This document shows, one piece after another, positions 1 through 35,421 of a stretch of DNA of 35,421 nt. Where the stretch lies: NCBI RefSeq assembly GCF_009712035.1, contig NZ_VILB01000021.1:1-35421 (forward strand), in the 5' to 3' direction. Below the pieces are notes generated by a model that was not told the origin of the DNA, searched no databases, and worked only from the letters and a program-made list of their open reading frames with translations. The stretch comes from Anabaena sp. UHCC 0187. GTDB taxonomy: Bacteria; Cyanobacteriota; Cyanobacteriia; Cyanobacteriales; Nostocaceae. A program made the position numbers and the translations under genes. The stretch's first letter is position 1, and every line of letters begins with the position of its first letter.

Positions 1-76
1 AGCCGGATGCCGTGAAAGTGGCACGTCCGGATCTAACTGAGAGGTGCGGGGAATAATATCCCCCATCGACTCAAAC
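1..76 (+). mobile_element. Group II intron, 3' end (domain V and domain VI)
   Basis: Positions 1-33 match the catalytic domain V of group II introns. The AGC triad is at 1-3, a distal stem is capped by a GAAA tetraloop (14-17), and a two-base CG bulge (24-25) separates it from the basal CCGGA/TCCGG stem. The leading G of the usual 34-nt unit lies just outside the window. A second hairpin at about 40-72 (GAG...CTC outer pairs, GGGG/CCCC inner stem) is in the right place for domain VI. A69 is a plausible bulged branch-point, which would put the 3' splice site near 76, after an AC dinucleotide. The rest of the intron, including any reverse-transcriptase ORF in domain IV, is off the left edge. 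Domain V is clear; the domain VI pairing and exact 3' end are inference. Confidence 0.85.
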
Positions 77-126
77 ATTATGGTGCATCAACTAACAATC
101 TGGGTCGAAGGTGAAAAGGATTAGCT

Positions 127-1680
127 ATGTCAGAAACAAGTGACAAACTCATACCTCTATCACAAAGGCAACCTCTACAGCGTCGCCGGCGTAAACGTCC
201 AGTCCCTAAGACAGGACAAAAAAAAGTTATCAGTCAGCAGCCAGTTTCTAGCCCAAGAGAAGCTGCAACTGTCACACGTCTAGGTAATAATCATATCAGT
301 CCTGCTCCTATCTCGTCTGGGGGGCGAAGACCAGCATCACGGATCATGATGCCTCCAGGAGTAAAACCCATATCTACAGTCAAGAAGAATACTCAAATTT
401 CTCCCCAGGGGAATGTGAGGTTAAAGACAGTACGTATAGACAAACCAAAAATAGAAAGAAGAGCATCACGGAAGACAAGGTTAAAACCCATGGCTCGAAC
501 CATGTTATATGCCTTGCGGTTGTTAATTGTCGGTGTCGGTATCGGTGCAATTGTTGGTACGCTGTTGTCAGTCCTAGACCCTGCTAATCGCATTAATTCA
601 GTTGTGTCCGTATCTCAAACTACAACTTCTCAGAAAGCACCTCAAACTCCTAATACAAGCTTATATCTTTCCCAGGAAATTACACCTTTAAAAAATACTC
701 TGCAAACTCTTACCACAACTAACTCTGATTTCACACCAGGGGTGTTTTTATTAGACTTAGACAATGGTGGTTATGTAGATATTAATAGTAATACAAGTTT
801 TTCCGCTGCCAGCACCATTAAAATCCCGATTTTGATTGCTTTTTTCCAGGATGTAGATGCAGGTAAAATCCGCTTGGATGAAATGTTAACTCTGGAAAAG
901 GAGATGATGGTCGGGGGTTCGGGAAATATGCAATATCAAACCCCAGGCAGCAAATACACTGCTCTTGATCTGGCTACGAAGATGATTACAATTAGCGACA
1001 ACACAGCCACAAATATGCTAGTTGCTAAATTAGGGGGACAAGAGGCATTAAATGGGCGTTTTCGCAGTTGGGGACTGACAGCAACGATGATTCGTAATCC
1101 CCTCCCAGATTTAGAAGGGACTAATACCACCAGTCCCAGAGAATTGGGGAATTTAATCTCAATGGTGAATCAAGGTAATGTTGTGAGTATGCGATCGCGC
1201 GATTTAATGCTCAATATTATGAATCGCACTGAAAGAGATAATCTTTTACCTGCGGGCTTAGGAAAAGGCGCAAATACCTATCACAAAACAGGTGATATTG
1301 GTACAATGTTAGCAGATGCGGGTTTAGTTGATGTTCCTACGGGTAAGCGTTATATTGCCGCTATCATGGTAAAACGTCCTAACAATGATCCTCGTGCTGC
1401 AAAATTAATTAGTTCTATTTCTAGTGCTGCTTACCAACACTTTAGCCAAGCTATAGTCACACCCACCAATCCTATAAATAATCAACCAGTTAATCAACCA
1501 GTTAATCAACCAATTCCTAATTATCAACCACCTGTTACACCATTGATTCAGCAACCGATTCAACCACCGCTAATGAATCCAACTATGCCTAATGGGATGG
1601 TTAATAATATGCCTGTAGGTAGTTATCCACCTCCTGTCATGAATCCACCATTGACTCCACAATATTATCCACAGCAATAA
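127..1680 (+). CDS. Membrane-anchored class A beta-lactamase-like serine hydrolase
   Basis: 517 aa. Residues 1-125 form a basic, Pro/Ser-rich, probably disordered cytoplasmic region. About 126-150 is one transmembrane segment. About 195-440 is a beta-lactamase/transpeptidase-fold domain with S229-T-I-K232 (SxxK), S290-D-N292 and K387-T-G389. About 441-517 is a Pro/Asn/Gln-rich tail with NQPV repeats. The family (Beta-lactamase2 type) acts on peptidoglycan-like or beta-lactam substrates in the periplasm; which applies here cannot be read from sequence. The omega-loop region (about 318-337) is short and I cannot find the ExxLN glutamate of true class A beta-lactamases, so efficient beta-lactam hydrolysis is doubtful. 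The start is supported by AAAGGA at 115-120, 6 nt before the ATG. It lies about 50 nt after a group II intron end, so that insertion sits in its leader. Confidence 0.82.
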   Translation: MSETSDKLIPLSQRQPLQRRRRKRPVPKTGQKKVISQQPVSSPREAATVTRLGNNHISPAPISSGGRRPASRIMMPPGVKPISTVKKNTQISPQGNVRLKTVRIDKPKIERRASRKTRLKPMARTMLYALRLLIVGVGIGAIVGTLLSVLDPANRINSVVSVSQTTTSQKAPQTPNTSLYLSQEITPLKNTLQTLTTTNSDFTPGVFLLDLDNGGYVDINSNTSFSAASTIKIPILIAFFQDVDAGKIRLDEMLTLEKEMMVGGSGNMQYQTPGSKYTALDLATKMITISDNTATNMLVAKLGGQEALNGRFRSWGLTATMIRNPLPDLEGTNTTSPRELGNLISMVNQGNVVSMRSRDLMLNIMNRTERDNLLPAGLGKGANTYHKTGDIGTMLADAGLVDVPTGKRYIAAIMVKRPNNDPRAAKLISSISSAAYQHFSQAIVTPTNPINNQPVNQPVNQPIPNYQPPVTPLIQQPIQPPLMNPTMPNGMVNNMPVGSYPPPVMNPPLTPQYYPQQ

Positions 1681-1700
1681 ACAATTGAATTATGTTTCGC

Positions 1701-1732
1701 GCAAAGACGCAAAGGAGCAAAGACGCAAAGGA
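1701..1732 (+). repeat. 16-bp tandem repeat, two exact copies
   Basis: Two exact head-to-tail copies of GCAAAGACGCAAAGGA fill much of the short gap between the convergent hydrolase and dprA genes. Sequences of this CAAAGACGCAAAGG kind are scattered in Nostocales intergenic DNA. No function is evident. Confidence 0.75.
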
Positions 1733-1761
1733 AGAAGGAAATACAGAAATCAATCAAAGTT

Positions 1762-2880
1762 TTAACATTTTTGATATCTCATTCCGGGGAGTTGGGTAAC
1801 TAAACCCATGAGTTCTAATTGTAATAAAGAACTGGAAACTAAACCTGCATTCATACCTGTTTTTTGAATAATAAAATCAAAAGATAAAGCATCAATAGCT
1901 AAGGTATTTATTACCTGTTGTAATTCTGGTGCTAAGTCAGGTAAAGGAGGAGATTTAACTATAGGTGGTTCTATATCTATTTGGGGAATTGCACCTAACA
2001 GGGTTAATAATTCACTAAGTTCTTGATTAATTAAACCTGCACCTTGACTAATTAATTTTAAACAACCTTGTGATGGTTGATCATCAATTCTTCCTGGTAA
2101 CGCGTAAACATCTCGACAAAATTCATTAGCATAAGTAGCCGTAATTAAAGCACCGGATTTTATTCCCGCTTCTATTACTAATACTGCACGACTTAAACCA
2201 GCAATAATGCGATTTCGACGGGGAAAATGGGTGCGGTTCGGTGTGGTTTTGGCCGGATATTCACTAATTACTATTCCAGATGTCAATATCTGTTTATATA
2301 AACCTTGATTTTTATAGGGATAAATAACATCTACTCCTGTTCCCACAACTGCTATGGTTCTTCCTCCGGCTTTCATTGCGGCTGCGTGACTTTCGGTGTC
2401 TATTCCTTCGGCCATACCAGAAACAACGGTAAAACCATTTTTTGCTAATGCGGTACTAATTTGACGAGTCCATTTAATTCCATATTCTGTGGGTTGACGA
2501 GTTCCCACAATTCCCACTAAGGGTTTTTGTCCTGAATTTTCCTGTAAATCAACTTCTCCCCGATAGTACAACAACGGGGGTGGACTGGGAATTTCTCGCA
2601 GTAATTGGGGGTATTCTGCGTCTGCTGGTGTCCAGAAATGGGGGTTTGCTTGTTGGTGTTGAGTGAGGAGTTGTTCGGGGTTTAAACGGGATTTTTGTTG
2701 AACAACTTTTTCTAATGTTTGAAATCCAAAACCTTCAACTTTTCGCAATTCTCCAGGACTAGCTTTCCAAGCTGTTTCCAAGTTACCAAAGTGCTGTTGT
2801 ACTCTTTGCAATAATATTGGACCAATTCCAGAAATTTGCGACCAAGCTAACCAATATTTACGTTCTTCTGAATTTGACAT
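1762..2880 (-). CDS. dprA: DNA-processing protein DprA
   Basis: 372 aa, full length. DprA (Smf) binds incoming single-stranded DNA and loads RecA during natural transformation, in the cytoplasm. Residues about 10-65 are a SAM/helix-hairpin-helix-like region. About 90-295 is the Rossmann-type DprA core: G123-I-V-G-T-R at its start, S154-G-M-A-E-G-I-D, the PRRNRIIAGLS segment at about 220-230, and an SGALITA stretch near 242-248. About 310-370 matches the C-terminal winged-helix domain, ending in a Cys. It is convergent with the serine hydrolase upstream and followed on its 5' side by a heptamer repeat block, so it may be transcribed alone. Family identification is secure; competence in this organism is inference. 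Confidence 0.95.
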   Translation of the reverse strand: MSNSEERKYWLAWSQISGIGPILLQRVQQHFGNLETAWKASPGELRKVEGFGFQTLEKVVQQKSRLNPEQLLTQHQQANPHFWTPADAEYPQLLREIPSPPPLLYYRGEVDLQENSGQKPLVGIVGTRQPTEYGIKWTRQISTALAKNGFTVVSGMAEGIDTESHAAAMKAGGRTIAVVGTGVDVIYPYKNQGLYKQILTSGIVISEYPAKTTPNRTHFPRRNRIIAGLSRAVLVIEAGIKSGALITATYANEFCRDVYALPGRIDDQPSQGCLKLISQGAGLINQELSELLTLLGAIPQIDIEPPIVKSPPLPDLAPELQQVINTLAIDALSFDFIIQKTGMNAGLVSSSLLQLELMGLVTQLPGMRYQKC

Positions 2881-2889
2881 TGTATGAGG

Positions 2890-2928
<39 letters not shown>

Positions 2929-2979
2929 AGAATGAAGAATGAAGAATTTTTTTATCTCATTCAACTGCATATCAATATA

Positions 2980-3636
2980 TCAAACTTTTACTAAATGTTG
3001 CTTTTTCAAATAATCAAATACAGATTTATCGCCAATATCGGGAGGAATAGCTTGAATGATTTTCCGCACAGCAAAGACTAAAAAGAAAATTGCCCAAATT
3101 CCTAATAAAACCTGTTCTGCTTGAGTTGGTAAAATTCCGGTTAAATGCCCTAATAATAGTAAGGGAACTATGGGAGTTAAGATTTTAGTTTCTAAACGAT
3201 TGAAGCAAAAACCTTCTTTGAAAAAAATCCCTGTCAAAGCTGCAAATGTAAAACCAATCCCCAATATACTCAATGGTTGATCATAAACAGTGATTGCAAA
3301 AGCTTGACTATCACCATGTCCAAAAATAAAGGCCGAAATGCTGCCAATTACCCAGAAAATTTGGAGAATTCGGTGCAAAGATGCCATATAAATATGAATA
3401 GTTAATAAACTCACACCAAGTGCCAGACTAAAACAGGTGTAGAGAGGGGTAATAGCTTGAATTGCCCCAGGTTGGGGATAAAATAAGACTAAACCGCTAC
3501 CAATGGCAAAACACAGGGCTGCAATCATTAACCCTGTCCGATAAATTATCACACTTTGGCGATCGCTATCGGTAATTGTAAATTCGCCAAATTGACCTTG
3601 ATATATTTCCGCTGATGATATTGTTTGTGTAGTCAT
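2980..3636 (-). CDS. DUF2301-type integral membrane protein
   Basis: 218 aa. After a polar N-terminus (about 1-28) there are roughly six or seven hydrophobic segments (about 32-52, 60-85, 88-106, 120-138, 150-170, 174-192) and a short basic cytoplasmic-looking tail with DYLKKQHLV. The pattern and wording match the cyanobacterial DUF2301 membrane family, whose function is unknown. No catalytic motif is visible. It is transcribed in the same direction as dprA and the LivF-type gene, but separated from both by repeats, so co-transcription is uncertain. Family call is from memory of the sequence pattern; function should be left open. Confidence 0.75.
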   Translation of the reverse strand: MTTQTISSAEIYQGQFGEFTITDSDRQSVIIYRTGLMIAALCFAIGSGLVLFYPQPGAIQAITPLYTCFSLALGVSLLTIHIYMASLHRILQIFWVIGSISAFIFGHGDSQAFAITVYDQPLSILGIGFTFAALTGIFFKEGFCFNRLETKILTPIVPLLLLGHLTGILPTQAEQVLLGIWAIFFLVFAVRKIIQAIPPDIGDKSVFDYLKKQHLVKV

Positions 3637-3675
3637 ATTCCCTAATTATTATTTTAGTAATCTCCCTTCTTCTCT

Positions 3676-3700
3676 TCGCGCCTCTGCGCCTCTGCGTGAG
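3676..3700. repeat. Dispersed CGCCTCTGCG-type repeat
   Basis: The segment reads TCGCGCCTCTGCGCCTCTG followed by CGTGAG, with a 9-bp direct repetition of GCCTCTGCG. This wording recurs in Nostocales intergenic DNA. It lies between the LivF-type and DUF2301 genes; no role is evident. Confidence 0.55.
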
Positions 3701-3710
3701 ACAAAAATTA

Positions 3711-4439
3711 TTAATGTCCTTTCCCAGCACCTAAATACAATTCTCCTACTTTCGGATCATTTAATAATTCTCTACCGGGGCCAGACATAGCATCTCTTCC
3801 TGATTCTAACACATAACCACGATCTGCCATTTCTAAGGCTTTTCTAGCATTTTGTTCGACTAAAACTATGGCAGTACCGGCTGCTTTAATTTGTTTAATT
3901 TGCTCAAATACTTGAGTTACTAAAATGGGAGATAATGCGGCAGAAGGTTCATCTAAAAGCAGTAAACTGGGTTCTAACATTAATGCTTTCCCCATTGCTA
4001 ACATTTGCCGTTCTCCACCGGAAAGAGTCCCCGCACGTTGACGAAGGCGCTCGCTCAATCGAGGAAACATAGTGTATATTTTATCTTTAAGAGGTTTCAA
4101 GGGAATATTCCGCACAAAAGCCCCCATTTCTAAGTTTTCATCTATGGTTAAGGATGGAAAAACGTTGGCAATTTGGGGAACATAGGACATTCCTTTGGCA
4201 ACAATTTGATTAGATTTTAAACCAATCAAATTCTGATCTTTAAAGGTAATAGTTCCGGTATGGGGTGTCAAAAGTCCAAAAATAGTTTTTACTAAAGTGG
4301 ATTTACCCGCACCATTGGGACCAATGACTGTGACTAATTCCCCTGGTGCAATGTGAAAGTTGACACCTTGCAAAATATCTACATCTTTAATATATCCAGC
4401 GTGGACATTTTTTACTTCTAATAAATAGTTATTAGTCAT
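3711..4439 (-). CDS. livF: ABC transporter ATP-binding protein, LivF type
   Basis: 242 aa. This is an ATPase subunit of the branched-chain (neutral) amino-acid uptake family, called NatE in Anabaena. Walker A G40-PNGAGKS-T48, Q-loop near Q89, signature L139-SGGERQ, Walker B LLLLDEP ending at about 165, and H-loop-like VLVEQN near 193-198 (Q/N instead of His, as usual in LivF) are all present. Length is normal. No permease, periplasmic binding protein or LivG partner is in the window, so it is an orphan subunit here; in cyanobacteria the Nat components are often scattered. UrtE, the urea paralogue, is an alternative but is normally inside a urt operon. The start at 4439 immediately abuts a heptamer repeat tract. 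Confidence 0.85.
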   Translation of the reverse strand: MTNNYLLEVKNVHAGYIKDVDILQGVNFHIAPGELVTVIGPNGAGKSTLVKTIFGLLTPHTGTITFKDQNLIGLKSNQIVAKGMSYVPQIANVFPSLTIDENLEMGAFVRNIPLKPLKDKIYTMFPRLSERLRQRAGTLSGGERQMLAMGKALMLEPSLLLLDEPSAALSPILVTQVFEQIKQIKAAGTAIVLVEQNARKALEMADRGYVLESGRDAMSGPGRELLNDPKVGELYLGAGKGH

Positions 4440-4567
4440 TTGTTAGTTGTCAGTTGTTCGTTGTCAGTTGTTCGTTGTTTGTTGTTCGTTGTCAGTTGTC
4501 AGTTGTTCGTTGTCAGTTGTTTTTCCTTTCCTACTGACCACTGACTACTGACCACTGACTACTGACT
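4440..4567. repeat. Heptamer repeat tract (GTTGTCA / GTTGTTC, then CTGACCA/CTGACTA)
   Basis: Almost the whole gap is 7-bp-period repeats: GTTGTCA and GTTGTTC variants from 4445 to about 4525, then ACTGACC/ACTGACT variants to 4567. It separates the LivF-type gene from the upstream ferredoxin gene. The tract is imperfect, so it is an older, mutated STRR. Confidence 0.88.
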
Positions 4568-4793
4568 ATCCTGTAATTTTCTGCAATTCTGGTCTTTCTT
4601 CTGCCAGAATCGCATTTTCCACTGGGCAAACTTGGAGACAGATGCCACAATCAATACAGGTAGCAAAATCAATCCAATACCAATCTGTGCCTTTGACGTT
4701 TTTCCCTGGACCTTCATGAATACAAGCTACAGGACAAGCACCTACGCAGTCAGCAACACCTTCACAAACGTCTGTGACAATGGTATGTGGCAT
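4566..4793 (-). CDS. Small dicluster (7Fe/8Fe-type) ferredoxin
   Basis: 75 aa soluble electron carrier. Cysteines are C10-x5-C16-x3-C20-P-x2-C24 and C46-x2-C49-x2-C52-x3-C56-P. The EGPG segment after C24 and the overall length resemble the N-terminal part of 7-iron ferredoxins (Azotobacter FdI type). In that family C8, C16 and C49 hold a 3Fe-4S cluster and C20, C39, C42 and C45 hold a 4Fe-4S cluster. By that comparison C10/C16/C56 would hold one cluster and C20/C46/C49/C52 the other, with no counterpart of FdI Cys11 and C24 as the extra cysteine. So one 3Fe-4S plus one 4Fe-4S is plausible, but two 4Fe-4S is not excluded. Partner enzymes are unknown. It lies between hisZ and a repeat tract. 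Confidence 0.88.
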   Translation of the reverse strand: MPHTIVTDVCEGVADCVGACPVACIHEGPGKNVKGTDWYWIDFATCIDCGICLQVCPVENAILAEERPELQKITG

Positions 4794-4858
4794 TTTTCCG
4801 ATTCCCTCTTTTTTATCAATTATTACTGATTACTGATTTAACATTGACCAAATTTATA

Positions 4859-4877
4859 GGGTGGGGAAACCCCACCC
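4859..4877 (-). terminator. Hairpin downstream of hisZ
   Basis: GGGTGGGG (4859-4866), a 3-nt loop and CCCCACCC (4870-4877) make a perfect 8-bp stem just past the hisZ stop. Read on the minus strand it is followed by an A/T-rich stretch but no strong U tract, so termination is likely but not certain. Confidence 0.55.
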
Positions 4878-4885
4878 CTACTGGT

Positions 4886-6091
4886 TTAACATCCCGCTTC
4901 GATGGTAGATGAACCATCAGCTTTAATCCAAGCAATTTGGGCAATGGAGCGATCGCTTGCATATTGACGAATCGCCTCTGCATCTGAGCCACTTAATTCT
5001 ATTTCTACTCTGATTAATTGAGTAGAATCACGCAGCTTTTCGGCGTAAGCAAAGGCCGCAGCCGCAGCATCGGCAGTTTCTGGAACTACCAACCAATGAC
5101 TGGTGGGGATATCCTGGGGTAATTGCTGATTTGATGAGAGAATTTGGTATAAATCATCAATGCTCAGTTCAAAGCCGATACCAGGAATATTTTTACCCTG
5201 GGGATGATATAAACCGAGTAATTGGTCATAGCGACCACCGCGTCCTAAAACTTTGGCTTGGGAATTTGTATCACTCACTACTTCAAAAACAATACCTGTG
5301 TAGTAGTCAATGGTTTGAATTAGGCTCAAGTCAAGGATTAAAGGGAATTTACCATCTAGTAATTCTACTAGAGATTTAAGGTTATTTATTGCTTCGTGCT
5401 GGTCTGGTTCTAGATGTAAACTGCTGACTTTTTCTAAAACCTCTCGACTATCTCCCCGCAAATCCAACATGATTTTAGCGCGTTGGTGTAGTTCTGCACT
5501 GAGGGGTAAGGTATCAAGAGTGATATAATCCAAGTTAGCGATCGCAGTGCGAACCTGATTTCTGATTTCCGGGGGAAAAGCATTGAGCAGGGAGCGAGTA
5601 ATTCCCGCTTCCCCTAAAATTAACCGCCATCCTTGTAAATCCAATGCTGTTAAACAATCTGCTACTAACAGCAATACTTCCCCATTGGCTAATAATCCCC
5701 CCGCACCTAGTAACTCCACCCCAGCTTGATAATACTCTTGCTGACGATTATGGCGGCCTTCCCAATTGCGGCGGAAAACATTAGCATTGTAATAGAGTCG
5801 CTGGGGGTGGGTTGCGTCCTCCATGCGAGTTACCACTGTCCGCGCGATAGAAGCCGTCAATTCTGGACGCAATCCCAATTCTTCATTTTGACCATTTTGG
5901 AGTTGAATCACCATGGGGCGCACAATTGCTTCACCCGCCATGAGAGTATCCATTCGTTCCAGAGTTGAGGTGATAATCCTGTGATATCCCCAACGGTGAA
6001 ATACTTGTTCTAATCTATCTTCAATCCAGCGTTTTTGCGCCACATCTAAAGGTAATAGATCCCTGGCTCCCGCTGCTGGTTGATACACCAT
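4886..6091 (-). CDS. hisZ: ATP phosphoribosyltransferase regulatory subunit HisZ
   Basis: 401 aa. HisZ is a catalytically dead paralogue of histidyl-tRNA synthetase that partners the short form of HisG in the first step of histidine biosynthesis. The class II synthetase-like core is visible: GARDLLP at the N-terminus, LRPELTASIAR near 73-83, the motif-2-like FRRNWEGRHNRQQEYYQAG (about 106-124), and SLIQTIDYYTGIVFE and GRGGRYDQLLGLY further on. It is shorter than a true HisS and lacks a clear anticodon-binding domain, though about 75 C-terminal residues after the core are retained. Its start codon overlaps the stop of the upstream J-domain gene by one base (TAATG), suggesting translational coupling. 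HisS is the main alternative and I think it unlikely. Confidence 0.88.
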   Translation of the reverse strand: MVYQPAAGARDLLPLDVAQKRWIEDRLEQVFHRWGYHRIITSTLERMDTLMAGEAIVRPMVIQLQNGQNEELGLRPELTASIARTVVTRMEDATHPQRLYYNANVFRRNWEGRHNRQQEYYQAGVELLGAGGLLANGEVLLLVADCLTALDLQGWRLILGEAGITRSLLNAFPPEIRNQVRTAIANLDYITLDTLPLSAELHQRAKIMLDLRGDSREVLEKVSSLHLEPDQHEAINNLKSLVELLDGKFPLILDLSLIQTIDYYTGIVFEVVSDTNSQAKVLGRGGRYDQLLGLYHPQGKNIPGIGFELSIDDLYQILSSNQQLPQDIPTSHWLVVPETADAAAAAFAYAEKLRDSTQLIRVEIELSGSDAEAIRQYASDRSIAQIAWIKADGSSTIEAGC

Positions 6092-7053
6092 TATTTTTTC
6101 TTCCCGCCAAACAAACCGCCAAACAAACCGCCATTTCCAGACTTATCTGGTTGTTTCTCTTCAGTTTTAGAAGAGGAACTCCCTTGAGAACCACTGTTGG
6201 TAATTCCTAAAGCTTGATCTACCTTGGGTTTCCATTCCAGGGCAGTTTTTTCATTAGGATCTAACTTCAGGGCGTTATCAAAGTGAATTTTTGCCATTTT
6301 CAGTTGATTTTGCCGTAAATATACCATTGCAATCAAACTATGGCAATGACTATTTTTTGGTTCTAACTTTAAGGCATCCTGTAATTCTACTTTGGCTAGG
6401 GACAATTGGTTTTTTTCTAGCAAAGATTGGGCGCGACGCAGGTATTGTTCTGCTGCTGACTCTTCTTTTGGTGGTGAAGATGGGGTTGGGGTTGCGGGTA
6501 ATTGTTTATGGGAATTTTGAGGCTGACTAGATGGGGGCCTATTCATTGACTGTCCACCCATCCGCATCAGGTAAACTAGATTTAACTCACTAATTTGAGC
6601 GATGATTTTGTGTGCTTGTTGCAAATCACTGAATTGAGTTTCGGCAATTTTAGCGATCGCTTCCTTATATGACATACTAATATTGGGCGCAGCTACCAAT
6701 TGCTGGGCTAGTTCTGTCTTGAGCATGATTGATGCTGCTTCTTGTGAAAACCGTTTACCCATTTGCGACAGAATTAACAGATATTCCCCACGATTGCGTT
6801 CTACAGACAACTTCTCATAAGCTGGGTTCACTAGCTTTGATAACAGTTGATTAGCTATCTGTTTTTGACTGTCACCCACTACATTAGAACTATCTGGGTG
6901 CAAGAGTCGGGCTATTTGCAAATAACGTTTACGGATTTCTTTAATTTCCGCATCAACTGGCACACATAAAATTGCGTGATGATCTGTGAAATCATAGCCA
7001 AATAATCCAGAATCTATTTTTAACGACATATTATAGGTATTGCACCGTAGCAT
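6091..7053 (-). CDS. J-domain and TPR co-chaperone-like protein
   Basis: 320 aa. About residues 20-90 form a J domain with the H52-P53-D54 motif that stimulates Hsp70/DnaK ATPase. About 165-200 is a Pro/Ser-rich linker, about 201-283 holds two tetratricopeptide repeats (ALKLEPKN, ALKLDPNE ends), and the tail has a GGLFGGLFGGKKK end. There is no zinc-finger or DnaJ C-terminal domain, so it is a type III J protein, probably a specialised adaptor for DnaK. A second ATG at 7029 (residue 9) is possible; I kept 7053 because a weak purine-rich AAAAGA lies upstream. It is the first gene of a two-gene unit with hisZ, sharing a TAATG overlap. No link between the two functions is known to me. Confidence 0.85.
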   Translation of the reverse strand: MLRCNTYNMSLKIDSGLFGYDFTDHHAILCVPVDAEIKEIRKRYLQIARLLHPDSSNVVGDSQKQIANQLLSKLVNPAYEKLSVERNRGEYLLILSQMGKRFSQEAASIMLKTELAQQLVAAPNISMSYKEAIAKIAETQFSDLQQAHKIIAQISELNLVYLMRMGGQSMNRPPSSQPQNSHKQLPATPTPSSPPKEESAAEQYLRRAQSLLEKNQLSLAKVELQDALKLEPKNSHCHSLIAMVYLRQNQLKMAKIHFDNALKLDPNEKTALEWKPKVDQALGITNSGSQGSSSSKTEEKQPDKSGNGGLFGGLFGGKKK

Positions 7054-7519
7054 ATCTTTTCTAGTTTACAGGGAATCATGGGCAGTTTGAAATCCCTCCA
7101 GTTGTCAGCATAAAATCTAATCCTGATTAAGCATGATTTGAAATTAGATAATTTATTTAAGCTTTTATAATTATATATCTATTCATGTAAATACCCATGA
7201 GGGAAATTTCCAGTCTCATAACCCAAAGTTTGTGAAAAGGAAACAAAATACTTGTTCTGTCGGTTTTAGATACTTTTATTATTGCTGGCTGAGAATAATG
7301 AATAGAAGATAGCAGAAATTTTCTATTTGGTGAACATGATTTAGCCGATTTGGCGTGTATTTTTCGGCAATATTTAGTTCTAAATTCGGTAATTAAGTTG
7401 GCACAAATTAGCCATGACAAAGATCAGAATAAACATATACGGTATTAACTGAAGCCGAATCTAAAAGTATAAAATTAATCCACAGTTAGTAATAATTCAC
7501 AATTAGAGGAATTTAAGTC
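7054..7519. other. Intergenic region: divergent promoters of the J-domain gene and precursor peptide 1
   Basis: 466 bp without a convincing gene. An 87-codon minus-strand reading frame here has no SD site and composition like the surrounding AT-rich DNA. The right half holds the first copy of the 63-bp element (7341-7403). TATTAAC at 7443-7449 lies 40 nt after that element; the second copy has the same word at the same offset, so it is a candidate -10 or spacer feature. Confidence 0.6.
7341..7403 (+). promoter_or_regulatory. 63-bp duplicated upstream element, copy 1
   Basis: This 63-bp stretch is 58/63 identical to 8028-8090 without gaps. It ends 116 nt before the start codon of precursor peptide 1. 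Inside it, GCCGA (7344-7348) and TCGGC (7364-7368) form an inverted repeat with a 15-bp spacer, unchanged in copy 2. Position and conservation suggest a shared operator or promoter for the two precursor genes, perhaps the target of the response regulator at 13298. That assignment is inference. Confidence 0.7.
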
Positions 7520-7744
7520 ATGTCTAATCTATTGTTTACAGTAGTACCTATTGAGCAGCAAGAAACCATAATTGGTGGCAGAAATATCAAAGCTAGAGCT
7601 AATAATGTTAATGATATTCAAGTTAAAGGAAATAATAATGTTGTTGTAGTTGTTAATAATATAACAATCATAAATATCATAATTAATGTCATTATCTGCT
7701 CATGCGGTGGAGGCAGAAAACACCGTTCTCGCAGATTTTCGTGA
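7520..7744 (+). CDS. Double-glycine-leader bacteriocin-type precursor peptide 1
   Basis: 74 aa. Residues 1-20 are a leader ending in a Gly-Gly pair (EQQETIIGG), nearly the same as that of the peptide at 8209; export by a C39-peptidase ABC transporter would cut after G20. The predicted core (21-74) is unusual: a basic/polar start, an Asn-rich turn (GNNN, 37-40), a very hydrophobic Val/Ile stretch with interspersed Asn (41-59), then C60-S-C62-GGG and a basic tail (RKHRSRRFS). It resembles the short-leader bacteriocin precursors that Nostocales encode next to C39 exporters (annotated in some databases as CTB family bacteriocin). SD-like GAGGA at 7506-7510 is 9 nt before the ATG. Activity and any Cys modification are unknown. 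Confidence 0.82.
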   Translation: MSNLLFTVVPIEQQETIIGGRNIKARANNVNDIQVKGNNNVVVVVNNITIINIIINVIICSCGGGRKHRSRRFS

Positions 7745-7784
7745 GCGCAGATTATCTGAACGGCTTAATTATTTGATTCTGCGG

Positions 7785-7813
7785 GTAGGGGTTTAGCAGT
7801 GCTAAACCCCTAC
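7785..7813 (+). terminator. Palindromic hairpin after precursor peptide 1
   Basis: GTAGGGGTTTAG (7785-7796), a 5-nt loop and CTAAACCCCTAC (7802-7813) form a 12-bp perfect stem 41 nt after the peptide 1 stop, followed by a T-rich run at about 7820-7827. It probably ends the peptide 1 transcript. Palindromes with this wording also occur as dispersed cyanobacterial repeats. Confidence 0.65.
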
Positions 7814-7900
7814 TAATCTAGATTTTTCGTAATTTTACAAAAGTCCATCTCCCAACCGTGTTGAGTATATTTAGTTATCTTGAGATGACTTGAGCTATGA

Positions 7901-7922
7901 GCCTGGAAATGAATTTCCAGGC
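7901..7922. repeat. Small palindrome GCCTGGAAA / TTTCCAGGC
   Basis: A perfect 9-bp stem (7901-7909 with 7914-7922) around a 4-nt loop, about 105 bp upstream of the second 63-bp element. No U tract follows. It may be a protein-binding palindrome or a dispersed repeat; nothing in the sequence decides which. Confidence 0.5.
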
Positions 7923-8027
7923 AAGATATAGGTTTTACATTAAATAGATACTTATTATATGCTGCACGCCTATCTGACATTATATAGAAATATATATAGC
8001 TAAGATTGGAAATTTTGTCAAATGAAT

Positions 8028-8090
8028 TTAGCCGAGTTGGCGTGTATTTTTCGGCAATATCTAGTTCTAAATTTGGTAATGAAGTTTGCA
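8028..8090 (+). promoter_or_regulatory. 63-bp duplicated upstream element, copy 2
   Basis: Partner of 7341-7403, five mismatches in 63. The GCCGA (8031-8035) and TCGGC (8051-8055) arms keep the 15-bp spacing. It ends 118 nt before the start codon of precursor peptide 2, within 2 nt of the distance seen at peptide 1, while most of the DNA between element and gene has diverged. Conservation of element and distance points to a regulatory role. Confidence 0.7.
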
Positions 8091-8193
8091 GAAAATGAGA
8101 ATGAATTATCTAGTGACTTCTCGATATTCTATTAACAAGCGAGGGGGGAAACGGCAACCGAGCAGTAAACAACCCCAAGCAATAATACAAATC

Positions 8194-8200
8194 AAGGAGA
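8194..8200 (+). promoter_or_regulatory. Ribosome binding site that fixes the peptide 2 start
   Basis: AAGGAGA lies 8 nt before the ATG at 8209 and is the strongest SD in this region. It sets the start of the second precursor there rather than at the upstream in-frame TTG (8086) or ATGs near 8095-8101. The predicted protein then lines up with the first precursor from its first residue (MSNL). Confidence 0.8.
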
Positions 8201-8208
8201 ATTCAGTC

Positions 8209-8421
8209 ATGTCTAATTTATTTACCGCAGTATCTGTTGAGCAACAAGAAATCGTAGCTGGTGGTCGTCGTAATCGTCCTGCTCGTCCTATTGTAGTCGT
8301 GGAATCCCCCAAGATCACTAACATTTTCGCTCTACAGATAGGAGGCAATTTTGCTACTATTGGTGGACGCGGACGTGTTGATCAACTTCTTGGGCAAGAG
8401 CAAGAAATCAACGTAAGTTAA
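8209..8421 (+). CDS. Double-glycine-leader bacteriocin-type precursor peptide 2
   Basis: 70 aa. The leader (1-19) has the form MSNLFTAVSVEQQEIVAGG and matches peptide 1 at most positions, with the Gly-Gly cleavage site at 18-19. The predicted core (20-70) starts very basic (RRNRPARP), then a VVV-containing segment, a hydrophobic ITNIFALQIGGNFATIGG stretch with two internal GG pairs, and an acidic/Gln-rich tail. It has no Cys, unlike peptide 1, so disulfide or lanthionine bridging is impossible within it. The C39 exporter gene begins 273 bp downstream on the same strand. The pair looks like a two-peptide system or two independent products of one exporter; sequence cannot tell which. Function as a bacteriocin is inferred from leader plus context. 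Confidence 0.82.
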   Translation: MSNLFTAVSVEQQEIVAGGRRNRPARPIVVVESPKITNIFALQIGGNFATIGGRGRVDQLLGQEQEINVS

Positions 8422-8479
8422 TAGAAAGAAACGGTTTATAGAATTTTAATTCTTCCTGTTTCTGCTCATTACTAAAGTC

Positions 8480-8558
8480 AGTCAGCTATCAGCTAGAAAC
8501 AGAATAATAAAAGAAGTAAATTCTTTATTATTCTGCTACTGATTGCTGACTCTTTTTC
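8480..8558 (+). terminator. Long hairpin with T run between precursor 2 and the exporter
   Basis: CAGAATAATAAA (from 8500) pairs with TTTATTATTCTG (to 8535) around a short loop. The flanking AGTCAGCTATCAG (8480-8492) also pairs, imperfectly, with CTGATTGCTGACT (8539-8551). TCTTTTTC follows at 8551-8558. This can act as a terminator or attenuator that lowers exporter expression relative to the peptides. Its outer arms resemble dispersed cyanobacterial repeats, so it may be of mobile origin. Confidence 0.65.
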
Positions 8559-8694
8559 TAAATATCACGCCCTATTTACCAATTCATACAAGTAAGACTT
8601 TATCTAAATACTTTATATATTTCCACCATAAATCAAAAAAAAGCTAATTCCAGAAATATACCACCTAATTATTATTCTCCAGGGTGCTTTATCT

Positions 8695-10845
8695 ATGAAA
8701 TACCAGTTAGTTCAACAACATAGCGAAGAAGATTGTGGCGCAGCTTGCTTGGCTGCAATTGCTAAACATTACGGTCAAACTTTTACCCTTAACCGGGTGC
8801 GGGAAGCCGTAGGAACAGGGCAATTTGGAACTACTTTATTGGGATTAAAAAGAGGAGCAGAAATCCTAGGTTTTAAAGCAAATCCAGTCCAAAGTTCCCC
8901 AGAAATATTAGACAAAATCCATGAAGCACCCTTACCAGCAATCATTCATTGGCAAGGAAATCATTGGGTTGTTTTATATGGTAAAAAAGGTAAAAAATTT
9001 CTGATTGCAGATCCTGCGGTCGGAATGCGTTATCTTTCTAAACAAGATATAAAAGAAGCTTGGACAGATTGGTTATTATTATTAGTAGAACCAGATCCCA
9101 TCCGCTTTTTTGCTCAAAAGCAAGATAAAGTTGGTGGTTTTTGGCGTTTTTTTAAACGGGTCTGGATTTATCGTAGCATTTTATTTCAAGCATTACCTCT
9201 GAATTTAGTCTTAGGTTTATTGTCTTTAGCTTCTCCCTTTCTGCTGCAAATTCTCACCGATGATGTGTTAGTTAGAGGTGACACAAAATTACTAACTACA
9301 GTAGTAATTGCTGTAGTAGTCATGAATATGATTTCTCATAGCCTTTCATTTGTCCAGTCTAACTTAATTGCTCATTTTGCCCAACGAATGCAATTAGGTT
9401 TAGTTCTGGAATTTGGACGGCAAATTCTGCGTTTACCATTAACTTATTATGAAGCCCGTCGCAGTGGTGAAGTTATTAGTCGGTTGCAAGACATTGAGCA
9501 AATTAATCAATTAATTGCTCAAGTTGTTGTTGGTTTACCCAGTCAATTTTTCATTGCCATAATTTCCTTGGGTTTCATGTTTTTTTATAGCTGGAAGCTT
9601 ACCTTAGTAGCTTTATTAGTTTCTGTGGTCATGACCACATCTACTATTATTTTCCAGCCGACACTACAACAAAAAACCAACGAACTGTTAGTCACAGAAG
9701 CGGAAACCCAAGGGGTTTTAGTTGAAACCTTTAAAGGGGCATTAACTCTCAAAACCACCACATCAGGAAGACAATTTTGGGATGAATTACAAAATCGCTT
9801 TAATCGTCTGGCTGGACTGACATTTAGAACAATGCAAATTGGCATTATTAATAATACTTTTTCTGGCTTTATTTCTGGAATTGGTAGTGTAATTTTACTC
9901 TGGTTTGGTGGCTATTTAGTAATTAATCCGGCTGAAAATCTCAGCATTGGACAATTATTAGCATTTAACTCAATGACTGGGAATTTTCTCTCTTTAATTA
10001 GCACAGTTATTAATTTTGTTGATGAATTTACCCGTGCTAAAACTGCCACAAGAAGGTTAACAGAAGTTATTGATGCCACTCCAGAAGAGGAAGATGATGG
10101 TAAAAAGCCTTTTGCTAAAATCTCTGGTAATGATGACATTATTTGTACAAATTTGACCTTTCATTATCCTGGTCGCATTGACTTATTAGATGATTTTTCT
10201 TTAACAATTCCTGGGGGTAAAAATATTGCTCTTATTGGTAAATCAGGATGTGGTAAAAGCACCTTAGCTAAATTAATTTCTGGTTTATATCAACTGCAAT
10301 CTGGGAATATCCGCATTGGACTTTATAACCTCCAAGACCTTTCCTTAGAATGTCTCCGTCAACAGGTCATACTTGTTCCCCAAGATGCCCATTTTTGGAA
10401 TCGTTCCATTGTCGAAAACTTTCGATTAGGATCACCCTATATTAGCTTTGAGCAGATTGTTCAAGCTTGCCAAGTTACTGGTGCTGATGAATTTATTAGT
10501 AAGTTACCTCAGACATATCAAACTATCTTGGGTGAATTTGGTGCTAATATTTCCGGTGGACAAAAGCAAAGATTAGCACTAGCTAGAGCCATTGTTACAG
10601 ACCCAGCAATCCTGATTTTAGATGAATCTACTGGTGGACTTGATCCAGTTAGTGAAGCGCAAGTTTTAGACCAATTATTTCAACATCGTCAAGGGAAAAC
10701 AACGATTTTAATTACTCACCGACCGAAAGTAATTAATCGTGCTGATTGGATTGTTTTGATAGATCAGGGTAAGTTGAAATTAGAAGGTTCTCTAGAGGAT
10801 TTACGCACTAAACCAGGAGAACATTTAGATTTTTTAATTCCTTAG
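8695..10845 (+). CDS. Peptidase-containing ABC exporter (C39 peptidase, bacteriocin type)
   Basis: 716 aa, one full PCAT chain. Residues 1-130 are a C39 cysteine peptidase: Q8 (oxyanion), C14 in the DCGAAC motif, H90 and D106, so all catalytic residues are present. About 155-440 is the exporter transmembrane domain with some six helices. About 478-716 is the ATPase: Walker A G515-KSGCGKS-T523, signature ISGGQKQR near 619, Walker B ILILDEST near 640, H-loop ITHRP near 680. Such proteins cut double-glycine leaders and export the core across the inner membrane, acting as dimers with an HlyD-type partner; that partner is the next gene, 24 nt away. The two upstream peptides have leaders of exactly this class and are its likely substrates. 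An SD is weak (AGGGTG near 8682). Confidence 0.94.
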   Translation: MKYQLVQQHSEEDCGAACLAAIAKHYGQTFTLNRVREAVGTGQFGTTLLGLKRGAEILGFKANPVQSSPEILDKIHEAPLPAIIHWQGNHWVVLYGKKGKKFLIADPAVGMRYLSKQDIKEAWTDWLLLLVEPDPIRFFAQKQDKVGGFWRFFKRVWIYRSILFQALPLNLVLGLLSLASPFLLQILTDDVLVRGDTKLLTTVVIAVVVMNMISHSLSFVQSNLIAHFAQRMQLGLVLEFGRQILRLPLTYYEARRSGEVISRLQDIEQINQLIAQVVVGLPSQFFIAIISLGFMFFYSWKLTLVALLVSVVMTTSTIIFQPTLQQKTNELLVTEAETQGVLVETFKGALTLKTTTSGRQFWDELQNRFNRLAGLTFRTMQIGIINNTFSGFISGIGSVILLWFGGYLVINPAENLSIGQLLAFNSMTGNFLSLISTVINFVDEFTRAKTATRRLTEVIDATPEEEDDGKKPFAKISGNDDIICTNLTFHYPGRIDLLDDFSLTIPGGKNIALIGKSGCGKSTLAKLISGLYQLQSGNIRIGLYNLQDLSLECLRQQVILVPQDAHFWNRSIVENFRLGSPYISFEQIVQACQVTGADEFISKLPQTYQTILGEFGANISGGQKQRLALARAIVTDPAILILDESTGGLDPVSEAQVLDQLFQHRQGKTTILITHRPKVINRADWIVLIDQGKLKLEGSLEDLRTKPGEHLDFLIP

Positions 10846-10869
10846 TGATCATTCATTAATCAGATAATT

Positions 10870-12270
10870 ATGCTTTACACTCATCCTCAAGAATTCAATT
10901 CTGTCATTGAAAAAGATAATTCACTTCCTCCTGTTAGTCGCTGGACATCCTTAGCAGGTGTATTTCTAATTGGGACTGTTATTGCTAGTATTTCTTTGTC
11001 CTCATGGGTGAAATACAATGTCACAGTTAAAGCTGCTGCTATAGTTCGTCCCATAGGTGAAACTCGTGTAGTCCAATCAAAGATAGAAGGGACTATTAAA
11101 AATATCTTAGTCAAAGAAAATCAAATTGTTAAGCAAGGGGAGATCATCGCCATTTTAGATACTGAGCAATTACTCATTAAAAAAAGCCAATTAGAGGAAA
11201 ATATTAAACAAAGTAGATTGCAAATAGTTCAAATTTATGCTCAAAACCGGACGTTAAATCATCAAATTATGTCTGAAAAAATAGCTATAGAAAAGATTGT
11301 TAATTCTGCTAAAGAGGATTTATTAAGAAATCAAAGAGAATATGAAGAGCGAAAAATTAATACTGATACTGAATTAATAGCAGCGGAGGTAAATATCCAA
11401 AAAGAATTAGTAGGTTTACAAAAAGCTGAAGCTGATTTAGAATTTGCAAAATTAGATCGGGATCGTTATCAGCAACTATCACAAGTTGGCGCAGTTGGCA
11501 AGCGAGAATTTCAGGAAAAGGAGTTAGTTGTTAAACAGACAAACCTCGCTCTGCAATCTACAAAAAAAGCTGTTGATATCGCTAAAATAAAAATTAAATC
11601 CACTAAAGCTGCGGTTAATCCAACTACAGCTATGGTGAAAATGGCAGAAGAACGTATTGCTCAAGAAATTGCTAAAGGTGAAGCCAATATAGCTGTTTTA
11701 AATAAAGAAAGAGAAGGCTTAATTCAACGATTAGTTGAAATCCAAACCCAAATTAAACAATCACAAAAAGAACTTCAACAACTAGAAAATCAGCGCAAAA
11801 GTAGTATTATTCTGGCTACGAGTAATGGGATTATTTTCAAGCTCAATTTACGAAATTCTGGTCAAGTTGTCCGCGCTGGTGAATCTATTGCTGAAGTTGT
11901 CCCTGATAACGCTTCCTTAGTAATTAAAGCCATGATTCCCACTGCGGAAATTAATAAAGCTGCTATTGGTCAAAAAGTCCAACTTCGTGTTGATGCTTGT
12001 CCCTATCCTGATTATGGAACTGCTAAGGGGATTGTGAAAACCATTAGTCCAGATGCAATGACATCTCAAAATAAAGATACAACTACTACAATTTCTCCTG
12101 GTATTAGCTACTTTGAAGCCACAATTCAACCCGAAAGCCATTCATTTGGTAATAATGGCCGTCAGTGTGTTCTTCAATCAGGGATGAATGCTACAGCCGA
12201 AATTATTTCCAGAGAAGAAACAGCATTAAAATTTATGTTGAGAAAAGCTAGATTAATTTCTGATTTATGA
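10870..12270 (+). CDS. HlyD-family periplasmic adaptor of the peptide exporter
   Basis: 466 aa. There is a short cytoplasmic N-terminus, one transmembrane helix at about 27-50, and a lipoyl-type half-motif at about 60-95 (GETRVVQSKIEGTIKN then VKQGEIIAILDTEQ). A long Lys/Glu/Gln-rich coiled coil spans about 100-320. The second lipoyl half follows (SNGIIFKLNLRNSGQVVRAG), then a beta-barrel domain and a C-terminal segment. Membrane-fusion proteins of this kind bridge an inner-membrane ABC exporter to an outer-membrane TolC-like channel. No TolC homologue is in the window, so the channel is presumably encoded elsewhere. It follows the exporter by 24 nt and is surely co-transcribed with it. Length is typical for HlyD/MFP proteins. 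Confidence 0.92.
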   Translation: MLYTHPQEFNSVIEKDNSLPPVSRWTSLAGVFLIGTVIASISLSSWVKYNVTVKAAAIVRPIGETRVVQSKIEGTIKNILVKENQIVKQGEIIAILDTEQLLIKKSQLEENIKQSRLQIVQIYAQNRTLNHQIMSEKIAIEKIVNSAKEDLLRNQREYEERKINTDTELIAAEVNIQKELVGLQKAEADLEFAKLDRDRYQQLSQVGAVGKREFQEKELVVKQTNLALQSTKKAVDIAKIKIKSTKAAVNPTTAMVKMAEERIAQEIAKGEANIAVLNKEREGLIQRLVEIQTQIKQSQKELQQLENQRKSSIILATSNGIIFKLNLRNSGQVVRAGESIAEVVPDNASLVIKAMIPTAEINKAAIGQKVQLRVDACPYPDYGTAKGIVKTISPDAMTSQNKDTTTTISPGISYFEATIQPESHSFGNNGRQCVLQSGMNATAEIISREETALKFMLRKARLISDL

Positions 12271-12306
12271 AGAATAAACATAAATTAAATAGTCATATAA
12301 AAAATG

Positions 12307-12332
12307 TAGAGGCGTTCCATAAAATGTCTCTA
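12307..12332. repeat. TAGAGRCGTT palindrome, copy 1
   Basis: TAGAGGCGTT, 6 nt, then AATGTCTCTA: a 26-bp palindrome (two G.U pairs in RNA form) that recurs at 28418-28443 with four changes. Both belong to a dispersed cyanobacterial palindrome class. Here it lies between the adaptor gene and the kinase-like gene, where it could also weaken read-through. Confidence 0.7.
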
Positions 12333-12389
12333 TAATGGCTATAGAAAACATATATCTAATTTATTTAAGTCATAATCATAATATCGTTT

Positions 12390-13037
12390 ATGACATCTGA
12401 GCAAAGAATTCAGCAAGCATTACAGTGGTGGTTTTATAGAGAATTCCTGAAACTATTTCTGGAATCCGAAAAAATTCGTGATGATTTATTACAAGAATCT
12501 TTTACAATTCGGCGTAATCTAGATTTATTGGCTATAGATAATCAGACTTTATCAGTTACAAATATTCAAGCATATATCGAAAAAATTGATAATTTTCATC
12601 ACTCTTTAGTTCAATTAAGTGATCGATTATGTCTCACATCTATTCAAGATAGTTTACCTTTATCTATTGAGTATTTATTAGAATCTTGGATAGACTCCCA
12701 TCAACATCTAGATTTTCAGCTTAAAATGCCAGTTTACTGGCGAACTGAAGCCCCTGAACGTAATTGGATAATTATTAGAGTCTTAGAAGAATTACTCAGA
12801 ATAACTTTGCCAGAAACAGAGATTTTATTACCTATTTATATTCATATAACTCTTAAGCCCATAGGAAGTATAGGGTTGTTGTCTGTAAAAATTTATTATC
12901 CTGATATATCTACTCTAATTTTTTATTCTCATGTGCCAGAATTAGAACATCTTTATCATAGCTTTAATTTCTTAATATCAGGTAAATGCTGTTACTTTAA
13001 CAAAAACCTCATGTCAGTTTGGCACTTTTATTGGTAA
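12390..13037 (+). CDS. Degenerate histidine-kinase-like protein
   Basis: 215 aa, no transmembrane segment. The layout resembles the core of a NarX/HisKA_3-type kinase. A helix KIRDDLLQESFTIRR (28-42) stands where the phosphoacceptor helix should be, but the acceptor His is replaced (L34 or nearby). A second helix (about 60-100) follows, then VLEELLRI (131-138) where an N-box (ExxxN) would be, without the Asn. No DxGxG box is seen. So it probably neither binds ATP in the usual way nor autophosphorylates; it may be a pseudokinase partner of the regulator at 13298 or the kinase at 14163. The assignment rests on local pattern and on lying directly before a regulator/kinase pair, so treat it as tentative. 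It is unusually rich in Ile, Leu and Tyr. Confidence 0.55.
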   Translation: MTSEQRIQQALQWWFYREFLKLFLESEKIRDDLLQESFTIRRNLDLLAIDNQTLSVTNIQAYIEKIDNFHHSLVQLSDRLCLTSIQDSLPLSIEYLLESWIDSHQHLDFQLKMPVYWRTEAPERNWIIIRVLEELLRITLPETEILLPIYIHITLKPIGSIGLLSVKIYYPDISTLIFYSHVPELEHLYHSFNFLISGKCCYFNKNLMSVWHFYW

Positions 13038-13182
13038 GTATTTTCTATTACTTAATAACTCCTATATTACTTCGTAGTATATCTGTCACAACTCTGATTA
13101 ATCCTAAATTACTTGGAAATAAAGATAATTTTGACTGTTATATATCAACCTAGTAATCTCAGCATTTTTTAGGGTTTTTTCT

Positions 13183-13202
13183 GGGGTGAGGGGTGTCACC
13201 CC
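13183..13202. repeat. G/C-rich hairpin between kinase-like and regulator genes
   Basis: GGGGTGA (13183-13189), a 6-nt loop and TCACCCC (13196-13202) form a perfect 7-bp stem, in a 260-bp gap otherwise AT-rich. There is no T run after it. It may partly separate the regulator from upstream transcription. Confidence 0.45.
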
Positions 13203-13297
13203 CCATAGCGAAGGATTTATCGGGAATAGAATCTAGTAAAACTAATTAATAATAGTAGATAGCAAGCCAAATTTATTAACTGGGGCAATTATTAGAT

Positions 13298-13975
13298 ATG
13301 CAACAAGTTTTATCAGAAAAATCATTTTTAAAATTCATGGTAATTGATGACCACGAATCAGTTTTAAACGGAACAGTAGAAATATTAAGAAAAAACTATC
13401 CTAGTGCTGAATTTAATATTGCTACAAATGCTAGTCATGCTTTTGAGCAAGTTATTAGCTATCAACCTGATCTATTAATTATGGATCTTTCTATACCAGA
13501 AAAACTGGAAATGAAAGCGCGAGTTGACACGGGTATTCAACTTATTAAGAATTTGATAGAAACTTATTCCCATTTGAATATTGTTATTCAAAGCGCTCAT
13601 GTGAAAACATTAGTAAGGATTCGTCCCTATATTGATAATCATAAAGGAGGCTTTACTGTCGCTGATAAAAGTCTTTCTACCCAAGAAATGTTAACTAGAG
13701 TTGACTGGGCATTACAGGGATTAACTCACACCAAAGATATTAAAGGAATTCACTCAGGTTTAGAAGTTAAACCAGAGTGGTTGAAAGTCCTAAATTTAGC
13801 CTTTGAAGCCGGATTACAAGATAAAAAAATTGCTGAAAATATGTGCATATCTGAACGCATGGTGCGTCATTATTGGACTAAGTTGCAAGACGCTTTAAAT
13901 ATTTACCCAGAAGAAGGTAAAAACATCCGCATTCAAACGGAAATCAAAGCTAGAATTGCCGGATTAATTGATTAA
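13298..13975 (+). CDS. Response regulator, NarL/LuxR type
   Basis: 225 aa. The receiver domain (about 10-140) has the acidic pair D17/D18, phosphoacceptor D63 (LLIMDLSIPE), S99 at the switch position and K124, so it is probably phosphorylated. An insertion (KLEMKARVD, 69-77) lengthens the loop after the phospho-site compared with typical NarL receivers. The C-terminal helix-turn-helix (about 160-225) matches the LuxR type: GLQDKKIAENMCISERMVRHYWTKL, with RIQTEIKARIAGLI at the end as in cyanobacterial members. It should control transcription in response to a kinase, most simply the one encoded next. A reasonable target is the duplicated 63-bp element upstream of the two precursor genes, but nothing in the sequence proves it. 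Confidence 0.88.
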   Translation: MQQVLSEKSFLKFMVIDDHESVLNGTVEILRKNYPSAEFNIATNASHAFEQVISYQPDLLIMDLSIPEKLEMKARVDTGIQLIKNLIETYSHLNIVIQSAHVKTLVRIRPYIDNHKGGFTVADKSLSTQEMLTRVDWALQGLTHTKDIKGIHSGLEVKPEWLKVLNLAFEAGLQDKKIAENMCISERMVRHYWTKLQDALNIYPEEGKNIRIQTEIKARIAGLID

Positions 13976-13986
13976 TAGTCAGCATT

Positions 13987-14083
13987 CAGCTTTAAAAATA
14001 GAAATATGGGCAATTATAACTAATTTTTTTGGGGGAAACCAACAGTTATACTTCCTCATATTTGCTATTTCTATTTTTAGCTG
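13987..14083. repeat. Long imperfect inverted repeat between regulator and kinase
   Basis: The left arm CAGCTTTAAAAATAGAAAT (from 13987, ending ATATG at 14008) pairs with the right arm 14057-14083, whose end reads CTATTTTTAGCTG. A nested pair, TATAACT (14015-14021) with AGTTATA (14044-14050), extends the stem. It could be a decayed MITE-like element or a terminator/processing hairpin between the two genes. It encodes nothing. Confidence 0.6.
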
Positions 14084-14162
14084 ATTGGTGATAAATGAAT
14101 GCTTACATAAAATCAATAATGTGTTTTCCACAATTAAGGTTTTGAGACTGGAATAAAAGCTT

Positions 14163-15056
14163 ATGCAAACTCAATTTTGGAAAAAACTGCAAGCAGAAAT
14201 TTATTTTGGTTCTGGAGAAAAGTTATCAGAAAATATCATGACTATTTTTAGTCTAGTCTTGATTAGTCATTTTTTGTTGACTTGGGTGTGGTCAGTTTCT
14301 ATATTTCCAGCAATTTTAATTGTCGTTATAAATTGCATCAGTCTCATCGTCTTATATCAATATAACCAAACAATTAAATCTGGGATTCAAGCTCGCCGAA
14401 CCATGATTGAAACTACATTTGAAACAATTCATAATGGGCCATTACAACATCTGGCTAAAGTTTTAAAGCTAGTGAAAGGGCAAGAATTACCAATTAATAT
14501 TTTGCTGCCTGTAATAGAAAAAGAACTTGAAGAATTAAACCAAGAATTACGAGGAATGTACGAATTCTGGCAACAAGAAACTCTTAATCAAGATACTAGC
14601 CTTTATCTAGGAAATAATGTAGTCATAGATTTGCGAAACCCTGTCCATGAGATTCTCTATCAAGTTTATAGCTACACCTTAGAACGAGATTTACCATGCT
14701 TTAAAACCCTGAAACTAAAAATTCATAACTTTGAACCTATAGATGAAAGCAATTTGAGTATTGAAAATAAGCGAGGACTTTGCCGATTTTTAGAAGAAGC
14801 CTTATGTAATGTTGGTAAACACGCCATAGGCATCACCCGTCTACAAGTTACCTATTCAGCATTTGCAGGACATTACACTTTGAGCATTCTCGATAATGGG
14901 TTAGGAATTCACTCATCAAAAGAAGGTTGGGGAACAAAACAATTTAAAAATTTAGCCCAACAAATTAAAGGTAAATTTAGGCGAGTTTCCCTTTATCCTC
15001 AAGGGACTCTTTGTGAGTTATCTTGGCGGTTATCAACTTCTTTTTGGTGGCAATAA
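14163..15056 (+). CDS. Two-TM sensor histidine kinase
   Basis: 297 aa. Two adjacent hydrophobic helices (about 25-45 and 48-66) anchor it in the membrane with almost no periplasmic loop, so it may sense the membrane or a partner rather than a periplasmic ligand. A dimerisation/phosphoacceptor helix follows with H90 in ETIHNGPLQH. The ATPase domain has an N-box E212-ALCN-V and G1 box D244-NGLG248, with a later GWGTKQFKNLA segment equivalent to the G2 region. Key residues are intact, in contrast with the kinase-like protein at 12390. It is expected to phosphorylate the regulator at 13298, which lies 187 nt upstream with a long inverted repeat between them. It closes the bacteriocin-type cassette. 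Confidence 0.85.
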   Translation: MQTQFWKKLQAEIYFGSGEKLSENIMTIFSLVLISHFLLTWVWSVSIFPAILIVVINCISLIVLYQYNQTIKSGIQARRTMIETTFETIHNGPLQHLAKVLKLVKGQELPINILLPVIEKELEELNQELRGMYEFWQQETLNQDTSLYLGNNVVIDLRNPVHEILYQVYSYTLERDLPCFKTLKLKIHNFEPIDESNLSIENKRGLCRFLEEALCNVGKHAIGITRLQVTYSAFAGHYTLSILDNGLGIHSSKEGWGTKQFKNLAQQIKGKFRRVSLYPQGTLCELSWRLSTSFWWQ

Positions 15057-15177
15057 AAACTGGTAAAATTTAAAAATCTTGATTTTTTGCTTTTTCTCCA
15101 ATAACTGACTGTGCCAATACTGTGCCAAGATAGAGACTCAACAACTATATTGAGCAAAAGGAAAGCTAAAAAACGCC

Positions 15178-16134
15178 GTGCAGATTACATTTTTAGGGAC
15201 GAGTTCCGGTGTACCGACAAGATCACGCAACGTTTCCAGCGTGGCACTGAGGCTGCCACAACGGGCAGAACTGTGGTTATTTGACTGTGGGGAAGGAACT
15301 CAGCATCAAATTTTGCGAAGTGACTTAAAAGTTAGCCAACTATCCCGAATTTTTGTCACCCATATGCACGGTGATCATATTTTTGGCTTAATGGGATTGC
15401 TGGCTAGTTGCGGTTTAGCTGGTAATGTAGACAAAATTGATATTTATGGGCCATCAGGATTAAACGAATACTTACAAGCCGCTTCCCGTTACTCCCACAC
15501 TCATTTTTCTTACCCCATTAAAGTCCATACTGTACAACCGGGGGTAGTTTATGAAGATGATGAATTTACGGTTAGCTGTGGTCTTTTACATCACCGCATT
15601 CCTGCTTTTGGCTACCGAGTAGCAGAAAAAGACAGAACCGGACGTTTTGATATAGACAAAGCCAAAGCCTTAGAAATTCCTTCAGGTCCGGTTTATGGAC
15701 AACTCAAACGTGGTGAAACAGTCACCTTGGAAGACGGAAGAGTAATTAATGGTAGTGAATTATGTGGCCCCATAGAAATTGGGCGAAAAATTGCCTATTG
15801 TACAGATACGGTTTATTGTGACGGTGCAGTGAAATTAGCACAAGATGCAGATGTATTAATTCATGAAGCAACTTTTGCCCATCAAGATTCAGAAATGGCG
15901 TTTCAGAGGCTACATTCCACAACCACAATGGCCGCACAAACAGCTTATGGTGCAGGAGTTCGTAAACTAATTATGACACATTTTAGCCCTCGTTATGCGC
16001 CCGGAAATACGATTGAATTAAAAGACTTACTTAAAGAAGCAAAAGCAATTTTTCCTAAAACAATCATGGCTCATGATTTTATGGTTTATGATGTCCCTCG
16101 CAGACGAGAAATTGCATCAAGTGTGAGTGCCTAA
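15178..16134 (+). CDS. rnz: Ribonuclease Z
   Basis: 318 aa, full length for bacterial RNase Z (ELAC1-like), the zinc metallo-beta-lactamase endonuclease that trims tRNA 3' ends. The family opening QITFLGTSSGVPT is followed by FDCGEGTQHQI. The metal motif is H62-x-H64-x-D66-H67 (THMHGDHIFG). LLHHRIPAFGYRV, YCTDT and HEATF plus a late THFSPRY histidine complete the metal and exosite set. The start is GTG, chosen because the family begins exactly here and AAAGGA lies upstream (about 15157), although 15 nt away. It is preceded by a 120-bp gap after the kinase gene and followed closely by a peroxiredoxin gene. Confidence 0.95.
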   Translation: MQITFLGTSSGVPTRSRNVSSVALRLPQRAELWLFDCGEGTQHQILRSDLKVSQLSRIFVTHMHGDHIFGLMGLLASCGLAGNVDKIDIYGPSGLNEYLQAASRYSHTHFSYPIKVHTVQPGVVYEDDEFTVSCGLLHHRIPAFGYRVAEKDRTGRFDIDKAKALEIPSGPVYGQLKRGETVTLEDGRVINGSELCGPIEIGRKIAYCTDTVYCDGAVKLAQDADVLIHEATFAHQDSEMAFQRLHSTTTMAAQTAYGAGVRKLIMTHFSPRYAPGNTIELKDLLKEAKAIFPKTIMAHDFMVYDVPRRREIASSVSA

Positions 16135-16180
16135 TTTCGCCATAATTTTCGCTTATTCCTAATTTATCGCCCTCTAATAT

Positions 16181-16657
16181 ATGAGCAATATTCCCCAAAT
16201 TGGCCAACCTGCACCAGATTTTTCTACCCCAGACCAAAACAATAATCTAGTCAATCTAGCTGATCTCAATGACTGGATAGTTCTCTATTTTTATCCTAAA
16301 GATAATACACCGGGCTGCACCACAGAAGCTCAAGATTTTACCAAATTATCCTCAGAATTTACCACAGCGGGTGTGAAAATTATCGGCGTTAGTCCCGACT
16401 CTGCCGCATCTCATTGTAAATTTATAGACAAACATAATTTATCAATTACCCTATTAACTGATCCTGAACATCAATTAATAGAGGCTTATGGGGCATGGCG
16501 TTTAAAAAAGTTTATGGGGAAAGAATATATGGGGGTTGCCCGTTCAACCTTCCTGATTTCACCTGATAAAATTATCGCCTACCCTTGGCCTAATGTCAAA
16601 ACTAAAGGTCATGCTGAAGCTGTACTTAAAAAAATCAAGGAATTAGCAGCTAGTTAA
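16181..16657 (+). CDS. Peroxiredoxin, PrxQ/Bcp type
   Basis: 158 aa thioredoxin-fold peroxidase that reduces H2O2 and organic peroxides. The peroxidatic Cys is C46 in DNTPGCTTEA. In the common PrxQ layout a resolving Cys follows five residues later; here that position is Q51. The only other Cys is C79 (ASHCKFIDK), which fits the subgroup in which the resolving Cys sits in helix 3 (as in Xylella PrxQ, C47/C83), so an atypical 2-Cys mechanism is still possible. No signal peptide is seen, so it acts in the cytoplasm. It starts 46 nt after rnz on the same strand and may be co-transcribed. Confidence 0.92.
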   Translation: MSNIPQIGQPAPDFSTPDQNNNLVNLADLNDWIVLYFYPKDNTPGCTTEAQDFTKLSSEFTTAGVKIIGVSPDSAASHCKFIDKHNLSITLLTDPEHQLIEAYGAWRLKKFMGKEYMGVARSTFLISPDKIIAYPWPNVKTKGHAEAVLKKIKELAAS

Positions 16658-16667
16658 ACTTTCATAC

Positions 16668-16681
16668 TCCGATTTGTCGGA
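16668..16681 (+). terminator. Weak hairpin after the peroxiredoxin gene
   Basis: TCCGA, 4-nt loop, TCGGA, then CTTTGTTG. The stem has only 5 bp and the T run is interrupted, so this is a weak terminator candidate in a 233-bp gap. That gap also contains a 31-codon open stretch ending at 16877 that I do not call as a gene. Confidence 0.35.
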
Positions 16682-16890
16682 CTTTGTTGATATATCTGTA
16701 ATTTATCATCATTTAGATATTTGATTTTCCAAATGTTAATTAATTTAAACTTTGCTTTACTAAATCACATTCATAAAATAATATAGCAATTCTGATAAAC
16801 TTGCACTTTCAAAGCGAGAAACCGAACTTTATCAAGTTTTCCGAATCTTAAAAAAACTAGGTCAAATTTTGCATTAATCGTAAATTAATT

Positions 16891-18063
16891 ATGTCCAGTC
16901 GTCCTATCTATCTCGATTGTCATGCTACTACCCCCGTGGATGAAAGGGTAATGGCTGCTATGATTCCCTATTTTACCGAAAAGTTTGGTAATGCGGCGAG
17001 TATTAGCCATATTTACGGTTGGGAATCTGAAGCTGCTGTTAGAAAAACACGGGAAATTTTAGCAAAAGCAATTAACGCAACACCCGAAGAAATTGTTTTT
17101 ACCAGCGGTGCAACAGAAGCAAATAATTTAGCTATTAAAGGTATTTCTGAAGCTTATTTCCAAAAAGGTCAACATATTGTGACTATTGCCACGGAACATA
17201 AAGCAGTTTTAGATCCTTGTGAATATTTAAAAAGTTTGGGTTTTGATCTGACAGTTTTACCAGTGCAAAAAGATGGATTAATTGATTTAAATCAGTTAGA
17301 AAAATCTTTGCGTCATGATACAATTTTAGTATCTATAATGGCTGCAAATAATGAAATTGGCGTTTTACAACCAATAGCTGAAATTGGAGAAATGTGCCGT
17401 CAAAGGCAAATTATTTTGCACACAGACGCAGCCCAAGCTATTGGGAAAATCCCCTTAGATGTGGAAAAAATGAATATTGATTTGATGTCTCTCACAGCCC
17501 ATAAAGTCTATGGGCCAAAGGGGATTGGGGCTTTATATGTTCGCAGACGTAACCCTAGGGTGAAACTTGCTTCCCAACAACATGGGGGAGGACATGAAAA
17601 AGGAATGCGTTCCGGGACATTATATACACCCCAAATTGTCGGTTTTGGTAAAGCTGTAGAAATTGCTTTATCAGAACAAGAAACCGAAAATCAACGACTA
17701 ACAGCATTAAGAGAAAGATTGTGGAATCAGTTATCTACTGTTGAGGGAATTCATTTAAATGGACATCCTCAAAAACGATTAGCAGGAAACTTAAATATTA
17801 GTGTTGAAGGTGTAGACGGTGCGGCACTTTCTTTAGGTTTACAATCAGTAGTAGCTGTATCTTCTGGTTCTGCTTGTTCTTCTAATAATGTTGCCCCTTC
17901 CTATGTCTTGAAAGCCTTAGGACATTCCGATAAATTAGCTTATGCTTCGGTGCGGTTTGGAATTGGCAGATTTAATACAGTTGAGGAAATTGATCAAGTT
18001 GCCAAACAGGTAATATCTACTGTTCAAGGTTTAAGAAGTGCCTCAGTCGTTAGTTGTCAATAG
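16891..18063 (+). CDS. Cysteine desulfurase, IscS/NifS family
   Basis: 390 aa PLP enzyme that takes sulfur from L-cysteine for Fe-S cluster and other sulfur-requiring pathways. Conserved features: YLDCHATTPVD opening, FTSGATEANNLAIKG, H103, NNEIG, HTDAAQ, PLP lysine K205 in SLTAHKVYGPKG, and the mobile-loop catalytic Cys C329 in SSGSACSSNNVAPS. The long loop with the SSGSACS motif marks class I (IscS/NifS), not SufS. No iscU, hesB or nif gene is in the window, so which of the several cyanobacterial desulfurases this is cannot be decided. It is preceded by a 233-bp gap, so it probably has its own promoter. ATG at 16891 fits the family start; no clear SD. Confidence 0.93.
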   Translation: MSSRPIYLDCHATTPVDERVMAAMIPYFTEKFGNAASISHIYGWESEAAVRKTREILAKAINATPEEIVFTSGATEANNLAIKGISEAYFQKGQHIVTIATEHKAVLDPCEYLKSLGFDLTVLPVQKDGLIDLNQLEKSLRHDTILVSIMAANNEIGVLQPIAEIGEMCRQRQIILHTDAAQAIGKIPLDVEKMNIDLMSLTAHKVYGPKGIGALYVRRRNPRVKLASQQHGGGHEKGMRSGTLYTPQIVGFGKAVEIALSEQETENQRLTALRERLWNQLSTVEGIHLNGHPQKRLAGNLNISVEGVDGAALSLGLQSVVAVSSGSACSSNNVAPSYVLKALGHSDKLAYASVRFGIGRFNTVEEIDQVAKQVISTVQGLRSASVVSCQ

Positions 18064-18180
18064 CAATTATTTTTGAAAATTCCATAGTTTGCGCTAGTTC
18101 CCTCCGGGACGCAATGCGAACACTATCGCTATAGTCAACAAGCGGTAGAATTAACATCCAACCCCAATTCCCTCCTTAAT

Positions 18181-19692
18181 ATGTATTGCGACTACCTGGT
18201 ACAAATTCTCACAGCCCGCGTCTATGATGTAGCCCAAGAAACACCACTGGAATATGCCCCCAATCTCTCCGCGAGACTGAATAACAAACTCCTCCTCAAA
18301 CGGGAAGATATGCAATCAGTCTTCTCCTTCAAGCTGCGGGGTGCATATAACAAAATGGTCAATCTCACCCCAGACTTACTTAAACAGGGTGTGATTGCGG
18401 CTTCTGCGGGCAATCATGCCCAAGGTGTAGCCTTAGCTGCCAGTCGCTTGGGAACAAAAGCTATCATTGTCATGCCTGTGATTACGCCCCAGGTAAAAAT
18501 CAATGCCGTCAAAGCACGGGGTGGAGAAGTTGTATTACATGGTAATAACTATGATGATGCTTATGCCTACGCCCGGCAATTGGAAGCAGAAAAAGGGTTA
18601 ACCTTTATACATCCCTTTGATGATCCGGAAGTGATTGCTGGCCAGGGAACAATTGGGATGGAAATCCTGCGCCAATATCAGCAACCTATTCACGCCATTT
18701 TTGTGGCCATTGGTGGTGGTGGCTTGATTTCCGGGATTGCGGCCTATGTCAAACGGTTGCGTCCCGATATTAAAATTATTGGTGTTGAACCTGTGGACGC
18801 TAACGCCATGTATCAATCATTGCAAGCTGGCGAGAGAGTGCGGTTGTCTCAGGTGGGTTTATTTGCGGACGGGGTAGCGGTGCGGGAAGTAGGGGAAGAA
18901 ACCTTCCGGCTATGTCAGCAATATGTAGATGAAATTATTTTAGTGGATACAGATGCCACCTGTGCGGCAATTAAAGACGTATTTGAAGATACTCGTTCTA
19001 TTTTAGAACCTGCGGGGGCATTAGCGATCGCTGGGGCAAAACTCTACGCAGAACGGGAACAAATTCAAGATCAAACCCTCGTCGCCGTTGCTTGTGGCGC
19101 TAACATGAACTTTGACCGTTTACGTTTTGTCGCTGAACGGGCAGAATTTGGAGAACGTCGAGAAGCTATATTTGCAGTCAGAATTCCCGAAGAAAGAGGT
19201 AGTTTAAGAAAGTTTTGTGAATGTATTGGTAAACGCAACCTCACAGAATTTAACTATCGCATTGCTGACCAAAAAGAAGCACATATTTTCGTAGGTGTGC
19301 AAATAGAAAACCGTGCCGACGCTGCGAAAATGGTCGCAAATTTTGAATCTCACGGTTTAAAAACCATAGATTTAACAGATGATGAATTAACAAAACTGCA
19401 TTTACGTCACATGGTAGGAGGACATTCTCCTCTTGCAGAAAATGAACTCCTTTATCGCTTTGAATTTCCCGAACGTCCCGGTGCTTTAATGCAGTTTGTC
19501 ACTTCCATTTCTCCAGACTGGAATATTAGCTTATTTCATTATCGCAATAATGGCGCAGACTATGGACGAATTGTGGTAGGAATGCAAGTTCCCCCCCACG
19601 AAACAACAGAATGGCAATTATTTTTAGATACTCTTGGTTATCACTATTGGCATGAAAGTGATAATCCTGCATATAAGTTATTTTTAGGATGA
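18181..19692 (+). CDS. ilvA: Threonine ammonia-lyase, biosynthetic
   Basis: 503 aa. It converts threonine to 2-oxobutanoate, the committed step of isoleucine synthesis. The PLP domain (1-320) has K51 in SVFSFKLRGAYNK, SAGNH (75-79), the phosphate-binding GGGGL (178-182) and the EPAGALAIAG segment. Two ACT-like regulatory domains follow (about 335-410 and 430-503: IPEERGSLRKFCE and FPERPGALMQFVT), the two-ACT form subject to isoleucine/valine control. Length matches full-size biosynthetic IlvA rather than the short catabolic enzyme. It carries the HIP1 site at 19024-19031, the first after a 12-kb gap. A strong hairpin closes it at 19701. Confidence 0.96.
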   Translation: MYCDYLVQILTARVYDVAQETPLEYAPNLSARLNNKLLLKREDMQSVFSFKLRGAYNKMVNLTPDLLKQGVIAASAGNHAQGVALAASRLGTKAIIVMPVITPQVKINAVKARGGEVVLHGNNYDDAYAYARQLEAEKGLTFIHPFDDPEVIAGQGTIGMEILRQYQQPIHAIFVAIGGGGLISGIAAYVKRLRPDIKIIGVEPVDANAMYQSLQAGERVRLSQVGLFADGVAVREVGEETFRLCQQYVDEIILVDTDATCAAIKDVFEDTRSILEPAGALAIAGAKLYAEREQIQDQTLVAVACGANMNFDRLRFVAERAEFGERREAIFAVRIPEERGSLRKFCECIGKRNLTEFNYRIADQKEAHIFVGVQIENRADAAKMVANFESHGLKTIDLTDDELTKLHLRHMVGGHSPLAENELLYRFEFPERPGALMQFVTSISPDWNISLFHYRNNGADYGRIVVGMQVPPHETTEWQLFLDTLGYHYWHESDNPAYKLFLG

Positions 19693-19700
19693 TTTTGATA

Positions 19701-19731
19701 GATACCCGACTTCTTCAAGAAGTCGGGTATC
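19701..19731. terminator. Bidirectional terminator between ilvA and the PNPOx-fold gene
   Basis: GATACCCGACTTCTT (19701-19715) and AAGAAGTCGGGTATC (19717-19731) form a perfect 15-bp inverted repeat. It sits between two convergent genes, with TTT after it on the plus strand. The same sequence class recurs at 27878-27940, so it is also a dispersed palindrome. Confidence 0.8.
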
Positions 19732-19732
19732 T

Positions 19733-20194
19733 TTAACGGTTTGATAGTTCTAAAAAACTAATTGTTTGCGGCATAAAACTAGATAAACTTTCCCAATAAT
19801 CTACTTTATTAACTTTGACTTTTAGTAAAGCAATATTGGGTTCATCTATGCCTTTGGGAAACCAAATTTCCAACCCTGGTTGCCATTTTGCTTGCAGTTG
19901 ATCACGATCTCTTGTTAATTGGGCTGTTCCTAATATGGAAACAAATCGTTCTTGATTAGGTGCGGAAAAACTCACATTCACCTGTTGATGATGTTGAATT
20001 TCTACGACTTTATGGGAATCGGCTAAGGTAAAAAACCAGAGTGTAGCATCATTGTCAATTTCATTCCACATTGACATGGGGCGACTGTGTAAACTACCAT
20101 CATCATCAACTGTTGTTAACATCCCACATTCAATACCTTCAAGCAGTTTACGCAATTCCTGAACTTGTGGTTTTGTCTCTAAAGATTGTGTCAT
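19733..20194 (-). CDS. Pyridoxamine-5'-phosphate-oxidase-fold (general stress 26-like) protein
   Basis: 153 aa, FMN-binding split-barrel fold of the pyridoxamine 5'-phosphate oxidase-like group. The visible pattern is CGMLTTVDDDGSLHSRPM (23-40), typical of the first strands, then LWFFTLADSHKVVEIQHH (52-69), VNVSFSAP, ILGTAQLTRDRDQ and a C-terminal VDYWESLSS segment. Members close to this wording are often called general stress protein 26-like; many bind FMN, F420 or haem and their substrates are not known. It stands alone, convergent with ilvA. The name of the fold is safe; a true PdxH role is unlikely because PdxH is longer. Confidence 0.85.
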   Translation of the reverse strand: MTQSLETKPQVQELRKLLEGIECGMLTTVDDDGSLHSRPMSMWNEIDNDATLWFFTLADSHKVVEIQHHQQVNVSFSAPNQERFVSILGTAQLTRDRDQLQAKWQPGLEIWFPKGIDEPNIALLKVKVNKVDYWESLSSFMPQTISFLELSNR

Positions 20195-20351
20195 TATATC
20201 TAGAATTGTATTTTTATGACATGAGTGATATTTTTAGTGTTAAAGGTTTTCGATTTATATACATGAGTCTAAAGAGGTATACTGCAAACGGTTCATAGTT
20301 TAACCAAATATAGAACCCCTCTGGTAAACCTCTCCCCGCACCCCTCCCTGA

Positions 20352-20371
20352 CCCTCCCCTACAAGGGAGGG
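20352..20371. repeat. C-rich/G-rich hairpin
   Basis: CCCTCCC (20352-20358), 6-nt loop, GGGAGGG (20365-20371), inside a longer CCTCCCC-rich stretch starting near 20329. It resembles dispersed cyanobacterial sequences; no T run follows. Confidence 0.5.
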
Positions 20372-20494
20372 AAAAGGAGCAGCTTTTATGATTGGAGAGG
20401 CTTTGAACTCGTTCTTGGTATTATAAAAAAGTCCAGATTTTAGCCGTTTTGAGTATAACTATAGTATTTCCTAATCATATCGAGTATATTATAG

Positions 20495-20520
20495 CCCCCT
20501 CCTCGCTTGCGGGGAGGGGG
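20495..20520. repeat. CCCCTCC-CGCTTGCG palindrome, copy 1
   Basis: CCCCCTCCTCG, CTTG loop, CGGGGAGGGGG: an 11-bp stem with one T.G pair. The same loop and stem wording recurs at 27549-27572, so this is a dispersed palindromic element. Confidence 0.7.
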
Positions 20521-20604
20521 TTGGGGGTGGGGTTCTTGTCCCTCACTAAATCGGAAAACGCTATATCAAAATCTGCTATTACCAATTTATCAAACAGAAT
20601 TTAG

Positions 20605-20626
20605 GAGTCACCGAGTCACCGAGTCA
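20605..20626. repeat. Octamer tandem repeat GAGTCACC
   Basis: GAGTCACC, GAGTCACC, GAGTCA in tandem: two full copies and a partial one, an 8-bp-period variant of the heptamer arrays seen elsewhere in the window. Confidence 0.6.
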
Positions 20627-20641
20627 GAATAACCCGCCGCA

Positions 20642-20664
20642 CCATCTTCAACGAAGTAAGATGG
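20642..20664 (-). terminator. Hairpin after the 90-aa conserved protein gene
   Basis: CCATCTT (20642-20648) pairs with AAGATGG (20658-20664), 7 nt beyond the stop codon of the minus-strand gene at 20671. No clear U tract follows, so the terminator call is moderate. Confidence 0.45.
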
Positions 20665-20670
20665 GGTAGT

Positions 20671-20943
20671 TCATATATTCTGTAAAAACTCAACTTCTGG
20701 TAATAAAGGATCATTAACAATTCCCACACCAGCAAAACCCCAACGTTTAATTAAACCACCTATTTGAGAACTAGCTAGAGATTCAACAGTCAAACGGCTG
20801 GCTAAATCAGCAGCATGGGTATTGAGATAACTCAAAGCCTCGAAATCTTCTTTAAACAACAATAAATATCCTGATGTGGCATCATCAACACGGGCTGTAA
20901 GATATTTACCATCTGTTCTAGAACGAATAATATAATAAACCAT
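20671..20943 (-). CDS. Small conserved cyanobacterial protein of unknown function
   Basis: 90 aa from the ATG at 20943. The frame stays open for 15 more codons upstream, but those codons are heptamer repeats (they read LPITNYQ and the like), so I take the inner ATG. The protein starts MVYYIIRSRTDGKYLTAR, with KEDFEALSYLNTHA and GLIKRWGFAGVGIVNDP further on. It is soluble, without Cys pairs or a recognisable catalytic motif. I do not recognise a named family beyond thinking it conserved in filamentous cyanobacteria. It may share a transcript with the permease gene upstream (start 22039, same strand), although 49 bp of repeats lie between them. Confidence 0.7.
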   Translation of the reverse strand: MVYYIIRSRTDGKYLTARVDDATSGYLLLFKEDFEALSYLNTHAADLASRLTVESLASSQIGGLIKRWGFAGVGIVNDPLLPEVEFLQNI

Positions 20944-20992
20944 TTGGTAATTGGTAATTGGTAACAACTGACAACTGACAACTAACAACTGA
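20944..20992. repeat. Heptamer repeats GGTAATT and CAACTGA
   Basis: GGTAATT units at 20946-20962, then CAACTGA/CAACTAA units at about 20964-20990, all with 7-bp period. They fill the whole gap between the permease gene and the small downstream protein gene and create a false N-terminal extension of the latter. Confidence 0.85.
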
Positions 20993-22039
20993 CTAATTTA
21001 AATCTTCCAACTTAATTCGAGGATCTGCTGCTTTTAAAATCAAGTCAGCAATTAAATTACCAATAATCAATAATACTGCACTCATTACCAAACTCGCCAT
21101 GACTAAATATTGGTCTTTAGCCAAAACAGCTTGTAAAGTTAACTTTCCTAAACCCGGCCAGTTGAAGAAATTTTCCGTAATAAATGCACCACTTAATAAA
21201 CCTGCTAATTCAAAACCCAACAAAGTAATTAACGGGTTAATAGCATTTCGCAAAGCATGAACATAAATAACGCGGTTTTCTGGAAGTCCTTTAGCGCGAG
21301 CAGTTTGAATATAATCTTGGCGTAAAACATCCAATAATTGACCACGCATAATGCGTTGTAAACCAGCAAAACTGGTAATACTCAGAGCAATCAATGGTAA
21401 AACTGAATGCCAAGCAATATCCAGAATTTTACCTAACCATGTCAGGTCTGCATGATTAATACTCGTCATATTACCCACCGGAAAAAGTGGAGTAGTCAAT
21501 TGAGCAAAGAATAGTAAAAATAAGACAGTGATAAAACTGGGAACACCTTGACCAGCATAACTGACTATCTGTAAAACCTGGTCAGTCCGGCGATTTTGTT
21601 TCACAGCAGCGAGAATACCCAAAGGAATAGCGATCGCCCAGGTTATAATTAACGAAGCGATCGCTAATAACAACGTCGCTGGGACTCTTTCCCATAACAG
21701 CGATGATACAGACCGTTGATAAACAAAACTTGTACCAAAATCACCTTTAGTCACAATTTGCTTTAACCAAAATCCAAACTGTTGTGGCCAAGACTTATCT
21801 AACCCAAATTGTCGCCTAATTTCCTCAATCCGTTCCGGTGAAATTTTGGGATTTTGCCGCAGGGTATCTACATAATCTCCCGGAGACAACTTCATAATAA
21901 AAAACGACAAAGCCGACGCTAAAAAAATCGTCAATAGTGCCTGCAAAAGCCGTTTGATTACATAAATAAAAGTCTCATTCGTAACTAGCTTGATTAGCCA
22001 GTCTCGACTCGTCTCCAGGGAAATTTTTGTATAAGTCAT
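20993..22039 (-). CDS. ABC transporter permease, DppB/OppB type
   Basis: 348 aa inner-membrane permease of the peptide/nickel transport family. The first helix is at about 28-48 (ALLTIFLASALSFFIMKLSPGD, typical of DppB), followed by the extracytoplasmic segment FGLDKSWPQQFGFWLKQIVTKGDFGTSF. Further helices lie at about 118-142, 155-180, 212-235, 275-298 and 315-335. The EAA loop is RGQLLDVLRQDYIQTARAKGLPE with NRVIYVHALRNA after it. Substrate cannot be inferred. The usual DppC, DppD/F and binding-protein partners are not adjacent; in cyanobacteria such permeases are often unlinked. A heptamer array lies just upstream of its start. Confidence 0.9.
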   Translation of the reverse strand: MTYTKISLETSRDWLIKLVTNETFIYVIKRLLQALLTIFLASALSFFIMKLSPGDYVDTLRQNPKISPERIEEIRRQFGLDKSWPQQFGFWLKQIVTKGDFGTSFVYQRSVSSLLWERVPATLLLAIASLIITWAIAIPLGILAAVKQNRRTDQVLQIVSYAGQGVPSFITVLFLLFFAQLTTPLFPVGNMTSINHADLTWLGKILDIAWHSVLPLIALSITSFAGLQRIMRGQLLDVLRQDYIQTARAKGLPENRVIYVHALRNAINPLITLLGFELAGLLSGAFITENFFNWPGLGKLTLQAVLAKDQYLVMASLVMSAVLLIIGNLIADLILKAADPRIKLEDLN

Positions 22040-22044
22040 TAGTC

Positions 22045-22073
22045 GGTTGTCAGTTGTTCGTTGTCAGTTGTTG
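22045..22073. repeat. Heptamer repeats GTTGTCA/GTTGTTC
   Basis: GTTGTCA, GTTGTTC, GTTGTCA, GTTGTTG units in the 42-bp gap between apt and the permease gene, the same family as the tract at 4440-4567. Confidence 0.8.
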
Positions 22074-22081
22074 ATTAACGC

Positions 22082-22600
22082 CTAATATTCAACCAGTGAG
22101 ATAATGGGGACATCAGGTAAATGTTTCCGTCCTTGCAAATCCTGTAGTTCGATGATAAACCCAAACCCTACAAGTTCACAGTCAATCTTTTGTACTAACT
22201 TTGCTGTTGCACTTGCAGTTCCACCAGTAGCAATCAAATCATCCACAATCAGAACCTTGCTACCTGGCACTAAAGCATCCTGATGTACTTCTAATGTATC
22301 TGTACCATACTCTAGTTGATATTCAATAGCATGAACCGCTGCCGGTAACTTGCCTTTTTTACGAACAGGAATAAAACCCGCACCTAATTTATAAGCCACA
22401 GGCGCACCAAAAATGAACCCCCGCGACTCCATGCCAATAATATAATCTACCTGAAGTTCAATTTCAGAGCATTTTTGTGCTAAAAGGTCAATAGTATAAC
22501 GCAATCCCGCTGGATTGCTTAACAGAGTAGTGATATCCCGAAATAAAATTCCCGGCTTCGGAAAATCTGGTATATCACGAATTAGAGATTTTAAATCCAT
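22082..22600 (-). CDS. apt: Adenine phosphoribosyltransferase
   Basis: 172 aa, normal length. It salvages adenine to AMP using PRPP, in the cytoplasm. The opening [19 protein letters not shown] is diagnostic for Apt. MESRGFIFG (57-65) and the KKGKLP flexible loop (81-86) follow, then the PRPP motif [14 protein letters not shown] (116-129). It ends in VSLVEY-like residues as Apt does. The downstream permease gene follows after 42 bp of heptamer repeats, so co-transcription is possible but no functional link is obvious. Confidence 0.97.
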
Positions 22601-22884
22601 ATTTGTGAGTAGTCAGTGTTCTTAAAAGAAGCAAAGGGCAAGAGGTAAGAATTTTCCCTAATCCCTGCCAAATCCTACACTATAATGTCATACCCTGGAG
22701 ACTAGACCTTTTGGTTTACCATCCATTGATCATCATCAAGAATTTAAAAATTTAATGTATGTGGGAACATTTGGGTAGAAAAACTAAGTAATGTATATAA
22801 TTGAACTGCCATATCGCGCCGGCGATTAGCAGTGGGAGGATAATGTCAATCACTTTATTGGAAACGCATAAGGTATTTTTTAGA

Positions 22885-23511
22885 ATGAATGTCTCCGCTA
22901 ATGTTACGCCTTTAAACAGCCCAAATTTTGCAGGAACGCCGACGATTTTGGACACTTTACCAGATCCAGCGATTGCTGGCCAGGTATGTCCAGCCAGAAC
23001 TAGATTACAAATAGATTTAATGTTACTAGCCATTGAAGCCTTAGAACTGGGCGGTTCTGAAGCCATCTTGTCCTTTGCTGAAGAATTAGACCTGACAGGA
23101 ATCATCAAAAATCGGGTAAACTTGTGGCGGATGCGAGCCTCTAACCCCATGCGAAGAGCGCATAGTCGCCGCCCTTTAGATATTTTGGAAGCTAAAGCCT
23201 TAGTAGTTATTGCTTGCTACATTGCGCGGCGGTTAACAGTTGTGATTCGGCAACTACTAACCATATATCAACAATTGGCGGAAAAACAGATTCCCCCAGA
23301 ACAAAATTTAAGATTAGCTAATTACCTAGAAAGGTTTAGAACCCATTTTAAAAGTCGGATGAATTCCCGTCGCTCCGGTGTACTAGCATTAACTTCTGAT
23401 GAAAAATTAGATGAACTAGCTATAGAGTTATTAGGAAAATTATTATTCTGTACAGGCACAGCGGGAATGCAGCGGTACTGGATTTCTCTTTTTGACGGTG
23501 AAGTAGAGTAG
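22885..23511 (+). CDS. DUF3038 protein
   Basis: 208 aa from the ATG at 22885. It is a cyanobacterial protein family of unknown function that is usually found directly before a DUF4335 gene, as here (11-nt gap). It is mainly helical and soluble: ARTRLQIDLMLLAIEALELGG, EELDLTGIIKNRVNLWRMR, then ALVVIACYIARRLTVVIRQLL and a C-terminal helical stretch. Other starts are possible: ATG at 22843 has GGAGGA right before it but with only 2-3 nt spacing, and a TTG at 22801 is further up. I chose 22885 (MNVSANVTPLNSP) because AAGG at 22870-22873 is better spaced. No catalytic motif is visible. Confidence 0.8.
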   Translation: MNVSANVTPLNSPNFAGTPTILDTLPDPAIAGQVCPARTRLQIDLMLLAIEALELGGSEAILSFAEELDLTGIIKNRVNLWRMRASNPMRRAHSRRPLDILEAKALVVIACYIARRLTVVIRQLLTIYQQLAEKQIPPEQNLRLANYLERFRTHFKSRMNSRRSGVLALTSDEKLDELAIELLGKLLFCTGTAGMQRYWISLFDGEVE

Positions 23512-23522
23512 AGTAAATAAAA

Positions 23523-24965
23523 ATGAATATCCAACGTAAGTATAGTTTGCCTAATTGTACCCTGCTCCTAGAAGGGTTAAGTGACATGACACGGACTGCT
23601 AACTTTCAAGAACTGCGTCCTGATCTATCCATATTAGTAAATGCAGAATGCTATTTATCTAATTACAATCAACCCATAGGTGGGGGTAGGGAATTTTTTG
23701 AAAGCCTAGTTAGAGCCGTCAGCACCTATGCCCAAGAAGTTTTAAGTAACATCCCCAACAGCCCTCAGAAAAAATTTGCAAATCAAAATCATCAGTCAGA
23801 GTTAGTAGAATTACAAAAAATTGACAGCAACAGACACAGATTAATTGTTCACTCCGAAGTAACAGAAGACAACACCAACCAAGGACAACAATCAACAATT
23901 CAAATAGACTTAAACACAGTCCAGTTATTTGATTTAGTTGAAGCTGTAGATCAGTTTTTTGCTGATAGCCAGACTTTACCAGAATTATCCCTAGAACTAC
24001 ACCCAGTTACTCGCAGCTATGGTGGTTCAAATCAAGTTATACTCAAACAAGCAATCCCCGCTACCGTAGGCATATCCAGTCTAGCCGTAGCTGCATTAGC
24101 TTTTAGCCTCATTCCTGCTCCCCAAATCCGTACACCGGATAGCTTGCGTAGTGAAGCCATAGTCAAACCAGAGGAACAATCCAGCACTTCCATACCCACA
24201 ACCACACCTCAACCTTCAGCCTCGGTAACACCCACAGCAGCAGCCACACCTACAGAAACAGCCATACCCATCACAGTTAAAGATGTAGAAGCACTTTTAA
24301 AGACAGTTCCAGAAATAACAGATCCATCTCAGTTACGGGCATTAAATCGCCAAGTTTATAATCAAATTCATCCAGTTTGGACAAATCGCTCAGAATTACC
24401 AGAGGATTTAGTTTATCGTTTAGGTGTTGCCGCCGACGGGAGTATCATTGGTTATAAAGCAGTCAATCAAAAAGCCAGTGACGCTATCGAAAAAACACCA
24501 CTGCCAAAACTGCTCTATAATCCTGCTAATCGCAACCCGAATGAACCCATTGCTCAATTCAAAGTCGTCTTTACTCAAAAAGGTATTTTAGAAATTAGTC
24601 CTTGGGGAGGATACGCTAAAACACCAGAAGTGACTGGCAAAAAAATTACTGATACCAGTCAAATCAAAGATCTAAATCAAAAGCTGTATAGTACAATTCG
24701 TCAAAATTGGAGTGTTAGTCCCACCTTTGCCAGCGATTTGAAATATCGAGTAGCGGTGAATAAAGAAGGTGTGATTGCTGACTATGAACCACTCAACCAA
24801 GTTGCTTTTGATTATTTTAAGGAAACACCTCTTCCCCAGATGTTTCAAGCGATTTATGGCTCAAATGTAGCTGCACCCGATAACAAAGAACCCTTGGCTC
24901 ACTTTCAAGTAGTATTTACACCTAAAGGTGAATTAGAAGTCACCCATTGGAAAGGATACAAATAG
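23523..24965 (+). CDS. DUF4335 membrane protein with duplicated C-terminal domain
   Basis: 480 aa. Residues 1-165 are the DUF4335 region (RKYSLPNCTLLLEGLSD start). About 178-200 is a single transmembrane helix. About 203-250 is a Thr/Pro/Ala-rich linker. Two repeats follow, 264-364 and 375-480: each runs ITD-SQ-LN-Y (264-280 and 375-390), DLKYRVAV-like strand, TPLPKL/TPLPQM, and a closing FKVVFTQKG / FQVVFTPKG strand. The repeated unit has no name that I know. With the helix, the duplicated half probably lies on the other side of the membrane from the N-terminal domain. It forms a two-gene unit with the DUF3038 gene 11 nt upstream. Function is unknown. Confidence 0.85.
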   Translation: MNIQRKYSLPNCTLLLEGLSDMTRTANFQELRPDLSILVNAECYLSNYNQPIGGGREFFESLVRAVSTYAQEVLSNIPNSPQKKFANQNHQSELVELQKIDSNRHRLIVHSEVTEDNTNQGQQSTIQIDLNTVQLFDLVEAVDQFFADSQTLPELSLELHPVTRSYGGSNQVILKQAIPATVGISSLAVAALAFSLIPAPQIRTPDSLRSEAIVKPEEQSSTSIPTTTPQPSASVTPTAAATPTETAIPITVKDVEALLKTVPEITDPSQLRALNRQVYNQIHPVWTNRSELPEDLVYRLGVAADGSIIGYKAVNQKASDAIEKTPLPKLLYNPANRNPNEPIAQFKVVFTQKGILEISPWGGYAKTPEVTGKKITDTSQIKDLNQKLYSTIRQNWSVSPTFASDLKYRVAVNKEGVIADYEPLNQVAFDYFKETPLPQMFQAIYGSNVAAPDNKEPLAHFQVVFTPKGELEVTHWKGYK

Positions 24966-25028
24966 TTAAGGCTTGCGGAAAACATTCTGTTAACTTCATA
25001 AGAAATAACGAAGGGTGCGGAAACCACT

Positions 25029-25061
25029 TTACCAGCAAACTTATTGATTAATTGCTGGTAA
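25029..25061. terminator. Hairpin between convergent genes
   Basis: TTACCAGCAA (25029-25038) pairs perfectly with TTGCTGGTAA (25052-25061) across a 13-nt loop, between the ends of the DUF4335 gene and the nuclease gene. No strong T run on either side. Confidence 0.5.
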
Positions 25062-25106
25062 ATATTCATCCATAATGATGAAAAGTGCTATTCCTGCTTC
25101 TTTAAA

Positions 25107-25976
25107 CTAAGAAGACCTGGGAGAAGAGTGAGGTTTAGTAATTGGCATCGAATAAGATTTTGGTAATTTTAAATCAGCGAATTCACAGATAGAACTAAAA
25201 GCACAAAAACGGCAATGGTTGCCGGGATTTGGGGGAAATATTTGACTGAAGTTGCTATTTTTAGCTTCATATTGTTGTAAATCTTCCTGATGTTGATGGG
25301 CAATATTAGCCAATTCAGATTCTAAAGATTTAAATTCACTATTACTAATAGTAATTAATTCCGATTTTTTGCAAATTTCCAAATTATAAAAAGAGGCAAC
25401 TGCGGGTTTACCAGGATAAAGATAACGGGCTGCCAGTAAATAAACCAATGCTTGTCTGTGGTCAAAAGCCGATCTACCAGTTTTAAAATCTAAAATATGT
25501 AAGGTGCTATCAGATTCAATAAATATACAGTCCATAGCGGCATATAACCGAAAGCAATAATCTTGTTTTTCAATCACAATCGGTTTAGGAAAACCTTCAT
25601 CACCCGCAGTCAGTTCCAGAATCCGCTTACCTAATAATAAAGGGGCATTTTGATATTTTCGTAAAATTTGCAATACTCGATATTTAACAGTTTCATGAGT
25701 TTGACTCAATCCCAATAACCGGGCAACTTTTTCCACACCATCAACCTGAGTTAACCATTGAAGATGACGATGAAACTCATATACACCTTTTTGGGCGAGA
25801 ATCCCAATCCGCTGGGGTGGGGTAGCTGTTGCTAATAAAGCCTTGACTTGTGGTTCATGTTGTCGGGCTTTAATAAACCCTCTTCTCATTTGGCAATGCC
25901 AATGTTCCTGTCCCCGGCTGGGGGCAAATAACGACCAAAGGTGGTAACTAACAAAGGGTCTATCGGGGGTTGACAT
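25107..25976 (-). CDS. PD-(D/E)XK nuclease with Fe-S-type cysteines (Cas4/AddB-like)
   Basis: 289 aa. Nuclease-fold residues are visible: AAMD149 (acidic metal ligand), LHILD163-F-K165-TG (the DxK of motif II/III) and Q175 in HRQALVYLLAARY, as in RecB-type nucleases. Four cysteines fit the split Fe-S arrangement of Cas4, AddB and Exo5: C28 in the N-terminal HWHCQMRR, then C255-x2-C258-x5-C264 near the C-terminus. So it is probably a 4Fe-4S-bearing DNA exonuclease. No CRISPR array or cas gene is seen in the window and no AddA/RecB helicase, so a role in repair is more likely than in CRISPR adaptation. It stands alone, diverging from the phosphohexomutase gene. Confidence 0.85.
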   Translation of the reverse strand: MSTPDRPFVSYHLWSLFAPSRGQEHWHCQMRRGFIKARQHEPQVKALLATATPPQRIGILAQKGVYEFHRHLQWLTQVDGVEKVARLLGLSQTHETVKYRVLQILRKYQNAPLLLGKRILELTAGDEGFPKPIVIEKQDYCFRLYAAMDCIFIESDSTLHILDFKTGRSAFDHRQALVYLLAARYLYPGKPAVASFYNLEICKKSELITISNSEFKSLESELANIAHQHQEDLQQYEAKNSNFSQIFPPNPGNHCRFCAFSSICEFADLKLPKSYSMPITKPHSSPRSS

Positions 25977-26106
25977 CTGCTCAGTAGAGTGAGAGAAATT
26001 ACCTTGGGGATACTTGCGGCTTAGTGGCTATTCCACAGGTTTGCGGGATGCTTCCTAATAGTAAATAAGTAAATAGCAATAATAATGCACGGGAGAGAGT
26101 GGCAAT

Positions 26107-27534
26107 ATGAGTAACCCTAGCAATTCCGGTAAGATAAAGTTTGGTACTGATGGATGGCGCGGAATTATTGCTGATGATTTTACTTTTCCTAATGTGCGGA
26201 AAGTAACTAGAGCGATCGCTAGTTATCTGGAAACTGCCTATAGTAAGGACAAACCTGTTTTAATTGCCTACGATACTAGGTTTTTAGCTGACGAGTTCGC
26301 CCGGACATCTGCCGCAGTTTTGGCAGATTTGGGCTGGAATGTGAAAATTACTGATCGGGATTGTCCCACCCCAGTAATTGCCTACAATGCCCGGCTGCTG
26401 AATTCCGCAGGGGCTTTGATGTTTACTGCTAGTCATAATCCTGCACCTTATTGTGGGATTAAATATATACCCGATTATGCGGGTCCGGCGACTCCAGAAA
26501 TTACTGATACCATTGTCGCTAATATAGAAATGGCATCGGACGAGTTACCTGGAAGTAACCCATCTGGTTCAATTTCTACTTTTAATCCTAAGCCCGATTA
26601 TCTGAATTTTATCTACACCTTGCTAGATGTGGAAAAAATTAGAAGTGCGAATTTAAAGGTTAAGTATGATGCCCTTTATTCTACCTCCCGTGGCTATTTA
26701 GATGAAGTCTTGCAACACTGTGGTTGTCAATTAGAAAGTTTCCACGATTGGCGAGATGTGCTGTTTGGGGGTGGTATGCCTGAACCCAAAGGGGAACAGT
26801 TGGTGGAGTTGGTGGAAGCTGTGAAAGCTGATCAGGCTGATTTGGGTTTGGCTACCGATGGTGATAGCGATCGCTTTGGTATTGTTGATGAACAAGGTAA
26901 TGTTCTGACTCCCAATACAGTGCTGTTAGTTCTAGCACGGCATTTGATTAAAAACAAGGGTAAAAGCGGTGCGATCGTTCGGACTGTGGCAACTACGCAC
27001 TTATTAGATAATTTTGCTGCTAAGTATGGCTTGCAAATTTATGAAACTGCGGTGGGTTTTAAATACATTGGTGAGAAAATGCGGGAAACCGCTGTTTTGA
27101 TTGGTGGAGAAGAATCCGGTGGTTTGAGTATCATTGGGCATATTCCTGAAAAAGATGGGGTTTTAGCAGATATGCTAGTAGCTGAGGCGATCGCTTATGA
27201 AGGTAAGCCTTTGAGTCAGTTGGTACAGGAAGCTATTGCTGAAGCTGATGGGCCTTTGTATAACAATCGCTTGGATTTACACCTCACGGAAGATCACAAA
27301 GTTGCCGTGATTGATTCTTACACCCAAAATCCGCCTTCTGTAGTGGCAGGAATCAAGGTGAAAGAGGTGGGAAGGAAAGATGGTATTAAACTGTATTTGG
27401 AAGAGGGTAGCTGGGTGTTGCTGCGTCCTTCTGGGACAGAACCTTTGGTGAGAGTGTACATGGAAACTAACTCACCGGAAAAACTTAGCCAGATTGCAAA
27501 ATTCATGGAAGCTGAAATTGCTAAGTTAGGATAA
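26107..27534 (+). CDS. Phosphoglucomutase/phosphomannomutase family protein
   Basis: 475 aa alpha-D-phosphohexomutase. The four signature regions are intact: phosphoserine S109 in MFTASHNPAPYCGIK, metal-binding D251-x-D253-x-D255-R, sugar-binding GGEESGG (333-339), and phosphate-binding R440-PSGTEP446. The N-terminus reads KFGTDGWRGIIADDF. Substrate (glucose-1-P, mannose-1-P or glucosamine-1-P) cannot be fixed from motifs; the GEESGG loop suggests glucose/mannose type rather than GlmM. It is preceded by HIP1-containing DNA and carries several HIP1 sites, as expected of a core gene. A LapA-domain gene follows on the same strand. Confidence 0.94.
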   Translation: MSNPSNSGKIKFGTDGWRGIIADDFTFPNVRKVTRAIASYLETAYSKDKPVLIAYDTRFLADEFARTSAAVLADLGWNVKITDRDCPTPVIAYNARLLNSAGALMFTASHNPAPYCGIKYIPDYAGPATPEITDTIVANIEMASDELPGSNPSGSISTFNPKPDYLNFIYTLLDVEKIRSANLKVKYDALYSTSRGYLDEVLQHCGCQLESFHDWRDVLFGGGMPEPKGEQLVELVEAVKADQADLGLATDGDSDRFGIVDEQGNVLTPNTVLLVLARHLIKNKGKSGAIVRTVATTHLLDNFAAKYGLQIYETAVGFKYIGEKMRETAVLIGGEESGGLSIIGHIPEKDGVLADMLVAEAIAYEGKPLSQLVQEAIAEADGPLYNNRLDLHLTEDHKVAVIDSYTQNPPSVVAGIKVKEVGRKDGIKLYLEEGSWVLLRPSGTEPLVRVYMETNSPEKLSQIAKFMEAEIAKLG

Positions 27535-27548
27535 AACCCCACCCCTAA

Positions 27549-27572
27549 CCCCTCCCCGCTTGCGAGGAGGGG
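27549..27572. repeat. CCCCTCC-CGCTTGCG palindrome, copy 2
   Basis: CCCCTCCCCG, CTTG loop, CGAGGAGGGG with a single C.A mismatch; same element class as 20495-20520. It lies right after the phosphohexomutase stop and may terminate it. Read in frame from a TTG at 27560 it produces a false extension of the next gene. Confidence 0.7.
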
Positions 27573-27592
27573 AATTATCTTTATTTAAAGTT

Positions 27593-27868
27593 ATGATTTT
27601 GAAAATATTGGCGAATTTTTTAATATTACTAATTATAGCTATTTGGGTAGTGGCGATCGCTCTCATTTCTGTGCAAAATGCTACTCCTGTATCTTTACGG
27701 TTTTTGGGTTTTCAATCAATCCAAATTCCCTTTGGTTTGATATTGGCTTTTAGTGTGGCTGTGGGTTTGTTAGGTACAGCCGTTTTACAACCTCTCTGGG
27801 GGTTGGGAGAGTCACAATCTAGAGTAGATGAGGATGCAGAGTTTTTTGTTGATGATGAGGATTTTTAG
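27593..27868 (+). CDS. LapA-domain (DUF1049) small membrane protein
   Basis: 91 aa from the ATG at 27593. Two hydrophobic segments (about 4-26 and 42-62) flank the conserved middle SVQNATPVSLRFLGFQSIQIP that marks LapA/DUF1049 proteins; the last 20 residues are acidic (VDEDAEFFVDDEDF). In proteobacteria LapA helps in lipopolysaccharide assembly; the role of the cyanobacterial relatives is not known to me. The upstream TTG start at 27560 was rejected because it lies in a dispersed palindrome. It carries a HIP1 site at the end of its first helix. Confidence 0.85.
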   Translation: MILKILANFLILLIIAIWVVAIALISVQNATPVSLRFLGFQSIQIPFGLILAFSVAVGLLGTAVLQPLWGLGESQSRVDEDAEFFVDDEDF

Positions 27869-27877
27869 AAGTTTTTA

Positions 27878-27940
27878 GATCCCCGACTTCTTTGATAAAT
27901 TTTGTTATTTATCAAATTGAATTTGTAGAAGTCGGGGATC
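27878..27940 (+). terminator. Double palindrome after the LapA-domain gene
   Basis: Outer arms GATCCCCGACTTCT (27878-27891) and AGAAGTCGGGGATC (27927-27940) are perfect complements. Inside them TTTGATAAAT (27891-27900) pairs with ATTTATCAAA (27907-27916). TTAATTTTGG follows. It can end the LapA transcript and belongs to the same dispersed class as 19701-19731, with an inner palindrome inserted in the loop. Confidence 0.75.
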
Positions 27941-28003
27941 TTAATTTTGGGTTTTTCTCACGGAAAGACGCAAATAGAAAGAGATAAAAGATAGCCCACT
28001 TAA

Positions 28004-28393
28004 TTAACTTTCATTCCGACTTAACCAAGTTACTAAATCAGAGATTTCTGAAAAATCTAACAATGAGTCTGCTAAATCATCTAACTTTTCAATGGTTAAC
28101 ATTCTGATGCTATTAAGTAATGATGAATCTATTTCTCCAAAACGGCGATTAAGCAAACGGATAATCGTCCGTTGCTCACCTTTTTGCAAAATATCCTGAT
28201 AAATTACTGATTCTTGCATAATTTCCTCGCTTAACAATTGACGAATCAAGTTTTTCTCAAACCGTAAACCGGCTAAAATCTCTGTATAAGCTGCAATATC
28301 TTGTTGAGTCTCTCTATCTGAAATTTTAGCAACATTTTCAGAAACTTGCGATAACAGGCTTTGGGGCGAATTTGTGCGGGTTAACGGTGCTAG
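28004..28393 (-). pseudogene. C-terminal remnant of an Rpn/PD-(D/E)XK-type nuclease with DUF4351 end
   Basis: About 130 residues read as the C-terminal half of the Rpn-family (recombination-promoting nuclease/putative transposase) proteins common in cyanobacteria. LAPLTRTNSP, RETQQDIAAYTEILAGLRFEKNLIRQL and IMQESVIYQDILQKGEQR come first, then the DUF4351-like end (RTIIRLLNRRFGEIDSSLLNSIRMLTIEKLDDL). The nuclease half is missing: upstream of about 28393 the frame runs into a dispersed palindrome (28418-28443) and has only a TTG start at 28480. The linker between the two halves also looks shortened, since the usual residues after GEQR are absent. So it is a decayed gene fragment. Just upstream on the same strand is the cyanophycinase-like gene. 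Confidence 0.8.
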
Positions 28394-28417
28394 GTTAATT
28401 GGGAAATGAAAGAAAAA

Positions 28418-28443
28418 TAGAGACGTTTCATAAAACATCTCTA
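28418..28443. repeat. TAGAGRCGTT palindrome, copy 2
   Basis: TAGAGACGTT, 6 nt, AACATCTCTA; 22 of 26 bases match the copy at 12307-12332. It lies at the broken 5' end of the Rpn-type remnant, which may mark the point of insertion or deletion. Confidence 0.7.
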
Positions 28444-28483
28444 CAAAAATTCTAGAAGATACACATTTAAAGTCACTCAATAT

Positions 28484-29530
28484 CTAATAAGGATCTGAGT
28501 CAAATCTTCCCCGCTTCACACTTCTGAGATAATAACCTCGTGAAGGTAGTTTATTTAAATCGAATGTATCACCTCTAGGAACTCGCCAAATTTTATAGTC
28601 GTGATAGGTGAGAGGACTACCTTTTTCACAAATTTCTGGAGGATGATCTCCTAAGACAAAATATGCTGAACCTTTACCCATAACTTTAGCAATACCGTAT
28701 TTATCAACCAGTAAAGATGTCTCTTCACTAATTGCTATTCCTAACGCTTTTGAAGATACACCATCTTGAATTTGTCTAGCAATAAAAACCATAATTCTTC
28801 CCATTCTTTTGCGTTCATCGAAATGAGTATCAATGATAGTTCCGCGCAAATATTTCCACTGAAAAAAGTTATAGGTAAAGGTAATATTCCCGTAGGGATC
28901 ATCAAGGGCTTCATGAGTTTCAATGCTATCGTCACAAGCACAGGAATCATAAACATATTCACTTTGAATCATCGCCCCGGCACTTGTACCACCAATAGCC
29001 CCACCTTTATCGTAAACTGACTTGATAGCAACTTCTAACTTAGTGTTTTTCCAGTGGCGAATATATTCACATTGATCACCACCAGCAAAGAAAATTACAC
29101 CAGCATTTCTGACTTTATCAAAAATATCGGTTCTATTTGCTTCTTGGCGATTCCGAATGATGAGAGTTTCTACATATTTGACACCTCTCATGCGATAAAT
29201 TAGTTGATTATAATCATCGCTACCAGCAGCACGAATTACTAAAACATTAACTTTATTGTCGCTGTTACTACCTCCCCTGACTTGATTAATCATCCACTGA
29301 ATAGCGTCATCAACATCAGTACCACCACCACCTAAATTATGAACAGGACCAGCTAGTTTAGGTAGTTTATAAGCTGGTTCAGATGTAGGGGGCTGGATAT
29401 CGCTGATGATATCCTTAAAGAACCGCTTTAACTTGGCTGTTAAACGATCTATGATTCGGTTTACCATCCTCAACAAGGTATTTGTTGCATTCTGCAAACG
29501 CCTGGATATACTTAGGAATGCCTTTGTCAT
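28484..29530 (-). CDS. Cyanophycinase-like S51 family peptidase
   Basis: 348 aa. The nucleophile elbow GGTSAGAM with S183, FFAGGDQ (147-153), THFDER with H236, and ISEET near 268-271 follow the pattern of the S51 serine peptidases (catalytic Ser, His, Glu) that include cyanophycinase. Cyanophycinase breaks the arginine-aspartate storage polymer cyanophycin into dipeptides. This protein differs from ordinary CphB: it has about 60 extra N-terminal basic/amphipathic residues (LLRMVNRIIDRLTAKLKRF), a glycine-rich HNLGGGGTD start to the domain, and C196/C198/C199-like cysteines after the nucleophile (DSCACD). So it may be a second, divergent S51 enzyme rather than CphB; its substrate is not established. 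It is not next to cyanophycin synthetase. Confidence 0.82.
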   Translation of the reverse strand: MTKAFLSISRRLQNATNTLLRMVNRIIDRLTAKLKRFFKDIISDIQPPTSEPAYKLPKLAGPVHNLGGGGTDVDDAIQWMINQVRGGSNSDNKVNVLVIRAAGSDDYNQLIYRMRGVKYVETLIIRNRQEANRTDIFDKVRNAGVIFFAGGDQCEYIRHWKNTKLEVAIKSVYDKGGAIGGTSAGAMIQSEYVYDSCACDDSIETHEALDDPYGNITFTYNFFQWKYLRGTIIDTHFDERKRMGRIMVFIARQIQDGVSSKALGIAISEETSLLVDKYGIAKVMGKGSAYFVLGDHPPEICEKGSPLTYHDYKIWRVPRGDTFDLNKLPSRGYYLRSVKRGRFDSDPY

Positions 29531-29633
29531 ATTAAAATCTTGTCAAGCAAACAGCAATCATTTCTAACTCTCGCATTTCTAAGGGTTAAATTCCCAGCGT
29601 ACAGGGTTTGTACTGTTTTTCACGGCCAATAAT

Positions 29634-29665
29634 CAGAGTAGTCTTTAATTCTCATTGGTACTCTG
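29634..29665 (-). terminator. Weak hairpin downstream of the GT4 gene
   Basis: CAGAGTA (29634-29640) pairs with TACTCTG (29659-29665) across an 18-nt loop in the 164-bp gap after the glycosyltransferase gene. The large loop and lack of a U tract make this weak. Confidence 0.3.
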
Positions 29666-29694
29666 GGAAAATCTCATTTTTATGCCGTTTTTGA

Positions 29695-30882
29695 TTACCA
29701 AACAATTTGCGATCGCTCTTTCACTACTCTTTCATAAACCATTTCTGTTTGCTGACCTAATTTTGGCCAGCTAAATCTTTTTTCTAAATCTGCATAAGCG
29801 TTATTTACCAACCATTGACAATAATCTGGGTTTTTCAAAACTTCTAAAATTCCCCAAGCGACAGAGTCGGGATTATTTACCCAAGTGGTAATTCCCGTTT
29901 TTGTATGTTGAACTACTTCTGGAAAACCACCAGTATCCGAAACTATTACTGGTACACGAGAAGCAAAACTTTCTAAAGCCACAATGCCAAAGGGTTCATA
30001 AAAACTGGGGAAAACTGCACAGTCAGCGATGGTTTGAAATTTATCCAAGTATTCATCAGCCAGGAAACCAGTAAAGTAACACTTATCCCAAATCCCTAAA
30101 TCCCAAGCTTGACGTTTGAGATGCTCAGTATTACCACCACCAACTATGACAAATTTAACATTACCCTCCATTTCCCAAAGTACCTTGGGGGCAGCATTAA
30201 GCAATACAGGTACACCTTTTTCATAGCTCATGCGACCAAGATAATACACAATTTTTTCATAATCTGCGGCAAATCGTCGCCGAAAATCTTGAGCATGAAA
30301 ATCTTGGTGATGTATTTTCTTTTCTGGGCGAATACCATTATAAATTACATCAATTTTATCATTAGGAATATATAGTGTTCGTACCATTTCTTGACGCATA
30401 TATTCAGTACAAACAATGATTCGCCAAGCATTTTCCGCTAGTGTATATTCTTTATGATGAATATAGCTTTGGGTATCATTATGAATGCCATTGTAACGTC
30501 CGTGTTCTGTGGCGTGAATTGTGGCAATGAGGGGAATTTTAAAGATATGCTTAAGAGCGATCGCGGCATCCCCAACTAACCAATCGTGAGCATGAATCAG
30601 ATCAAATGGACCTTTTTCCATCAGCAATTTACCACCATGAGATCCCATACTCTCATTTAAGTTCACCACCCAGTGAAAAAAGTCGTTATTGGCTGCCACT
30701 TCTACACGATGGATATGAATCCCTTCCACTACTTCATACAAGGATGCTGGACCAAATTCAGGGGTAATCAGGTGAATCTCATGGCCTAGCTTGATCAGTT
30801 CTGGGTATAACTCAGCAACGTGACGAGCAATTCCCCCAACTATCCTTGGTGGAAATTCCCAACTCAGCACTAATATCTTCAT
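29695..30882 (-). CDS. GT4 family glycosyltransferase
   Basis: 395 aa, GT-B fold retaining glycosyltransferase. The N-terminal lobe has LSWEFPPRIVGGIARHVAEL (typical GT4 acceptor loop) and HAHDWLVGDAA. The C-terminal lobe has YLGRMSYEKGVPVLLNA, VIVGGGN and the nucleotide-sugar motif PSFYEPFGIVALE (the EX7E pattern), followed by VSDTGGFPEVVQ. It resembles cyanobacterial glycogen-synthase-like or polysaccharide glycosyltransferases; the sugar donor is unknown. It has no transmembrane segment, so is cytoplasmic or peripheral. HIP1 sites occur inside it. It reads towards the cyanophycinase-like gene with a 164-bp gap. Confidence 0.9.
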   Translation of the reverse strand: MKILVLSWEFPPRIVGGIARHVAELYPELIKLGHEIHLITPEFGPASLYEVVEGIHIHRVEVAANNDFFHWVVNLNESMGSHGGKLLMEKGPFDLIHAHDWLVGDAAIALKHIFKIPLIATIHATEHGRYNGIHNDTQSYIHHKEYTLAENAWRIIVCTEYMRQEMVRTLYIPNDKIDVIYNGIRPEKKIHHQDFHAQDFRRRFAADYEKIVYYLGRMSYEKGVPVLLNAAPKVLWEMEGNVKFVIVGGGNTEHLKRQAWDLGIWDKCYFTGFLADEYLDKFQTIADCAVFPSFYEPFGIVALESFASRVPVIVSDTGGFPEVVQHTKTGITTWVNNPDSVAWGILEVLKNPDYCQWLVNNAYADLEKRFSWPKLGQQTEMVYERVVKERSQIVW

Positions 30883-31216
30883 TGACTTGACTCCCCGATG
30901 ATTGACAAAAATCTAAAAAAGTTGAAAAACTATATTTATAGCAGGGAATAGGGAAAAGATTTAAAAGTTTTTTGATTTCTGAGCGCAAAGAGTAGCGTTA
31001 GCCATATTTAATGATGCCTATAGCTTCCGTAAGTATACACTATATAACACTATATATTAGCTGCTACGGCTTAAAGGATAGGTTTGGCAATTGGTGGGAG
31101 TTTGTTTAACTAGAGGTTTGGTTTTTGCTTATGGTTATTTTGTTGATACTCCCCGCTCTCAAGATACTAAAGGTAAAGGACAGCTAAGTTTTTCCGCCAA
31201 CCTACAAAACTTAACC
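30883..31216. other. Intergenic region with a coding-like stretch
   Basis: 334 bp. No gene is called. From about 31080 to the end an open plus-strand frame (after a TAG near 31079) reads like protein, with GLVFAYGYFVDTPRSQDTK in it, and it continues into the antisense of the HD-GYP gene. It lacks a good start codon and I do not recognise it; it may be the remnant of a lost gene. The left part holds the promoter of the GT4 gene. Confidence 0.5.
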
Positions 31217-31954
31217 TCAAGGGTTTTCAGCTTTTTTTCTGATAAATTCAGCAAATTTTTCCGTTAGTTCAGGATTACGCCAACCAGCCTCAGCTTCTTT
31301 CCGCATTAGTGCAATTGCTAATTCTGGAGACAAACCTTTTTTATAAGGTCTTTCACTAATCAAGGCATCATAAATATCAATAATCTGAAATACTTGGACT
31401 ATATAGGGAATTTCATGCCCTTTAAGTCCATCTGGATACCCTGAGCCGTCCCAGCGTTCATGGTGATGACGAATAATAGGAAGTACACCTTTTGTACTTG
31501 CTAGTGGCTGGCAAATTTTTTCCCCAATTACAGCGTGCTGCTTCATTATCTCCCATTCATCTGGGGTAAGTTTTTCCTTCTTTAATAACACTGCGTCAGG
31601 AGTGGCGATCTTACCAATATCATGGAGATAAGCACCCCAATTCAAATTTCTAATTTCTAACGGTGAAAGTTGCAGATATGCACCAAATTCAGAACCAATT
31701 TTCACCAGTCTTTCACAGTGATTACCTGTATCAGAATCACGGCTACCAATAGCTACAGCAAAAAAAAATAATAATTGATCAGTCCCTTCTAAATTTGAAT
31801 GCCTTTCTAAAAGACTTGATGTTTTATAAACTATAGAATCGTAAGTATTGGTCATATCAGATGCAATCTCAGTAGATAAAGGTGCTGCTACTTCCAACAT
31901 CATATTTAGTGCGTTAGTTGTAGAATCTATAGACTTTAATTGTTCTTGAATCAC
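31217..31954 (-). CDS. Stand-alone HD-GYP domain phosphodiesterase
   Basis: 245 aa. HD-GYP proteins hydrolyse cyclic di-GMP to GMP (or to pGpG). The metal-binding and signature residues are present: H111-D112 in YLHDIGK, H140 in KQHAVIGE, H163-H165 then E166-R-W-D-G-S-G172-Y173-P174, and the later DIYDAL. There is no receiver or transmembrane segment; an about 60-residue N-terminal helical region (NMMLEVAAPLSTEIASDMT) precedes the domain and may sense or dimerise. The start is GTG at 31954, favoured by AGGAG at 31963-31967 with 8-nt spacing. Neighbours do not indicate a pathway. Confidence 0.92.
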   Translation of the reverse strand: MIQEQLKSIDSTTNALNMMLEVAAPLSTEIASDMTNTYDSIVYKTSSLLERHSNLEGTDQLLFFFAVAIGSRDSDTGNHCERLVKIGSEFGAYLQLSPLEIRNLNWGAYLHDIGKIATPDAVLLKKEKLTPDEWEIMKQHAVIGEKICQPLASTKGVLPIIRHHHERWDGSGYPDGLKGHEIPYIVQVFQIIDIYDALISERPYKKGLSPELAIALMRKEAEAGWRNPELTEKFAEFIRKKAENP

Positions 31955-31962
31955 GAAATTAT

Positions 31963-31967
31963 CTCCT
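31963..31967 (-). promoter_or_regulatory. Ribosome binding site deciding the GTG start of the HD-GYP gene
   Basis: On the minus strand AGGAG precedes the GTG at 31954 with 8-nt spacing, a better match than at any ATG inside the gene. It supports the unusual start codon. Confidence 0.75.
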
Positions 31968-32017
31968 GATTATTTAATAAATTACCACAGAGTGAAATTA
32001 AAAATTAAAAAAGTAGA

Positions 32018-32043
32018 TTTCACAAACTTTTTGTGAAATTTTT
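32018..32043 (+). terminator. Hairpin with T run in a divergent promoter region
   Basis: TTTCACAAA (32018-32026), CTT loop, TTTGTGAAA (32030-32038), then TTTTT. It looks like a Rho-independent terminator on the plus strand, yet no plus-strand gene precedes it. On the minus strand it lies in the HD-GYP leader. It could end a short antisense or leader RNA. Confidence 0.55.
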
Positions 32044-32334
32044 AATCATTAGTTCATTTATGCTCTTATATACTCGTTATATAAGAAAGCTTCTATATCA
32101 AGAATTATTACACAAATATTAATTTTGGTAAAGTTTTATCTGGAAAATCACAGTAAATATACATAATGTGTATGAAAACTATAACTTAGTCACCTTTTGT
32201 GCGATTGTGAGGTTGATTCCATAGCAGTGGCCTGTTGTTGTCGTTTGAAGATCACTTTAGCAAGGATCTCAATCACCAACAAGAGTCCCTGAGTCATGAA
32301 AAAGATAAGTATTTTTACCAATTACCAATTACCG

Positions 32335-33150
32335 ATGATTAATCAATTTATTGTTTCTCCACAATGGCTATTTGAAAATATCAATAATCCTCAAGTTGTG
32401 ATTGTTGATTGTCGGTTTTCTTTGGCTGATGTCCAATTAGGAAAACAACAGTATCAAGCTAATCATATCCCAGGTGCTTACTATTTAGACTTAAATCAAG
32501 ATTTATCTAGTTCTGTAGAAGAACATGGGGGAAGACATCCTTTACCAAGCACCACAGAGTTAGCAGAAAAGTTATCAGCAATTGGGGTGAATTTCCAAGA
32601 AACTTTAGTAGTAGCTTATGATGATTCTCGCTTGGCTTTTGCCTCTCGGTTATGGTGGTTATTACAGTATTTAGGACATGAACAAGTAGCTGTTTTAGAT
32701 GGTGGTTTTGACCGTTGGCAAAAAGCAGGTTATTCTGTGACAGATGTAATTCCTACCGCTGCAAGAGGAATATTTATTCCCCAATTACAAGCGGATAAAC
32801 TTGTAGATTTTACGTATGTTAAAAATCACAAAGATAGTCCAGATGTAGTTTTAGTAGACTCTAGGGAAGCAGAAAGGTATCGTGGAGAAAAAGAACCAAT
32901 TGATAAAATTGCTGGACATATTCCCGGTGCTGTTAACTATCCTTGGCAAGAAGTAACTGACGCTTCTGGTTGCATACTTCCTCAGTCAGAACAATCTCAA
33001 CGGTGGCAAAATATAGACTCAACTAAAGAAATTTTAGTTTATTGTGGTTCTGGTGTTACCGCTTGTGTAAATTTACTTTCTTTAGCCATAGCTGGAGTTC
33101 CCACAGGTAAACTTTATGCTGGTAGCTGGAGTGATTGGATTAGTTATTAG
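32335..33150 (+). CDS. Two-domain sulfurtransferase (rhodanese/3-mercaptopyruvate type)
   Basis: 271 aa from the ATG at 32335. Two rhodanese domains are present: the first (about 8-120) has a degenerate active site (VVAYDDSRLAF, no Cys), and the second (about 150-271) carries the catalytic Cys at about residue 237 in VYCGSGVTAC. The CGSGVT loop is of the thiosulfate/3-mercaptopyruvate sulfurtransferase class (SseA-like). The interdomain HIPGA motifs (ANHIPGAYYLDL, AGHIPGAVNYPW) are present in both. An in-frame ATG at 32296 is possible, but its first 13 codons come from TTACCAATTACC repeats (NYQLP) and neither start has a strong SD. Confidence 0.9.
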   Translation: MINQFIVSPQWLFENINNPQVVIVDCRFSLADVQLGKQQYQANHIPGAYYLDLNQDLSSSVEEHGGRHPLPSTTELAEKLSAIGVNFQETLVVAYDDSRLAFASRLWWLLQYLGHEQVAVLDGGFDRWQKAGYSVTDVIPTAARGIFIPQLQADKLVDFTYVKNHKDSPDVVLVDSREAERYRGEKEPIDKIAGHIPGAVNYPWQEVTDASGCILPQSEQSQRWQNIDSTKEILVYCGSGVTACVNLLSLAIAGVPTGKLYAGSWSDWISY

Positions 33151-33156
33151 TTATTT

Positions 33157-33191
33157 GTCAGTGGTCAGTGGTCAGTGGTCAGTGGTCAGTG
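33157..33191. repeat. Heptamer tandem repeat GTCAGTG x5
   Basis: Five perfect GTCAGTG units directly after the rhodanese stop, followed at 33208-33221 by AATTACC units. Perfect identity between units suggests recent expansion. Confidence 0.9.
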
Positions 33192-33223
33192 GAAGAAATT
33201 CTTCCCAATTACCAATTACCACT

Positions 33224-34435
33224 TTAAAACCTACCTAATTCAAAATTGTAATTTGCACTAAAAAACCAGCTTGAAAAATCAATATTGCTAACACTAGAAT
33301 CACCAAAATTAAACCCAGATTGCAAATTCACATTACTTTGATCAGAAATGCGGTAATTTAAATTTGCATATAAACGGTGAAATTGATCTTCTCTTTCTCG
33401 TTGGGTAAAGTCTGATAGATTTACTTGGTAATTAATCCCCACTTGTAAAGGTTTTTGTAAATAGTAATTTAAAGAAACCCACAAAGAATTAATGACTCGA
33501 CTGCGATTTTCTGGTTCAGCGAAATTAACACTTAATTCATAGAAACTATCTACAACTAATTTTTCACTGATATTATCCCTTCTTCCCAAAGATAAACTTA
33601 AGGAATGTTCATTTAAAAAGCGTTCTCCTGCATTAAAGAAATCGCCATTTTGAGCATAGAACAACTGTTGATTACTCCAAGCAAGTTCTCCATACATTTT
33701 TTGAGATAATTGTTGATAAATACCAAAATTCAATTTTAATTGATTGTAACTGTATTGTGATTGGTCAATATAACGAATCAAATTACCATCAATAGAGCCA
33801 TTTAAATAGGTATGAGAACCTACTGGAAAATAAGCAGAAGCTAAAGTTAATCCAGAAAAAACTAAACCATCTTGTATGGGATTATCCTGAGCAGAAAAGA
33901 TATTACTGGTCCCAAAGTAACCAACATGAGCCTTTAAAGAACCTATAGATTTGAATTCAACTGCGGGTATTCCCTCTACTGGTTTTGGCCTCACCCGTAA
34001 ACCCAACTCCTGTTCAACATCTGATTCTGGTGGTAACTGGGTTTGCTGTTGTAACTTCGGTAAAGGAGTCTTGAGCTTTTCAGATAGATTGATATCAGCC
34101 TGATTATATAATTGCTCTGTGGTATTTACAGCCTCCTGGGGTAAATCATCAGATAGTCCCTGCTGTGGAGAATTGTTAATATCCTCTGTTTTTGTTTCTA
34201 CTTGTATTTGTGAGTATTTTTGTTGAGAATCCTGAGACTGTTGATTTTGCTCTGTATCATCAAAATATGTTACATTAGATACAGTCAAATTTAAATTTTC
34301 CTGATCCTCTAAATTAGCTGCCCATGCTTGATTGTCACTAAGATAACACCATTCACAACTAGTAAAAGCTAATACAGTTAAAAAAAATAGGTTTTTCCAG
34401 ACTTTGGGTGGGATTTCTGGGAGTGTTGCTGGCAT
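33224..34435 (-). CDS. Predicted outer-membrane beta-barrel protein
   Basis: 403 aa from the ATG at 34435 (a GTG 6 codons upstream is the alternative). There is a signal peptide (about 14-39, LFFLTVLAFTSCEWC) with an AWA cleavage-like end. Residues about 45-150 form a Gln/Asn/Ser-rich linker. The rest alternates polar and aromatic/hydrophobic residues in about 10-residue strands (HTYLNGSIDGNLIRYID, YSYNQLKLNFGIYQQL), as in beta barrels. It ends with NYNFELGRF, the terminal Phe typical of outer-membrane proteins. I do not recognise the family. It diverges from a secreted FecR-domain gene with about 100 bp between starts, a pairing that suggests related roles at the cell surface; that is inference. 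Confidence 0.75.
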   Translation of the reverse strand: MPATLPEIPPKVWKNLFFLTVLAFTSCEWCYLSDNQAWAANLEDQENLNLTVSNVTYFDDTEQNQQSQDSQQKYSQIQVETKTEDINNSPQQGLSDDLPQEAVNTTEQLYNQADINLSEKLKTPLPKLQQQTQLPPESDVEQELGLRVRPKPVEGIPAVEFKSIGSLKAHVGYFGTSNIFSAQDNPIQDGLVFSGLTLASAYFPVGSHTYLNGSIDGNLIRYIDQSQYSYNQLKLNFGIYQQLSQKMYGELAWSNQQLFYAQNGDFFNAGERFLNEHSLSLSLGRRDNISEKLVVDSFYELSVNFAEPENRSRVINSLWVSLNYYLQKPLQVGINYQVNLSDFTQREREDQFHRLYANLNYRISDQSNVNLQSGFNFGDSSVSNIDFSSWFFSANYNFELGRF

Positions 34436-34521
34436 TTTATAAAAATATTCCACAATTGTTATTAAAAGGTGTTTTGCGCTGCCTTAACAAATGAAAAAAA
34501 ACACAACTTTTTATTTTTTCC

Positions 34522-34526
34522 AGAGG
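34522..34526 (+). promoter_or_regulatory. Ribosome binding site choosing between two ATGs of the FecR gene
   Basis: AGAGG ends 1 nt before the ATG at 34528 but 10 nt before the in-frame ATG at 34537. The spacing favours 34537. Confidence 0.55.
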
Positions 34527-34536
34527 TATGTCAGTT

Positions 34537-35421
34537 ATGCTTACTAAACTTTTACCACATTTTGTGCTGGGTTTATCAACAGTTATAGTTTTCCATTTAC
34601 CAAATAGAGCAATTGCTTTCACTCCTTTAACAAAAGCAGAAATTCAAAAACTGCATAACATAGTCCAATTTCTTCCCAAAGATAACTTAAACAAGCGTCC
34701 TGCCCGTCACTTAGATATTATAACCCCTGGAGATGGTGTTTCGACTGGTAAATCCTCCCTTGCAGATTTACGTTTTAATGATGGATCTTTGGCACGGTTA
34801 GGAGAACAAGCAGTATTTAAATTTGTCCCTAAACAACGCAATTTTCAACTATCCAATGGAACTGTATTACTGCTTATCCCTCCTGGACAAGGACAAACAC
34901 AGATTAAAACACCCAATGCAGTGGCCGCAATTCGTGGTTCAGCCTTATTTGTTCGCTATAATCCCACAACAGATACAACCATTGTTGGGGCGCTCACAAA
35001 TAGTGGTATTCAGGTTTTTAATCAGAAAGCTTCGCAAAACTATGTCCTGGAAGCGGGACAGTTAATGGTTGTAGTTGCAGGTAAATTTCAAGGTTTATAT
35101 GATTTTGATTTGAGAAATTTTTATGAAACCAGTGATTTAGTTAAAGGATTAAATTTAACTAAGAAAAATTCTAATACAATATCAGATCCACTCCTCGCTG
35201 GTGTCCAAGCTGAAATTAATGCGGCTGTAGCAATACAGTCACCAATCACCGGACAAGGAGTAATTGAAAACCCATCTTTTTTACAAAACTCTGCTACTGC
35301 TAAAAATCCCCCCAATCAAAACTCAACCATAGGAAATTCTCCTATTAATAATAATCAGGACAATCTCCCCGTTGAATCTTTAGTAGAAACGGGACAGATG
35401 ATATTACAAATTCAGCAAAGT
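34537..35421 (+). CDS. Secreted FecR-domain protein, 3' end beyond the window
   Basis: At least 295 codons, open to the last base. From ATG 34537 there is a signal peptide (MLTKLLPHFVLGLSTVIVF, cleavage near NRAIA). Then comes the FecR-type domain (about 45-170): LDIITPGDGVSTGKSSLADL, FNDGSLARLGEQAVF, KTPNAVAAIRGSALFVRY and LTNSGIQVF, the usual order of FecR beta strands. The last 100 residues are Asn/Pro/Gln-rich and probably disordered. In proteobacteria FecR domains bind periplasmic signals for an anti-sigma factor; here there is no transmembrane anti-sigma region, so it is more likely a periplasmic or surface binding domain, common in cyanobacteria. It is divergent from the beta-barrel gene. 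The N-terminus is certain; the total length is not known. Confidence 0.85.
   Translation, partial: MLTKLLPHFVLGLSTVIVFHLPNRAIAFTPLTKAEIQKLHNIVQFLPKDNLNKRPARHLDIITPGDGVSTGKSSLADLRFNDGSLARLGEQAVFKFVPKQRNFQLSNGTVLLLIPPGQGQTQIKTPNAVAAIRGSALFVRYNPTTDTTIVGALTNSGIQVFNQKASQNYVLEAGQLMVVVAGKFQGLYDFDLRNFYETSDLVKGLNLTKKNSNTISDPLLAGVQAEINAAVAIQSPITGQGVIENPSFLQNSATAKNPPNQNSTIGNSPINNNQDNLPVESLVETGQMILQIQQS

Follow-up and report, generated by a model that had tools for sequence, protein, structure and literature searches.

Peptide-induced regulons, with precursor, exporter, kinase and regulator laid out together, are established in streptococci and lactobacilli. For cyanobacteria, Wang, Fewer and Sivonen (2011; PMC3140520) listed 290 'bacteriocin' precursors, most of whose products they called completely unknown, and described 19 clusters of group III, spread over 12 of the 58 genomes and including those of Nodularia and Nostoc. 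The only function shown for such cyanobacterial peptides, according to the available text of PMC9981879, is that of the EbfG set of Synechococcus elongatus, of which EbfG1-3 are amyloid-forming and EbfG4 is a protein of surface and matrix; a matrix function is the documented precedent for a cyanobacterial set of double-glycine (GG) peptides (PMC9981879). As to regulation, LexA control of alr5147, an exporter of Nostoc PCC 7120, has been predicted (PMC3091678). The term 'two-component' occurs 0 times in Wang et al. (PMC3140520), and in the text available for PMC4558948 it occurs twice, on terpene clusters, with 'response regulator' occurring 0 times. No link of CHASE2 or two-component systems to such clusters appears in the titles and abstract openings among the matches listed; a co-mention of CHASE2 and bacteriocin among the matches listed concerns myxobacteria.

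The locus described here lies in a window of 35,421 nucleotides (the whole stretch of DNA analysed) from Anabaena sp. UHCC 0187 and, by gene content, belongs with the group III bacteriocin clusters of cyanobacteria, its leaders being of CTB type, a kind already known. The earlier note had described it as a compact cassette of four genes ending at 12270; that end point is too early, as three more module genes follow, to 15056, and the four genes are the front half of a larger module with a kinase-fold protein, a response regulator and a histidine kinase. Overlooked earlier were these linked kinase-regulator genes, a 20-nt element ahead of the precursors and the replacement of cores on a constant leader and upstream region. 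The features of the module are as follows.

7309..7519, plus strand: pep1 upstream region, containing element copy 1
7388..7407, plus strand: element copy 1, promoter/operator-like, GGTAATTAAGTTGGCACAAA, 0 mismatches, 132 nt before the ATG
7520..7744, plus strand: pep1 precursor, 20-aa GG leader and 54-aa hydrophobic, Asn-rich core with a basic C-terminus
7996..8208, plus strand: pep2 upstream region, containing element copy 2
8075..8094, plus strand: element copy 2, promoter/operator-like, GGTAATGAAGTTTGCAGAAA
8209..8421, plus strand: pep2 precursor, 19-aa CTB-type GG leader and 51-aa core
8695..10845, plus strand: C39 peptidase-ABC exporter (PCAT), short type, no N-terminal extension
10870..12270, plus strand: HlyD-type periplasmic adaptor
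12390..13037, plus strand: histidine-kinase-fold protein, 215 aa, probable pseudokinase
13298..13975, plus strand: response regulator, receiver PF00072 above cut-off, C-terminal HTH PF00196 below cut-off
14163..15056, plus strand: histidine kinase, 297 aa, conserved motifs HNGPLQ and EEALCN

Within its narrower limits the description of the cassette held up. Both precursors are present (74 aa for pep1; 70 aa for pep2, from the ATG at 8209) with leaders of the double-glycine type claimed, MSNLLFTVVPIEQQETIIGG (20 aa) in pep1 and MSNLFTAVSVEQQEIVAGG (19 aa) in pep2, and their cores show no mutual likeness by eye. Both leaders are of the CTB type ending in GG and match the leader positions of NF038167, although the whole-protein scores stay below its cut-off of 32, at 25.6 bits for pep2 (E 1.1e-5, model positions 1-43) and 13.6 bits for pep1 (E 0.058, model positions 1-33). 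A TTG-started frame of 111 aa at 8086, which runs over pep2, is an unlikely gene start, because a one-base gap in the aligned upstream region breaks it in three of 15 species. The exporter, of 716 aa, has C39 (PF03412, 6.1e-37), transmembrane and nucleotide-binding domains, with the complete C39 set of Q8, C14, H90 and D106 and with Walker A at 515, the signature at 619 and Walker B at 639; its C39 domain starts at residue 2 with no CAP_ED extension at the N-terminus, and it matches the solved chains of PCAT1 (4ry2, residues 2-703) and ComA (8-708). The adaptor was likewise correctly assigned, with PF13437 above cut-off and TIGR01843 below it (165.4 against 208.65 bits).

The window holds 26 ORFs of at least 90 aa beyond the module parts under study, and among the 20 of these that were scanned with Pfam we found no modification enzyme, as the earlier note had stated, and no LanM, peptidase-less second ABC exporter, SurA or S8 peptidase; judged from sequence, the cores are probably unmodified. 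No immunity gene was recognised between the precursors, where the ATG-started ORFs of at least 22 aa (8022-8135, plus strand; 7813-7980, minus strand) were judged by eye to be chance, and pep1, pep2 and the 215-aa protein had no match in PHROGs.

The regulatory genes form a two-component pair, with the receiver Asp/Lys set in the product of 13298 and the kinase His and ATP-site motifs in that of 14163. In the response regulator D17, D18, D63 and K124 are invariant (11 of 11 aligned), and in the kinase H90, N216, D244, G255 and G257 are present in all 15 sequences; HATPase_c stays below the Pfam cut-off (15.1 against 26.4 bits), and the kinase profile matches VraS (E 3.6e-4) and DosT (E 0.0024). 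The 215-aa protein has a histidine-kinase fold on its predicted model, with low Foldseek TM-scores of 0.33-0.45 by query length among the matches listed. The window protein has no His in helix 3-50, alignments inspected by eye showed no N or G boxes, and sequence homology to the linked kinase was rejected by hhalign. We regard it as a degenerate kinase-fold protein, probably a pseudokinase, although its invariant His70, located in helix 2, would be compatible with phosphotransfer of an atypical kind. The linkage itself extends beyond this genome: an exporter lies 3.1-5.3 kb upstream of 78 of the 86 orthologous regulators, and a linked regulator is absent from 26 of 104 exporter rows.

The element, GGTAATKAAGTTKGCASAAA, is 20 nt long and stands about 133 nt ahead of each precursor ATG. 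It belongs to a 99-nt direct repeat (7309-7407) that recurs upstream of pep2 at 81%, and the last 200 nt upstream of pep2 are 84-97% identical in 11 named relatives. The element precedes the precursors in 22 of 24 regulator-linked loci compared with one of 19 loci in which no regulator is visible, a count in which some of the loci also served to define the element and L039 was not taken as regulator-linked because its contig ends ahead of the regulator position. In one close relative, L086, both the element and the 215-aa protein are present, yet the 7 kb that follow the exporter contain no match to the regulator. A precursor was recognised in only 10 of the other 18 regulator-less loci, and most exporters of such loci are further removed, at 53-66% identity (73-75% in L056 and L057), so the association of element and regulator partly reflects shared ancestry. 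Across 135 genomes, 39 of 45 element copies lie directly upstream of the exporter; at one mismatch the element occurs in only 39 of the 135, fewer than carry the regulator, with a reversed-control count of six. No wider regulon is visible, because in its own genome only the copies ahead of the precursors stand out: next after the two perfect copies come 10 sites, each with three mismatches, compared with 11 for the reversed control. A structured RNA ahead of the precursors was also considered and rejected: the consensus fold of 19 sequences has 11 pairs and reaches only -4.27 kcal/mol, and the sole Rfam matches for this region were two of microRNA type, both sub-threshold.

Comparison of the slot genes showed a sharp division between what is kept and what is replaced. 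The median identity between 15 species is 89% for the upstream region, 89% for the leader and 46% for the cores, for which the shuffled level is 45%, and similarity ends at the GG codon. The upstream-plus-leader stretch is more than chance, because it occurs in 16 of 16 genus genomes, the other 15 at 84-95% identity. The earlier note had held that absence of the peptide genes from relatives that keep the exporter would count against its reading, and on this point the outcome is mixed. The upstream and leader slot is present in all 16 genus genomes (in one cut by a contig end), whereas the cores do not follow: that of pep2 is unmatched among the 14 other slot cores compared, and full-length pep1 was found in just two other genomes of the 145 searched, with weaker partial matches in six more. 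That leader and core part so cleanly at the cut site points to selection on the released part and not on its manufacture, and the pattern best fits peptides with variable partners, such as competing or kin cyanobacteria, that is, bacteriocin-like or recognition peptides.

The best reading of the module, and one that we consider probable though by no means secure, is a secretion island under two-component control, serving apparently unmodified peptides that are replaced rapidly. The kinase 14163, probably with the degenerate kinase-fold protein 12390, would set the phosphorylation of the response regulator 13298, which would act at the element to turn the precursors on; the C39 domain would cleave these after GG, and the exporter and HlyD adaptor would release the 54- and 51-residue cores, probably in unmodified form, through an outer-membrane factor whose gene is assumed to lie elsewhere. 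Promoter and leader would then stay constant because they are what regulator and peptidase recognise, while the core would be free to change and is swapped in nearly every species. The released cores may serve as bacteriocins, as signals or as matrix material. More tentatively, the module might be a polymorphic peptide system in which a fixed promoter and leader form a socket and the core is exchanged whole at the protease cut site in nearly every species, with control by a kinase system of three proteins, one of them a pseudokinase; it could serve strain or kin recognition, or warfare, in bloom cyanobacteria, with the CHASE2 input dropped in the planktonic clade.

Among the alternatives, the one that survives best, although we think it rather unlikely, is that these are matrix or surface peptides like EbfG1-4, with amyloid-prone cores that build aggregates or a sheath, a kinase system that switches aggregation on, and pep1, or in relatives also a conserved partner peptide, as the constant scaffold. 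Besides the amyloids and the matrix protein of the EbfG set (PMC9981879), it can draw on the V/I/N-rich core of pep1 with its hydrophobic stretch IIINVII, similar to one in both pep1 relatives, and on the conserved partner peptide, which is encoded ahead of the exporter at 19 of the 24 regulator-linked loci. On an AGGRESCAN-type scale, however, the stretch was reached by 152, 288 and 304 of 2000 shuffles per core for the three pep1 cores, and by 727-1764 for pep2 and four other slot cores; the stretch is thus not beyond composition, and pep1 was rejected as an amyloid. Moreover, a scaffold would not need wholesale replacement of its core between species, and S. elongatus has no NF038167 match.

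We consider it improbable that one exported peptide is sensed by the linked kinase and thereby switches on its own genes, in the manner of class II bacteriocin or ComC-ComD-ComE pheromone systems, even though precursors, exporter, kinase and regulator share one module, an element is common to both precursors, and this layout is familiar from the Gram-positive regulons. Outside the clade the kinase orthologues are of 627-656 aa, with a CHASE2 domain in the two of two scanned, whereas the kinases of the window and of eight other clade members (297-329 aa) are too short for it, and a Pfam scan of the window kinase found none; the missing part is likely the sensor domain, and it is gone in the clade though the precursors persist. 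The restriction of the element to the precursors in its own genome also argues against a pheromone circuit. That the cassette is decaying, its cores drifting as no longer needed, is very improbable: the clade has lost the CHASE2 sensor from its shortened kinases, the partner peptide was not found in the window, L038 or L083, and the pep2 core has no detected relatives, but the window frames are intact, peptidase, ATPase, kinase and regulator all retain their key residues, and between 15 species the non-coding upstream sequence stays 81-99% identical, which would not be expected of drift.

On the reading as a controlled secretion island, a constant switch and export tag set against a replaced working part make the job of the peptides testable. 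Both the kinase-regulator set and the 20-nt element go with a single exporter lineage across a family and provide a handle on peptide function, and deleting the regulator or locking it on is a way to switch the peptides on and reveal their job.

The exporter of the EbfG set in S. elongatus PCC 7942 is, we presume, of group III type. The EbfG/PteB system resembles the window in its small secreted GG-motif proteins, but there a function has been shown (PMC4997328, PMC9981879), and S. elongatus was one of 14 control genomes, with no match to NF038167. With the class II bacteriocin and ComAB-ComCDE modules of Gram-positive bacteria the window shares a GG peptide, a PCAT, a kinase and a regulator in one module, and it differs in its HlyD adaptor, in the CHASE2-type kinase of the wider family and in having no recognised immunity gene. 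In the available text on group III, Wang et al. make no mention of a linked kinase-regulator set, a promoter element or the constancy of leader and promoter against core replacement; the window nevertheless shares with that group the short-type C39 exporter, the HlyD adaptor and several small GG precursors with diverse cores.

The window is one entire contig (35,421 bases) within a 5.1-Mb genome. Window ORFs and domain searches placed the two precursors, the exporter and the adaptor where the earlier note had put them, and the exporter residues Q8, C14, H90 and D106, checked by position, are present as it claimed. The C39, transmembrane and ATPase parts of the exporter are all there, the ATPase motifs having also been checked by position, and the solved PCAT1 and ComA chains align with it over almost its full length. 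Pfam scans of 27 window proteins, covering all but six of the ORFs of at least 90 aa, revealed no peptide-modification enzyme, in line with the note. The genes of the cassette stand, but its supposed compactness is not supported: the module runs on into three further genes, as it does in relatives:

7520–7744, first precursor (pep1), double-glycine (GG) leader
8209–8421, second precursor (pep2), GG leader, starting at ATG 8209
8695–10845, + strand, C39 peptidase-ABC exporter
10870–12270, + strand, HlyD adaptor
12390–13037, 215-aa protein of histidine-kinase fold
13298–13975, response regulator
14163–15056, histidine kinase

Relatives share this gene order, from the precursors through to the histidine kinase, over a range that runs from Dolichospermum to Nostoc, Calothrix, Chlorogloeopsis and Fischerella. 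The nearest exporters are from strains of Dolichospermum, Cuspidothrix, Aphanizomenon and Anabaena, the bloom-forming group. Across 140 family genomes, 78 of the 86 regulator matches (at least 65% identity) lay 3,054–5,313 nt downstream of a same-strand exporter, the remaining eight being on a contig and strand without any of the exporters taken; 26 of those 104 exporters had no such linked regulator, so same-lineage exporters occur without it too. The genome itself has five C39 matches and, at E ≤1e-50, a single regulator match, that of the window. The receiver residues D17, D18, D63 and K124 are invariant in 11 aligned regulators; against Pfam, Response_reg scored above the cut-off and the HTH family GerE below it. 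The kinase motifs HNGPLQ and EEALCN are kept in 15 of 15 sequences, HATPase_c scored below the cut-off, and the kinase profile matches chains of VraS (E 3.6e-4) and DosT (E 0.0024). At two loci around related exporters (L037 and L058), regulator and kinase are present and the 215-aa protein was not found between adaptor and regulator at the thresholds used, possibly through loss or decay.

Orthologous kinases outside the clade of close relatives with a short kinase have 627–656 aa (15 loci: L041–L046, L049–L055, L061 and L081), and both of the two scanned contain CHASE2 (2.8e-66 and 9e-58). The window kinase (297 aa) and eight clade kinases (297–329 aa; L036, L037, L040, L047, L048, L058, L077 and L083) are too short for this domain to fit, and the Pfam scan of the window kinase, the sole clade kinase scanned, found none. 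CHASE2 has five matches elsewhere in the genome and none on the window contig. The clade has probably lost the CHASE2 sensor of this kinase.

A 99-nt repeat occurs upstream of each precursor, and we term its best-conserved part, GGTAATKAAGTTKGCASAAA, the element (7388–7407 and 8075–8094); these two perfect copies alone stand out in the genome. We sorted 56 loci (the window, the genome's second cluster and 54 loci from the exporter search), setting aside four with fragmentary or unrelated exporters. The regulator was seen in 24, and the element precedes a precursor in 22 of these, at a distance of 131–136 nt in 15 and 104–157 nt in all 22; none was found before a precursor at L050 and L052. Nineteen loci showed no regulator match despite at least about 6.5 kb of downstream DNA, and one of them (L086) has the element before a precursor; ten of the other 18 have a recognised precursor, and two have an element-like site (four mismatches) that is not next to a precursor. 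Nine loci had too little downstream DNA for a regulator call, two of them with the element. Shuffled loci gave six matches at four mismatches in 682,884 bases (one strand). In 135 genomes, 45 copies were found at ≤1 mismatch, against six in the reversed control; 39 lay 620–2,990 nt upstream of a same-strand exporter, spread over 35 genomes, and six elsewhere. The regulator was exporter-linked in 33 of these 35 genomes and on a separate contig in two (G027 and G055). Because only 39 of the 135 genomes have the element at this threshold, it drifts or differs in more distant lineages.

L086, from the close relative Dolichospermum planctonicum NIES-80, retains element, precursors, exporter, adaptor and 215-aa protein; its neighbourhood then breaks, with no match to regulator or kinase across 7 kb downstream of the exporter. 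Such a break or loss may offer a natural test of what the regulator does. The second cluster in the genome is:

Contig C2, 306–313 kb, CTB-type cluster (L018), six matches to the CTB family bacteriocin model NF038167, one above the cut-off

It has its own adaptor and its own exporter, 63% identical to that of the window; neither the element nor a regulator match was found within the contig stretch examined.

The upstream-plus-leader stretch occurs in 16 of 16 genus genomes (the other 15 at 84–95%, one truncated at a contig end). Over 105 pairs from 15 of them, median identity is 89% for both the upstream 190 nt (81–99%) and the leader (79–98%), 46% for the core after GG (36–63%; shuffled cores 45%) and 48% downstream (43–75%). 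By blastp (E ≤0.01), eight of the 105 core pairs are related, and no relative of the window pep2 core was found among the cores compared. In a second set of 11 named relatives, probably partly the same genomes (the first of three such precursors being used at L040), the upstream 200 nt are 84–97% identical and the exporter gene 82–90%, the upstream value being higher in 10 of 11. DNA similarity ends at 8264–8273 in all 11; the last leader base is 8265.

A perfect 29-bp palindrome (GTAGGGGTTTAGCA-N-TGCTAAACCCCTAC) lies at 7785–7813, with 25 places in the genome at ≤2 mismatches, 15 of them perfect. Similarity to Dolichospermum L036 starts inside it, at 7800, which suggests, from sequence, a recombination or insertion edge. 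The exporters of L047, L048, L077 and L086 are 79–82% identical to that at 8695–10845 in the peptidase and membrane parts and 85–89% in the ATPase part, whereas those of the other seven relatives are evenly 86–92% identical; the former possibly carry a second allele of the exporter front.

A further GG peptide before the exporter, the partner peptide, has a conserved core and an often basic C-terminus. A profile search (E ≤1e-22; eight of the 22 matches are profile seeds or likely duplicates) placed it in 19 of the 24 loci with a linked regulator and at L039 and L086, and it also adjoins the exporter of the second cluster. Among the 24 it was not found in the window, L083, L050, L051 or L055, nor was it found at L038, which reaches a contig end. 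Within the named locus set pep1 matches only in the window, L083 and L038, and may stand in for the partner peptide, three cases being too few for proof. Loci L108 and L110 of one relative (G148) hold five different short GG peptides, several Asn/Ile-rich like pep1, and form an expanded peptide array.

Two-component control of secretion has the strongest support. Action of the cores on variable partners is favoured, because cores are replaced while upstream region and leader stay fixed; the lack of a recognised immunity gene speaks against a plain bacteriocin. In the open-licence literature, as far as it was accessible, no earlier report of the linked kinase–regulator set or of the shared element was found. 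The EbfG biofilm set is the documented cyanobacterial precedent, and its members EbfG1–3 form amyloids (PMC9981879). In Nodularia, phosphate-poor medium induces one CTB cluster but not a second (PMC9846622). Wang 2011 describes group III clusters to which the precursors, exporter and adaptor of the window conform, and already reports diverse cores for them.
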